Assembly (NCBI GenBank): GCA_945860225.1
Contig: CAMAPT010000022.1
Span: 1-49,588 of the forward strand
Direction of reading: 5' to 3'
Source of the DNA: Chitinophaga pinensis
GTDB taxonomy: Bacteria; Bacteroidota; Bacteroidia; B-17B0; Aurantibacillaceae
DNA length: 49,588 nucleotides
Numbering within the stretch: the stretch's first letter is position 1; every line of letters begins with the position of its first letter. The position numbers and the translations under genes are program-made. This document shows, piece by piece, positions 1 through 49,588 of the stretch. The notes under the pieces were generated by a model. That model saw only the letters and a program-made list of their open reading frames with translations, made no database searches and had not been told where the DNA came from.

Positions 1-1
1 T

Positions 2-148
2 GGTAATGTACTGAAAAATGGTTGGTGGATTTCTCAAAAATAATTTGTAAAATGGCCTCGTCAGTCTGAAGAAGAAGTAGGCTCTGTTGGAGAACAACCT
101 GCCAGCAATAAGATTGATGTCGATAAAGCAAGAAAAGGTAGTTTATAA
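2..148 (+). pseudogene. possible 3' remnant of an upstream gene
   Basis: In plus frame 2 the window opens with a short reading (GNVLKNGWWISQK) that stops at 41-43. After that stop the same frame stays open for 34 codons (ending DKARKGSL) to a TAA at 146-148, directly inside a strong terminator-like hairpin. An open frame closed by a terminator looks like the end of a real gene with a nonsense mutation or frameshift. It lies mostly inside the proposed IS boundaries, which argues against a host gene tail. The family is not recognised. It may be chance, as 34 open codons is not rare. Confidence 0.2.
9..26 (+). repeat. IS left terminal inverted repeat
   Basis: The 18 bases tactgaaaaatggttggt are the exact reverse complement of 1242-1259. 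Identity stops at both edges of the block. It lies 166 bases beyond the transposase stop codon. Confidence 0.65.
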
Positions 149-160
149 CTACCTTTTTTA
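133..160 (+). terminator. Rho-independent terminator hairpin
   Basis: An 11-bp perfect stem (133-143 with 147-157) has a 3-base loop and a T-run on the plus strand. It would end plus-strand transcripts entering from the left. It also lies downstream of the minus-strand transposase, where it could act weakly because the stem itself ends in four T on that strand. Confidence 0.6.
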
Positions 161-192
161 TTCTTGCTGTTTGACCTTATGGCTAAAAAAAC

Positions 193-1163
193 TCACCTTT
201 CATTCGAGAAAAAAATATACCATTTTATAAAATCAATGCGATGTTTTAAAGTCAATCCTCTATGTATATCAAGATGATTTTTCAAATGACTAAAAAAACC
301 TTCTATTCCATTTGTAGTTGCAGGTATTTTAGGGTTTGATAAATAATTAAACATATTAGGTAAAGCTCTTTTCATCGTATAATAAGATCGTCTTACTAGT
401 TTATGAGTATACCAATAACGTCCAGTTGCGTGATGGTATGTTTTTTCCATTAAATAATTTTTATTTTTCAAATACCATTGCTCTAATATTTTGGTCCAAT
501 AGATTTGATCATTCTTTGTGTTTATTTTCAGAAGCAGTAATACAATTTTTCTAAGCTCAATTGCAGATTCATGTTTAGGAAACCTTGTTAACCATAATAA
601 ACACATGCGTTGTATATGAACCAAGCAGCGTTGCGTTAAAACATCAGGTAATGCTTTTTTAATCGCTTTTAGAATGCTTTTGTGACCATCTGTTGTAATG
701 CTTTCTATCTGCACACCCAATCTGATAAGATTATCTAAATCTTCTTTTATCTCCGAATAATCCTCTCCATCTGAAAATCTTATTAATTGAGTGTAGCCGT
801 CGGAATGGTCTTGATAACAGAGCAAACAGAATTTCTCAAAGTATGTTGCATCAATCCTAAGATTTACCTGGCTTCTTTTTATTATTTTAACTTGAGGTGA
901 TTGCTTTAGAAAATAATAAAATATTCTTTGCAAAGTATCTTTCGATAAACCACTATCTCTTGATAGGGTAGCAAAATTTTGTCTCTCTATGACCCACTTT
1001 TTAAACCATATAAATCGATTTTCTAGCTTTTGATTTGGATCATTTCTAGTGAATAAAATATCACAGTTTTTACATTTAAATCTCTGTTTATTTTGCCTTT
1101 TACCCCATTTAATAACATCCAAACTACCACACGCCCAACAGCGCTTTTTTTTGACTTTTTCAT
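193..1163 (-). CDS. IS1249-type transposase, probably read by -1 frameshift
   Basis: This is a DDE transposase that cuts and rejoins the IS ends. Counting from the in-frame TTG at 1122, D91 (DATYF), D145 (TTDGHK) and E274 (NGIEGF) are the likely catalytic triad, and C166/H169 follow the second Asp as in IS256-type enzymes. The end (HRGLTLKHRIDFIKWY) resembles IS1249 proteins. A start at TTG would cut a zinc ribbon in half: the first CxxC (CWACG) is encoded upstream in the same frame, but no ATG, GTG or TTG precedes it before an in-frame stop. An ATG at 1163 lies in the other frame. A -1 slip on the A8 run (1145-1152 on the plus strand) joins it to the zinc ribbon as MKKSKKKRCWACG. This may be programmed frameshifting, transcript slippage, or an inactivating indel. 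Confidence 0.75.
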
Positions 1164-1171
1164 ATACAAAA

Positions 1172-1203
1172 AAAGTTTAGTGAAACGACTTTCACTAAAC
1201 TTT
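1172..1203. other. perfect hairpin ahead of the transposase gene
   Basis: A 14-bp perfect inverted repeat (1172-1185 with 1190-1203) has a 4-base loop. It sits 9 bases upstream of the candidate ATG, and a second small hairpin (1208-1214 with 1223-1229) lies beyond it. Hairpins in this position are known in several IS families to block expression driven by outside promoters, by hiding the start or ending incoming transcripts. That role is inferred here. Confidence 0.55.
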
Positions 1204-1241
1204 CTTCAATCCTTTTATATATAAGGATTACAAAGGTTTTT

Positions 1242-1259
1242 ACCAACCATTTTTCAGTA
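1242..1259 (-). repeat. IS right terminal inverted repeat
   Basis: This is the exact reverse complement of 9-26. It lies between the transposase leader and the end of the wzc-like gene. The 100 bases from 1260 to 1359 hold no convincing terminator for the polysaccharide operon. Confidence 0.65.
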
Positions 1260-1359
1260 TTATGCCGGCTAAATCAAGATTAAATTAACAAGTCTCTTTA
1301 CTTAGCTAAACTGGACACAAATCATTAGATTATTGTTGTAGCATTAATAGACAATCTTT

Positions 1360-3750
1360 TCACCAGGCTTTTAATAATCGTTTCCAAAGCGGAACTTCCT
1401 TTGTTGAACCATAATAACCATAAGCACCGTAACCATAGCCGTAACCATAGCCGTAACCATAGCCGTAACCTTTCGTATAACTACTTCCATTAATCAAACA
1501 AGCCACGTTTGGCAAACGTTTTTCCTTGTTTAAGGAATCAACAATACGTAATAATCTTTTATCTAACACATTAGCCCTTGCTATAAAAACTGTAGCATCC
1601 GCATATTTAGAAATCAATAAAGTATCAGCTACTAAACCAATAGGAGCTGTATCAACGATTACATACTCATAATTCTCACGCGCATAATCAAAAATTTCTT
1701 TCACTCTAGCATACATTAAAAGTTCGGCAGGATTTGGAGGAATAGGTCCGGAATTTAAAATATCTAAATTTGAAAAATCCTCTAAAGGAAAAATCATATC
1801 AGATATATTCATGTTTTGATCAATAATCAGATTAGTTAGTCCATTTCTCTCCCCTAAATTCAAATATTTCAAAATTTTCGGATTCCGTAAATCAGACCCT
1901 ATCAATAAAACTTTCTTGCCTGTAAGTGCAAATGAAGCCGCTAAATTTAAAGCGATATAAGATTTCCCCTCTTTGGCTACTGTAGAAGTAACTAAGATAA
2001 CCTTACTCTTCGTTTCCACCTTAGCACATAAAAATTCAACATTACCTCTTAATATACGAAAAGCTTCTGCCGTATTAGATCGAACATTATCCCTCACAAT
2101 CAATTTTTCTTTGTTAATTGAATCAGGTATTTCACCTAAATAAGGCAATTTTAATTGATCTATTTCCTTCTTACCATGAATTTTGGTGTCTAATATTTCT
2201 AATATATATAAAACTACAATTGGAAAAATAATCCCAATTAAAATTGATGATAAATAAATCGTTATTTTTTGGGGAGCAACCATACCACCGTTACTATAAG
2301 CTTTATCTAACACTTTTGCATTCGCTACAGTTACAGCCAATGCAATATTGGTTTCTTCTCTTTTTTGCAAAAGATATAAATAGAGTGATTCCTTAATTTG
2401 CTGCTGACGTTGAATCATTCTGAACTCTCTCTCATACTTTGGCACTGAACTGATTCGATTGCTTATTTCTATTTCTTTTGTAGCTAAATTTTTTGCTTTT
2501 ATTTGAAGAGTACTATATAAATTCATCAAACTTTCTTTTATGGAGTTTCTTAAACCGATAATTTGATAATCCAAATTTTCCACAACCGGATTCTTTTCTC
2601 CAGATGTTTTAACCAAACGGTTACGCTCTAATACCAATCTATTATAGTCATTAATTTCGTTAGATAAACTATGATCGCTCAATCCTAAATTAGATGGTAT
2701 TAATGAATTTGGCTTGTCAAGTTTTTTCAAATAATCATTCATGAATTCAGCTATTCGTAATTGAGTAGAATTTTCCAATAAGCTCATTTCGCTTTCATTT
2801 GAAGTTTGTAAAAACAATTTAGCCTCTGATTCCACATCAGTCAGTTTATGTTTAGTTTTAAAAGATTCAGCCTCTCCTTCAACCCCGCTCAATTCATTAG
2901 TGATAAATTGAATCCTTTCATTTATAAAACTAGCTGTATTTTGACTTACCTGATTTTTATCAGCAAGTGCGTCTAAATTATGCTGCTTTATTAAATTATC
3001 AACAATGTCTATTGCTTTTTGTATAATTGCATCTCGCAAAGAAATAGTAATAGCATTAGATGTTTTATTTACAGCGTTAACCTTCAGTAATCCTAAATAT
3101 TTATTAACTATTTGTTCAACAGAAGATACAATAATTCGATAATCTTTATTTAAATAATTTTCAGAAAAATTTTTGGTATTTGAAATAACAATTTTTCCAA
3201 ATGAAACATCTATCGAATCCCCAAAATAATATTCTCCAACTTCTTCTTCATTTTCTCCTGATTTTAACAAAAAACGATTATTAGATATAGGTTCAATAAT
3301 CCAATTACCAACTGGTTCAATAATAGTAGAATCAGACAAGGTATAACTAATTAAAAAAGGTGCATCGTTATATCTTTCATGTTCAATAGGTCTGCCAAAA
3401 GAATAATAAGTGATGTTTAATTTCAATTCATTAACCACTTTTGTCATCAATGATCTCGATCTAAGAATCTCTATTTCATTATCAATATTCTTTGTGTTTT
3501 TTAAAATTCCTAAATCTTCAAATGCCGTCAATTCATCGCTTACCTGTCCTTTTTTATCATCCTTAATTAATATAGTTGCATTCACTTCGTATTGTGGAAC
3601 TTGATAACGTAAATAAACGACGCCCAATATCAAAGCAATAGAAATACTTATGACAAACCATTTCCAGTGAAACAAATATTTAATCAGTAAATCTTTAATA
3701 CTGTTTTCTTGATTTTCTTCGAGAGAAAAATTATATTGTTCTAGTTGCAT
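1360..3750 (-). CDS. wzc: Wzc-type tyrosine autokinase / polysaccharide co-polymerase
   Basis: This inner-membrane protein (796 aa) controls chain length and export of the surface polysaccharide. Order of parts: a Wzz-like N-terminus with a membrane helix near 32-50, a long periplasmic region with coiled coil, a second helix near 493-517, then a cytoplasmic BY-kinase. The kinase shows Walker A (VAKEGKS, near 590-598), Walker A' (LIGSDLRNP, near 620) and Walker B (VIVDTAP, near 700). The C-terminal tail is very rich in Tyr-Gly (about 755-782) and is the expected autophosphorylation cluster. It is the last gene of the operon, 8 bases after the Wza-like gene. No low-molecular-weight tyrosine phosphatase gene (Wzb) is present in the window. 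Confidence 0.93.
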   Translation of the reverse strand: MQLEQYNFSLEENQENSIKDLLIKYLFHWKWFVISISIALILGVVYLRYQVPQYEVNATILIKDDKKGQVSDELTAFEDLGILKNTKNIDNEIEILRSRSLMTKVVNELKLNITYYSFGRPIEHERYNDAPFLISYTLSDSTIIEPVGNWIIEPISNNRFLLKSGENEEEVGEYYFGDSIDVSFGKIVISNTKNFSENYLNKDYRIIVSSVEQIVNKYLGLLKVNAVNKTSNAITISLRDAIIQKAIDIVDNLIKQHNLDALADKNQVSQNTASFINERIQFITNELSGVEGEAESFKTKHKLTDVESEAKLFLQTSNESEMSLLENSTQLRIAEFMNDYLKKLDKPNSLIPSNLGLSDHSLSNEINDYNRLVLERNRLVKTSGEKNPVVENLDYQIIGLRNSIKESLMNLYSTLQIKAKNLATKEIEISNRISSVPKYEREFRMIQRQQQIKESLYLYLLQKREETNIALAVTVANAKVLDKAYSNGGMVAPQKITIYLSSILIGIIFPIVVLYILEILDTKIHGKKEIDQLKLPYLGEIPDSINKEKLIVRDNVRSNTAEAFRILRGNVEFLCAKVETKSKVILVTSTVAKEGKSYIALNLAASFALTGKKVLLIGSDLRNPKILKYLNLGERNGLTNLIIDQNMNISDMIFPLEDFSNLDILNSGPIPPNPAELLMYARVKEIFDYARENYEYVIVDTAPIGLVADTLLISKYADATVFIARANVLDKRLLRIVDSLNKEKRLPNVACLINGSSYTKGYGYGYGYGYGYGYGAYGYYGSTKEVPLWKRLLKAW
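1427..1470 (-). repeat. 12-bp tandem repeat encoding the Tyr-Gly tail of Wzc
   Basis: The unit ccgtaaccatag is repeated exactly at 1427, 1439 and 1451, with a partial fourth copy to 1470. On the coding strand each unit gives Tyr-Gly-Tyr-Gly. Gain or loss of a unit keeps the frame and changes the number of tail tyrosines by two. Confidence 0.9.
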
Positions 3751-3758
3751 TAATTTTA

Positions 3759-4541
3759 TTATTGTCTAAATAAAACAGTCATTGTAATAAAAACAGAGAC
3801 TATAGATATAATCATACTAACGTTTGAAGGATTCACTAAAGAAGAATTAACCTTTGCTCTATTAGGCTCAACATAAATGACGTCATTTTGCTGTAAATAA
3901 TACACGGATGTTGAAAAAAGCTCTTTAGTGGTTAAATCCACCCGGGTTTCTGTTTTTTTTCCGTTAATATCACGAATGACCAAAATATTCTTTCTCATAC
4001 CTGTAATTTCCAAATCTCCAGCGAGACCAAGTGCTTCGGGTAATGTAATTCGTTCATTTGGAATAGTAAATGTACCAGGATTACGAACATCTCCTAATAC
4101 AGTTATTTTAAAATTTAGTATTCTAATGATAATGGTTGGGTTATTTAAATAGGGTTTTAATTGCTGTTTTAAAACATCTATTGCAGCTGATTGGGTCAAT
4201 CCTGCTAATTTAATTTTTCCAATAACAGGAAATTCTATATTACCCTCAGCATCAATCAAATAACTGAGTGGACTGGGAATTCCTTGTGTATAACCGCTAT
4301 TACTTTGTGCTAAATTCAATACAGGTAAATTGAAAGGTTTAGAAGCCTGCTCATCAAATCCTAACACGCTAATGGAAATCATATCATCTGATTTTAATAC
4401 GGGAGAATAATTTTTGTTGGTTTCGGATGTCGATAACCCCCCTTGAAAATAAATGATTTTTTGTTTATGAGTACATGACAACAGATTACCTAACATAATT
4501 AATATCAAAATACATTTCGCAAAGGTTATAATTTTAAGCAT
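3759..4541 (-). CDS. wza: Wza-type polysaccharide export outer-membrane lipoprotein
   Basis: This protein (260 aa) forms the outer-membrane exit channel for the polysaccharide. A lipoprotein signal ends in LLSC, so the mature protein begins at that Cys. The poly-export domain starts at LKSDDMISISVLGFD and is followed by SLBB-type segments (DAEGNIEFPVIGKIKLAG; VLGDVRNPGTF). It is shorter than E. coli Wza, and the last 20 residues form a hydrophobic helix (about 238-257) that may cross the outer membrane, as the C-terminal helix of Wza does. It lies upstream of wzc in the same operon, 59 bases from the sugar transferase gene. That gap is the longest in the operon and could hold an internal promoter, though no clear one was seen. 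Confidence 0.9.
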   Translation of the reverse strand: MLKIITFAKCILILIMLGNLLSCTHKQKIIYFQGGLSTSETNKNYSPVLKSDDMISISVLGFDEQASKPFNLPVLNLAQSNSGYTQGIPSPLSYLIDAEGNIEFPVIGKIKLAGLTQSAAIDVLKQQLKPYLNNPTIIIRILNFKITVLGDVRNPGTFTIPNERITLPEALGLAGDLEITGMRKNILVIRDINGKKTETRVDLTTKELFSTSVYYLQQNDVIYVEPNRAKVNSSLVNPSNVSMIISIVSVFITMTVLFRQ

Positions 4542-4600
4542 TAGGTAAGTTTAATAATATTAAGTTGACGAAAGTATTTGTTTTAATGTAAAATAACAAA

Positions 4601-5635
4601 TTAAGCGCTACGCTTCCTTTTAAAAATAATATTGAATATTGCCTTAAAAAAATACCGTGTATCTGTTGTAAAAGGATGTTTCACTTTCTCCTCTAAGTAT
4701 TCTCGTTCTGCTTGCAAAACAGAATTAACATCACTTTTACGATTCAATGCCACATATGGTGGAATACAACCAGGTTTAAATTTCAAGCGAAGTTCTTGAA
4801 GATCCTTCGGTATATCCTGAAAATAACGTTCAGATATAGGTCGAACACCTACAAGCTTCAAATCTCCTTTTAATACATTAATCAACTGAGGAAGTTCATC
4901 TAACCAATAACGACGTAATAATCTTCCCCATGGTGTTAACCTGAAATCATCTTTAGGCTTTCCCGTTATAGCATATCCATTCACTTTCAATATATAATCT
5001 TGTAAATATTCTGCATAAGGATGCATAGTTCTAAATTTATATACATGAATTACTTGCCCTCCCTTACCTATACGTTTCATGGAAAAAAAGGGACCATAAC
5101 TAACGTTCATATTGTAATCTGGTAGCTTTATTTTTTTTGTTACCATGTACATTAATCCATTAAAAGTATCATAAGCGACAATCTCAAAACCACAACTTAC
5201 GAGCCTACCCATTACCTCAGCTTTTGATAAAAGTCGATTTCGGCCTTGTGTTATTAAAAAATAAATTTTTTTTAGCCCCCATATTTTTGGAAACATTCTT
5301 AAAAAGACAAACTCAAATCCAAACCAAATGTTTTTTATAATCGGTATATTCCCAAAACGATGCCTGTCCTTTCGTCCTACAATAGTTTCAAAACAAACTA
5401 CAAAATAATCTTCATTATCTAATTTCCTATTAACTTTTTCAAAAAACTTATTTATATAACGAATATTATTAACCTTACTCAAATTAATTATTGAATGAAC
5501 TTCTCCAGGATAATTTAAAATATTAAAATCGTTTGTAGTAGAAACAACTAATGAGTCTTTTGCTTCTAAGTTAATAAAAGAGCTAAAATACTTGAAGGCC
5601 AGCTCTCCACAATTATCAATAATTAAGCGGTTCAT
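4601..5635 (-). CDS. initiating sugar-phosphate transferase with soluble N-terminus
   Basis: This enzyme (344 aa) is expected to move a sugar-1-phosphate onto undecaprenyl phosphate, the first step of the repeat unit. The C-terminal half is a bacterial sugar transferase domain: YKFRTM near 198-203, RLTPWGRLLRR, DELPQL near 248, and GDLKLVGVRP. The usual membrane anchor before this domain is absent. Instead the first 170 residues look like a degraded methyltransferase-like fold ending LSKAEVMGRLVSCGFE. The same arrangement is known to me from other Bacteroidota. It overlaps the VanZ-like gene by 4 bases. The sugar used cannot be told from sequence. Confidence 0.85.
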   Translation of the reverse strand: MNRLIIDNCGELAFKYFSSFINLEAKDSLVVSTTNDFNILNYPGEVHSIINLSKVNNIRYINKFFEKVNRKLDNEDYFVVCFETIVGRKDRHRFGNIPIIKNIWFGFEFVFLRMFPKIWGLKKIYFLITQGRNRLLSKAEVMGRLVSCGFEIVAYDTFNGLMYMVTKKIKLPDYNMNVSYGPFFSMKRIGKGGQVIHVYKFRTMHPYAEYLQDYILKVNGYAITGKPKDDFRLTPWGRLLRRYWLDELPQLINVLKGDLKLVGVRPISERYFQDIPKDLQELRLKFKPGCIPPYVALNRKSDVNSVLQAEREYLEEKVKHPFTTDTRYFFKAIFNIIFKRKRSA

Positions 5636-6012
5636 ATATTTCGATGTCTAGCTTTATGTGAAAAACGTCCATAAAAAATGAGCAAATGATATATGAAATA
5701 GCTGAAAACAATTCCTAAACAATTTGCGATTAAATCTTTCTCACTAAAATTACGATAAGGAATGAAAAATTGAATACCCTCTGCTAAAAAAGCAAATATC
5801 AATCCTATTATTATCCAAAATAAAGGATTATATTTTTCAGATTTTTTCACAAACATCCACAGAGAAAAAATTAAAACATGAAAAATATAATCTAGCCTTA
5901 AGTTAAAAATATAAATGCTATTAATAATCTCTTTTTTCACATTTAAAGGCATAATAATTAATATTATAACTCCTATTAAATAAACTGAAAATATTTTATT
6001 TTTAATTGGCAT
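5632..6012 (-). CDS. VanZ-like membrane protein
   Basis: This small integral membrane protein (126 aa) has about four hydrophobic helices. The VanZ-family signature is visible: a helix ending in AEGIQFFIPYRNFSEKD followed by a conserved Asn (IANCLG). The biochemical role of such proteins in polysaccharide loci is not established. It overlaps the preceding deacetylase-like gene by 11 bases and the following sugar transferase gene by 4, so its translation is probably coupled to theirs. Confidence 0.8.
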   Translation of the reverse strand: MPIKNKIFSVYLIGVIILIIMPLNVKKEIINSIYIFNLRLDYIFHVLIFSLWMFVKKSEKYNPLFWIIIGLIFAFLAEGIQFFIPYRNFSEKDLIANCLGIVFSYFIYHLLIFYGRFSHKARHRNI

Positions 6013-6769
6013 TTTTATTTTTTACAAAAAAAACACGTTTTATCTGATTTTTAATATTTTGAAAGATAAATTCTTTAGTCCAAATCCATTTATTATCACT
6101 CCATCGTTGTGGATGAAACGTGAACATTATTTTATTTGGCATTAGGCCTTTATTAGCTGCGGATATAATTTCATCAGTTGTATGAAAATTCAAATTAAAA
6201 CCTGAATTAACCCTATCCCGAACACTCACTTTATCTCCATTCCAACTGCGACCAGTATCTGTTAAATAAAAGACTTCTTTAAAATCGACATCAAAATAAG
6301 GTTCTCCAATAATACCAAAATCACGATAATTATATTTCTTCCAAAGATTTTTTGAATCATATTTACTCATTGGGCTCCCGTGCATACAAATTGTAAATAC
6401 GGGGGTTATTTTACGTAATGCAATAAGATTGTTTTCAAAATCTTTAATACCTGCTTCCAAATCTCCATGAGTTTTAGTTAAACATTCATAATGATAGCCG
6501 ATTTCATGCCCTAATTCTGAAATTTGCCTTATGACAGATTCATCCCAACTTTCAGGAACTGCTCTGAAATAATAAACTCCTTTAATGTTCAATTCAGCCT
6601 GTATATTTGCAATTTGAAGCGAATTATATGGCAACAAATCTACGTCGTGCCTAAGCATAATTGACTTTGAATCTGGTTTTTCAATAAACTCCCTAAAAGT
6701 TTGAAAAGTATAATTCTGCTCATTTAAACTTTTTAAAAGCTCTTTATATTTTTTAATTGTAAAATCCAT
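6002..6769 (-). CDS. polysaccharide-deacetylase-like (NodB fold) protein
   Basis: The protein (255 aa) shows a NodB-type metal site: RHDVD near residues 40-44 and GHEIGYHYE near 91-99. Family members remove N- or O-acyl groups from sugars. No signal peptide is present, so it should act in the cytoplasm on a lipid- or nucleotide-linked intermediate, or have another hydrolase role. It shares one base with the DUF354 gene. Similar stand-alone cytoplasmic members are frequent in Bacteroidota polysaccharide clusters. The substrate is unknown. Confidence 0.7.
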   Translation of the reverse strand: MDFTIKKYKELLKSLNEQNYTFQTFREFIEKPDSKSIMLRHDVDLLPYNSLQIANIQAELNIKGVYYFRAVPESWDESVIRQISELGHEIGYHYECLTKTHGDLEAGIKDFENNLIALRKITPVFTICMHGSPMSKYDSKNLWKKYNYRDFGIIGEPYFDVDFKEVFYLTDTGRSWNGDKVSVRDRVNSGFNLNFHTTDEIISAANKGLMPNKIMFTFHPQRWSDNKWIWTKEFIFQNIKNQIKRVFFVKNKNAN

Positions 6770-7857
6770 TATTTAAAATTGTATTGAAAATTTATGTTTT
6801 CCTTCATTATTTTTTTACTTTCAGGGTAATTTTGAATAAACCACATAAAAAATGTAAATACATTAATTTTATCATTGAGCATATTTTGTCTCAACTGTTT
6901 AAATTCTTTTGTTAAAAAAGGATTATTTAAATATTCATTTAGCTTTAGATACATTTCATCAATCTTATTTGTTTTAAAGCTTGATGTTAAAAAATATTTA
7001 AACTCTAATTCATTCAATACTCCTATCTCGCCTGCAAAATCATTGAATCTTATCCCAGGAGTGCCAAGTAATGCAGATTCAACAGCCATAGATTGACTAT
7101 CTCCAATGTATATTTTTGCGAAATAAAGCGCATGATGTATTTTTGTAGCATCAATTTGTAATCTATAAATTTCAAATTCAGGCTCTAATTTTCTTTCAGA
7201 AGTTATATAAATTTCGCCATAAGGTTTTAATAATTCAATTATTTTTCTTGCAATCGCAACTGTGATTCCTTTTCGATTATTGTCATGATAAGCCGTTAAT
7301 TGAGCAAATCGTAATATAAAATAAGTGGTTGCTGTTATTTCAGGAATTTCTTTTCTATCTGGTTTAAATACACTTGGATGTAAATATGCTAATTTATGAA
7401 AACCATTATACCCAATTTTTTTCACATCCCATTTTCCCGCATTACAACTATTTGGAGAAAGTATTACATCCACAAAAGGGTAGGCTATTTTGGCAAATTG
7501 TGGAATAATTGATACATCATCCTCACTAAATACGAAAGATGGAATATTAAAAAAACGTCCCAAATGCGTAAGAGATGGCTCTGATCCCATCAACAAATTT
7601 GGTTTGAACTCTCTTATTAATTTAGAAATTCGTTTGTATTTACGAAGATAACTTTTGACCATAGAGAGATAACCGTTTTTTCTGCTTTCCGGTAATACGT
7701 TAACATAATCAATCAAAGTATTTTGACAAAGTTCTTCTAAAATATCTTTAGTTCTTATCAGAACTAATACATCATGACCATTTTTTTTTAGTTCTGAAAT
7801 AATATTCTTAAAGAGATGGAAATGGGCGGGATGACCAAGAAAAATTAAGTAACGCAT
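6769..7857 (-). CDS. DUF354 family protein, GT-B/epimerase-like fold
   Basis: The protein (362 aa) begins MRYLIFLGHPAHFHLFKN, the typical opening of DUF354 proteins, and carries MGSEPSLTH and GDSQSMAVESALLGTP. The latter is a GT-B style nucleotide-sugar-binding loop like those of MurG and WecB. DUF354 proteins lie in many polysaccharide clusters, but their reaction is not firmly known. Candidate roles are a glycosyltransferase or a UDP-sugar 2-epimerase. It is the only protein here that could stand in for the missing NeuC-type epimerase, but there is no direct evidence for that. Confidence 0.75.
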   Translation of the reverse strand: MRYLIFLGHPAHFHLFKNIISELKKNGHDVLVLIRTKDILEELCQNTLIDYVNVLPESRKNGYLSMVKSYLRKYKRISKLIREFKPNLLMGSEPSLTHLGRFFNIPSFVFSEDDVSIIPQFAKIAYPFVDVILSPNSCNAGKWDVKKIGYNGFHKLAYLHPSVFKPDRKEIPEITATTYFILRFAQLTAYHDNNRKGITVAIARKIIELLKPYGEIYITSERKLEPEFEIYRLQIDATKIHHALYFAKIYIGDSQSMAVESALLGTPGIRFNDFAGEIGVLNELEFKYFLTSSFKTNKIDEMYLKLNEYLNNPFLTKEFKQLRQNMLNDKINVFTFFMWFIQNYPESKKIMKENINFQYNFK

Positions 7858-7863
7858 TATCTT

Positions 7864-8406
7864 TTAAACAATTTTTTTTGGAACAATTTTTTTAATCTCT
7901 TTAGCAGGAATTCCACCAACAATAGTCATTGGCTCGACATCTTTCATTACAACAGCTCCTGTTGCTACTATTGCATTTTCACCTATAGTCACTCCTGGTA
8001 ATATTACTACATTTACAGCAATCCAAGCTCCACGCTTAATGGTTACAGGTGCTACTTTATGAGAATCGGCCCCTAATATTTCCCGTAACGGTGTTGTAGG
8101 ATTAGAATGAGTAAGAATATAAACACCACCAGCTATCGATACGTAATCTTCAATGGTTATTAAATCAGGTCTTGCCCTATCCAAAACATTGCCACCTCCT
8201 AAAAACACATCTTTCCCTATTTTTACGCCACGCATACGCTCTACGCTACATCTGAATCTAGAACCTAAAGGTAATCTCGTCATAGCGACCACCTGAAGCC
8301 ACTTACTTATAAATGATTTTAATAACCCTCTAGATTCACCGACTTCAAGATTGGCTGAACCCATATGCTTTTGTGCAACAAATTCAAAAAAGTTTTTTTT
8401 TTTCAT
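7864..8406 (-). CDS. hexapeptide-repeat (LbH) acyltransferase
   Basis: The protein (180 aa) belongs to the WbbJ/maltose-acetyltransferase type that acetylates sugars with acetyl-CoA. Left-handed beta-helix repeats are clear (VAPVTIKRGAWIAVN, VTIGENAIVATGAVV), and the likely catalytic His is in YILTHSN. The C-terminus GGIPAKEIKKI is the usual end of the family. It starts one base after the amidotransferase gene. It is one of three hexapeptide acyltransferases in the locus, which suggests a heavily O- or N-acylated repeat. Confidence 0.85.
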   Translation of the reverse strand: MKKKNFFEFVAQKHMGSANLEVGESRGLLKSFISKWLQVVAMTRLPLGSRFRCSVERMRGVKIGKDVFLGGGNVLDRARPDLITIEDYVSIAGGVYILTHSNPTTPLREILGADSHKVAPVTIKRGAWIAVNVVILPGVTIGENAIVATGAVVMKDVEPMTIVGGIPAKEIKKIVPKKIV

Positions 8407-8407
8407 T

Positions 8408-9568
8408 TTATTTAATCATTTCATTACTGTCAATAGACATAGGTTTAAAACCATATAAAGATTTAATTAACCACTTAAAATGTTTGATATTTTTATAAAT
8501 TAAATTGTAATTTGAAGGATAATCTCTATAAAATTTATTACTTGATTTCAAAACATCAACAAATTCCTTTTCTGAAAAATTAAGTTTTTTACAGACATAT
8601 TCATTTGTCATTTTAATATTTTCTTTTGTATCAAAAGGTTTTGTCAACTCCTCTATTCCTTCTGATCTAGAAATTGAACCACTTAAAATTTGCGCAGATA
8701 AATTAATCTTGCGTTTATCTATATTGAATTTTTCAGGTAACCAATAAGACATAGCAAATTTTGTAAAAATATTTTCATGATGATGTCCGCCGTAATATTG
8801 CCAACCATATCTATTTATTAATATTTTTTTAGCATCATTTTTATTGTAATCGATATAATAATACGGTCTAATATCCCTTATTTTATTTACGAGCCCTGAA
8901 ATAATTATTTTTATTAGACTAAGTGTTGGATAAGTTCTAAGCTTGATTCCAGAACCAAATTTTCCATGAACATACTTTAATTGTTTCACATCTGAATAAG
9001 TCCAATCTGTAGGCTGCTTACCTTCCGACCTAAAATCATTCCCTCGTAATATGTATTTTATATTTTCTTTTCGAGCAATTTTGTACATTAATGCTTTGAT
9101 TGCAAGATCTGTTGGCGCATCTATCCAAGGCAAAGAAGCTTTCATATAAGATTTAAAAAGATCTTTAATCTCTTCATAATTAATTACATGAGTTACTAAA
9201 TCAACGCCAAGTTCTTTAGTCACTTTCTCTATATTACTAACTGCTATCTCTGAATTAAAACCATTATCAAGATGCACCGCCAAAGGCCTCAAACCATATT
9301 CTTTCGCTATATGTAACAGAAAAGAGCTATCAACACCACCACTAACACCAATTAAACAATCATATTGTTTTCTTTTACCACGCTGTCTAATTTTTTTCAC
9401 CAATAACATCCAGTCATTTTTACCTTTTTCTCCCCTGGGATAATCAGACATCATCTTTTGCTGTAAATGACAAAAATTTGAAATTCCATCAATATCAAAA
9501 GAAATTCCTGGCATGGTATCATCCCACAACCCTAATTTACATATTCTTTTTTCTTTAGTATAATTCAT
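8408..9568 (-). CDS. N-acetyl sugar amidotransferase, WbpG/PseA-like
   Basis: The protein (386 aa) is a PP-loop ATPase of the family that turns an N-acetyl group into an acetamidino group. The PP-loop is SGGVDSS at 76-82. The N-terminus has Cys10 and Cys33 around MPGISFDIDGIS, a variant of the family opening in which the usual first CxxC is reduced to one Cys. Known systems (WbpG with HisH2/HisF2 in Pseudomonas; PseA in Campylobacter) take ammonia from a HisH/HisF pair, which is absent here. Two AsnB-type proteins with glutaminase domains are in the locus, one directly upstream with a 1-base overlap. The target could be a HexNAc or the nonulosonic acid. Confidence 0.85.
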   Translation of the reverse strand: MNYTKEKRICKLGLWDDTMPGISFDIDGISNFCHLQQKMMSDYPRGEKGKNDWMLLVKKIRQRGKRKQYDCLIGVSGGVDSSFLLHIAKEYGLRPLAVHLDNGFNSEIAVSNIEKVTKELGVDLVTHVINYEEIKDLFKSYMKASLPWIDAPTDLAIKALMYKIARKENIKYILRGNDFRSEGKQPTDWTYSDVKQLKYVHGKFGSGIKLRTYPTLSLIKIIISGLVNKIRDIRPYYYIDYNKNDAKKILINRYGWQYYGGHHHENIFTKFAMSYWLPEKFNIDKRKINLSAQILSGSISRSEGIEELTKPFDTKENIKMTNEYVCKKLNFSEKEFVDVLKSSNKFYRDYPSNYNLIYKNIKHFKWLIKSLYGFKPMSIDSNEMIK

Positions 9569-11385
9569 TAATTACATTTTTCTAAAAACTTTGCTAAATG
9601 AATCCACTTCCATATTTCCTTTGAAATATCTATTTCTCCATTTAAATGTTTTTGATATTTATAACTACATTCTTTAATATTTAATATTTGCGCATCAATT
9701 ATAATTTTGGAATTCAATGTATCATATACTAGTTCTTTCATTTTAAGTGTTTTTAGCCACTCATCAGCAGGATTATCAAAACCAACTTTATCCTGCCTTA
9801 ATCTGATCAAATCGTTTAAAACACCTTTCATTGACTCACGATAAATCCATTTAGTAAATCCTTTATTTATTTTAAAATGAGATGGTGATGCCAAAGTTCT
9901 TTCTACTAATCTATAGTCTAAAAAAGGTTCTCTTAACTCCAAAGAAAAATACATACTATTCAAATCATTCCATTTTAAATTATGTTCTAATTTATATTCA
10001 AAATGTTGAAAAAGTGATTCGTTTAACGACTTGGGATTAAATAACAATTTACTTATATCTGAACCTTTATTGTTTACTTTAAAAAAACTTTCAGTCAATG
10101 AACTGTTTTTAAGTGCTCCCAACTTATTTTTAAATAAATCAGGTAACAGGTAAAACATCATATATTTTAGAGCAAATAGAGAATGATGTTGCTTGTAATA
10201 AGATGAGAATTCATTACAAAATTTCAATAATTTAAATCCTGTTAATAATTCTCTAAAATAACTACTAAAAAAATAATGATATCCAGCTAATTGTTCATCT
10301 GCACCTTGCCCGTCTAGGGCTACAGTAACATATTTACTTGCATCTTTCATCACCTTAAACTGTGAATAAATACTCATCGTATGCACAGGCTCAAAATGAC
10401 AATCCATAAAATCATCTAAATCTTCAAAAAAAGTATCCTCAGTTGGAAAAATCAATTTTAGATTAACTAAATTGCTATATAAATTAATATACTTTGATTC
10501 ATCTCCTCTTTTATTAGCACCATATACTGCTGAAAAAGCAAATACATCTTTTTTTCCTAAGACATCTGATATGATCGTTGTAACACCAGATGAATCTAAT
10601 CCACCACTTAAACATACACCAACTGGGACATCACTTCTAAGACGCAGTGAAATAGCTGAAGTAAAGGTTTCTATATATTCTTCCGGACTCGACCAAGGAT
10701 TAACTGAATTCAATTTTAAGTCATACCATTTCTTAAATTCAATTGAACCTTTTTTTATACTAATATTATATCCATGTTGCACTCTTTTTATTTCCTTAAC
10801 AAAGGTGTCACAAGATTGATCTGTTCGATTATAAACGAGGTATTCAAAAATAGTTTTATCATCTCTGTGTAATGTTTGTTTATTCAACTTATGAATCGCC
10901 TTAATTTCAGACGCGAAAACAAAAGTTTTGTCATTCACATAATAATAAAGTGGTTTTACTCCATAACGATCACGAGACAGGAACATCTCTCCAGAGATAG
11001 TGTCATATATTGCGAAGGCCCACATTCCATTAAAACGATCGACGCAAGCTTCTCCCCAATTTATATACGCAGCCAATATTACTTCAGTATCTGTGCCCGT
11101 TCTAAAATCATATTTTGACCTAAGTTGCTCTTTTAATTCTAGGTAATTATAAATTTCTCCATTAAAGACTATTGCATATCTACTATCATTACTAAACATT
11201 GGTTGATGACCGCGTTCAGATAAATCAATAATACTTAAACGAACTTGACCTATTCCAATATTTTTATCAATATATACCCCTCTATCATCTGGACCACGAC
11301 GTTTCATCTCTTCAAGCATGTCAGACAGATTTTCTTTCTCGACTGCTTCATAATTAAAATTAAATATACCTGCTATACCACACAT
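9568..11385 (-). CDS. asnB: asparagine-synthetase-like amidotransferase (copy 1)
   Basis: The protein (605 aa) has an N-terminal class-II glutaminase domain with nucleophile Cys2 (MCGIAG) and a C-terminal ATP-dependent synthetase domain (SGGLDSS near 261-267; LDGQGADEQLAGY). AsnB makes asparagine from aspartate and glutamine, but homologues inside polysaccharide loci are thought to amidate sugar carboxylates or to supply ammonia. The stop of the glycosyltransferase gene before it directly abuts its start codon, and it overlaps the WbpG-like gene by one base. That tight link suggests a partnership. It differs clearly from copy 2 outside the motifs, so this is not a recent duplication. Confidence 0.88.
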   Translation of the reverse strand: MCGIAGIFNFNYEAVEKENLSDMLEEMKRRGPDDRGVYIDKNIGIGQVRLSIIDLSERGHQPMFSNDSRYAIVFNGEIYNYLELKEQLRSKYDFRTGTDTEVILAAYINWGEACVDRFNGMWAFAIYDTISGEMFLSRDRYGVKPLYYYVNDKTFVFASEIKAIHKLNKQTLHRDDKTIFEYLVYNRTDQSCDTFVKEIKRVQHGYNISIKKGSIEFKKWYDLKLNSVNPWSSPEEYIETFTSAISLRLRSDVPVGVCLSGGLDSSGVTTIISDVLGKKDVFAFSAVYGANKRGDESKYINLYSNLVNLKLIFPTEDTFFEDLDDFMDCHFEPVHTMSIYSQFKVMKDASKYVTVALDGQGADEQLAGYHYFFSSYFRELLTGFKLLKFCNEFSSYYKQHHSLFALKYMMFYLLPDLFKNKLGALKNSSLTESFFKVNNKGSDISKLLFNPKSLNESLFQHFEYKLEHNLKWNDLNSMYFSLELREPFLDYRLVERTLASPSHFKINKGFTKWIYRESMKGVLNDLIRLRQDKVGFDNPADEWLKTLKMKELVYDTLNSKIIIDAQILNIKECSYKYQKHLNGEIDISKEIWKWIHLAKFLEKCN

Positions 11386-12342
11386 TTAAATCAACAATAA
11401 TTTATAAATATTAATAATCTTAATAGCAACATTTTCTGATTTTAAATAATCTAATTTTCCACGTGCGTCAATCGAACCTTTAGTTAATGCCTTTTCGATA
11501 CTAAAAATAATTTCATTCACATCATAATTTGTCACATAACAACCATCTATATTTATCAAATGATCTTTGACATCTCCCACATTCGTTGCAACAATTGGTC
11601 TATTACTTACCAATGCTTCTTTTATTACATTTGGTGACCCTTCATGAATTGAAGTTAAAAAAATAACATCAGCAGAGTTATAATATAAATTCAATGTTTG
11701 TTGATTCACACCATAAACTACTAATAATTCAATATCTTTTCTTCCCATTTTTTCAATAACTTCCTTACATAAGGAAAAATTTTTTTCGGGTCTTTCAGGA
11801 TTAGCAGCAAATAGTACAATTTTTTTTTCTATTCCAAGGCCTAATTGATTTCTTGCGTTGATTTTATCCATAGGAAAAAAAACTTCATAATTAACCCCAT
11901 TAGGTATAACTGAAACATTTTTCAAATTAGAGAGAACATTTTGTAAATTTTTTGACTTTACAATATTAAAATCATAAAAATACTTAGCAAAAATTTTATT
12001 TATCTTCACTGTTTGCTTACTCTTAAATGTATAAAATCCATTTTTATACGAACCTAGTAAATCATCACCCATAAATGATGCCACTATCTTTTCTTTTCGT
12101 CTTGCTATTAGTGCAACTAAACTACACCAACCAAAATGAGAATGAATAATGTCTATTTTATTTTTTTTTAAATATTTTCTTAACTGCATAGCACTTGACC
12201 AATAACCTGAAATTCCTCGGCCATTGACAGCAAAAAACTCTAAGTCAACCCCCATTTTAATTAAACTCAACCCTTGTGCATTAATTAAATTATCAACTAA
12301 TCCTTTATTATTATTTCCACTAGCTAAAAAAAGGACTTTCAT
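11386..12342 (-). CDS. glycosyltransferase family 4
   Basis: The protein (318 aa) is a GT-B retaining glycosyltransferase, shorter than usual. It has the donor-binding motif HEGSPNVIKEALVSNRPIV (E-x7-E) followed by ATNVGDV. The acceptor half opens MKVLFLASGNNNKGLVDN and contains HSHFGW. It is sandwiched between the two AsnB-like genes with a 4-base overlap to the upstream one. Donor and linkage cannot be predicted. Confidence 0.88.
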   Translation of the reverse strand: MKVLFLASGNNNKGLVDNLINAQGLSLIKMGVDLEFFAVNGRGISGYWSSAMQLRKYLKKNKIDIIHSHFGWCSLVALIARRKEKIVASFMGDDLLGSYKNGFYTFKSKQTVKINKIFAKYFYDFNIVKSKNLQNVLSNLKNVSVIPNGVNYEVFFPMDKINARNQLGLGIEKKIVLFAANPERPEKNFSLCKEVIEKMGRKDIELLVVYGVNQQTLNLYYNSADVIFLTSIHEGSPNVIKEALVSNRPIVATNVGDVKDHLINIDGCYVTNYDVNEIIFSIEKALTKGSIDARGKLDYLKSENVAIKIINIYKLLLI

Positions 12343-14195
12343 AAAAATTTATTTAACATAATCATTGTCCAAATAAAATCACCATTATCCTTAATTTTAT
12401 TATTGTTGTCTTTTATAATTTTTACAACAAGTTCTTCGTTTAATAGATCTTTTACTTTTTCTAAATTTTCACCAAACTTCATCTCAAAATTTTGTTCATT
12501 AAACCAATCTCTTATTGGTATCCCAAATCCTTTTTTAGGAGCATTTAGAATTTGTTTAGGTAATTTTTTTCCTATTGTATGCCTCAATACACTTTTTCTT
12601 TCCCAATTTTGCAATTTTACATCTTTATCAACATTTACCATAAATTCAATTAGTCTATGATCCAAAAAAGGGAGCCTTCCCTCTATCGAATAAGCCATAG
12701 TCATCCTATCAACCTTTACCAAATAATCATTCGGCAAATCTTGTTTAAAATTAAAATACATCAACTTATAAAAATCATTTTTATAAGTTGATTTTGCCAT
12801 TAGTTCTGACAAATAATCTTCTGTTTGTATTCGATTTGGAATTTTACTGCAAAGTTTCTTAATTGTTTCAAGTTCAATATAAGCCATTTTATTTGCAATT
12901 CTCTCTTCAATAGGCATTCCTGCTGTTTTTATTACACTAGATACTTTATTAAGCCTATATCTTAATCTACCTCTAAGCAATTGAGCTACAACACCATTAA
13001 TTTTAGGCATTGTCTTAACTACAAGACTGGGAAACTGATTTATTATGTTTGACAATTTAATTCCCTGATAAGATGTATATCCTGATAATACCTCATCTCC
13101 TCCATCACCAGTTAAAACCATTTTCACTTGCTGGGATGCAAAATGAGACACTAACCCTGTTGGTATAGCTGACGAATCACCAAAAGGTTCATCAAAATGA
13201 CACGCAAGTTTATCTACTATTTTGTCGAAATTTTGTGGTAAAATAGTTTTTACGTAGTGATCGGTATTAAATGTTCTAGCCACTAATTCTGCTAATTTTG
13301 TTTCATCAAAATCATAATCTTCGACACCAATAGTAAATGTTTTTATTTGTTCATTTAATTGATTCTGAGATAATGAAACAATTGAAGATGAGTCCAAACC
13401 ACCGCTCAAAAAAGCACCAAAAGTAACATCACTTCGCATTCTAATGGAAACTGAATCTTGAAGCAAGTACGCAAATTTTTCATATATGTACTTTTTATCC
13501 GAAAGCATATTAGCTTCATCAATTTCAGGTAAATCCCAATATTTGGAAACCTTAACCTCTCCATTTTTAATAATAAGATAATGCCCAGGCATCAACTTAA
13601 AAACATCATGATAAAATGTAAATGGTGCAGGAATATTCGTTAATACTAAATATAATTCGATTAAATCATATCTGATTTTTTTAGGGACTCCAAAAACAAA
13701 AAGCGGCTTAATTTCTGAACCGAAAACAAAACTATTATTATATACCGAATAAAATAGTGGTTTCTCCCCAACTCTATCCCTTGAAATAAACATTTCTTGT
13801 TCAATGTCATCCCAAATTGCAAATGCCCACATGCCGTTAAATTTATGCAAACAATCTCGCCCCCACCTTTCGTATGCTGCTAAAACAACTTCAGTATCTG
13901 AGCTTGTCTTAAATTTTTTACCTAATAACTCAAGCTCTCTCCTTAATTCTATATAATTATAAATTTCACCATTAAATACTAATGTATAGCGTCCATCACC
14001 ATCATGCATTGGTTGATTACCTGTATTTAAATCAATTATACTTAATCGACGATGTCCTAATGCAAGATTTTTTTTTATATAAAAACCTTCACCGTCTGGA
14101 CCTCGGTGAGCAATTGAGTCAGTCATTTTTTTGATTAAATCAAAATTTGCAAATTTTGAATTTTCAAAATTTAAATATCCAGCAATTCCACACAT
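12339..14195 (-). CDS. asnB: asparagine-synthetase-like amidotransferase (copy 2)
   Basis: The protein (618 aa) has the same two domains as copy 1. Cys2 of MCGIAG is the glutaminase nucleophile, RHRRLSIIDL-type and FNGEIYN motifs bind glutamine, SGGLDSS lies near 263-269, and TGDGGDEVLSGY is the synthetase motif. It matches the classical AsnB pattern more closely than copy 1. It overlaps the upstream glycosyltransferase gene by one base and the downstream one by four. It could make asparagine, amidate a sugar acid, or feed ammonia to the WbpG homologue. No uronic-acid-forming dehydrogenase is in the window. Confidence 0.88.
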   Translation of the reverse strand: MCGIAGYLNFENSKFANFDLIKKMTDSIAHRGPDGEGFYIKKNLALGHRRLSIIDLNTGNQPMHDGDGRYTLVFNGEIYNYIELRRELELLGKKFKTSSDTEVVLAAYERWGRDCLHKFNGMWAFAIWDDIEQEMFISRDRVGEKPLFYSVYNNSFVFGSEIKPLFVFGVPKKIRYDLIELYLVLTNIPAPFTFYHDVFKLMPGHYLIIKNGEVKVSKYWDLPEIDEANMLSDKKYIYEKFAYLLQDSVSIRMRSDVTFGAFLSGGLDSSSIVSLSQNQLNEQIKTFTIGVEDYDFDETKLAELVARTFNTDHYVKTILPQNFDKIVDKLACHFDEPFGDSSAIPTGLVSHFASQQVKMVLTGDGGDEVLSGYTSYQGIKLSNIINQFPSLVVKTMPKINGVVAQLLRGRLRYRLNKVSSVIKTAGMPIEERIANKMAYIELETIKKLCSKIPNRIQTEDYLSELMAKSTYKNDFYKLMYFNFKQDLPNDYLVKVDRMTMAYSIEGRLPFLDHRLIEFMVNVDKDVKLQNWERKSVLRHTIGKKLPKQILNAPKKGFGIPIRDWFNEQNFEMKFGENLEKVKDLLNEELVVKIIKDNNNKIKDNGDFIWTMIMLNKFL

Positions 14196-15271
14196 TATTT
14201 TTTAATTATTTTTTCATAAACACTTAAAAACTCATCAGTCATTCGCTTCATGCCAAATTTTTGATTTACAATTTCAAAGCCTCTTTCTCCCATTTGCTGT
14301 CTTCTTTTGTCATCATTTATTAATAATAATAAATAATTTTCTAATTCTTGCACCGCTGATTCGTTAATTAAAAATCCTGAAATATCATCCTCGATTAATT
14401 CAGATGTAGCTCCTAAATTAGTTGCAATAACAGGTTTAGAAAGTGCCATAAATTCTAAAATAGCATTGGATATCCCTTCGCCAAAAGAGGTAAGTACACC
14501 TATATCGCAAATATTTATTAATGATTCAACATCTTTAATCGCGCCAGTAAACTTTATTTTATCCTCAAATTTTTTTGGTATTTGATTTTTGTACATCTGA
14601 TTGTCACCAGATCCAATACATAAAAAAGAAATATCTTGATTGTATTCCAAAATTTTCAATGCGGCATCAATATATGTTTGATAATCTTTGCTTAACGAAA
14701 ACGTGGCAACCATTCCAATCACAAACTTTGAATGAATATTCAATCTATTTTTCAAAGTTTCTCTATCAGTAATATTTTTAATTCGATTAAAATCAAAACC
14801 ATTATAAATTACTAAACCTTCAGTTTTTTTGACATTATAGCTCTTTAAACCAGCCTCTGAATTGGCTATTATTTTATCTGAAAAGAAAAAATTAACCTTA
14901 TAATTAAAGTTTATTTTACTAAAACAAGGTGCATCTGTAATTTGATTATTAATTAAAGGTATCTTTAAAAATAGCTTTGCAGGTATTGCATATGTTGCGG
15001 CCAAATTACCCCACACATGTATTATATCTGGTTTTAGTTGTTTTGCGATTTTGTAAAACTTATAAAAAATACTCAAATCTTTTTTATGTGTCTTTTCAAT
15101 AATAATTGGTTGAATATTTATATTACGCAATTTGTCGTAATGTATTTCCAATTTTGTTAATACAATTGTACATTCATAGCCATGATTCTTAACTAAATCA
15201 TATATCAATTCAGTCAACCGTCTCTCTTTGCCACCAGGGCCTAAATTTTCTATAAAAAATAATATTTTCAA
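14195..15271 (-). CDS. glycosyltransferase family 4
   Basis: The protein (358 aa) is a GT4 enzyme with a clear start (ENLGPGGKERRLTELIYDL, the glycine-rich acceptor loop) and the E-x7-E motif SFGEGISNAILEFMALSKPV followed by ATNLGAT. It works on the cytoplasmic face of the membrane, adding one sugar to the lipid-linked repeat. It overlaps the acyltransferase gene before it by 4 bases. The donor sugar is unknown. Confidence 0.9.
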   Translation of the reverse strand: MKILFFIENLGPGGKERRLTELIYDLVKNHGYECTIVLTKLEIHYDKLRNINIQPIIIEKTHKKDLSIFYKFYKIAKQLKPDIIHVWGNLAATYAIPAKLFLKIPLINNQITDAPCFSKINFNYKVNFFFSDKIIANSEAGLKSYNVKKTEGLVIYNGFDFNRIKNITDRETLKNRLNIHSKFVIGMVATFSLSKDYQTYIDAALKILEYNQDISFLCIGSGDNQMYKNQIPKKFEDKIKFTGAIKDVESLINICDIGVLTSFGEGISNAILEFMALSKPVIATNLGATSELIEDDISGFLINESAVQELENYLLLLINDDKRRQQMGERGFEIVNQKFGMKRMTDEFLSVYEKIIKK

Positions 15272-15795
15272 TTTTTATTTTCTAATTTAAATAAAATTTC
15301 TTTGTTTCTTTCTGATTTAGTAGTTGAAACAATTTGAACACCCCTATTTACAGAAGATATTTTATAATCTTCTAAAGATTTTATAATTTTAGCCGGAACC
15401 CCAGCTACAACACTATTAGAAGGAACATCTTTTGTTACAACACTTCGTGCCCCAATAACCACATTATCGCCAATAGACACGCCATACATTATCATGGCAT
15501 CTTCCCCAATAAATACATTATTTCCAATTTTTATTTTACCAAACACATTTAAACCTGGATATTCTTTTCTGAAAAGTGCCACACCTCCATCATGTGTTTG
15601 AAATTTTACGCCTGGCGTTATTGTTACATTATCTCCAATAGTAATTAAAAATGGTTCACTTCCAAATGAAATTTTTTTTCCAGTAAATCTTGAGTTTTTA
15701 CCAATACTTACCCCTAAATATCTAGTAAATACCTTATGAACTGTATAGGCATTTGACTTAAAAACTAATATTTTAAACAATATTTTTTTTAGCAT
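15268..15795 (-). CDS. hexapeptide-repeat (LbH) acyltransferase
   Basis: The protein (175 aa) has left-handed beta-helix repeats (ITIGDNVTITPGVKF, KIGNNVFIGEDAMIM, VSIGDNVVIGARSVV) and the family end VAGVPAKIIKSLEDY. The likely catalytic His is in FQTHDGG. It is related to serine/sugar O-acetyltransferases. It starts 6 bases after the preceding glycosyltransferase gene and overlaps the next by 4, so it probably acts on the sugar made or added by its neighbours. Confidence 0.85.
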   Translation of the reverse strand: MLKKILFKILVFKSNAYTVHKVFTRYLGVSIGKNSRFTGKKISFGSEPFLITIGDNVTITPGVKFQTHDGGVALFRKEYPGLNVFGKIKIGNNVFIGEDAMIMYGVSIGDNVVIGARSVVTKDVPSNSVVAGVPAKIIKSLEDYKISSVNRGVQIVSTTKSERNKEILFKLENKN

Positions 15796-15801
15796 AGTCT
15801 G

Positions 15802-16992
15802 TTAATCAGATTGAATTAAATTGTTTAAAAAATTATCTATTGACTTTGACATAATCTTAATATCAAAATTGAGCTTACAAAGTTTTGCTCCATTTGAACC
15901 AATAATCTTTGCATCAGTTTGATTATTCAATATCCATTTCATATTATCTGCAAATCTATTAACATTACCCGATTCAGACAATAATGCATTATCCAAATGC
16001 TTCAAAAAAAATCCTACCTCGCCAATTGGATTACTAATAACAGAAGTACCTGAAGCCAAATATTCAGCTAGTTTATGGGGAAATCTTGCTTGATCTTGTA
16101 TAGTATCAAACATAGGCAATAATAATCCATTAGCTGATTTATATAAAGAAAATAAATCTCTATCAGTAATACTTTTCATAATAATCACCTTATTGTTTAG
16201 ATGTTTTTTTGTTATCAAATCATCTATTAAAAACATCTCGTTGCTAGAACCGTTTGTTACCAATATCAGATTACAATCTTCTATATCAATCAATGAAAAG
16301 GCTTCGATTACAAAACTAATTGAACTATAATAAGACGCTGACCCACAAAATAAAAAAAATGGTTTATCTAATTTATGTCCTATTGAAACTGAGTTTATGT
16401 ATGAATAATCTGTTATAATTGGTATTAAATGATGTTTTTTTTTATGTAAAGAATAACTGTCACGAATATACCTACTTATTGGGAAAACAGCGTCGTAAAA
16501 ATAAACACCTAAATTATTAAACAATAAATCATTAATCTTTGTAGGGATATTTGTATTCTCTCTTCTTTTATATATTTCAACTAAATTAATAATTAATTTA
16601 AAATCTAAAACTTTTGAAACAATTCTGTATTTTAGAGATGCTAAAAACGAATTACGATTAGAAACAATGGCTGCATGAATTCCTCTTCTTCTTTTAAAAC
16701 GAAGCAATAAAGCAAACTCCATAAATGGAGCTATTACTTTTTGTAAATTTCTAATAATAAAATTTTGATTTCTAAATGGTCCAAATAAATACACGTACAA
16801 AACTCCTTTATATCTCCCAACTTTTTTAATATTTAATTCCTTATTATGTGTTCCTCGTGAACAAATAACAACCACATTCCATCCCTCTGAAATTAAAGCT
16901 TTTGAAATTAATTTTTGTCTTTGAATAGCCGCCATCCCTAACGGAAAACCTGAAAGCCCTAAAAAAAACATTTGTTTTGCTCTTGCTTTCAT
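15802..16992 (-). CDS. glycosyltransferase family 4-like protein
   Basis: The protein (396 aa) has a GT-B shape. The N-terminus carries the acceptor loop (GLSGFPLGMAAIQRQKLISK) and the C-terminal half has PMFDTIQDQARFPHKLAEYLASG followed by VISNPIGEVG, equivalent to the donor-binding region of GT4. The usual first Glu of the E-x7-E motif is replaced in this stretch, but the second (AEYLASG) is kept. It overlaps the acyltransferase gene upstream by 4 bases. Confidence 0.82.
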   Translation of the reverse strand: MKARAKQMFFLGLSGFPLGMAAIQRQKLISKALISEGWNVVVICSRGTHNKELNIKKVGRYKGVLYVYLFGPFRNQNFIIRNLQKVIAPFMEFALLLRFKRRRGIHAAIVSNRNSFLASLKYRIVSKVLDFKLIINLVEIYKRRENTNIPTKINDLLFNNLGVYFYDAVFPISRYIRDSYSLHKKKHHLIPIITDYSYINSVSIGHKLDKPFFLFCGSASYYSSISFVIEAFSLIDIEDCNLILVTNGSSNEMFLIDDLITKKHLNNKVIIMKSITDRDLFSLYKSANGLLLPMFDTIQDQARFPHKLAEYLASGTSVISNPIGEVGFFLKHLDNALLSESGNVNRFADNMKWILNNQTDAKIIGSNGAKLCKLNFDIKIMSKSIDNFLNNLIQSD

Positions 16993-17591
16993 ATGTTTAA
17001 TGGTTTAATTACTTTACATGGATTTCCCGCTGCAATAACATTGGCAGGTATATCCGAAACCACAACGCTTCCGGCTCCAATAATTGTATTAGCACCTATA
17101 CAAACACCTTTCATAACAACAACACCATAACCAAGCCAAACATTATCTTCTATTACAACTGATTTTGCCCCCCCACCAAGCCTTTCATCATCTAAGTGCC
17201 AATCTGAATCTGTAATCATTGTATTAGCACCGCATCTTACATTATTTCCTATTTCTATTTCATGAAAACAACCTATAGTTGTTCCGCTAAAACCGCATGA
17301 ATTACCAATTTTCAAATTCGCACTTGATAAATGTGTTACTATAATACAAGGATGATTGATTCCAATTAAATTTGAAAATGAATCAGATCTAAATCTACAA
17401 TTATTTCCAATTTCGATATTAGATTCGCCAACTTTAATCAATTTAGGTTTACCAAAAAATATATTTTTTTGCCCAATTTTTACACCCATCAGACGATAAT
17501 AATTAACATAAACTATACTACATAAAAAACTAGATACATGAATACGAATATTTCTAGCTTTTTGATTAACCCTGTTTAAGTGATTGTTCAT
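16989..17591 (-). CDS. hexapeptide-repeat (LbH) acyltransferase
   Basis: The protein (200 aa) is a left-handed beta-helix acetyltransferase: repeats IEIGNNCRFRSDSF, EIGNNVRCGANTMI, VIEDNVWLGYGVVVM and VCIGANTIIGAGSVV, with catalytic-type His in DSDWHLDDE. It ends with AAGNPCKVIKPL. Its start lies 26 bases inside the end of the polymerase gene, the second-longest overlap in the locus except for an internal-start alternative in neuA. A later start would lose little of the fold, so the exact N-terminus is open. Confidence 0.85.
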   Translation of the reverse strand: MNNHLNRVNQKARNIRIHVSSFLCSIVYVNYYRLMGVKIGQKNIFFGKPKLIKVGESNIEIGNNCRFRSDSFSNLIGINHPCIIVTHLSSANLKIGNSCGFSGTTIGCFHEIEIGNNVRCGANTMITDSDWHLDDERLGGGAKSVVIEDNVWLGYGVVVMKGVCIGANTIIGAGSVVVSDIPANVIAAGNPCKVIKPLNI

Positions 17592-18846
17592 AGCGATATA
17601 ATTTAATCCATTTAATCATTAATCTATAATTTGACCCCAGAGTAAAAATCATAAAAACGGATAGTGTTGTGATAAAAATCTGAGTTAAGAATGCTAGATT
17701 TATAGCAAGAAAACAACCTATAATGAAAATTTTTTGTTGATTAGTAATATTAGCTAACAACCAAAACCCTCTAAATAAATTATACAAATAAAATACACCG
17801 AAAAAAAAACCATAATTAGATAATATTCCCATAAACCCATAAGTATAACTTGCACCTTCATGCATTTCGCCCGAACTTTTTTCACTAGTAGAGTATAAAA
17901 TTCCTCTGCCAATTAATGGATGGTCTTTAAATAATTCGTATGAAGTATAAAAGGCATAAAATCTTCCTGAATGAGGGTCATACTTGCCTAATTTATTTTT
18001 CGCATAATATGTTTGTTCTTCTAATTGTGATCCAATTTTTTTTTGTAAAAAATCTTGATCTCTATATACAATTATTGAGCTCAAAACAAAACCTAAAACT
18101 ATAACAATTTTAATACCATGACTTATATTTAATTTCAATAAATACGAAATTAATATAACAAATAACGTAATAAATCCGGCAGTTGACAATGTTGTTAATA
18201 TGCATAACATAAAGACGATATTTTTCTTATTAAACATGCTTCCCTCAAAAAACGTATTAAAAATAATGGCCAAATTTAAAAAAACTCCATATGCTCCTGG
18301 TTCATGAAACGCACCAGAATTGCGATATACGCCCAATCCTAAATTAAAAATATCATCAGACCAAGCTGCCGTATAAATAAGTAAGGAGCGAGGAACCGAT
18401 GACCAACTATATGGTAGAATAAATTCAATTGCGCTTTGAAAAAAACTGTCTACAAACGGAGAAAATGATTGTAATATCCATAATGGAGTCGTGTATAAAG
18501 CAATAACATAAATAACATTAACTAAATATTTAAAAAACGAAATTCCTATTAATTGTAATATTAAAAACGGCAAATAAAATGTGATAAGTGGTAAATACAA
18601 GATTGCATAAGAAAACCCATTGTACGAAAATGCCTGAATAAACAGCAACAAATAAAACCCTATTATAACAAGAAAATTTTCTCGCATAAATAGATTTACC
18701 TTTCTTTTGATTGCTATAAATAATACAATGAAGAATAACAGAAGTAGATATTTATTTGTAATAGTATTAATAAATGGACTTACTGTAAATAAAGTTAATA
18801 TTACAATTATATAATTTGTATAATATCTTTTTTTGAATCCGATCAA
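17566..18846 (-). CDS. wzy: Wzy-type O-antigen/capsule polymerase
   Basis: This polytopic membrane protein (426 aa) has about ten to twelve hydrophobic helices and a large loop near the middle to C-terminal part. The helix-flanking motif GAFHEPGAYGVFLN is typical of the O-antigen polymerase/ligase group, where Glu and nearby Arg handle the sugar chain. It is next to the flippase gene (6-base gap), as usual for Wzx/Wzy loci. Sequence identity among polymerases is low, so assignment rests on topology, motif and place. Confidence 0.82.
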   Translation of the reverse strand: MIGFKKRYYTNYIIVILTLFTVSPFINTITNKYLLLLFFIVLFIAIKRKVNLFMRENFLVIIGFYLLLFIQAFSYNGFSYAILYLPLITFYLPFLILQLIGISFFKYLVNVIYVIALYTTPLWILQSFSPFVDSFFQSAIEFILPYSWSSVPRSLLIYTAAWSDDIFNLGLGVYRNSGAFHEPGAYGVFLNLAIIFNTFFEGSMFNKKNIVFMLCILTTLSTAGFITLFVILISYLLKLNISHGIKIVIVLGFVLSSIIVYRDQDFLQKKIGSQLEEQTYYAKNKLGKYDPHSGRFYAFYTSYELFKDHPLIGRGILYSTSEKSSGEMHEGASYTYGFMGILSNYGFFFGVFYLYNLFRGFWLLANITNQQKIFIIGCFLAINLAFLTQIFITTLSVFMIFTLGSNYRLMIKWIKLYRYEQSLKQG

Positions 18847-18852
18847 AAGACT

Positions 18853-20115
18853 TTATTTTTTAGAAAAACTGCGCATCAAAACGTAATTCATAACAATACT
18901 AAATACTAAAACTAAAATTGAAGTAATTATTTGAGAAACTACTACAACGTCCAAAACATCTTTAATATAATATGGTAAGATTAATAATGTCAAACTTTGT
19001 GACATTGCATATACTAATACAAAAAACAACATATAGTTATACTTTTTCATGACAACATTAAACATATTACCTAGCTTAAAAAAAACAAATGGACAGGCTA
19101 ATAAAGACAATTTTAAATAAGGCAGAGAACTATTATATTTTGGAAAAAGTAAAATAAAATAGTCGAGGATAAAATAACCGGCTATACATGCCAGGACTAT
19201 AACAATAAAAGAATAAAAATAAACCTTCAATAATTTTCTGAATATATCCATTGGATCATTTTCTTTTCCAAGATTAAAAGAAAATTTTGGGTAGAGATAA
19301 GTAGACAGGGTATTAGGCAATATTGCAACTGTGCTTAACAGCATTAAAACTGGAGCATATATACCAAGGCTTTCTGCAGTACTTTCTTTAATAATAAATA
19401 ATTTAGGAAGAGTATCTATAAAATTAATGGCATAAGAGGAAAGAAAAATTGGGAATCCCAATTTAAAAAGTTGAGTCAACTCAGGTTTATACAATTTAGG
19501 TTTTATTCTGTACGGTCGGTAATAATGTAGGAGCAATACATTACCAAAAACCAACAAAAATTCGTAAAATAAAAAACCATAAAAACCTAATAAAACCAAT
19601 GGACACAAAACTAATTTAACTAATAATAACAAAATTTGAATATTACTCAAATTATTAAAGTTGTCATCCGACCTAAAAGTTGAAGAAAGATATGTTATAT
19701 AAAACGACATAATAACCCTCAAAACTGTAACAATCAGGGGAACAACATATACCTCTTTGAAACCTACAACGTAAATCGCAACAGGTATAAGAAAAACAAG
19801 AGAAATGATGTCAATAACTGTAAATGCCAACGTTGTCTCAGCATATTTCATAGCTCCACTCACATCACCTTTCCCGAATTTATATGGTAATTCTATGTTC
19901 ATTCCGTTAACGATTCCTAATCTTAAAAACACAGCATAAGTTTCAAGAATCGTAAAAGCACTCCAAATTCCCATATAATACGGTTCGATATTTCGGAAAG
20001 CAAAAAATCCGGTAACCAAAGAAACCGGAATAGATAAATAAGAAACTGAAATATATTTAAACAGCGTTTTATTTAATCCAAATACTTTTTTAGTATATAC
20101 TTTTTGCAAATTCAC
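18853..20115 (-). CDS. wzx: Wzx-type flippase (MOP superfamily)
   Basis: This protein (420 aa) has about twelve transmembrane helices evenly spread over its length and belongs to the polysaccharide-transport/MATE-like superfamily. It begins with a cytosolic lead and SVSYLSIPVSLVTGFFAFRN. Helix pairs near 230 (FKLGFPIFLSSYAINFID) and 275 are typical of Wzx proteins. Its role is to flip the lipid-linked repeat to the periplasm for Wzy. It follows the 522-residue unassigned gene by 3 bases. Confidence 0.87.
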   Translation of the reverse strand: MNLQKVYTKKVFGLNKTLFKYISVSYLSIPVSLVTGFFAFRNIEPYYMGIWSAFTILETYAVFLRLGIVNGMNIELPYKFGKGDVSGAMKYAETTLAFTVIDIISLVFLIPVAIYVVGFKEVYVVPLIVTVLRVIMSFYITYLSSTFRSDDNFNNLSNIQILLLLVKLVLCPLVLLGFYGFLFYEFLLVFGNVLLLHYYRPYRIKPKLYKPELTQLFKLGFPIFLSSYAINFIDTLPKLFIIKESTAESLGIYAPVLMLLSTVAILPNTLSTYLYPKFSFNLGKENDPMDIFRKLLKVYFYSFIVIVLACIAGYFILDYFILLFPKYNSSLPYLKLSLLACPFVFFKLGNMFNVVMKKYNYMLFFVLVYAMSQSLTLLILPYYIKDVLDVVVVSQIITSILVLVFSIVMNYVLMRSFSKK

Positions 20116-20118
20116 AAT

Positions 20119-21687
20119 TTAGATTGATCTAATATTACTATCTGGAGCTTTTTCAATTCGCAAAAGAATTTTATAAAACTTATCATGCTCTAATTGATTT
20201 GTCATAGCATTCAATTTACATGTATTAGCTCTGAAATTTTTCCCATAAGCTTCAAATGAAAATCCTTTAAAAATCAGATATAAATATTCCTTCGCGGCAA
20301 ATATTTGTTTGGCACTAGTGCTAAACTTTTCTTTCCTGAATTTCTCGATCATTGAGAAATATTCTTCCTTAGTTTTAGGTTCTTCTACTATTCCTAATCC
20401 ATAATATTTTGGTTGAGCCGCAGCAATGACAGGAATACCTCTTACAACCATATCAACTCCAACCGAACTAATCCATACAAGTCCTGAGGTAATATATGGC
20501 ATAATTGAAAAAGTATTTATCTTTTCCCAATCATTAATAACTAAAATGTTTTTCATGCCTTTTGATTCTTCAATAGCATAATCACCAATCTTAATGGCCA
20601 CTTTATTTTTTACAATTCCTTCACCAGGATGAGCCCGTATTATTAATTTAATATCAGGCTTATCAGAAAAATAGTTTATAGTTTGCTTTACAAAATCACG
20701 GTGACTTTTAAAAATTGTCTCTCTATTAAGCAGCGAACTATCTCCTATAACGTTACAAGCCAGTAAAAATATTTTTTCATTTCCTTTAACAAAACTTGCA
20801 ATATGTTCAGGCAAAACAGCATTTAATTCGGCTTGCTGTACTTTCATAAATTCATTTAACCATTTTTCATTCTGTTTTTTTCCTTCCAAAAAATTAAAAT
20901 ATTTATTCAATTCTTCCTCTTTTTTATTATCCATCTTACCAAGATAATTCATCCATCCACGGACATTGTACTCTAGCGAAGGGGCATTAAAATTGTAAAT
21001 CATATGACCTTGCCGCCAACCCCATCCTTCCACACAAACCGTTTCTTGACCTACATTGCGTGCACCCTTTAAGATCATAGGAGTATCTCTTATCAACCCA
21101 CTGTAACAGAAAAAACTATAGTATTTGTTTTCAAAACATAACTTTTGTACCCGCGCTCCGTTACGTGCAGATTCACTTCTTAAATCTTCAAGTTTTTGTT
21201 TATACAAACTTTGATTCTCAGTAATGTCTTGCGACTCAACATGAAGATCATACGCCAAAGCAGCAATCGAACTACCTAATGAATCCTCATAGAACTGTTT
21301 AAAATCAGATATAGAAAATGGCAAGGAATTACAATCCAATAAAATTACTCCTGGTATTTTCTCAACGGCTTTCCAAAAATTAAAATACGAGGGTTGATGA
21401 TATAGTCTTTCTATTTCGTCTCTTTTGTAAAGAATTGTTGTTTCAAAACCCAACTGCCTAATTACACATGCTGCATACGCCGACCACTCAATCCAAGTTT
21501 TATTACGAAAAGCGCTAATTAGTACTCGTCCTTTAACGTCTGGAAGATTTTTCAATTGAGAAAGCCATTGGTCAATAGCCTGACGGGGAGTTACAATATT
21601 TTTGGCAGATATTGGTGATAATCTTTCAATCTCCCCAATTACTGTTTTTGCGAGTGCTTTTAATTTTCTTCTAATTTTTGCTTTCAC
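20119..21687 (-). CDS. unassigned GT-B/capsule-synthesis-like protein
   Basis: This soluble protein (522 aa) is not confidently recognised. The N-terminal third has an alpha/beta pattern (GRVLISAFRNKTWIEWSAY) resembling a nucleotide-sugar-binding fold. The C-terminal half has IKLIIRAHPGE (near 345-355), NDWEKINTFSIMPYIT and WISSVGVDMVVRGIPVIAA. This order of a His-Pro loop and a Gly-x-Pro donor loop recalls KpsS/LipB capsule proteins and CDP-glycerol-type transferases. A glycosyltransferase or phosphate-linked transferase role is inferred from fold and context. It lies between the methyltransferase and flippase genes, gaps of 2 and 3 bases. Confidence 0.6.
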   Translation of the reverse strand: MKAKIRRKLKALAKTVIGEIERLSPISAKNIVTPRQAIDQWLSQLKNLPDVKGRVLISAFRNKTWIEWSAYAACVIRQLGFETTILYKRDEIERLYHQPSYFNFWKAVEKIPGVILLDCNSLPFSISDFKQFYEDSLGSSIAALAYDLHVESQDITENQSLYKQKLEDLRSESARNGARVQKLCFENKYYSFFCYSGLIRDTPMILKGARNVGQETVCVEGWGWRQGHMIYNFNAPSLEYNVRGWMNYLGKMDNKKEEELNKYFNFLEGKKQNEKWLNEFMKVQQAELNAVLPEHIASFVKGNEKIFLLACNVIGDSSLLNRETIFKSHRDFVKQTINYFSDKPDIKLIIRAHPGEGIVKNKVAIKIGDYAIEESKGMKNILVINDWEKINTFSIMPYITSGLVWISSVGVDMVVRGIPVIAAAQPKYYGLGIVEEPKTKEEYFSMIEKFRKEKFSTSAKQIFAAKEYLYLIFKGFSFEAYGKNFRANTCKLNAMTNQLEHDKFYKILLRIEKAPDSNIRSI

Positions 21688-21689
21688 TT

Positions 21690-22382
21690 TTATTCCTTAA
21701 TTAAATAAGGCGTGCCTCTTTCGCTTACTTTAATTTTTTTACTTTGCTCACCGAAGAAATCCTCAACAGCTTTTCTCGCACCAGGCCAACGATCTTCATC
21801 TTCTTTTTTTGCTAAAAAATCGTCAAATACTATTAACCCGCCACTACTCACTTTAGGATACAAATACTTTAATGTATCCATGTATGACAAAAACAAATCA
21901 CCATCTACATGCAATATTGCGATAGGTCGGTCAGGATGATTTGGCAACGAGTCACAAAAAAAACCCTTTGTTAGAACTAATTCATTAGAGTTAGGGATTC
22001 CGCCCTCATCAAGGACAGTTTTAATAAAATTTTCCGTGTATTGATATTTTCCACTTGGAGAAGTTGACCACTCTCCTTTTTTAGGTTTACGGTAAGAATC
22101 ATCTTCTACACTTGGTTCGGGAAATCCTTCAAAACTATCGTATCCGAAAATTTTTCTTTGCCCTCCTTCAGATTTTTCGAGTAAAGAATTTATTGAGGAC
22201 ATAACTAATAACGATCTACCTCTTCCTATTCCACATTCTACTATATCCCCCTCAACATTTGATACCATTTGAAAATATTTCCACCAATATAAAACATTTC
22301 CAATATTACCTATATTTAATTGATGAAATCTTTCATCAATATCTTCATTGTGCTTTCCTTCAAAAGAAAAAAGTTGTTTCAT
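21690..22382 (-). CDS. TylF/MycF-type sugar O-methyltransferase
   Basis: This SAM-dependent methyltransferase (230 aa) belongs to the macrocin O-methyltransferase family. Visible motifs: the SAM loop IVECGIGRGRSLL, GYDSFEGFPEP, and LHVDGDLFLSYMDTL with GGLIVFDDF, whose Asp residues bind the metal in MycF. Such enzymes methylate sugar hydroxyls and are common in polysaccharide loci. It starts one base after the neuB-like gene, so the methylated residue might be the nonulosonic acid or its neighbour. Confidence 0.85.
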   Translation of the reverse strand: MKQLFSFEGKHNEDIDERFHQLNIGNIGNVLYWWKYFQMVSNVEGDIVECGIGRGRSLLVMSSINSLLEKSEGGQRKIFGYDSFEGFPEPSVEDDSYRKPKKGEWSTSPSGKYQYTENFIKTVLDEGGIPNSNELVLTKGFFCDSLPNHPDRPIAILHVDGDLFLSYMDTLKYLYPKVSSGGLIVFDDFLAKKEDEDRWPGARKAVEDFFGEQSKKIKVSERGTPYLIKE

Positions 22383-22383
22383 C

Positions 22384-23886
22384 TTAAAAATGTTCTAGTA
22401 TTGTTTTTCTCTGCATTGGATCTAACTCGTTAATTTTCGGGTCTGTATAGAACGAATCGTTTCTAAAATGTGTTGTAGACACCTCCTCTAATATAGTGCC
22501 TTTTTCGCTCCAAAATGCATGTTTTACTCCGCGTTCAACAGTTAATATATCTCCTTTTCTCAAAACAGACTTGATTCCGTTCATACTTATGCCTAATTCT
22601 CCCCTCAAAACATGAAACGTTTCTTCCTTCTTGACATGATGTTGTTCAGGATGATGTTGACCTGGAAATACAACTATAATTTTTTTACAATATTCGCGAT
22701 TAATCAAATTCACAATTAATATTCCAAATTCATGAAACATATCTAAACCGTAATGATGAGATAATTCGATTTCAGCTTTCTCACTTAATACAACACCTGC
22801 CTCCGATAATAAACCTTTTGCTTCATGAATAATTTTTCGAATTTTATAATAATTATCAATTTCTGATAATTCGAAAATTGATTCGTTTGCTTTATAATCC
22901 TTGGTCGCAGTGAAACTAGCTCTAACGCGTCCAAACTGGCTACTATTCAGTTGTCCTTCCTTACAAGGCATAGCAAAGAAAACGTCCTCAAATTTTATTT
23001 TACTTCCTTTTTTAATATCATTTTTAGCAAACACACCACGTTTCAACGACAACAAAGAATCTGCCTCATCCTTTGTTATGACTTTATCATTGTTACCACA
23101 AATGTCAAAAGCTACCTTAGCCTCTGAAATCCATTTATCTGTTTCTTGCGGATTCATAGAATAATTATTCAATATGATGGCATCTGTTGGTAAACCTACG
23201 TGTCGTTCAAAAATTTTTGCACCTTTTGCAATTGCTACTTTTATCACATCAAAATTATCAGGTGCTTCATGTCCTGAGTAACCTATACATAAATCCTCAT
23301 AACGATGTTTTAATTTGGAAATAAAATTTAAATTGAGAACATTGTTCGGACTTGGATAAATTCCTACGCAATGAAGAATTGCAAAGTTAGAATCTCTATG
23401 ATTTAAATATGTGACTAAATTATCTATTTCAAACAAATTTAACCCTCCTGTAGAAGCAATAATTGGTTTATTGGTTTTTACAATTTTTTCCAATAACGGC
23501 CAATCATCTGCACTACAACTGGCAATTTTAATTATATCAATCTCATGTTTTAAAATGACATCTACGGATTCTTCATCAAATGGGGTACACATCGAAATCA
23601 TACCCTCTGTTTTAATAGCATTTACCAATTGTAAAAATTGATCTTGCTTTAATTCTGTTGATAAAAAACGACTGATATGTTTAGCCTTTGTATCATTACG
23701 AAAATCAGGATGAATGAAAGAATCCAACTGACGATATTGTAATTTAACAGCCGCTTTAATGTTGTGTTTTTTTGCTATTTTACCCATCTCCTTAATGATA
23801 TTAATTCCATGATTAACATCCCCTTGATGGTTATTGGCCATTTCGAAAATAAATAGATTGTCAAACAATCCGTTGTTTTGTTTCAT
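22384..23886 (-). CDS. neuB: NeuB-family nonulosonate synthase fused to a cupin
   Basis: The protein (500 aa) joins three parts. Residues 1-270 are the NeuB TIM barrel condensing phosphoenolpyruvate with an aldose (EMANNHQGDVNHG, KLQYRQLD, CTPFDEESV, IKIASCSADDWPLL, GYSGHE). Residues about 280-345 are the SAF/antifreeze-like domain (KRGVFAKNDIKKGSKI, AMPCKEGQLNSSQFG). The last 120 residues are a cupin with HHPEQHHVKKEETF, a metal-site pattern, and TTHFRNDSFYTDPKI near the end, which resembles D-lyxose isomerases. Ordinary NeuB proteins (about 350 aa) lack the cupin. The product is a sialic-acid-like sugar; KDN, Neu or other type cannot be told apart. It lies 3 bases after neuA. Confidence 0.88.
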   Translation of the reverse strand: MKQNNGLFDNLFIFEMANNHQGDVNHGINIIKEMGKIAKKHNIKAAVKLQYRQLDSFIHPDFRNDTKAKHISRFLSTELKQDQFLQLVNAIKTEGMISMCTPFDEESVDVILKHEIDIIKIASCSADDWPLLEKIVKTNKPIIASTGGLNLFEIDNLVTYLNHRDSNFAILHCVGIYPSPNNVLNLNFISKLKHRYEDLCIGYSGHEAPDNFDVIKVAIAKGAKIFERHVGLPTDAIILNNYSMNPQETDKWISEAKVAFDICGNNDKVITKDEADSLLSLKRGVFAKNDIKKGSKIKFEDVFFAMPCKEGQLNSSQFGRVRASFTATKDYKANESIFELSEIDNYYKIRKIIHEAKGLLSEAGVVLSEKAEIELSHHYGLDMFHEFGILIVNLINREYCKKIIVVFPGQHHPEQHHVKKEETFHVLRGELGISMNGIKSVLRKGDILTVERGVKHAFWSEKGTILEEVSTTHFRNDSFYTDPKINELDPMQRKTILEHF

Positions 23887-23889
23887 ATT

Positions 23890-24891
23890 TTATAGTTGAT
23901 TTATACTAATTAACCTATCATCAATGTAATAATCTGCTGCAGGTTTTCCAAATTTAAGCTGATGATATTTGACTCCCCAGTCGCTCATTTGTTTTTTTGT
24001 TACCTCCGACCAATCAATTCCTGTTTTAGACCCACGGGCTGTAAAGAGAATAATAATATTATTATTATCATACAATTTATTAATTTTTTCAATTACAGAT
24101 TTATTTGGCGTAGAAAGAGAATAGTCATTATTGGGTGATAAATTGGCCACAACGCCATCTATATCAAAACAAAAAGTTTTATCAATAAATTCTTTTTTAG
24201 CCTCTACACTCAACTTATTCAAATCTGTATAATAATCTATATCATAATTAGTATCCATTATATAAGATCCAATTATATCACCAGTCATTGATTTTTTATT
24301 TAAAATTGTTGTACCTCTTGTAATATCAATTGAAGCATTTTGTAAATATACTTTAGGCAGTTTTTGACGTGGTTGATTATATGCCTCATTAATTTCATTG
24401 TCAATCACTACAGGTTTTAATACACCACCCTGCATAAACCACATCTTAAATGGCGTTTCAGGAGCTAAAGTGACTGATCTAATCGAATCCCACTCTTTGT
24501 TTTGAATCAACAATTTAATCATATTATCAATGTCATCAATATCTCTGAATGGGCTTGTAGGTCTCAAATGAACTACGATATCAGCAAAATAATTTTCTCT
24601 TTCTTTTAAATAACCTAATACGTGATTAAATACATCAAAATCAGTTGCAAAATCATGAGATATTGACTCTGGCCTTATAAAAGGAATTTCTGCACCAAAA
24701 GACTTTGCTATATCTGAATAATATATACTATCTGTGCTTACAATAGTCCGATTTATGAATTTTGATGACAATGATTGCTCTATTGAATAAGCCATTAACG
24801 GCTTACCATTAATAGACAATATGTTTTTATCTGGAATTGATTTTGATCCGCTTCTAGCTGGAATTACAGTTAAAATATTCATATTTTTCAT
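23890..24891 (-). CDS. neuA: CMP-nonulosonate synthetase fused to a HAD phosphatase
   Basis: The N-terminal part (about 1-225) is an acylneuraminate cytidylyltransferase: TVIPARSGSKSIPDKNI nucleotide loop, FIRPESIS, and VVHLRPTSPFR. It activates the nonulosonic acid with CTP. The C-terminal 110 residues are a HAD domain with FDIDGVVANL (DxDG), LFTARGSK and KPAADYYIDDR. HAD partners of this kind can remove a 9-phosphate from nonulosonates. The ATG at 24891 overlaps the upstream stop as ATGA. An ATG-initiated longer form from 24912 is possible but would overlap the epimerase gene by 25 bases. Confidence 0.88.
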   Translation of the reverse strand: MKNMNILTVIPARSGSKSIPDKNILSINGKPLMAYSIEQSLSSKFINRTIVSTDSIYYSDIAKSFGAEIPFIRPESISHDFATDFDVFNHVLGYLKERENYFADIVVHLRPTSPFRDIDDIDNMIKLLIQNKEWDSIRSVTLAPETPFKMWFMQGGVLKPVVIDNEINEAYNQPRQKLPKVYLQNASIDITRGTTILNKKSMTGDIIGSYIMDTNYDIDYYTDLNKLSVEAKKEFIDKTFCFDIDGVVANLSPNNDYSLSTPNKSVIEKINKLYDNNNIIILFTARGSKTGIDWSEVTKKQMSDWGVKYHQLKFGKPAADYYIDDRLISINQL

Positions 24892-25877
24892 TTTAAATAT
24901 TCCCAATACCACTCTACAGCTTCCATTAATCCTTTTTCTAGATCATGACTAGGTTGATATCCCAACAACCGACACGCCTTATCTATACTCGCTAAGGAAT
25001 GCGGAATATCGCCCTGACGATTTGGACCGTGAATCACCTCGATATCTTTTATTTTTATATCATACGTGCTCAAATAAGTTTTCAATAAATGCAATAATTG
25101 ATTTAAATCAGTTCGTTCTCCTACAGCTGTATTAAAAACTTGACCAATGGCTTCTGGATTATAAGTAAGCATTGCTAATTCGTTCATTTGCAATACATTA
25201 TTTATGTAAGTGAAATCCCGACTATTAGTCCCATCTCCATTAATTATCGGACTTTGATAATTCATCAACTGCATGCAAAATTTAGGTATAGCAGCCGCGT
25301 AGGCTCCATTCGGATCTTGACGTCGTCCATATACATTAAAATACCTTAACCCTATACATTCTAATCCGTAATTTAATGCAAACACATGAGCATATAATTC
25401 ATTCACGTATTTTGTAACAGCATACGGAGAAAGTGGTTTTCCTATTTGCTCCTCTATTTTTGGCAACGCTTCGCTATCACCATAAGTACTGCTGCTAGCC
25501 GCATAAACAAATCGTTTCACTTTTGCATCTCTAGCTGCTACCAACATATTCAAAAAACCATCTACATTTACACTATTAGTGGTGATAGGGTCATTGATAC
25601 TTCTTGGTACCGAACCAAGTGCAGCCTGATGCAAAATATAATCGACTCCTTCACAAGCCTGTTTGCAAGTCTGCAAATCCCTAATATCTCCCTCGATAAA
25701 AGAAAACAATGGGTTATCTAATAGATGAGCAATGTTTTCTCGTTTTCCGGTGGAAAAATTGTCTAAACAAACAATATGATTGTTTTTTTTAATAAAATAA
25801 TCACACAAATTACTTCCTATAAATCCTGCACCTCCGGTTATTAATATTTTAGATTTTGTAATTGTTTTACTGGCCAT
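24888..25877 (-). CDS. wbpP: UDP-HexNAc 4-epimerase, WbpP/TviC-like
   Basis: This NAD-dependent SDR epimerase (329 aa) is expected to interconvert UDP-GlcNAc and UDP-GalNAc. It shows the Rossmann loop GGAGFIGSNL, the catalytic SSS...YAVTK (Ser and Tyr-x3-Lys) and GLRYFNVYGRRQDPNGAYAA, which is the hallmark of the WbpP subgroup. An eight-residue lead (MASKTITK) precedes the fold. It is the first gene of the 22-gene operon, with a free region of 178 bases upstream. Its product would feed glycosyltransferases or further modifying enzymes. Confidence 0.9.
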   Translation of the reverse strand: MASKTITKSKILITGGAGFIGSNLCDYFIKKNNHIVCLDNFSTGKRENIAHLLDNPLFSFIEGDIRDLQTCKQACEGVDYILHQAALGSVPRSINDPITTNSVNVDGFLNMLVAARDAKVKRFVYAASSSTYGDSEALPKIEEQIGKPLSPYAVTKYVNELYAHVFALNYGLECIGLRYFNVYGRRQDPNGAYAAAIPKFCMQLMNYQSPIINGDGTNSRDFTYINNVLQMNELAMLTYNPEAIGQVFNTAVGERTDLNQLLHLLKTYLSTYDIKIKDIEVIHGPNRQGDIPHSLASIDKACRLLGYQPSHDLEKGLMEAVEWYWEYLK

Positions 25878-25927
25878 TTAATAAATCGATACTAATTAAT
25901 AAAGTAGAAAATCATTTAAAGCTTCGC

Positions 25928-25952
25928 ATCCTCAGCCACAAAAACAGAGGAT
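25928..25952 (-). other. small hairpin in the leader of the polysaccharide operon
   Basis: A 6-bp inverted repeat (25928-25933 with 25947-25952) has a 13-base loop. It falls between the candidate promoter and the first gene of the locus. It has no T-run, so it is not a standard terminator. A role in the leader RNA is possible but unproven. Confidence 0.25.
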
Positions 25953-25982
25953 TAAGGAAACAATTTTAATCACGAAATTAAC

Positions 25983-25990
25983 CAAAAATA
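25983..25990 (-). promoter_or_regulatory. candidate -7 box of the polysaccharide operon promoter
   Basis: On the minus strand this reads TATTTTTG, a match to the Bacteroidota -7 consensus TAnnTTTG. Transcription would start about 100 bases before the epimerase gene. A matching TTG about 20 bases upstream is not seen, so the call is weak. Confidence 0.3.
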
Positions 25991-26055
25991 ATCAATAAAT
26001 GACTATTTAACATTCATTTCTATTCGATAAACTGCTTATTAACTAAGACAAACAT

Positions 26056-27276
26056 TTAAGATAACGCATTTTTAGCCGCTATCCAGGCTGTGCTCCATGC
26101 GTTCTGAAAATTAAATCCCCCTGTAATTCCATCAATATTCAATACCTCACCACAAAAAAACAAATGATGTAGCATTTTACTTTCCATTGTTTTAAAATTT
26201 ACTTCTTTTAAATTAATTCCTCCTGCTGTAACAAACTCTTCCTTAAAAGTTGTTTTTCCATCCATTTGATATACGTCATTACAAAGTATTTGCGTCAGTT
26301 TATTCAACTGTTTTTTACCTAATTCAATCCACGGCTTTGTCATATCAATTTCAGCTCTTAATAGCAAATACTCCCACAAACGTTTAGGAATTTCAAATAA
26401 AGGCGTATTAACCATCATGGATTTTGAGTTTAAGTAACAAACTAATTGATTTTTCACATCATCTTCATGGTTATTTCCTGTCCAATTAACAGATATATCT
26501 GCTTTATAACTTAACTTAAAAAAATCATACGCTGCAAATGCCGATAATTTTAAAACCGCCGGACCACTTAAGCCCCAATGAGTTATTAAAATCGGGCCAA
26601 AATACTGTTTTTTTGTTCCTATCACTTTGATGATTCCTTTTTTAATACTTAATCCCATCAATGATTTGATTGGAGCATGAGGTAAATTTAAAGTAAATAA
26701 ACTCGGAATTAATGGGTCAATCGTATGTCCACATTTTATTAAAAACTGATAATTTTTCAATTGATTATGCCCCCCAATACTACAAATAACTGAATTAGCA
26801 ATATATGTTTGCTGATTGGTTTTCACCCTTAGTGAAAAATTGTCGTTTTTTTCAATCGATAGAACTTCTTCGTTTAAATTTATACTAACGCCTAATGTTT
26901 GCGTTTCTTTTAAAAAACAGTCAATAATTGTATCACTCAAATTACTTTGAGGAAACACTCTGCCATCGGGCTCAACTTTTAATTTAACGCCACGCTTTTG
27001 AAACCAATCAAACGTATCTTTGACTGAAAATTGAGAAAACACCTGACGCAATTCTTTTTCACCACGAGGATAATTTTTAATTAATTCATCAATTTCAAAA
27101 CAATAGTTAGTAACGTTACATCTTCCACCTCCAGATATTTTAACTTTTGATAAAATTTTACCAGATTTTTCCAAAATAATAATTTTTGCATCAGGAAAAT
27201 TAATTGCTGCATTTATTGCTGAAAAAAATCCAGCAGCTCCTCCACCAATAACAATAATAAGCTTTCTGTTGTTCAT
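26056..27276 (-). CDS. FAD-dependent oxidoreductase, BaiN/HI0933 family
   Basis: This flavoprotein (406 aa) belongs to the family of YhiN, HI0933 and BaiN. It has the FAD loop VIGGGAAGFFSAINAA at the N-terminus, SGGGRCNVTN, and the C-terminal FAD contact CGEVLNIDGITGGFNFQNAWSTAWIA. Some members reduce unsaturated bile acids and others have no known substrate, so the physiological role is open. It stands alone on the minus strand, upstream of the polysaccharide promoter region and in the same direction. Confidence 0.88.
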   Translation of the reverse strand: MNNRKLIIVIGGGAAGFFSAINAAINFPDAKIIILEKSGKILSKVKISGGGRCNVTNYCFEIDELIKNYPRGEKELRQVFSQFSVKDTFDWFQKRGVKLKVEPDGRVFPQSNLSDTIIDCFLKETQTLGVSINLNEEVLSIEKNDNFSLRVKTNQQTYIANSVICSIGGHNQLKNYQFLIKCGHTIDPLIPSLFTLNLPHAPIKSLMGLSIKKGIIKVIGTKKQYFGPILITHWGLSGPAVLKLSAFAAYDFFKLSYKADISVNWTGNNHEDDVKNQLVCYLNSKSMMVNTPLFEIPKRLWEYLLLRAEIDMTKPWIELGKKQLNKLTQILCNDVYQMDGKTTFKEEFVTAGGINLKEVNFKTMESKMLHHLFFCGEVLNIDGITGGFNFQNAWSTAWIAAKNALS

Positions 27277-27315
27277 TTAAATCAATTTAATAATAGGTCG
27301 AAAAAAATCAAAAAA

Positions 27316-27323
27316 CAAATATA
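27316..27323 (-). promoter_or_regulatory. -7 box for the flavoprotein gene
   Basis: The minus strand reads TATATTTG, a full match to TAnnTTTG, about 40 bases before the ATG at 27276. No clear TTG element is seen at the expected distance. Confidence 0.4.
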
Positions 27324-27490
27324 CCTATTGCTACTATTTAAAAATTTACCGGTAGCATTATATCAACCCTATTCGTGTTTAAACTTGCTTAAAATACCTT
27401 TTTACTCCATTTTAATCCTAAAAACATGCTACAAAATATTGTTTTACCAAATCACTTATTTGATAATTATAATTTCTTTTTAGTAAGTTT

Positions 27491-28834
27491 ATGGTCTCCA
27501 AAATGCTTTGGCATCTATTAAAATACTATTTATGTTTTGTCATTGCCGTTTTTTTCAAACGGAGTCAAGTTAAGAATGCCAAATATCTTAAAGTAAAAGG
27601 GCCTGTAATTCTAGCAGTTAATCACCCCAATGCTTTTATGGATCCGGTTGCCCTTACAACCTTAGTTTATCCTCCAAGATTATATTATTTAGCCCGAGGT
27701 GATGCCTTTAAAAAAGGAATAATTACTTTTTTACTCGAAAGCCTTGGAATTATTCCCATATTTAGATTACAAGATGGAGGAAAAGATGGGTTAAAAAAAA
27801 ACGACGAGACCTACAAAAGAGTTAATTACCTTCTAAATAGAAATAAAAAAATCATCATTTTTGCCGAAGGGATTTGTATTCAAGAACGTAGGCTCAGGCC
27901 TCTAAAAAAAGGTGTAGCTAGAATGGTTTTTGGAGCTATGGAATCATTGAATGAAAATAATTTAACCGTAGTTCCTGTGGGGATTAATTATACAAATCCC
28001 TCTCACTTCAGAGGATCCATTTTTTGTAACGTAGGAAAACCAATTCCAATGGTGGAATATATGAATTCATACTCTCAAGCGCCTGCTAAAATCATGAATC
28101 AATTTTTAGCAGATTTAACGGCAAGTATGAAAAATCTGATTATTCATATCAACGATAAACATAATGAAGATGTGATTAAACACTTAGAAGAAATTTATAA
28201 ATCCAATTATTTTAAAAAGCATCATTATCAAACTAAGAATCTTGAATATGATTTTTTGTTTTCAAACTATGTCGTGGACGTTATCAATAAACAAGAAGAA
28301 ATTCAACCTGATGTAATTAAACAAATAAAGACAAAAACCACTCTTTATTTTAAAGAATTACAGCAATATCAACTTAAAGATTGGTTAATTAATCCGCATA
28401 ATAGTCATCTAATTCATTCTCGAACATACCTCATAAGACTGTTTTTGATTTGCTTAAGCTTCCCCATATATATTTCAGGCGTTTTAGGTAGTTATCTACC
28501 TTATAAACTAACGAATTTTATTTCTTCTAAAAAAGTCAAAAAAAATGAATTTAAGGACTCCTTTAATATGGGTATAGGCGCCTTACTTTTTTTAATTAAT
28601 TACATCATCATATTCTCCATTTCCAAGTTGCTTTTCCAAAATATATGGATTGCTTTATTTACTGTATGCATATTAATCATTTGCAGCTGGGTATGTTTAT
28701 ACTTATCGCCATTCAGAAAAAAAACATGGGGAATTTCAAGGGTATTAAAACTAAAATTATCAAACCCTGATGCCTTAAATCGCTTAACCGATAAACGAAA
28801 AGAAATTATTGCCCTATTTGAAGCACTAACCTAA
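27491..28834 (+). CDS. PlsC-like phospholipid acyltransferase with C-terminal membrane segments
   Basis: The N-terminal 230 residues (of 447) are a 1-acylglycerol-phosphate acyltransferase domain that transfers a fatty acyl chain in phospholipid synthesis. The motif is NHPNAFMDP, spacing His and Asp by five residues rather than the usual four; the same spacing is common in Bacteroidota members. Motif III is FAEGICIQERRLRPLKKG and motif IV is VVPVGINY. The C-terminal part has three to four hydrophobic helices (about 315-405) not found in simple PlsC. The exact acceptor is unknown. Confidence 0.85.
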   Translation: MVSKMLWHLLKYYLCFVIAVFFKRSQVKNAKYLKVKGPVILAVNHPNAFMDPVALTTLVYPPRLYYLARGDAFKKGIITFLLESLGIIPIFRLQDGGKDGLKKNDETYKRVNYLLNRNKKIIIFAEGICIQERRLRPLKKGVARMVFGAMESLNENNLTVVPVGINYTNPSHFRGSIFCNVGKPIPMVEYMNSYSQAPAKIMNQFLADLTASMKNLIIHINDKHNEDVIKHLEEIYKSNYFKKHHYQTKNLEYDFLFSNYVVDVINKQEEIQPDVIKQIKTKTTLYFKELQQYQLKDWLINPHNSHLIHSRTYLIRLFLICLSFPIYISGVLGSYLPYKLTNFISSKKVKKNEFKDSFNMGIGALLFLINYIIIFSISKLLFQNIWIALFTVCILIICSWVCLYLSPFRKKTWGISRVLKLKLSNPDALNRLTDKRKEIIALFEALT

Positions 28835-28906
28835 AAGTAAACACCCGTTTTGATTTTAGTATTTTTTTCACTAAACAATTTATAAAAAGTGATATTCAAA
28901 AATCAA

Positions 28907-28927
28907 TTTGCTATTTTTTATAGCAAA
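28907..28927. promoter_or_regulatory. palindrome upstream of the Y-family polymerase, possible operator
   Basis: The perfect inverted repeat tttgctat/atagcaaa flanks five T (28907-28914 and 28920-28927). It lies 38 bases before the ATG of the polymerase gene and 72 bases after the acyltransferase stop. It lacks a following T-run, so it is unlikely to be a terminator. A DNA-damage operator is a reasonable guess from context only. Confidence 0.35.
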
Positions 28928-28965
28928 CTAAATCCATAAAATATAGTAAATTGTCCATTAAAAAA

Positions 28966-30264
28966 ATGGATAAAACAGAACACAAATTAAGCCCTCGTAA
29001 AGAAGCCCGTGTCTTATTTATTGACATGAACAGTTTTTTTGCTAGTTGCGAACAACAAGACAATTTTTATTTAAGGAATAGACCAATTGCTGTATGTGTA
29101 TACACCGGAAAATTTGGATGTGTAATTGCTCCTTCTATTGAAGCCAAAAAATTTGGTATAAAAACAGGAATGAGATTAAACGAAGCTATCCTATTATGTA
29201 AAGATTTAATTCCTTTGGAAACACGTCCAGAAAGATACCGTCATTATCACACAAAAATTATTCATATACTGAAATTATATTGCCATGATGTTTACCCTAA
29301 AAGTATTGATGAAGCTGTTATTGACTTAACTAATTACCACTTGGTGTACAAAGATGTTGTGGAAGTTGCAAAAAAAATAAAAAACGATATCAAAGAAAAA
29401 GTAGGTGAATGGCTACAATGCTCTATTGGCATAGCCCCAAATTCATTTTTGGCAAAATTAGCGTCAGATTTCGAAAAACCAAATGGTTTGGTGATTATAA
29501 ATGCTGAGAATATTGACAATATACTAAGTCGTTTAAAATTAACCGACTTACCCGGAATTGCCGAAAAAATGCAAATACGTTTAAATAAAGGGGGTATCAC
29601 AACCGCCCTTGAGATGAGAAAAGCATCTCCTGAAAATTTAAAAGCCATTTTAAAAAGTATTGTTGGATTTTATTGGCATTGTCGATTAAATTTCATTGAA
29701 GTCGATTTAGGACAAGAACAAGACTATAAAAGCATGCAGGCAATGAGGCATTTAAACCAAGAACAAAGAACCTCCGAACAACTCATTCATGAAATATTAA
29801 TCAGTTTATGCTTAACCTTAGAATACAGAATGGTTAAAAGACGAATTTTTTCTAATACTCTCGTTGTTAACTTCCGATATGCTAATGGCGAACAATGGTC
29901 TGATTTTTTAAATCTTAGTTCTCCAATGCAAGACGGCGCAGATATTTATAGTGCCATTTTATTTCGAATAAAAGATTTCGAAAAACATCATGTTTCAGAA
30001 AAAATTATCCATAGAGGCATCATCAGCATTTGCTTATCTATATCTAATTTTTCAAATCATACCATGATTCAAGGAAATTTATTTGAAGACAATAATAAAA
30101 AAGACCACCTAAGAAAAATAGTGTATGATTTAAAAAATAAATTTGGAAAACAAAAATTAATGCGAGCTGTTGAGATAAAAGAAGACAAAATCATCCAAGA
30201 TGTGATTGGCTTTGGCTCTGTAAAAGATTTATACAATAATGATACAACAGAAATGATGACCTAA
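28966..30264 (+). CDS. Y-family (DinB/UmuC-like) translesion DNA polymerase
   Basis: This low-fidelity polymerase (432 aa) copies past DNA damage. Catalytic residues are intact: Asp20 in FIDMNSFFA and Asp115-Glu116 in SIDEAVIDL. Also visible are NSFLAKLASDFEKPNG and a helix-hairpin-helix region LTDLPGIAEKMQIRL. The C-terminal little-finger region is present, ending without a clear beta-clamp motif except possibly QGNLFED near 377. I chose the ATG at 28966 rather than a TTG 15 bases upstream. Its TAA shares a base with the ATG of the next gene, so the two are surely cotranscribed. Confidence 0.88.
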   Translation: MDKTEHKLSPRKEARVLFIDMNSFFASCEQQDNFYLRNRPIAVCVYTGKFGCVIAPSIEAKKFGIKTGMRLNEAILLCKDLIPLETRPERYRHYHTKIIHILKLYCHDVYPKSIDEAVIDLTNYHLVYKDVVEVAKKIKNDIKEKVGEWLQCSIGIAPNSFLAKLASDFEKPNGLVIINAENIDNILSRLKLTDLPGIAEKMQIRLNKGGITTALEMRKASPENLKAILKSIVGFYWHCRLNFIEVDLGQEQDYKSMQAMRHLNQEQRTSEQLIHEILISLCLTLEYRMVKRRIFSNTLVVNFRYANGEQWSDFLNLSSPMQDGADIYSAILFRIKDFEKHHVSEKIIHRGIISICLSISNFSNHTMIQGNLFEDNNKKDHLRKIVYDLKNKFGKQKLMRAVEIKEDKIIQDVIGFGSVKDLYNNDTTEMMT

Positions 30265-31169
30265 TGGAATTTGGACGAATATCAAACTTAGAAACCATTG
30301 TTTTAAATTTACCACAAGACCATTCGGGAACACTAAAGGTTTTAGGTGGCAAAAAATCAGAAAAATGCATAATTCACGTAGGATGTCCTATATGGGCAGA
30401 GCCTGGATTTGTCGGAAAAATTTATTCTAAAAAACCAAAATCAAAAGATATTTCCAAATATTATAGCCAACAATTTAACAGTATAGAACTTAACATTTCT
30501 CATTATAAATCATTAGATAAACCTACCATTGAACATTGGGTTGACACGACCTCATCCGATTTTAAATTTTGTCCAAAAATTAATCAAATTGTAAGCCACA
30601 CTCCTTTCATTAAACCTAATTCAAATTATATGAAAGAAATCATGGCGACTAATAAAAATTTCGGTCACAAATTAGGCATGCCGTTTTTACAATTACCACC
30701 TCATTATGATAGTACAAAAATTCATGATTTACTTGACTTTTGTGATGAAGCGGCACTAAGCCGATGTGCAATTGAATTAAGACATGAATCCTGGTTTAGT
30801 AATGCCACCGTGATAAAAACTATTTGCAATTATTTTTACAAAAACAACATTACATTTTTAATCACTGATACCGCAGGGAGAAGAGATGTTTTACATCAAC
30901 GATTAACAACAAAAACCGCTTTTATACGGTTTGTCGCCAACGATTTACATCCGACTGATTATTTACGAATAGATGAATGGATAATCAGACTAAAACACTG
31001 GATAAATCATGGTTTAGAAGAATTGTATTTTTTCGTACATACACCAACACACGAATTAATGCCAGAAATAATCATGTATTTTATATATAACCTCAATCTG
31101 CAAACAGGTATGAATTTACGAACGCCCAAACTAATCTCAAAACCTATTGAGAACAATAAATTATTTTAA
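30264..31169 (+). CDS. DUF72 (YecE-like) family protein
   Basis: The protein (301 aa) has a TIM-barrel-like DUF72 fold: VGCPIWAEPGFVGKIY, FNSIELNISHYKSLDKPTIEHW, FKFCPKINQIVSH, and a C-terminal FVHTPTHELMPEI. Its reaction is unknown; the fold resembles xylose-isomerase-like and endonuclease-IV-like barrels. The start overlaps the polymerase stop (TAATG), and this coupling hints at a role in DNA damage. The gene ends 24 bases from the convergent MsrB-MsrA gene. Confidence 0.85.
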   Translation: MEFGRISNLETIVLNLPQDHSGTLKVLGGKKSEKCIIHVGCPIWAEPGFVGKIYSKKPKSKDISKYYSQQFNSIELNISHYKSLDKPTIEHWVDTTSSDFKFCPKINQIVSHTPFIKPNSNYMKEIMATNKNFGHKLGMPFLQLPPHYDSTKIHDLLDFCDEAALSRCAIELRHESWFSNATVIKTICNYFYKNNITFLITDTAGRRDVLHQRLTTKTAFIRFVANDLHPTDYLRIDEWIIRLKHWINHGLEELYFFVHTPTHELMPEIIMYFIYNLNLQTGMNLRTPKLISKPIENNKLF

Positions 31170-31193
31170 AACAAACGGTTGACAAAAAAGATG

Positions 31194-32198
31194 TTAAAAT
31201 CGATGCACTCGTTTATGACAGTAAGGAGTGCCTCCCGTTTTTTCGTAATACTGTTGATGATATTCTTCGGCAGGCCAGAAATGTTCTGCTTTTTTTAGTA
31301 GCGTAACTACCTTATAACCTTTATTATTCAGTATATTAATCAATTTAGAAGCTGTTTCCTTTTGTTTATCATCTACATAAAAAATAGCAGATAGGTATTG
31401 AGGACCAATATCATTACCCTGTCCATTAGCTTGAGTGGGATCATGAATCTCAAAAAATAATTTAGCTAATTCTTCATAAGTTGTTTGAGAAGGATCAAAT
31501 GTAACTTCTAAAGCCTCGATATGACCCGTTTGGTGGCCACAAACCTCTTTATACGAGGGGTTATTTTTAAATCCTCCTGTGTACCCTACTTGTGTACTTT
31601 TAACCCCTTTCGCATGTTGAAAATAATATTCTACACCCCAAAAGCAACCGCCGGCGAAAACAGCTTTTTCATATTCTACTTTAGTTCCTTCCGGAAAAAA
31701 TACCATGGATATAGAATTAACACAGTGACGGGTATTTTTTTCTGTAAATCCTTCGCCATAAAAAACATGACCTAAATGTCCACCGCAAGAAGCACAAGTA
31801 ATTTCAGTTCGTTTACCATCCGCATCCAACGTCTTTTTAACTGCACCTTTTATTTCATCATCAAAGCTAGGCCAACCACAACCTGAATGAAATTTGGAAT
31901 CAGAAACATAAAGTGGGGTTGAACATTGTTTGCAAGCATAGACCCCTTTTTCAAAATGATTGGTATACTGTCCTGTAAAAGGGCGCTCTGTGCCTTTGTT
32001 TAAAATAACAAATTGTTCTTCTGAATTAAGCGAATTCATTTTCATGGTCTTATCATTTTTTAATTGATGATGGGTCTTTTTATGAGATATAACAGGAGTA
32101 TTTTGGCAACTAGTATTGATATAACCAACGAAAATAAACATGAAAACTAACCAACTATTCATTTTGCCGCAATCTGTATGTATTATATTTTTACTCAT
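31194..32198 (-). CDS. msrBA: MsrB-MsrA bifunctional methionine sulfoxide reductase, lipoprotein
   Basis: The protein (334 aa) repairs oxidised methionine in both stereoisomers. MsrB comes first (about 55-165): zinc CxxC pairs CKQC and CASC, GCGWPSF, and catalytic Cys in RHCVNSIS. MsrA follows (about 178-330) with catalytic GGCFWGVEYYF and QYLSAIFY. A signal with lipobox NTSC near residue 31 suggests export and lipid anchoring, so it likely protects envelope proteins. An inner ATG at 32162 would give a shorter signal peptide beginning MNSWLVFMF and is also plausible. Confidence 0.92.
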   Translation of the reverse strand: MSKNIIHTDCGKMNSWLVFMFIFVGYINTSCQNTPVISHKKTHHQLKNDKTMKMNSLNSEEQFVILNKGTERPFTGQYTNHFEKGVYACKQCSTPLYVSDSKFHSGCGWPSFDDEIKGAVKKTLDADGKRTEITCASCGGHLGHVFYGEGFTEKNTRHCVNSISMVFFPEGTKVEYEKAVFAGGCFWGVEYYFQHAKGVKSTQVGYTGGFKNNPSYKEVCGHQTGHIEALEVTFDPSQTTYEELAKLFFEIHDPTQANGQGNDIGPQYLSAIFYVDDKQKETASKLINILNNKGYKVVTLLKKAEHFWPAEEYHQQYYEKTGGTPYCHKRVHRF

Positions 32199-32298
32199 GA
32201 GCTAATAGAAAAACACTTAAAAACAAAAAAAGTTGAATATACGGACTGTCGAATTTAATTGTAATTTATAGCTATCCACAATTAATCATGAATAAAAT

Positions 32299-32329
32299 TT
32301 GGATTTTACTTAATTAGCCTATATATTTG
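32299..32329 (+). promoter_or_regulatory. rpsU promoter, Bacteroidota type
   Basis: TTG at 32299-32301 and TATATTTG at 32322-32329 are separated by 20 bases, a full match to the -33/-7 elements of Bacteroidota. The transcript would start near 32335, about 27 bases before rpsU. Confidence 0.7.
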
Positions 32330-32361
32330 CGAACCAATTTAAAAATAAATAATTTAATATA

Positions 32362-32559
32362 ATGTTAATAGTAGCAGTAAAAGAAGGCGAAAGCATTGAA
32401 AAAGCTTTAAAAAAATTCAAAAAGAAATTTGAAAAAACAGGTGTTGTAAAAGAATTGCGTAATCGTAAAAACTTTGAAAAACCATCTATAACAAACAGAC
32501 AAACACGCATTAAAGCTATTTATAAGCAAAAAATGCAAGCTGGTTTTGCAGCAGAATAG
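32362..32559 (+). CDS. rpsU: 30S ribosomal protein bS21
   Basis: This small basic protein (65 aa) of the 30S subunit matches bS21 along its length: IVAVKEGESIEKALKKFKKK, then the positively charged stretch ELRNRKNFEKPSITNRQ. bS21 helps initiation on mRNAs and sits near the anti-Shine-Dalgarno region, relevant in Bacteroidota where that pairing is largely hidden. It heads the conserved rpsU-xerC-hpf cluster, with a strong promoter upstream and a terminator right behind it. Confidence 0.96.
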   Translation: MLIVAVKEGESIEKALKKFKKKFEKTGVVKELRNRKNFEKPSITNRQTRIKAIYKQKMQAGFAAE

Positions 32560-32584
32560 TTAAAAAAATAGAATTTATATCTTT

Positions 32585-32639
32585 AACCTAAGGTTATTCG
32601 AATTTTTAAGTTAAATTCGTTTTAATCTTAGGTTTTTTT
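32585..32639 (+). terminator. rpsU terminator abutting the xerC start codon
   Basis: An outer stem (32585-32592 with 32627-32634) encloses an inner stem (32599-32605 with 32613-32619), and a T-run reaches 32639. The ATG of xerC begins at 32640. Most transcripts from the rpsU promoter would end here, so xerC and hpf depend on read-through or another promoter. Confidence 0.65.
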
Positions 32640-33530
32640 ATGTTCAAAAAATACATAGAATCTTTTTTTGACTATTTGGCATATGAGAAGAAATATTCCT
32701 CTCATACCATTATTTCTTATAAAAATGATTTAACTCAATTTGTCACTTTCTTAAACCAAGATTTGTCTGATGCTGAAATATCAGAAATTAATCATCAACA
32801 TATCAGAAGTTGGATTTCAACGCTTATTTCCGATAAAATCGAACCGAGAACCGTCAATCGTAAAATTTCTTCCTTAAAATCATTTTTTAGATTTTTGCAG
32901 CGTGAACGGATTGTTGTCTCTAATCCAGTTTCACATATTAGTGGGCCCAAAACACCGAAACGATTACCTGTGTTTGTCAACGAAAGACAAATGGAAAATT
33001 TATTTCAAAACGTTAAATTCGATATAAGTTTCCATGGTCAACGGGATCAACTCATTCTTGATTTACTCTATCAAACAGGGATTCGTCGATCTGAACTTGC
33101 ACTTTTAACGGAAACTAATGTCGATTTAAAAAATTTAACGATTAAAGTTTTAGGAAAAAGAAATAAAGAACGCTTAATTCCAATTTCTTTACCTCTAAAA
33201 CGTAACCTTGACAGTTATTTACAAGTAAAAAAGGAACTAAATTTATTGAGTCCTATGTTATTAGTTAATGAGAAAGGAATTAATTTTAGCGAACATGCAA
33301 TATACGAGTGTGTGAAAAAATACTTAGCTCAAGTAACTACGATAAAAAAGAAAAGTCCGCATGTATTAAGGCATACTTTTGCGACACATCTTTTAAATAA
33401 TGGCGCTGATATTAACGCTGTAAAGGATTTGTTGGGTCATGCTAATTTGAGCGCAACACAAATTTATACCCATAACACAATTGAAAAATTAAAAAAATCA
33501 TATCAACAAGCTCATCCTAGGGGTGAGTAA
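32640..33530 (+). CDS. xerC: tyrosine recombinase XerC/XerD type
   Basis: The protein (296 aa) is a chromosome-dimer-resolution type recombinase. The N-terminal SAM-like domain (about 1-85) contains TVNRKISSLKSFFRFLQRE. The catalytic domain holds Arg in GIRRSELALL, the HVLRHTFATHLLNNGAD box (His-x2-Arg), His in LGHANLS and the nucleophile Tyr in TQIYTH. Length fits XerC/XerD. Its place between rpsU and hpf is the normal one in Bacteroidota and supports a housekeeping Xer rather than a phage integrase. Confidence 0.93.
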   Translation: MFKKYIESFFDYLAYEKKYSSHTIISYKNDLTQFVTFLNQDLSDAEISEINHQHIRSWISTLISDKIEPRTVNRKISSLKSFFRFLQRERIVVSNPVSHISGPKTPKRLPVFVNERQMENLFQNVKFDISFHGQRDQLILDLLYQTGIRRSELALLTETNVDLKNLTIKVLGKRNKERLIPISLPLKRNLDSYLQVKKELNLLSPMLLVNEKGINFSEHAIYECVKKYLAQVTTIKKKSPHVLRHTFATHLLNNGADINAVKDLLGHANLSATQIYTHNTIEKLKKSYQQAHPRGE

Positions 33531-33576
33531 CATACAATCACAAGTTAAACCAAAAACACAAAAAGGAGGATTTATT

Positions 33577-33897
33577 ATGACTATTAACATTCAATCAGTG
33601 CATTTTGATGCCGACAAAAAATTAATTGATTTTGCTAACGAAAAAATGAATAAGCTTAACACGTTTCATGATGGCTTAATTAGTGGCGAAGTCATTATGC
33701 GTTTAGATAAATCTTCTAATAGCGAAAACAAGGTAGCTGAAATTAAAATCTTAGCCAAAGGGCAGGAACTTTTCTCAAAAAAACAATCAGCATCTTTTGA
33801 AGAATCGATTGATTTGGCCTGTGAAGCATTAAAAACACAAATTAAAAAGCACAAGGAAAAATTAGCCGGTGAAAAAATAAACATTGACAATTTATAA
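33577..33897 (+). CDS. hpf: ribosome hibernation promoting factor
   Basis: The short-form HPF/RaiA protein (106 aa) binds the 30S decoding region in slow growth. It shows the family pattern INIQSVHFDADKKLIDFANEKMNKL and the basic C-terminus LKTQIKKHKEK. I chose the ATG at 33577 because a GGAGGA (33565-33570) lies 6 bases before it, unusually clear for this group, while the GTG at 33523 would overlap xerC and add an unrelated tail. A strong terminator follows. Confidence 0.93.
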   Translation: MTINIQSVHFDADKKLIDFANEKMNKLNTFHDGLISGEVIMRLDKSSNSENKVAEIKILAKGQELFSKKQSASFEESIDLACEALKTQIKKHKEKLAGEKINIDNL

Positions 33898-33919
33898 AAA
33901 CGTGTTATTTTTTTAAATC

Positions 33920-33951
33920 AAAAGGGTTAGGTTTCTAACCCTTTTTTGTTT
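33920..33951 (+). terminator. Rho-independent terminator after hpf
   Basis: An 11-bp perfect stem (33920-33930 with 33935-33945) has a 4-base loop and continues into a T-rich run. It ends the rpsU-xerC-hpf unit. Confidence 0.85.
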
Positions 33952-33955
33952 TGCG

Positions 33956-34049
33956 TCTCTCGTCCTGAAATAGGTTGTCACACAAACAACTTAAAAGATG
34001 GTAAAACAATCTCTCTCGTCCTGTAAAAAGTTTCACAACAAGTGAACTT
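33956..34049 (+). repeat. imperfect direct repeat, two copies
   Basis: Copies run 33956-33992 and 34012-34049. Both open with the identical 12 bases tctctcgtcctg and end in aactt, with a similar core (GGTTGTCACA against AGTTTCACA). The spacing between starts is 56 bases. The opening resembles ends of IS3-type elements known from Bacteroidota, but this is from memory and weak. Confidence 0.45.
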
Positions 34050-34358
34050 CATTTAAAAAACATTAGTAGATATAGCAGAAAGCCATATCGAAGAACAGAA
34101 AAAATAAGAAAAAGAATAAGTTGAAAAGTCATATTTTGATAAACAAAATAAGTCTAAAAATTATTTGCATCGCACGGATAAGAATTACGATTACGAAAGA
34201 TGATTATTATATTTAATTTATTTTATAAAAATACTGCTATCAATTTTTAACACATAAAGAGTAGTTGCAACATAATATTGTAAAAAAATATAGATTTTTA
34301 AATTCATCAAATTCGCAATTACTCGAAAAAGTCTTACATTTATTAAAATAAATAAAAT

Positions 34359-35405
34359 ATGGGATTATTTGATTTTTTCAGAAAAGATAAAAAAGAAATT
34401 ACAAAAAATGATATTGAAAATAAAGAAAATATCGAGCCGGTTAAGCCTATAATTGTAAAAACGGTAGAACCAAAGGTTGAAAATATAATTACAGAACAAA
34501 CTGAAATTATCCGAGGTGAATCCGTTTATATTTTTGATGGAATAAATCAAGACTTCATTAATAATATTTATTTTATTGACGAAAAACAAAAATCATGCGT
34601 TGTAGATTTTATTAAATCCTTAATTATCAAGTTCAAAATGGATGAAATTAAAGATGAAAAATCTTTTGGTGATATTTTTCATTACAGTCATGAAAAAATT
34701 GAAGATTTTATTGAGGGTTATACTAATAAATATGAAGATTATCATCCTAATTTGAAATTTCCATATTTTAGTATTCAACAATTTTTTTCATTTCACATAA
34801 ATAATACTGTGACACTGAAAAAAAACGGAATAGTAGCTAAAGAAGAAACTAAAAGCCGTGAACTTAAAGTGTCCGAAATCTCAGTAGACGTTTGTAATTT
34901 TAATATACAGAATAAACTACTAAATAAAATTATAGACATTAGTAGTGAAGAAAACATAATTAATGAATGGTTATCTCAAAATATAAAATTTAAATATTAC
35001 GCTTGTTCTTCTCTTATAAATGCTCTAATTAACTATTATTTTGAGTTTAAAGATTATTCTAAAGTTTATAAATTATTAGAAATATTAATCGACAAAACTG
35101 AAGAAGAAGATTATCACAATATTGAAAAAGATTTTCAATCCATTGCTTTTAAATTTTCAGAAATTAATGATAGAGAAAAACAATTAGAATTTTTAATTAA
35201 AGGCATTGATTTTTTAAAAAAATATTGCACAGTACCTAAAACTAAAACAACAGGGAGTATTTATAAAAATCTAATAGAGTTAATGTGTGAAAAAGAAAAT
35301 TACTCTGACGCTATGTCTTTAATTAATGAATTAACTGAGTATAATGCTAATATATCTGTAAAACAACTTAAAGCTAAAGTTGAAAAAAACTTAAATAAAT
35401 CCTAA
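34359..35405 (+). CDS. hypothetical protein, helical repeat-like C-terminus
   Basis: The protein (348 aa) is not recognised. It opens MGLFDFFRKDKKE, followed by a charged low-complexity linker to about residue 50. The rest is mostly alpha-helical and acidic/lysine-rich, and residues about 205-345 have a TPR-like helix-pair rhythm (YFEFKDYSKVYKLLEILID ... EKENYSDAMSLINELTEYN). No signal peptide or membrane segment is present, so it is cytoplasmic. Base composition is even more AT-rich than its neighbours and it sits between degenerate flanks, in line with acquired or orphan DNA. Function unknown. Confidence 0.7.
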   Translation: MGLFDFFRKDKKEITKNDIENKENIEPVKPIIVKTVEPKVENIITEQTEIIRGESVYIFDGINQDFINNIYFIDEKQKSCVVDFIKSLIIKFKMDEIKDEKSFGDIFHYSHEKIEDFIEGYTNKYEDYHPNLKFPYFSIQQFFSFHINNTVTLKKNGIVAKEETKSRELKVSEISVDVCNFNIQNKLLNKIIDISSEENIINEWLSQNIKFKYYACSSLINALINYYFEFKDYSKVYKLLEILIDKTEEEDYHNIEKDFQSIAFKFSEINDREKQLEFLIKGIDFLKKYCTVPKTKTTGSIYKNLIELMCEKENYSDAMSLINELTEYNANISVKQLKAKVEKNLNKS

Positions 35406-35654
35406 GACTATTTTTTATCTATTTAATATCCAAATAGTAATAAAATAGGCAAACAAAAAAAACACAAACAGTGTTCCGATTATGGAGCACTTAACTTAAA
35501 GTTGGAAAATACCGAGGAGAAATGATTTTATTAGAAAATATTCTATTCGTGAAGCTAGCTACTTAAGATGAATTCTCACCATATTTGACCTTTAATTTAT
35601 TCCTATATACAATCTTAATCTTTTCTTATTATAGAGAACATATAAGATTAGAAC

Positions 35655-38150
35655 TTAAAATTTTGCTTGTAATTTTAAATTCAAGGTTCTTCTCGTTAAA
35701 TAATTAGGCACCGCATATTGTCGGTTAGTCACATCTGTAATCCAAGTGTAAGAAACAGTATTATTGACCTGAAGTAAATTAAACACTTCTAAACTTACAA
35801 AAAGCCCTTTTAAATGATGAAATGGATTTTGCTTGGGTAATTGATGATTCTCATGGATAATTTGATACGCAAATCCTATATCAACTCGTCTATAAGGAGG
35901 CATCCTAAATACCTGTTTCCAGCGCTGGTGATCAGGAGGACCAAAAGGTAAACCGGAACCAAATTGTAAATTTAAATACATTTTACAAGAAGGTAGTTTT
36001 GGTATATAGTCTTGAAAAAACATACCAAATGTAAAACGCTGATCGGATGGACGAGGAATATAACCCGGATAAACCACACTACTATCAACTGGCTTGTTAT
36101 TAAATGTAAATCCGTTTATAATCGTATCTCCATCACTGTTAAAATAAATTACCTTACGGTCATTATCAATATTCTCCATTACTTTTAAAAAACCGAGTGT
36201 AGCCCAAGACTCTATGCCTTTTATAAATTCACCATTTATACGCACATCTGCTCCAGTTGCATATCCTACAGCATTGTTTTGAGCAAAATAACGAATCCTG
36301 GTATTATCAATTTCATAGGGAATTAAATCTTTCATTTCTTTATAAAATGTAGCAAGAATAATTTTAAACGGTCGTTTCCACATCCTTAAATTATAATCAC
36401 CTGATAATAAATAATGGATAGACTGTTGGGCTTTAATATTTGCATTAAGTTTTCCATCAAATCCGCGCATTTCGCGGTAAAATGGAGGTTGATAATAATA
36501 GCCCCATGATGCCTTGAATACAATATCTCGTTTCCAATTTGGTTTAAAAGAAAGGGTTGTTCGTGGTGAAACAACAGTTTGTTCGTTAAAATCCCAATGA
36601 TTGACTCTAAGACCAGCAGTTAAAGTTAATAACGAGGAGTCTGGCAATTGCTGATCGAAAATATACTGAATGTAACCTTGGATACGATTAGTTTTAAGGT
36701 TGATACTGGATTTTACAACATCTAATAAATTAATTTCTGTCGGACTATACGGGCTTACATAGCCTGCTGAATCGACTGTTTTCCATTCACTTAATTTATC
36801 ATTAATAATTTCATGCTGATAACGCCCTCCCCATAATAGCTGATTATGTAAATTTATTACTCTTGTGCCTTTGTGTTCAATATTAAATACGGAAGCTTCT
36901 ATGCTATTTCTTCCGTTGTTTAAAAAAGTTCCTATTCCCCTATTGAATGCAACCTGACCAAAATTATCTTTTCCAAAATCAGCTTCCAATTGATCTACAA
37001 AATATTGACCTTGCACGGTATATTTTTCCTCCTCATTAGCTTGATATGCTGATGTTATGAGTTTCAATTTGGTTTTTGAATTTGGTTTATATGTGGTCGA
37101 CATTCCTCCCATAATAGTAGCATATTGCATCAATTCACGGCCATCAAAATACACACTTAGCCTTACTGCATTATTCACTGTACCAAAAGTTGTTTCCCTA
37201 TTTGCAGGAATAACCAAATACTGATTATTTGCCACATTTCCCAAAAATTCAATACTCCACTTTTCATTTAATGAAAAAGTTAAGAATGTTTGAATATCAT
37301 AAAAACGTGGGCGATATTCGCCTTTGGTATCCATTCCTTTTAACAAATAAGTATTTGATTTATAACGCGAGCCTATACTCCAAGCTAAAACTCTATTTTT
37401 TGACACACCTTGTAAATGCATACCTCCTCCGAGTAAACTTCCACTAACAGTACCTTCAAATTTTAAAGGCTTTTTATAAGTGATATCCAATACAGACGAT
37501 AATTTATCGCCATACTTAGCCTCAAATCCTCCCGCTGAAAAATTAATATTACTCACCATGTCCGGATTGGCAAAACTCAATCCTTCTTGCTGTCCACTTC
37601 TTACTAAAAATGGACGATACACCTCTATATCATTTACATAAACTAAATTTTCATCAAAATTACCTCCCCTTACCGAATAACCACTACTTAATTCATTATT
37701 ACTACTCACACCTATCTGAGTCTTAATTATATCCTCAATATTTCCGCTTGCACTTGGAATGTAAAAAATGTTTTTGGGATCTATACGAGAAACTTCCTGA
37801 CTTCGATTTTCAGAAACAACATCTATAACTCCAATAGTATGTTTAGCTAACATTTTTGGGCTATAGGTAATCTTATCTCCTTCTTTAAGTTTAAATTTTT
37901 GATTAATTGTTTTATAACTAATATTATAAACAGAAATCGTCATTTCTTTACCCGACTCTACTGTTAATGTATAATGACCATTTAAATCGGTCGTTGTATT
38001 TGATTTTGCATCTTCCAAAACCCTAATTTGAACATCTGGAATTCCAACGCCCTCTTCGTCTTTAATTATTCCGGAAAGAGTACCTGTTTGAGCAAATGAA
38101 ACACATGTCAAAAAAATTAACAGAAGAATATAAGAATATGTTTGTTTCAC
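35655..38150 (-). CDS. TonB-dependent receptor with carboxypeptidase-like N-terminus
   Basis: This outer-membrane transporter (831 aa) takes up an unknown ligand using TonB energy. A signal peptide ends near residue 21 (SFAQ). Next come a carboxypeptidase-regulatory-like domain (about 22-105, GTLSGIIKDEEG ... LNGHYTL), a plug domain (about 115-230, SGYSVRGGNFDENLVYVNDIEV) and a beta-barrel ending in LQAKF, with the aromatic last residue expected for barrel assembly. No SusD partner is adjacent. It follows, by 99 bases, a small protein with the same kind of N-terminal domain. Confidence 0.9.
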   Translation of the reverse strand: MKQTYSYILLLIFLTCVSFAQTGTLSGIIKDEEGVGIPDVQIRVLEDAKSNTTTDLNGHYTLTVESGKEMTISVYNISYKTINQKFKLKEGDKITYSPKMLAKHTIGVIDVVSENRSQEVSRIDPKNIFYIPSASGNIEDIIKTQIGVSSNNELSSGYSVRGGNFDENLVYVNDIEVYRPFLVRSGQQEGLSFANPDMVSNINFSAGGFEAKYGDKLSSVLDITYKKPLKFEGTVSGSLLGGGMHLQGVSKNRVLAWSIGSRYKSNTYLLKGMDTKGEYRPRFYDIQTFLTFSLNEKWSIEFLGNVANNQYLVIPANRETTFGTVNNAVRLSVYFDGRELMQYATIMGGMSTTYKPNSKTKLKLITSAYQANEEEKYTVQGQYFVDQLEADFGKDNFGQVAFNRGIGTFLNNGRNSIEASVFNIEHKGTRVINLHNQLLWGGRYQHEIINDKLSEWKTVDSAGYVSPYSPTEINLLDVVKSSINLKTNRIQGYIQYIFDQQLPDSSLLTLTAGLRVNHWDFNEQTVVSPRTTLSFKPNWKRDIVFKASWGYYYQPPFYREMRGFDGKLNANIKAQQSIHYLLSGDYNLRMWKRPFKIILATFYKEMKDLIPYEIDNTRIRYFAQNNAVGYATGADVRINGEFIKGIESWATLGFLKVMENIDNDRKVIYFNSDGDTIINGFTFNNKPVDSSVVYPGYIPRPSDQRFTFGMFFQDYIPKLPSCKMYLNLQFGSGLPFGPPDHQRWKQVFRMPPYRRVDIGFAYQIIHENHQLPKQNPFHHLKGLFVSLEVFNLLQVNNTVSYTWITDVTNRQYAVPNYLTRRTLNLKLQAKF

Positions 38151-38249
38151 TGAACCGAAATAACGTGAGCGTATTACAAATATTGCAAAAAGAAATGGAA
38201 TTTAATGGTTCTTCACCATTACCATGTTAAATATAGAATGCATTTGAAG

Positions 38250-38888
38250 TTATTTTATCTTCAATTTTCCTTTTCTCCAGGCATCTATGAACTGTGCCCA
38301 AGCAACCGGATTAAGCAAACTTACACTTGGATATTGACCTGCCTGATACAGACGCGTGTACTGCTGTTGCATCCTGACTCTATAATTAGCCGCAGCATCC
38401 ATTGTCCCTCCTTTTATAGAGGCCCTCACATCTTCATTATCCATATTTTTATAGGCGCGCTCTATATCGGTATCACTTAAATCTAAATTCAAAATAGCTC
38501 GTTTAAATTGTTCTTTACTAGGCCAAGGATATACATTGACAGTTGCCAATTGAATTGTGTCTTTAGTCAAAATTTGAATAATTGAATAATGCTTTCCAGA
38601 TAATGTATCTGATAGCAGATAGGATTTATTTTTATGATTAACCGAAAAAAACTGCATCTCATCACCCGGTCTGGCTACAATAGTAAAAAAACCATAAAAG
38701 TCGCTCACTGTTCCGGAACGTGTACCTTTTAACATAATAGAAACAAACGGTAAGGGTTGCAAACTATCATCTAGTACTACGCCTGAAATTTGCAAGTATT
38801 TATCAGGCATTTTAGATTGGTTTATTTTGGTTTGAGAAAAACCTAATATAAACGAGCAGCTTAAAATTAGTAAAAGAAAATATTTCAT
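38250..38888 (-). CDS. exported protein with carboxypeptidase-regulatory-like domain
   Basis: The protein (212 aa) has a signal peptide (MKYFLLLILSCSFILGFSQ) followed by a beta-sandwich regulatory-like domain (LQISGVVLDDSLQPLPFVSI ... VSDFYGFFTI). The C-terminal part (about 120-212) is helical and resembles a known Bacteroidota type that ends in VAWAQFIDAWRKGK. It probably acts in the periplasm or outer membrane, possibly with the TonB receptor encoded after it. Its exact function is unknown. Confidence 0.78.
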   Translation of the reverse strand: MKYFLLLILSCSFILGFSQTKINQSKMPDKYLQISGVVLDDSLQPLPFVSIMLKGTRSGTVSDFYGFFTIVARPGDEMQFFSVNHKNKSYLLSDTLSGKHYSIIQILTKDTIQLATVNVYPWPSKEQFKRAILNLDLSDTDIERAYKNMDNEDVRASIKGGTMDAAANYRVRMQQQYTRLYQAGQYPSVSLLNPVAWAQFIDAWRKGKLKIK

Positions 38889-39058
38889 TTGTAAATTTTT
38901 ATTTCTATTAAATTGTCATATAATATATGCAATGTATCTTAATTGATTATTTGTTTTTCGGTAAACATGAATAAAACTCATAATAGTAAATTAACAAAAT
39001 TAATTCGATGTCTTAAAATGATTCATCTCAGTTTTATACACACAATAATTTAAAAATA

Positions 39059-39097
39059 AAAAATCCCCAGGTAGTTTAATCATACCTGGGGATTTTT
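39059..39097 (-). terminator. terminator after the thiolase gene
   Basis: A perfect stem of at least 13 bp (39061-39073 with 39083-39095) has a 9-base loop. On the minus strand it is followed by a T-rich tract. It lies 19 bases after the thiolase stop and is symmetric enough to work both ways. Confidence 0.85.
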
Positions 39098-39115
39098 ATA
39101 AACTCATTTCCTAAA

Positions 39116-40294
39116 TCAAACATTTTCAATAACAATAGCACTAGCACCGCCACCGCCATTACAAATGGCTGCACCACCTAACTTAGCATTGTTTTGTTTT
39201 AATACATTTATTAGAGTAACTACTATACGAGCACCTGAACAGCCTAATGGATGGCCCAATGATACTGCACCTCCATTAACATTTACCTTTTCAGGATTTA
39301 AGTTCATTAATTTGGTGTTAGCTAAACCAACAACAGAGAATGCTTCGTTTAATTCAAAAAAGTCAATATCATTCACTTTTAAATTTACTTTTTCGGCTGC
39401 CTTATTTAGTGCCAAAGCAGGCGAAGTTGTAAACCATTCAGGTGCTTGGGCAGCATCTGCATAAGATTTAATTTTAGCTAATGGTTTCAATCCTAATTCA
39501 TCGGCTTTTTCCTTACTCATTAACACTAGAGCAGCAGCCCCATCGTTCATGGTAGAAGCATTTGCCGCAGTTACTGTTCCATCTTTAGCAAATACAGGTT
39601 TTAAACCAGGTATCTTTTCAAACTTCACATTTTTATATTCTTCGTCTTCTGCAAACAATACGGTTCCTTTTTTAGAAACAATTTCTACGGGAACAATTTC
39701 TTCTTTAAATTTACCTGAAGCCCATGCCGCAGCAGAACGCCTATAGGATTCGATAGCAAAGGCATCTTGATCTTCTCTGGAAAAATTATGCTCCTTAGCA
39801 CATAATTCTGCGCAATTACCCATTGGCACCTTACCATAAACATCCGTTAATCCATCTTTCACCAAACCATCAATCACTACTCCATTACCGTATTTTGCTC
39901 CCCATCGGTTCGTTTCTAAATAAAAAGGAACTTGACTCATACTCTCCATACCACCGGCAACTATGATATCTGCATCTCCGGTCATAATAGACTGTGCCGC
40001 CATCATAATTGATTTCATTCCACTTGCACATACCTTGTTAACTGTTGTACAAACTACACTATCTGGCAAACCAGCAAATTTAGCAGCCTGACGAGCAGGT
40101 GCCTGTCCAAGGTTTGCTTGCAATACAGAGCCCATAAACACTTCATTTACAAGCTTTGGATCTAATTTTATCTTATCTAAAGCACCCTTAATGGCAACCG
40201 CACCCAATTTTGTGGCAGAAAAACCAGCTATAGTGCCCCCAAAAGAACCCAAGGGTGTTCTCACTGCTGAAACGATGTAAACTTCTTTATTCAT
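39116..40294 (-). CDS. acetyl-CoA C-acetyltransferase (thiolase)
   Basis: This thiolase II (392 aa) joins or cleaves acyl-CoA with acetyl-CoA, in fatty-acid breakdown or acetoacetyl-CoA formation. The catalytic Cys89 ([10 protein letters not shown]), His348 ([12 protein letters not shown]) and Cys378 ([10 protein letters not shown]) are all present, and the length is standard. It is a single-gene unit with its own promoter-like element and terminator. Substrate chain length cannot be set from sequence; FadA- or AtoB-like roles are both possible. Confidence 0.94.
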
Positions 40295-40323
40295 TTTAAG
40301 TATTGTATTTTAAAGTTATATGC

Positions 40324-40331
40324 CAAATGTA
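40324..40331 (-). promoter_or_regulatory. -7 box for the thiolase gene
   Basis: The minus strand reads TACATTTG, a full TAnnTTTG match 30 bases before the ATG. The -33 TTG is not seen. Confidence 0.45.
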
Positions 40332-40523
40332 ACACATAGAATGATGTTTGGTTTTCTGTTAGTCTAAAAGTGATTAACATTTTTATCAGCAATTAACAAT
40401 TATTATGTTCTGATTTATTTACTTAAAAAGCGCTATTTAGTTCTACAAGTACATTTATCAAATTATTAGGTGATATTAAGATAATTTATCATTCTTAGGT
40501 AAGATTATACTCATATAAAAATA

Positions 40524-40531
40524 TACCTTTG
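40524..40531 (+). promoter_or_regulatory. -7 box for the metallophosphoesterase gene
   Basis: TACCTTTG matches TAnnTTTG and lies 19 bases before the ATG at 40551, so the leader would be short. No exact TTG lies 20 bases upstream. Confidence 0.45.
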
Positions 40532-40550
40532 GTTAATCATAGTTTGACAT

Positions 40551-41807
40551 ATGCTTTTTTTCAGATTTTTATTGTTTTTTATTGTGGTCGCATTGGTCGA
40601 AATTTATTTTTTACAAGCTCTTAAAACCATCACACTTGATTATACTTTAACCAAAAAGAAATTTATCTTATCAATAGCCTACGTGTTATTATTTTTTAAT
40701 CTCTTTATTGTTTTTGTGGCCATGTTTTATCCTCCTCCACAATGGAATATGGTTTTTAGATTTGTGGCGGCAATTGGTTTGATTTTTTTTATATGTAAAC
40801 TCATAGGGAGTTCGTTTTTAGTGATGGACGACCTAGTACGTTTATTTAAATGGGTTATTAAACTTTTTAAAAAAACACCTACTTCGGTCTTAAAAGATAA
40901 TTCGGAACCAATTAGTAGAATGAAATTTTTTAGCCAATTAGCTGTTACTTTTACTATTATTCCAGCGGTATCCTTTATTTATGGAATGGTAAGAGGCGCT
41001 TATAAATACAGAATTCATAAAGTAAAAGTAACAGCACATAATTTACCGGAAGCTTTCGAAGGTTTCAAAATTGTTCACTTGTCAGATATTCATTGTGGAA
41101 GTTTTATGGACACAAAACCTCTCATAAAAGCATTTGATTTGGTGATGGAACAACAACCGGATGCTATTTTTTTTACAGGCGATTTGGTAAATAACGAAAC
41201 TAAAGAAACAGAGCCTCATTTAGAAACCTATAAGCGATTGAAGGCTCCATTTGGGGTCTATTCTTGTTTGGGGAATCATGATTATGGTGATTATGTTGTT
41301 TGGGACAGCCCTGAGGCCAAATTAAAAAACCTCAACGATTTAAAGAAAGTGCATGAGCAATCTGGTTGGAGATTATTAATGAATGAGCATGTGGCTATTG
41401 AAAAAAATGGGCAAAAAATAGGCATTCTAGGTATTGAAAATTGGGGTGGAAACCTACGTTTTCCTAGATACGGAAGATTAGATTATGCGCACGAGGGCTC
41501 TGAACAATATCCTTTTAAAATTTTATTATCCCACGACCCTTCTCATTGGGATGTTCAGGTTAGTAAGGATGAGCGATTCAATGATATCGACCTTACTTTA
41601 AGCGGGCATACGCACGGTATGCAATTTGGAATTGAAATTCCCGGATTTAAATGGAGTCCTTCTCAATACATTTACAAACAATGGGCAGGATTGTATAAAA
41701 AAGATAACCAATATTTATACGTCAATCGAGGTTTAGGATTTTTAGGTTATCCCGGACGCTTAGGTATTTGGCCAGAAATTACGGTCATTGAATTAAGCAG
41801 GAGCTAA
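40551..41807 (+). CDS. membrane-anchored metallophosphoesterase, YkuE-like
   Basis: The protein (418 aa) starts with three or four hydrophobic helices (about 1-95, plus one near 120-145), then a calcineurin-type phosphoesterase domain. The two-metal site motifs are complete: LSDIHCGSFMD, TGDLVNNE, LGNHDYGD, LLSHDPSHW and SGHTHGMQFG. Family members cleave phosphoesters of lipids or nucleotides at the membrane. The gene ends 4 bases from the convergent amidase gene, so the two transcripts must overlap at their ends. Confidence 0.9.
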   Translation: MLFFRFLLFFIVVALVEIYFLQALKTITLDYTLTKKKFILSIAYVLLFFNLFIVFVAMFYPPPQWNMVFRFVAAIGLIFFICKLIGSSFLVMDDLVRLFKWVIKLFKKTPTSVLKDNSEPISRMKFFSQLAVTFTIIPAVSFIYGMVRGAYKYRIHKVKVTAHNLPEAFEGFKIVHLSDIHCGSFMDTKPLIKAFDLVMEQQPDAIFFTGDLVNNETKETEPHLETYKRLKAPFGVYSCLGNHDYGDYVVWDSPEAKLKNLNDLKKVHEQSGWRLLMNEHVAIEKNGQKIGILGIENWGGNLRFPRYGRLDYAHEGSEQYPFKILLSHDPSHWDVQVSKDERFNDIDLTLSGHTHGMQFGIEIPGFKWSPSQYIYKQWAGLYKKDNQYLYVNRGLGFLGYPGRLGIWPEITVIELSRS

Positions 41808-41811
41808 AACA

Positions 41812-43539
41812 TTATTGAATTATTTTTTTTGCTTCAGCAACGGTTATACGTATTCCATTATTAAACGCTACAACAAAACAGTCTTTATAGCCCAATTCTC
41901 TCATAAGAACTTGCTGTTTAATAGCATCTTCAACACGACTGTAACTACCAGAAGTATATTTATACAATAAGCCATCCTGATAAAACGAAACCTCAGAAAC
42001 ATTTGTATACTTTGTCTTCACATCATATTGTTTGTCGCTACTTGCAAATTGTACCTTAAACACAATACCAACATTGGTCTTTGATATAGGCGCAACAATC
42101 TCTGATTTTGCCATTTCTTGTTTAAGAGGTTCAGGTTGTTGTTTTTCCTGCTCCATTTTTTTCATAATGTTGCCTATTTCTCTTATTTTAATGGAGGCAT
42201 ATCCATTATCAGGGGTTTCAAAAGGCTGCGCTTTTTGATATAAAACAATGGCTTCTTCATATTTTTTATTTTTAAAATTAATATCAGCCATCGCAATATA
42301 TTGTTTATATCGGTTATCCTCCTCTTCGTGTTTATTTAACTTTGCTTGTTCTTTTGCCAGCGAATCAGCTTTTGCCTTTTTTCTATCAGCTTCTAATTTT
42401 ATCTTTTGTTCTGCCGCCAACTTTTCTTTTTCCTTTATTTCTGCCATTTGCCGATCCTTTTCAACCTCCAATTCTCTCGCTTTAACATCGTCCTTTTCTT
42501 TAATAGCAACGGTTGATTGAATTTCATCCGACTTATTTAATTGTTCTGTCACGCTAGTTACTTGATTTTCATTTGATGCTTGATAAGTTTCTCGTTCTAA
42601 TGGCATCTGATTCTCTATGTCATCATTGTAAGTTAACTTAACACCCTCTTGTTCATCCTTGTATTTTCTGAATGCTCTGAACAAACAAGCGCCCAAATAG
42701 GCCTGACCTTTTTCTGAACCTAAAAATTTCTCTTCTTGAGGATTCGTTAAGTAACCTATTTCAGTTAAAACACTAGGCATGGATGTTCTCCATAAAACCC
42801 ATATACTTTGCCTGTGTACACCCTTATCTACTCTGCCTGCTTTTTTTGAGTACTGTTCCTGAATTTTTAAAGCCAACCCGGCACTTTGAAGCACATAATC
42901 AGACGTATAATTACTCATGATAATATAACTCTCTTCACTATTAGGGTCAAATCCTTTATATTTTGTCTGATAATTATCTTCTAATAACATAGCAGAGTTT
43001 TCCCTCTGAGCGACTTTCATTTTACCTTCCTCGTTTTTTAGCCCCATGACGTATGTCTCTGCCCCATAAGGCTCAGGATTAGATGTTTCAACAACAATAA
43101 CTTTGCCCTTAGAGTTTTTAAATGTCTTTGGACGCATATTACCAGTTTTCTTATCCTTAATCATAATCGGCTTTCCGGCAGCATTACAATGAATCGATAT
43201 AAATAAATCCGCATTATTATCATTTGCTATCTTAGCCCTATCTTCTAATTCCACAAACACATCTGTTTTTCTGGTAAAAATCACCTTCACGTCTTTCATG
43301 TTTTCTTCGATGAGTTTTCCAAATCTAAGAGCCACGGCTAACGCCACTTCTTTTTCCTTACAAGAAACGCCGCTACATCCAGGGTCTTTACCTCCATGTC
43401 CCGGATCAATCACTATGACTTTCACTTTCTTTTTTGGTTCATCCTTTGGTGTGCTAAATGAACAAAAAACAAACATAATGACTGTCTGTAACACCAGTAA
43501 CAACAACAAACCTCTATATCTTTCTTGTATGATTACCAT
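41812..43539 (-). CDS. N-acetylmuramoyl-L-alanine amidase with SPOR-like C-terminus
   Basis: This cell-wall hydrolase (575 aa) removes peptides from glycan strands. After an N-terminal hydrophobic export segment (about 10-28), the Amidase_3 domain shows the zinc ligands His (IDPGHGGKD), Glu (KEKEVAL) and His (FISIHCNA), and catalytic Glu (VLTEIGYLTNPQEE). A lysine/glutamate-rich coiled coil follows (about 335-415), then a TPR-like stretch, then a SPOR-like domain (about 495-570) that would target septal peptidoglycan. I chose the ATG at 43539; a TTG 15 bases earlier gives a less likely start. It is divergent from the LptD-like gene. Confidence 0.9.
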   Translation of the reverse strand: MVIIQERYRGLLLLLVLQTVIMFVFCSFSTPKDEPKKKVKVIVIDPGHGGKDPGCSGVSCKEKEVALAVALRFGKLIEENMKDVKVIFTRKTDVFVELEDRAKIANDNNADLFISIHCNAAGKPIMIKDKKTGNMRPKTFKNSKGKVIVVETSNPEPYGAETYVMGLKNEEGKMKVAQRENSAMLLEDNYQTKYKGFDPNSEESYIIMSNYTSDYVLQSAGLALKIQEQYSKKAGRVDKGVHRQSIWVLWRTSMPSVLTEIGYLTNPQEEKFLGSEKGQAYLGACLFRAFRKYKDEQEGVKLTYNDDIENQMPLERETYQASNENQVTSVTEQLNKSDEIQSTVAIKEKDDVKARELEVEKDRQMAEIKEKEKLAAEQKIKLEADRKKAKADSLAKEQAKLNKHEEEDNRYKQYIAMADINFKNKKYEEAIVLYQKAQPFETPDNGYASIKIREIGNIMKKMEQEKQQPEPLKQEMAKSEIVAPISKTNVGIVFKVQFASSDKQYDVKTKYTNVSEVSFYQDGLLYKYTSGSYSRVEDAIKQQVLMRELGYKDCFVVAFNNGIRITVAEAKKIIQ

Positions 43540-43571
43540 AAAAATAATTACCAATTAAAACGAGTAATTGT

Positions 43572-43579
43572 TAGCTTTG
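43572..43579 (+). promoter_or_regulatory. -7 box for the LptD-like gene
   Basis: TAGCTTTG matches TAnnTTTG in the 96-base divergent gap. The transcript would begin near 43585 and has no ATG before the coding frame begins. Confidence 0.4.
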
Positions 43580-43635
43580 CGAAATAGTAAATTTAATCTC
43601 AAGAAGCTATTACAGCAGTTAAACATATCTTTTTT

Positions 43636-46179
43636 TTGCTCTTAGCAGTGTTAATAAGTACGAACTGCCTATTAGCCCAAAATAATTTATCACCCAGGCC
43701 CACAAACTCGATTCAAAAAGACTCTGTAAAAACCATAAAAACAGATAGTTTACGAAATACAAATGGGGAAGAATCTCTAGAAAAACCGATTATTTATCGA
43801 GCTTCAGACTCCATCAGGTACGAAACAAAAGGCAAAAAAATTTATCTTTTCGGAGATGGATTTGTTCAATATGAAGATATGAGTCTTAATTCGGCAATTA
43901 TCGAAATAGATAATGAAAAAAATACCGTTACCGCTTATGGTAAAACCGACAGTTTAGGAAAAAATACTGGAACACCACGATTCAAAGATGCGAGTCAAGA
44001 AATTGCCTGTCGTAAAATGATTTATAATCTTCAAACAAAAAAAGGGAAGATTTTTGATGTAATGACCAAAGAAGGAGACTTATTATTGAAGGGCAACGAA
44101 GTGAAAAAGGATAGCAATAATATTGTCTATATGAAGAATCTGAGCTGTATTCCTTGTCAATTTGAAGATTCAAAAACCATTTTTAAAGCTAGTAAAGCCA
44201 AAATTATTCCGAATGACAAAATCGTAACCGGACCTATGTATCTTGAAATTGGAGGTGTGCCTACTCCACTAGGGCTGCCCTTTGGCTTTTTCCCAAATAC
44301 TAAAAAAAGACATTCCGGACTTTTAATTCCTTTTTATGGCAATAGTGATGCCCTAGGGTTTTATCTGAAAGATGGCGGATTTTACTGGGGAATAAATGAA
44401 AAAACCGACATGGCTATTCGCGGAGACATATACAGTAATGGAAGTTGGGGCCTAAGAACATTAAATAATTACAAAGTTAATTATAAATTCAATGGTTCTA
44501 TTTCGTTAGGATATTCTGAATTTCGAAATGGAGAAATTGAAATTCCTACTTCCTACTCTAAACAAAAAGATTTATCCATCAACTGGAGGCATTTTCAGGA
44601 CCAAAAAAGTAACCCTACCATTCGTTTTACAAGTGATGTAAATATCAGAACATCAAAATACAATACCTTAAATGCTCTTAACTCAGGACAATACTTAACA
44701 AATACTTTTCAATCGAATGTAAACTTTGGCAAAACGTTTAAGATAGGTAGTCTCGGAATCAATGCCAGACATGATCAGAATACACAAACGAGGATTATGA
44801 ACCTATCTTTTCCGGAGGTAACTTTCAATATAAATCGTTTTTATCCTTTTAAAAAAGAAAATAGAATCAAACAGAACCCAATTGACAAAATTGGCATTAG
44901 TTATTTATTTGAAGCCAGAAATACCTTATCTGGTCTCGATACAACTATTTTTAAAGGACACATTGCTGATAGTTTAAAATATGGATTCAGACACACATTG
45001 CCTATATCAACAAACATTAATTTATTTAAATATTTGACATTAACTCCAGCATTGAATTTAAGTGGCGTAATGTACACTAAAACGACTCGTAAAGAATTAA
45101 ATGAGGTGACTAACAGAATTAATACGACCACCGATAAAAAATTCAAAATGGGTTATGATGCCAATTTCAACACAGCGCTAAGCACAAAGCTCTTTATGGA
45201 TTATTTATTCAAAGGAAACAGAGTGAAACAAATACGACATTTATTAATTCCTAATTTAACCTATAGCTACCGTCCTGACTTTGGAGAGGAGCAATATGGA
45301 TTTTGGAAAGAAGTCATTAGCGACACCATTCTTCGACAAAAAAATAAATATTCTGTTTTTGAAAACACCTTATTTAATGGGCCTGCGCAAGGTTCTCAAA
45401 ACAGTCTAGGCATTAACCTAAACAATAACTTAGAAGCAAAAATTAGACAAAAAACAGATACTGGATTTGTTTTCCAGAAGGTGAGCTTAATTCAAAATTT
45501 AAGTTTGAATGGGTCTTATAACTTTGCGGCTGATAGTTTTAAAATGAGCCTAATCTCGGTAAATGGGAGGACTAAAATTTGGAAATTTTTCGATCTTTTA
45601 TTCAACTCAACCTTTGACCCTTATTATTCTGCAATAATTACCAATACCCTTACTCGAATTGAAAGCGGACATCGAACCAACCAATATCTTTGGAATAAAA
45701 ACGGGCGTTTAGTCGATTTTCAGTCGGGCAATATAGCTATTAATGCTACATTCAATTCAGCTCAAGACATATTCAAAATCAAAAATCCAAATTTAACTAA
45801 CGGAGCAGAACAAGTAACTGAAAATTCTAGTAGTCAAAAACAGCAAGAACAACTTCCTTGGAGTTTGAATGCTTATTATAATGTATCCTTCACAAAAATA
45901 TTAGGAAAAATAAAAGATATTCAAACCCTAAATTTAAGTGGAGATATTTCGGTGACTAAATTTTGGAAATTGGGAATAACCAGCGGCTATGATTTTACGA
46001 ATAAATATTTCAGTTATACAAGTATCAACGTCATGCGAGATTTGAGGTGCTGGCAAGCCAGAATTGATTGGGTACCATTTGGGTTTCGAAAAAGCTACAG
46101 TATCACCATCAACCTAAAAACAAGTATGCTGAGCGATATAAAAATACCACGTCAGAGACAATGGTACGACAATTTTTAA
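43636..46179 (+). CDS. lptD: LptD-like LPS-assembly outer-membrane protein
   Basis: The protein (about 847 aa) inserts lipopolysaccharide in the outer membrane. After the signal peptide (ending CLLAQ), an LptA/OstA-like beta-jellyroll (about 50-190: YETKGKKIYLFGDGFVQYED) precedes a large beta-barrel whose last residue is Phe. The start is odd: no ATG lies in frame before the signal peptide. The TTG at 43636 gives a signal without positive charge, whereas ATT at 43609 would give MTAVKHIFFLLLAVL, a better signal. The in-frame stop at 43594 sets the limit. Pairing with a divergent amidase gene is common in Bacteroidota. Confidence 0.88.
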   Translation: MLLAVLISTNCLLAQNNLSPRPTNSIQKDSVKTIKTDSLRNTNGEESLEKPIIYRASDSIRYETKGKKIYLFGDGFVQYEDMSLNSAIIEIDNEKNTVTAYGKTDSLGKNTGTPRFKDASQEIACRKMIYNLQTKKGKIFDVMTKEGDLLLKGNEVKKDSNNIVYMKNLSCIPCQFEDSKTIFKASKAKIIPNDKIVTGPMYLEIGGVPTPLGLPFGFFPNTKKRHSGLLIPFYGNSDALGFYLKDGGFYWGINEKTDMAIRGDIYSNGSWGLRTLNNYKVNYKFNGSISLGYSEFRNGEIEIPTSYSKQKDLSINWRHFQDQKSNPTIRFTSDVNIRTSKYNTLNALNSGQYLTNTFQSNVNFGKTFKIGSLGINARHDQNTQTRIMNLSFPEVTFNINRFYPFKKENRIKQNPIDKIGISYLFEARNTLSGLDTTIFKGHIADSLKYGFRHTLPISTNINLFKYLTLTPALNLSGVMYTKTTRKELNEVTNRINTTTDKKFKMGYDANFNTALSTKLFMDYLFKGNRVKQIRHLLIPNLTYSYRPDFGEEQYGFWKEVISDTILRQKNKYSVFENTLFNGPAQGSQNSLGINLNNNLEAKIRQKTDTGFVFQKVSLIQNLSLNGSYNFAADSFKMSLISVNGRTKIWKFFDLLFNSTFDPYYSAIITNTLTRIESGHRTNQYLWNKNGRLVDFQSGNIAINATFNSAQDIFKIKNPNLTNGAEQVTENSSSQKQQEQLPWSLNAYYNVSFTKILGKIKDIQTLNLSGDISVTKFWKLGITSGYDFTNKYFSYTSINVMRDLRCWQARIDWVPFGFRKSYSITINLKTSMLSDIKIPRQRQWYDNF

Positions 46180-46199
46180 CCCACCTGTAAAAGTATCAC

Positions 46200-46799
46200 T
46201 TAGTGTTTTTTAGGTTGCATACTAAAAAACAACTCACGGCCATGTCTTGGTTTAACAGAATTATAAGCTGTTTGCATCACTTTAATATCAAACAAAGGCG
46301 CAAATAAAGTTTCATATTCCGCTTTATTACCGCCAAAAGGAGGCTTATTGTCGTTTAATACATCATTGAATAGCAAACCTATTAACTTACCTGTTGGCTT
46401 TAATAATTCGAACATATGTTTGGCATAGTGATTTCTTAAAGTAGGATGAATCGCACAAAAAAAAGTTTGCTCAAAAATTACATCATATTGTCCTTGATGT
46501 TCAAAAAAATCTTGCCGAATTAAATGAGATTTCGGAAAATCAGGTAAACGCTTGGCTAAATTCTGTAATGGAATTTCAGCAACATCAAGAACATACACCT
46601 GTTCAAATCCGGAGCGCCACAAAAATTCAGCCTCATACCCATTACCCGCACCAGGTATTAAAATTACTGCCTCTTTATGATTGAGTTGGTCGATATAATG
46701 CTGTAATGGCGGAGAAATTGCACCCAGATCCCATGAAAAATCATTGTTTTCATAACGATTATTCCAATAATCTTTTGTTAAACTATGAATAGTGTCCAT
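46200..46799 (-). CDS. TPMT-family SAM-dependent methyltransferase
   Basis: The protein (199 aa) resembles thiopurine S-methyltransferase-like enzymes: YWNNRYENNDFSWDLGAISP at the start, SAM loop ILIPGAGNGYEAEFL, VYVLDVAE, and FEQTFFCAIHP. Bacterial members can methylate thiols, selenium or tellurium compounds; the natural substrate here is unknown. No signal peptide is present. It is convergent with the LptD-like gene, 20 bases away. Confidence 0.87.
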   Translation of the reverse strand: MDTIHSLTKDYWNNRYENNDFSWDLGAISPPLQHYIDQLNHKEAVILIPGAGNGYEAEFLWRSGFEQVYVLDVAEIPLQNLAKRLPDFPKSHLIRQDFFEHQGQYDVIFEQTFFCAIHPTLRNHYAKHMFELLKPTGKLIGLLFNDVLNDNKPPFGGNKAEYETLFAPLFDIKVMQTAYNSVKPRHGRELFFSMQPKKH

Positions 46800-46985
46800 A
46801 AGGTATAGATGTTATAATCGTTATTTAAAAAACGCTCAAAAAATAAAAAACTGTTAGTCTTTATTGTTATATACATTTTTTCACATTCTTGAATTTAAAC
46901 AATCTGTGATTTTATGTTATTCTTGTGAGATGTCGTAGTAAAAATATAAATTAATTTATTACTTTTCTTACCTATTATTTCAAGA

Positions 46986-47936
46986 TTGCAAAAACATCCA
47001 TTTATAGCATTTCTGAGGCTGATTCGAGTTGAGAATCTACTCATTATTACCATCACTCAACTTTGCATCAAATATTTAGTATTCGAGCCTATTAATCCAT
47101 TTTCAAAATTTACACCTTCGCTATTTTTCATCTCACTGTTAAGTACCATACTAATTGCAGCAGCAGGTTATATCATTAATGACTATTTTGATGTAAAAAC
47201 CGACAAAATAAACCGCCCAAACACCGTTGTGATTGATGTTATTATTAAAAGAAGAGTAGCCATGATACTGCACATTTTTTTCAATGTTGTTGGTTTACTT
47301 TTAGGATTATTTTTAGCTTTAAAATGCCACAATATCAAACTTATAGCTATCCAACTAATCAGTATACTTCTATTATGGTTTTACTCTACTCATTTTAAAA
47401 AACAACTATTAATTGGCAATATTATTGTATCCATACTCACGGCAATGGTTCCATTAATGCCGTTAATGTATGATTATTATCTAATTGGAGAAATTGATCC
47501 AATTACTTCCTTTTTGATTAGTAATTTTTTATCATCGTTCATTACTATTGTATTCGGTTATTCTGCATTTGCTTTTTTAACTTCGCTAACCCGAGAAGTC
47601 ATTAAAGATATGCAAGATTATGAAGGCGATATTCAAACCGGTTGTCGAACAATGCCAATTGTCTGGGGAATTATTACCAGTAAAGTAGTTACATTTTTTC
47701 TTATTTTAATAACGATTGGATTACTCTTACTCGCCTGCTTAAAATTTTATAAAGACGGGTACCATATCGCCGTTTATTATATTGCTGGCTTGGTGATATC
47801 ACCATTGCTATTCCTACTCATTCAAACCATAAGAGCAAAAAAATCAAATGATTTTAAAATAGCCAGCCTATTGCTTAAACTAACTATGTTATTTGGAATA
47901 ATATTTACATTCGTCCTCAGGTATTGGCCGCATTAA
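46986..47936 (+). CDS. UbiA-family prenyltransferase
   Basis: This integral membrane protein (316 aa) has about eight to nine helices. It carries both Asp-rich motifs of the family: NDYFDVKTDKINRP near 65-80 and REVIKDMQDYEGD near 205-218. Members attach prenyl chains to aromatic or polar acceptors. Similar Bacteroidota genes next to maf are annotated as geranylgeranylglycerol-phosphate geranylgeranyltransferase-like, but the acceptor is unsure. The start is a TTG; no ATG lies between the upstream in-frame stop and this point. Confidence 0.87.
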   Translation: MQKHPFIAFLRLIRVENLLIITITQLCIKYLVFEPINPFSKFTPSLFFISLLSTILIAAAGYIINDYFDVKTDKINRPNTVVIDVIIKRRVAMILHIFFNVVGLLLGLFLALKCHNIKLIAIQLISILLLWFYSTHFKKQLLIGNIIVSILTAMVPLMPLMYDYYLIGEIDPITSFLISNFLSSFITIVFGYSAFAFLTSLTREVIKDMQDYEGDIQTGCRTMPIVWGIITSKVVTFFLILITIGLLLLACLKFYKDGYHIAVYYIAGLVISPLLFLLIQTIRAKKSNDFKIASLLLKLTMLFGIIFTFVLRYWPH

Positions 47937-47998
47937 TTGTCATAGTAAGCCTCTAAATCCTGAAACATTCAATTTAATAACAATAAACGACCGTTTGT

Positions 47999-48592
47999 AT
48001 GAACAGTATTGAAAAACAACTTAAAGAATTTCCCTATCAATTAATATTAGGATCGAATTCCCCTCGACGACAAGAATTACTCAAAAGTTTAGGATTTAAT
48101 TTTATAAATAAACCTATTCATGCTGATGAATCTTTTTCTGAAGAATTATATGCCGAACATATTCCTCTATATTTAGCTGAAAAAAAAGCTAATGCCTATC
48201 AAGACATACTTAAAGAACATGAATTACTCATAACAGCCGACACTATTGTTTGGTGCAAAGAAAAAGTATTTAACAAACCGAACAATTATTTAGAAAGCAA
48301 ACAGATGTTGGAAAATTTAAGTGGTCAAACCCACGAAGTGTTCACAGGCGTATGCCTAAAAAGTCATAAGAAACAAATCACGTTTTATGATGTCAGTAAA
48401 GTATATTTCAAAGCCCTCAAATCGGAAGAAATAGACTATTATCTCACCAATTTTAATCCTTATGATAAAGCAGGCGGTTATGGTGTTCAGGATTGGATTG
48501 GCTATATTGGCATTGAGAAAATAGAAGGAAGTTTTTATAATGTAATGGGATTACCTGTAAAAAAACTATATGAAGAGCTTATGAATTTCTAA
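47999..48592 (+). CDS. maf: Maf-type nucleoside triphosphate pyrophosphatase
   Basis: The protein (197 aa) hydrolyses non-canonical or excess NTPs (dTTP/UTP or m7GTP type) to the monophosphate. Motifs: ILGSNSPRRQELLKSLG near the N-terminus, ADTIVW with the catalytic Asp, LSGQTHEVFTGVCL, and DKAGGYGVQDW near the C-terminus. It follows the prenyltransferase gene by 62 bases and is probably cotranscribed with it. Confidence 0.94.
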   Translation: MNSIEKQLKEFPYQLILGSNSPRRQELLKSLGFNFINKPIHADESFSEELYAEHIPLYLAEKKANAYQDILKEHELLITADTIVWCKEKVFNKPNNYLESKQMLENLSGQTHEVFTGVCLKSHKKQITFYDVSKVYFKALKSEEIDYYLTNFNPYDKAGGYGVQDWIGYIGIEKIEGSFYNVMGLPVKKLYEELMNF

Positions 48593-48607
48593 TTTGTTTA
48601 ATAAAAA

Positions 48608-48639
48608 AATCCCGATTACCACCTTCGATAATCGGGATT
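48608..48639 (-). terminator. terminator of the leucine-rich-repeat gene
   Basis: A perfect 11-bp stem (48608-48618 with 48629-48639) has a 10-base loop. The A-run just left of it is a T-run on the minus strand, so it ends the minus-strand gene at 48737. Poor T-run on the plus strand makes it weak for maf. Confidence 0.75.
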
Positions 48640-48736
48640 GAGAAATATGTCTAGCTTTAATTTCAAATAATAAATCAAAAAAGGATTTTAAATTAAACTC
48701 ACCCAAAATGGCTATCAATTATTGAAAAAAAATCTA

Positions 48737-49588
48737 TTAAAATCTTATATCACATTTAGGCAAAGCAATTTTGATTCGATCCTTCTCCTCTTCAGTTAAA
48801 TTATTATTTAATAATATTAGAGTACGTAATTTATTTAATTTAGCTATATTACTAGGTAAATGAGTTAGATTATTATCTGATAAAATTAACAATTCCAAAG
48901 ACTTACAGTTGCAGATTTCTTCAGGCAGCACTGTTAATTTATTCTTAGTTAAAATTAGAGATTTCAAATCTTTTAAATCACCAATAGTTTTAGGCAATTG
49001 ATGTACTAAATTATCCTCCAAATTAAGATTTTGCAAATGTTTGAGTCCATTCAGGCTAACAGACAAATAGCTCAAATTATTGTAAGCTAACTGTATATAT
49101 TGTAAATTATGAAGATTATAAAAACTCTCAGGAAGTGTATCGATTTGATTTTTACAACTTTCAAACGTGTTTAAATTCTCTAAATTCCCTATTGATTTTG
49201 GTAATTTTTGTAATTTGTTTTCCCCACAATTAAAATATTTTAAGCTATTTAACAAACACAGTTCCTCTGGTAAAAATGAAATTTTATTTCTCTGAATTTC
49301 CAATCTTTCAATTTTTTGAGCATTTTTAATTGCAGAAGTTAAAACTGTTAATTGATTTTGCCTGAGATATAAATACTTTAATTTTGATAATGAATAAATT
49401 TCATCTGGTATATTATTAAGATTATTATCCCACAAACTCAATCGCTCAACATTTTCTAATACTGCAATAGTGTTTGGCACTGAGTCTAGTTTTTTACCTC
49501 TAAGATTCAGGTAAGTTACTTTATCTTTGTTAGCAATTGCTTGCTTTAAATCGACAAATTCTTGAGCACCACACCTTGAAAGCATTAT
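48737..49588 (-). CDS. leucine-rich-repeat protein, 5' end probably outside the window
   Basis: At least 282 residues consist almost wholly of eleven LRR units of 23 residues (pattern LxxLxLxxNxLxxLPxxIxxLxxL), giving a curved solenoid for protein binding. The first readable residues (MLSRCGAQEF) look like the end of a lipoprotein signal with Cys in the lipobox place, and the frame is open to the window edge, so the true start is likely upstream. Repeat 11 is degenerate and acts as a cap. The partner is unknown. Its terminator is at 48608-48639. Confidence 0.85.
   Translation of the reverse strand: MMLSRCGAQEFVDLKQAIANKDKVTYLNLRGKKLDSVPNTIAVLENVERLSLWDNNLNNIPDEIYSLSKLKYLYLRQNQLTVLTSAIKNAQKIERLEIQRNKISFLPEELCLLNSLKYFNCGENKLQKLPKSIGNLENLNTFESCKNQIDTLPESFYNLHNLQYIQLAYNNLSYLSVSLNGLKHLQNLNLEDNLVHQLPKTIGDLKDLKSLILTKNKLTVLPEEICNCKSLELLILSDNNLTHLPSNIAKLNKLRTLILLNNNLTEEEKDRIKIALPKCDIRF

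Follow-up and report, generated by a model that had tools for sequence, protein, structure and literature searches.

In the KDO pathway, the ketose-aldose isomerase KdsD, the PEP synthase KdsA, the HAD phosphatase KdsC and the CMP-transferase KdsB are four separate proteins, and the isomerase has a fold that differs from that of a cupin. Bacterial NeuB enzymes, in general, usually use unphosphorylated acceptors. The Neisseria NeuB is described with an unphosphorylated acceptor and refuses mannose, and its Arg314 may position the N-acetyl group of ManNAc; the same report describes that the human synthase takes mannose 6-phosphate and gives phosphorylated KDN (PMC6795526). In Serratia marcescens, the NeuB of KL1 and KL2 is reported to carry an isomerase-type domain (COG1082). 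Deletion of this neuB produced a 4-fold lower sialic acid signal in the thiobarbituric assay, and the capsule was reported to contain KDN and Neu5Ac at a ratio of about 20:1, both of them gone when the capsule region was deleted (PMC9000132).

The window, which is the whole stretch of DNA that was analyzed (49,588 nucleotides), contains a long run of surface-polysaccharide genes in the minus strand (about 1360-25877). Inside this run, an ORF with an ATG start (22384..23886, minus strand) encodes a protein of 500 aa, followed by a stop codon, in which a NeuB-type synthase is followed by an SAF-like linker and then by a C-terminal cupin. The features of the ORF and its neighbors are the following:

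22384..23886, minus strand: NeuB-type PEP-dependent ulosonate synthase fused to a D-lyxose-isomerase-like cupin, 500 aa
23062..23862, minus strand: NeuB TIM barrel, about residues 9-275, with PEP/metal-site residues invariant in 67/67 fused proteins
22882..23049, minus strand: SAF/antifreeze-like segment, about residues 280-335 (SAF 13.9 bits, below the Pfam cut-off of 21)
22387..22875, minus strand: lyxose-isomerase-like cupin with an N-terminal helix, residues 338-500
23890..24912, minus strand: CMP-sugar transferase (CTP_transf_3) with a C-terminal HAD-type domain (about 23893-24195), upstream neighbor of the fusion
24888..25877, minus strand: NAD-dependent sugar-nucleotide epimerase (best NCBIfam model TviC, below its cut-off), upstream
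21690..22382, minus strand: TylF-like methyltransferase, directly downstream of the fusion
20119..21687, minus strand: Capsule_synth (PF05159) protein, downstream

According to Pfam and to the reading of the ORFs, the rest of the cluster encodes chain-length/export proteins, glycosyltransferases, acetyltransferases, and polymerase- and flippase-like membrane proteins. At the contig end, a transposase-like ORF (193-1122, minus strand, recognized by eye) adjoins the chain-length-control gene of the polysaccharide cluster. In the protein 23890..24912, the HAD domain shows the HAD motifs with Pfam matches below the cut-off; the listed GTG start of this gene overlaps the next gene, and an internal ATG is possible.

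The window protein matched PF03102 (NeuB) with 149.6 bits (Pfam cut-off 22.1), Cupin_2 with 33.4 bits (cut-off 27.2) and PF07385 (Lyx_isomer) with 22.2 bits (cut-off 20.8), the last of them reaching 26.8 bits for the domain. The AlphaFold models had a mean pLDDT of 92.9 for the full-length protein and 92.0 for the cupin alone. The original prediction of a NeuB synthase and a lyxose-isomerase-like cupin within one ORF was confirmed by Pfam, by profile comparison and by the predicted fold, and the two cupin motifs that it quoted are present, HHPEQHHVKKEETF at residues 411-424 and TTHFRNDSFYTDPKI at residues 471-485.

The fusion is neither a chance event nor a gene-calling artefact, since related genomes contain orthologues and a single ORF was found in all 80 examined loci. 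It is present in 3 of 60 related genomes with 94, 93 and 49% identity (the first two spanning residues 1-500), and 395 sampled genomes of the phylum showed two further full fusions besides that of the window's own genome. Of 386 candidates on genome contigs, 348 were confirmed by the scan, and all counts over 80 loci rest on the best 80 of these. Each of them shows one ORF of at least 480 aa that matches the window protein beyond residue 480, and they belong to Bacteroidota, Verrucomicrobiota, Pseudomonadota, Myxococcota, Chloroflexota, Bacillota, Actinomycetota, Nitrospirota, Elusimicrobiota and candidate phyla. Furthermore, a scan of viral contigs found 58 loci (L148-L205), 52 of them with an ORF of more than 440 aa (43 distinct aligned sequences). 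No match to the fusion was found in plasmid records (E 1e-30) or in cultured-phage records (E 1e-20). The claim that such a bifunctional synthase is not typical of bacteria does not hold, since the fusion spans many phyla and is also found in phage contigs.

The solved structure closest to the synthase half is PDB 3g8r (E 3e-89), which fits the predicted synthase model with a TM of 0.94 by target length, an rmsd of 1.5 and 43% identity. This protein, "SpsE" of Chromobacterium violaceum, was crystallized as a chain of 350 residues without cupin, unlike the window protein, and the native protein may differ from the chain. Residue conservation was counted in an alignment of 67 fused proteins, the window protein and 66 of 80 fetched relatives; the other 14 were removed manually, in most cases with a similar organism already represented. 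The residues E15, K48, Q50, T101, K120, S123, S204, H206, E227 and H229, which make up the NeuB pattern for PEP and metal (Glu, Lys-X-Gln, Thr, Lys, Ser, Ser-X-His, Glu-X-His), are kept in 67/67 sequences, and part of them are residues which we take to belong to this site. Several others are given as such for the Neisseria enzyme (PMC6795526). Met306 of the window protein aligns with Arg314 of N. meningitidis, and this position shows Met, Phe or Ile in 67/67 fused proteins and Arg in 0/52 of the viral copies; 3g8r shows Phe-Pro in the place of the Neisseria Arg314-Pro. Given the proposed role of Arg314 in ManNAc binding, its absence in all 67 sequences leads us to infer that the acceptor of the synthase half would be a non-acetamido aldose, and the loss of this Arg fits, as judged from the alignment, a mannose-type acceptor.

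An ordinary acetamido nonulosonate (Neu5Ac, legionaminic or pseudaminic acid) as the product of the fusion would agree with the partial matches of the window protein to the equivalog models TIGR03569 (N-acetylneuraminate synthase) and TIGR03586 (pseudaminic acid synthase, PseI), and with the partial match of the neighboring CMP-transferase to the PseF model. However, all three are far below their cut-offs (150.2 of 399.65 bits, 128.9 of 340.25 bits and 114 of 206 bits, respectively), Arg314 is absent, and neither Epimerase_2 (three in the genome) nor DegT (14 in the genome) showed a match on the window contig. On the basis of the scores, of Arg314 and of the amino-sugar genes missing on the contig, an ordinary sialic, legionaminic or pseudaminic acid synthase was judged very improbable. 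The host genome (2.9 Mb, nearly complete) has a second NeuB on contig 17, which groups with ordinary NeuB proteins in the synthase tree, and this contig shows both Epimerase_2 and DegT matches.

A profile built from 50 cupin domains of fused proteins matched best the D-lyxose/D-mannose isomerases of B. subtilis (PDB 2y0o, 1e-17) and Thermofilum (TsLI, PDB 7nzo, 3e-16), with colinearity from the helix through the barrel to the C-terminal strand. Quercetin dioxygenases followed at 7e-13, with a match confined to the barrel; archaeal phosphomannose isomerase (2.5e-8) and L-ribose isomerases (1e-6) came after them. In a search with the single window sequence, both lyxose isomerases were found (1.4e-8 and 1.4e-7), L-ribose isomerases gave weak matches, and quercetin dioxygenase came at 0.15. 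Cupin_2 and PF07385 each match 50/50 cupin domains at an E of 0.01 or better, and MannoseP_isomer matches 18/50. The equivalog model for D-lyxose/D-mannose isomerase (NF051472) was missed with 17.7 bits for a cut-off of 350, and no match was reported for the PF07385 model in a six-frame search of the window's own genome. The best match is thus not a non-isomerase cupin family; yet the generic Cupin_2 scores above Lyx_isomer in the window protein, where both pass, and the position of the quercetin dioxygenases, third in the profile search and above the L-ribose isomerases, counts against a purely isomerase reading by sequence.

The predicted cupin aligned with 7nzo with a Z of 19.5 and an rmsd of 1.6 over 144 residues (model residues 8-155 of 163). 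Among the matches listed, with 999 chains aligned, lyxose isomerases rank first with Z of 17.7-19.5 (19.5, 18.9 and 17.8), followed by L-ribose isomerases (15.2-16.0), archaeal phosphomannose isomerase (13.0) and others (12.6 or less). The N-terminal helical part and the cupin fold of PF07385 are both present in the predicted domain. The Thermofilum enzyme is described to contact sugar and metal through K62, H75, H77, K86, E88, H143, E156 and D163 (PMC8378251). The first seven align clearly with K402, Q415, H417, K420, E422, H456 and E468 of the window protein, and D163 aligns with the invariant D477 only after a shift of two residues. K402, H417, K420, E422, H456 and E468 are invariant in 67/67 fused proteins, while position 415 shows His in 42 and Gln in 25 of them. 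The viral copies show the same residues in 52/52, except K402, found in 51, with His in 34 and Gln in 18 at position 415. Furthermore, the lyxose isomerases 2y0o and 7nzo have six more residues than the fusion in the loop that leads from the metal His to the catalytic Lys.

The resemblance of the cupin to D-lyxose/mannose isomerases was thus borne out by profile, fold and active-site residues. By alignment, putative metal-binding residues are present as well; however, the ligand set His, His, Glu, His of PF07385 reads Gln415, His417, Glu422, His456 in the window, so that one of the four putative ligands is replaced.

Instead of making the acceptor, the cupin could use the product or a different sugar as its substrate and, for instance, epimerize or isomerize the ulosonate. 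Cupins are described as functionally diverse, sugar epimerases included (PMC8378251), and non-isomerase cupins also match the cupin profile. However, the cupin resembles aldose-ketose isomerases most closely in fold and in residues. In addition, the 2S aldoses formed by the lyxose isomerase family match the C2 configuration of ManNAc, and we regard a product-acting cupin as decidedly unlikely.

The explanation that we consider probable is a bifunctional isomerase-synthase, which would produce its own non-acetamido aldose, condense it with PEP and, with the neighboring protein, give CMP-Kdn or its eight-carbon homologue. The cupin would hold a divalent metal at Gln415, His417, Glu422 and His456, with Lys402, Lys420 and Glu468 around it, and its homology, fold and residues suggest an interconversion of a ketose and a 2S aldose of lyxo/manno type. 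The NeuB domain would condense this aldose with phosphoenolpyruvate to a 3-deoxy-2-ulosonate without acetamido group; the HAD domain of the neighboring protein would probably remove a phosphate, and its CTP-transferase domain would make the CMP sugar. Two proteins would then carry the four kinds of steps known from KDO synthesis. With an isomerase of lyxo/manno type, the simplest and likeliest routes would lead from fructose (6-phosphate) through mannose (6-phosphate) to CMP-Kdn, or from xylulose (5-phosphate) through lyxose (5-phosphate) to the eight-carbon homologue. If this is right, a ketose and PEP are converted into an acidic sugar by one protein and activated by a second one, which is a short route to Kdn-like surface sugars, and the cupin tail together with the absence of Arg314 would be a sequence rule to find makers of non-acetamido ulosonates.

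The Capsule_synth protein, which is presumably related to KpsC/KpsS, is a possible candidate for the transferase of the CMP-activated ulosonate; in 6 of the best 80 loci, homologues with 32-60% identity lie downstream of the fusion, at a distance of three genes at most.

Among the 39 nearest CMP-transferases of at least 320 aa, simple patterns found the late HAD motif in 36, and HAD motifs I and III/IV both in 28. A related stand-alone HAD of about 102 aa is present in the fetched flanks of 32/58 viral loci; the one compared, from the phage contig L198, shares 57% identity with the window's HAD domain and adjoins a short synthase without cupin. Dephosphorylation of a phosphorylated ulosonate by the HAD is suggested by its presence next to the synthase in both of the gene settings described below, with CMP-transferase and with ThDP enzyme, and is weaker than the domain assignments. 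The HAD partner counts against the isomerase-synthase reading in one respect: it points to a phosphate, but the characterized lyxose isomerases use free sugars. The preference of most bacterial NeuB enzymes for unphosphorylated acceptors is a further point against this reading.

The neighbors of the fusion were counted by tblastn with all members of the gene clusters as probes, the CMP-transferases with their first 215 residues only, so that a HAD domain alone is not counted. In the fetched flanks of the best 80 loci, 54 show the CMP-transferase, 23 show a ThDP enzyme, none shows both and three show neither (L068, L069 and L074, the last of which starts at a contig end). Within 3 kb the corresponding numbers are 52, 23, 0 and 5, with a Fisher p of 1e-15 that is overstated since the loci are related. 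In the synthase tree, the 23 rows of the ThDP setting (21 of the best 80 loci plus L146 and L147) form one group with an SH-aLRT of 98; the rows of the CMP setting need three label changes in this quick tree with long outgroup branches.

The ThDP setting comprises 23 of the loci L063-L142 (e.g., L118, L120, L122, L124-L137 and L139-L142) as well as L146 and L147, and it includes Mycobacterium szulgai, M. angelicum and Mycolicibacterium rhodesiae. The fusion there has a YerE/acetolactate-synthase-like enzyme as its neighbor, mostly within CDP-dideoxysugar gene sets. L135 shows glucose-1-phosphate cytidylyltransferase, CDP-glucose 4,6-dehydratase and RfbH above curated cut-offs, in addition to a HAD phosphatase and a C-methyltransferase; its ThDP protein is of the acetolactate-synthase type, below the acetolactate synthase cut-off and above the Pfam cut-offs of the ThDP domains. 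In 21 loci with the clustered ThDP gene at most three genes away, RfbH or RfbF was found in 17 and a HAD in 15, in an ORF-based table in which antisense ORFs displace the CMP or ThDP gene of several GC-rich loci.

Unfused relatives (L007-L009 and L143-L145), of 365 aa and without cupin, are located between a HAD phosphatase gene and a ThDP gene. Their HAD neighbors are 47-54% and their ThDP neighbors 42-43% identical to those of the ThDP setting. Such a relative, with 41% identity, is present in 3 of the 60 related genomes, other ones than the carriers of the fusion, and no cupin match was found at an E of 0.001 on three contigs of unfused relatives. The cupin is thus not always needed, which is a point against the isomerase-synthase reading.

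The host genome shows neither a PF20511 nor a PF01050 phosphomannose isomerase, but it has a PGI/PMI-type protein, so mannose 6-phosphate may need no dedicated isomerase; it also has a PF00793 protein of 280 aa, a possible KdsA. A need for the fused isomerase due to a lack of genomic phosphomannose isomerase was considered as well, and fails because of this PGI/PMI-type protein. The cupin could be a non-catalytic module for sugar binding or dimerization, which holds or channels acceptor or product while the aldose comes from ordinary metabolism; the PGI/PMI-type protein, the unfused relatives that lie beside HAD and ThDP genes without cupin on their contigs and the substituted metal ligand of the window would all agree with it. 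However, the invariant Lys/His/Glu set, kept through many phyla and in viral contigs, exceeds what a binding role needs, and a non-catalytic cupin seems unlikely to us.

Twenty-seven of the 58 viral records were tested for phage genes: seven show a T4-type major capsid protein and six a terminase above cut-off, while 20 show no capsid match and may be fragments. The T4-type capsid occurs together with the fusion in L149, L151, L162, L190, L192 and L197, and with the short form in L198; going by this gene content, some of the fusion-bearing viral records are real T4-like phages. A ThDP gene was found at most five genes away in 25/58 viral loci. Phage contigs show the fusion with HAD, ThDP enzyme or CMP-transferase, C-methyltransferase and other sugar genes, as a surface-sugar pathway. 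The label "CMP" of viral loci includes matches of the HAD domain alone, and no CMP count was taken from them. Using PHROGs, 3 of 10 viral neighbors were matched, and only the HAD with a named function.

YerE-like ThDP carboligases are reported to act in the synthesis of erwiniose and caryophyllose; ErwE (erwiniose) prefers longer hydroxylated 2-keto acids, and MMAR_2332 (caryophyllose) is said to be similar (PMC12247030). The caryophyllose of M. marinum is given as 3,6-dideoxy-4-C-(1,3,4,5-tetrahydroxyhexyl)-hexopyranose (PMC5706390). A 3-deoxy-2-ulosonate is a keto acid of this kind, and its C3 methylene, which comes from PEP, would become the C2 methylene of the side chain. Tentatively, and with somewhat more doubt than confidence, we propose that the NeuB-cupin family is a general supplier of self-made 3-deoxy-2-ulosonates, which are either activated with CMP, as proposed for the window, or decarboxylated by a YerE-like ThDP enzyme, with transfer of the polyhydroxy-acyl group to a CDP-3,6-dideoxy-4-ketohexose, to give caryophyllose-type branched higher sugars. 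The ThDP setting, including the mycobacterial loci L129, L131 and L132, fits this reading. A point against it is the terminal methyl group of the caryophyllose chain, which is ill-suited to a terminal phosphate and a HAD. If true, the methylene of caryophyllose next to the branching side-chain carbon would be explained as C3 of the ulosonate, and some T4-like phages would carry a caryophyllose-type pathway; the ThDP setting thereby provides a hypothesis, open to testing, on where the long side chains of these branched sugars come from.

The available text of PMC12247030 showed no link between NeuB-type synthases and ThDP carboligases, and the Mycobacterium lipooligosaccharide papers PMC4403928, PMC4703794, PMC12507525 and PMC13354803, as far as their text was accessible, name no NeuB-type gene under the terms tried. 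No description of the supply of the long hydroxylated keto acid donor was found in the accessible part of the literature searched. Likewise, a search mostly at the level of titles and abstracts found no description of a NeuB-cupin fusion or of its ThDP link; in the accessible text of PMC9684190 the search words occur, but apart and not as a fusion.

In comparison with these known systems, the YerE-like ones show an acetolactate-synthase-type ThDP enzyme with CDP-dideoxyhexose genes, as does the ThDP setting of the fusion; this setting is absent from the window. The KDO pathway has the kinds of steps proposed for the window, but divided among four proteins instead of two. The D-lyxose/D-mannose isomerases (2y0o and 7nzo-7nzq) share fold, domain extent and most active-site residues with the fused cupin, whereas they are stand-alone enzymes that act on free sugars and carry His at the position of Gln415 of the window. 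In a related genome of the same class as the window's, a 637-aa protein (L011:511-2424, minus strand) combines NeuB, SAF and AP_endonuc_2 (xylose-isomerase-like barrel) and is possibly of the same kind as the Serratia NeuB. The extra domain of the Serratia protein (COG1082), with a putative role, belongs to another family than the cupin of the window (PMC9000132). With the COG1082/AP_endonuc_2 type and the cupin type, two isomerase-type families are joined to NeuB-family synthases; a NeuB-family synthase with an isomerase-type domain is already known from Serratia, and the cupin version is a new variant of it.
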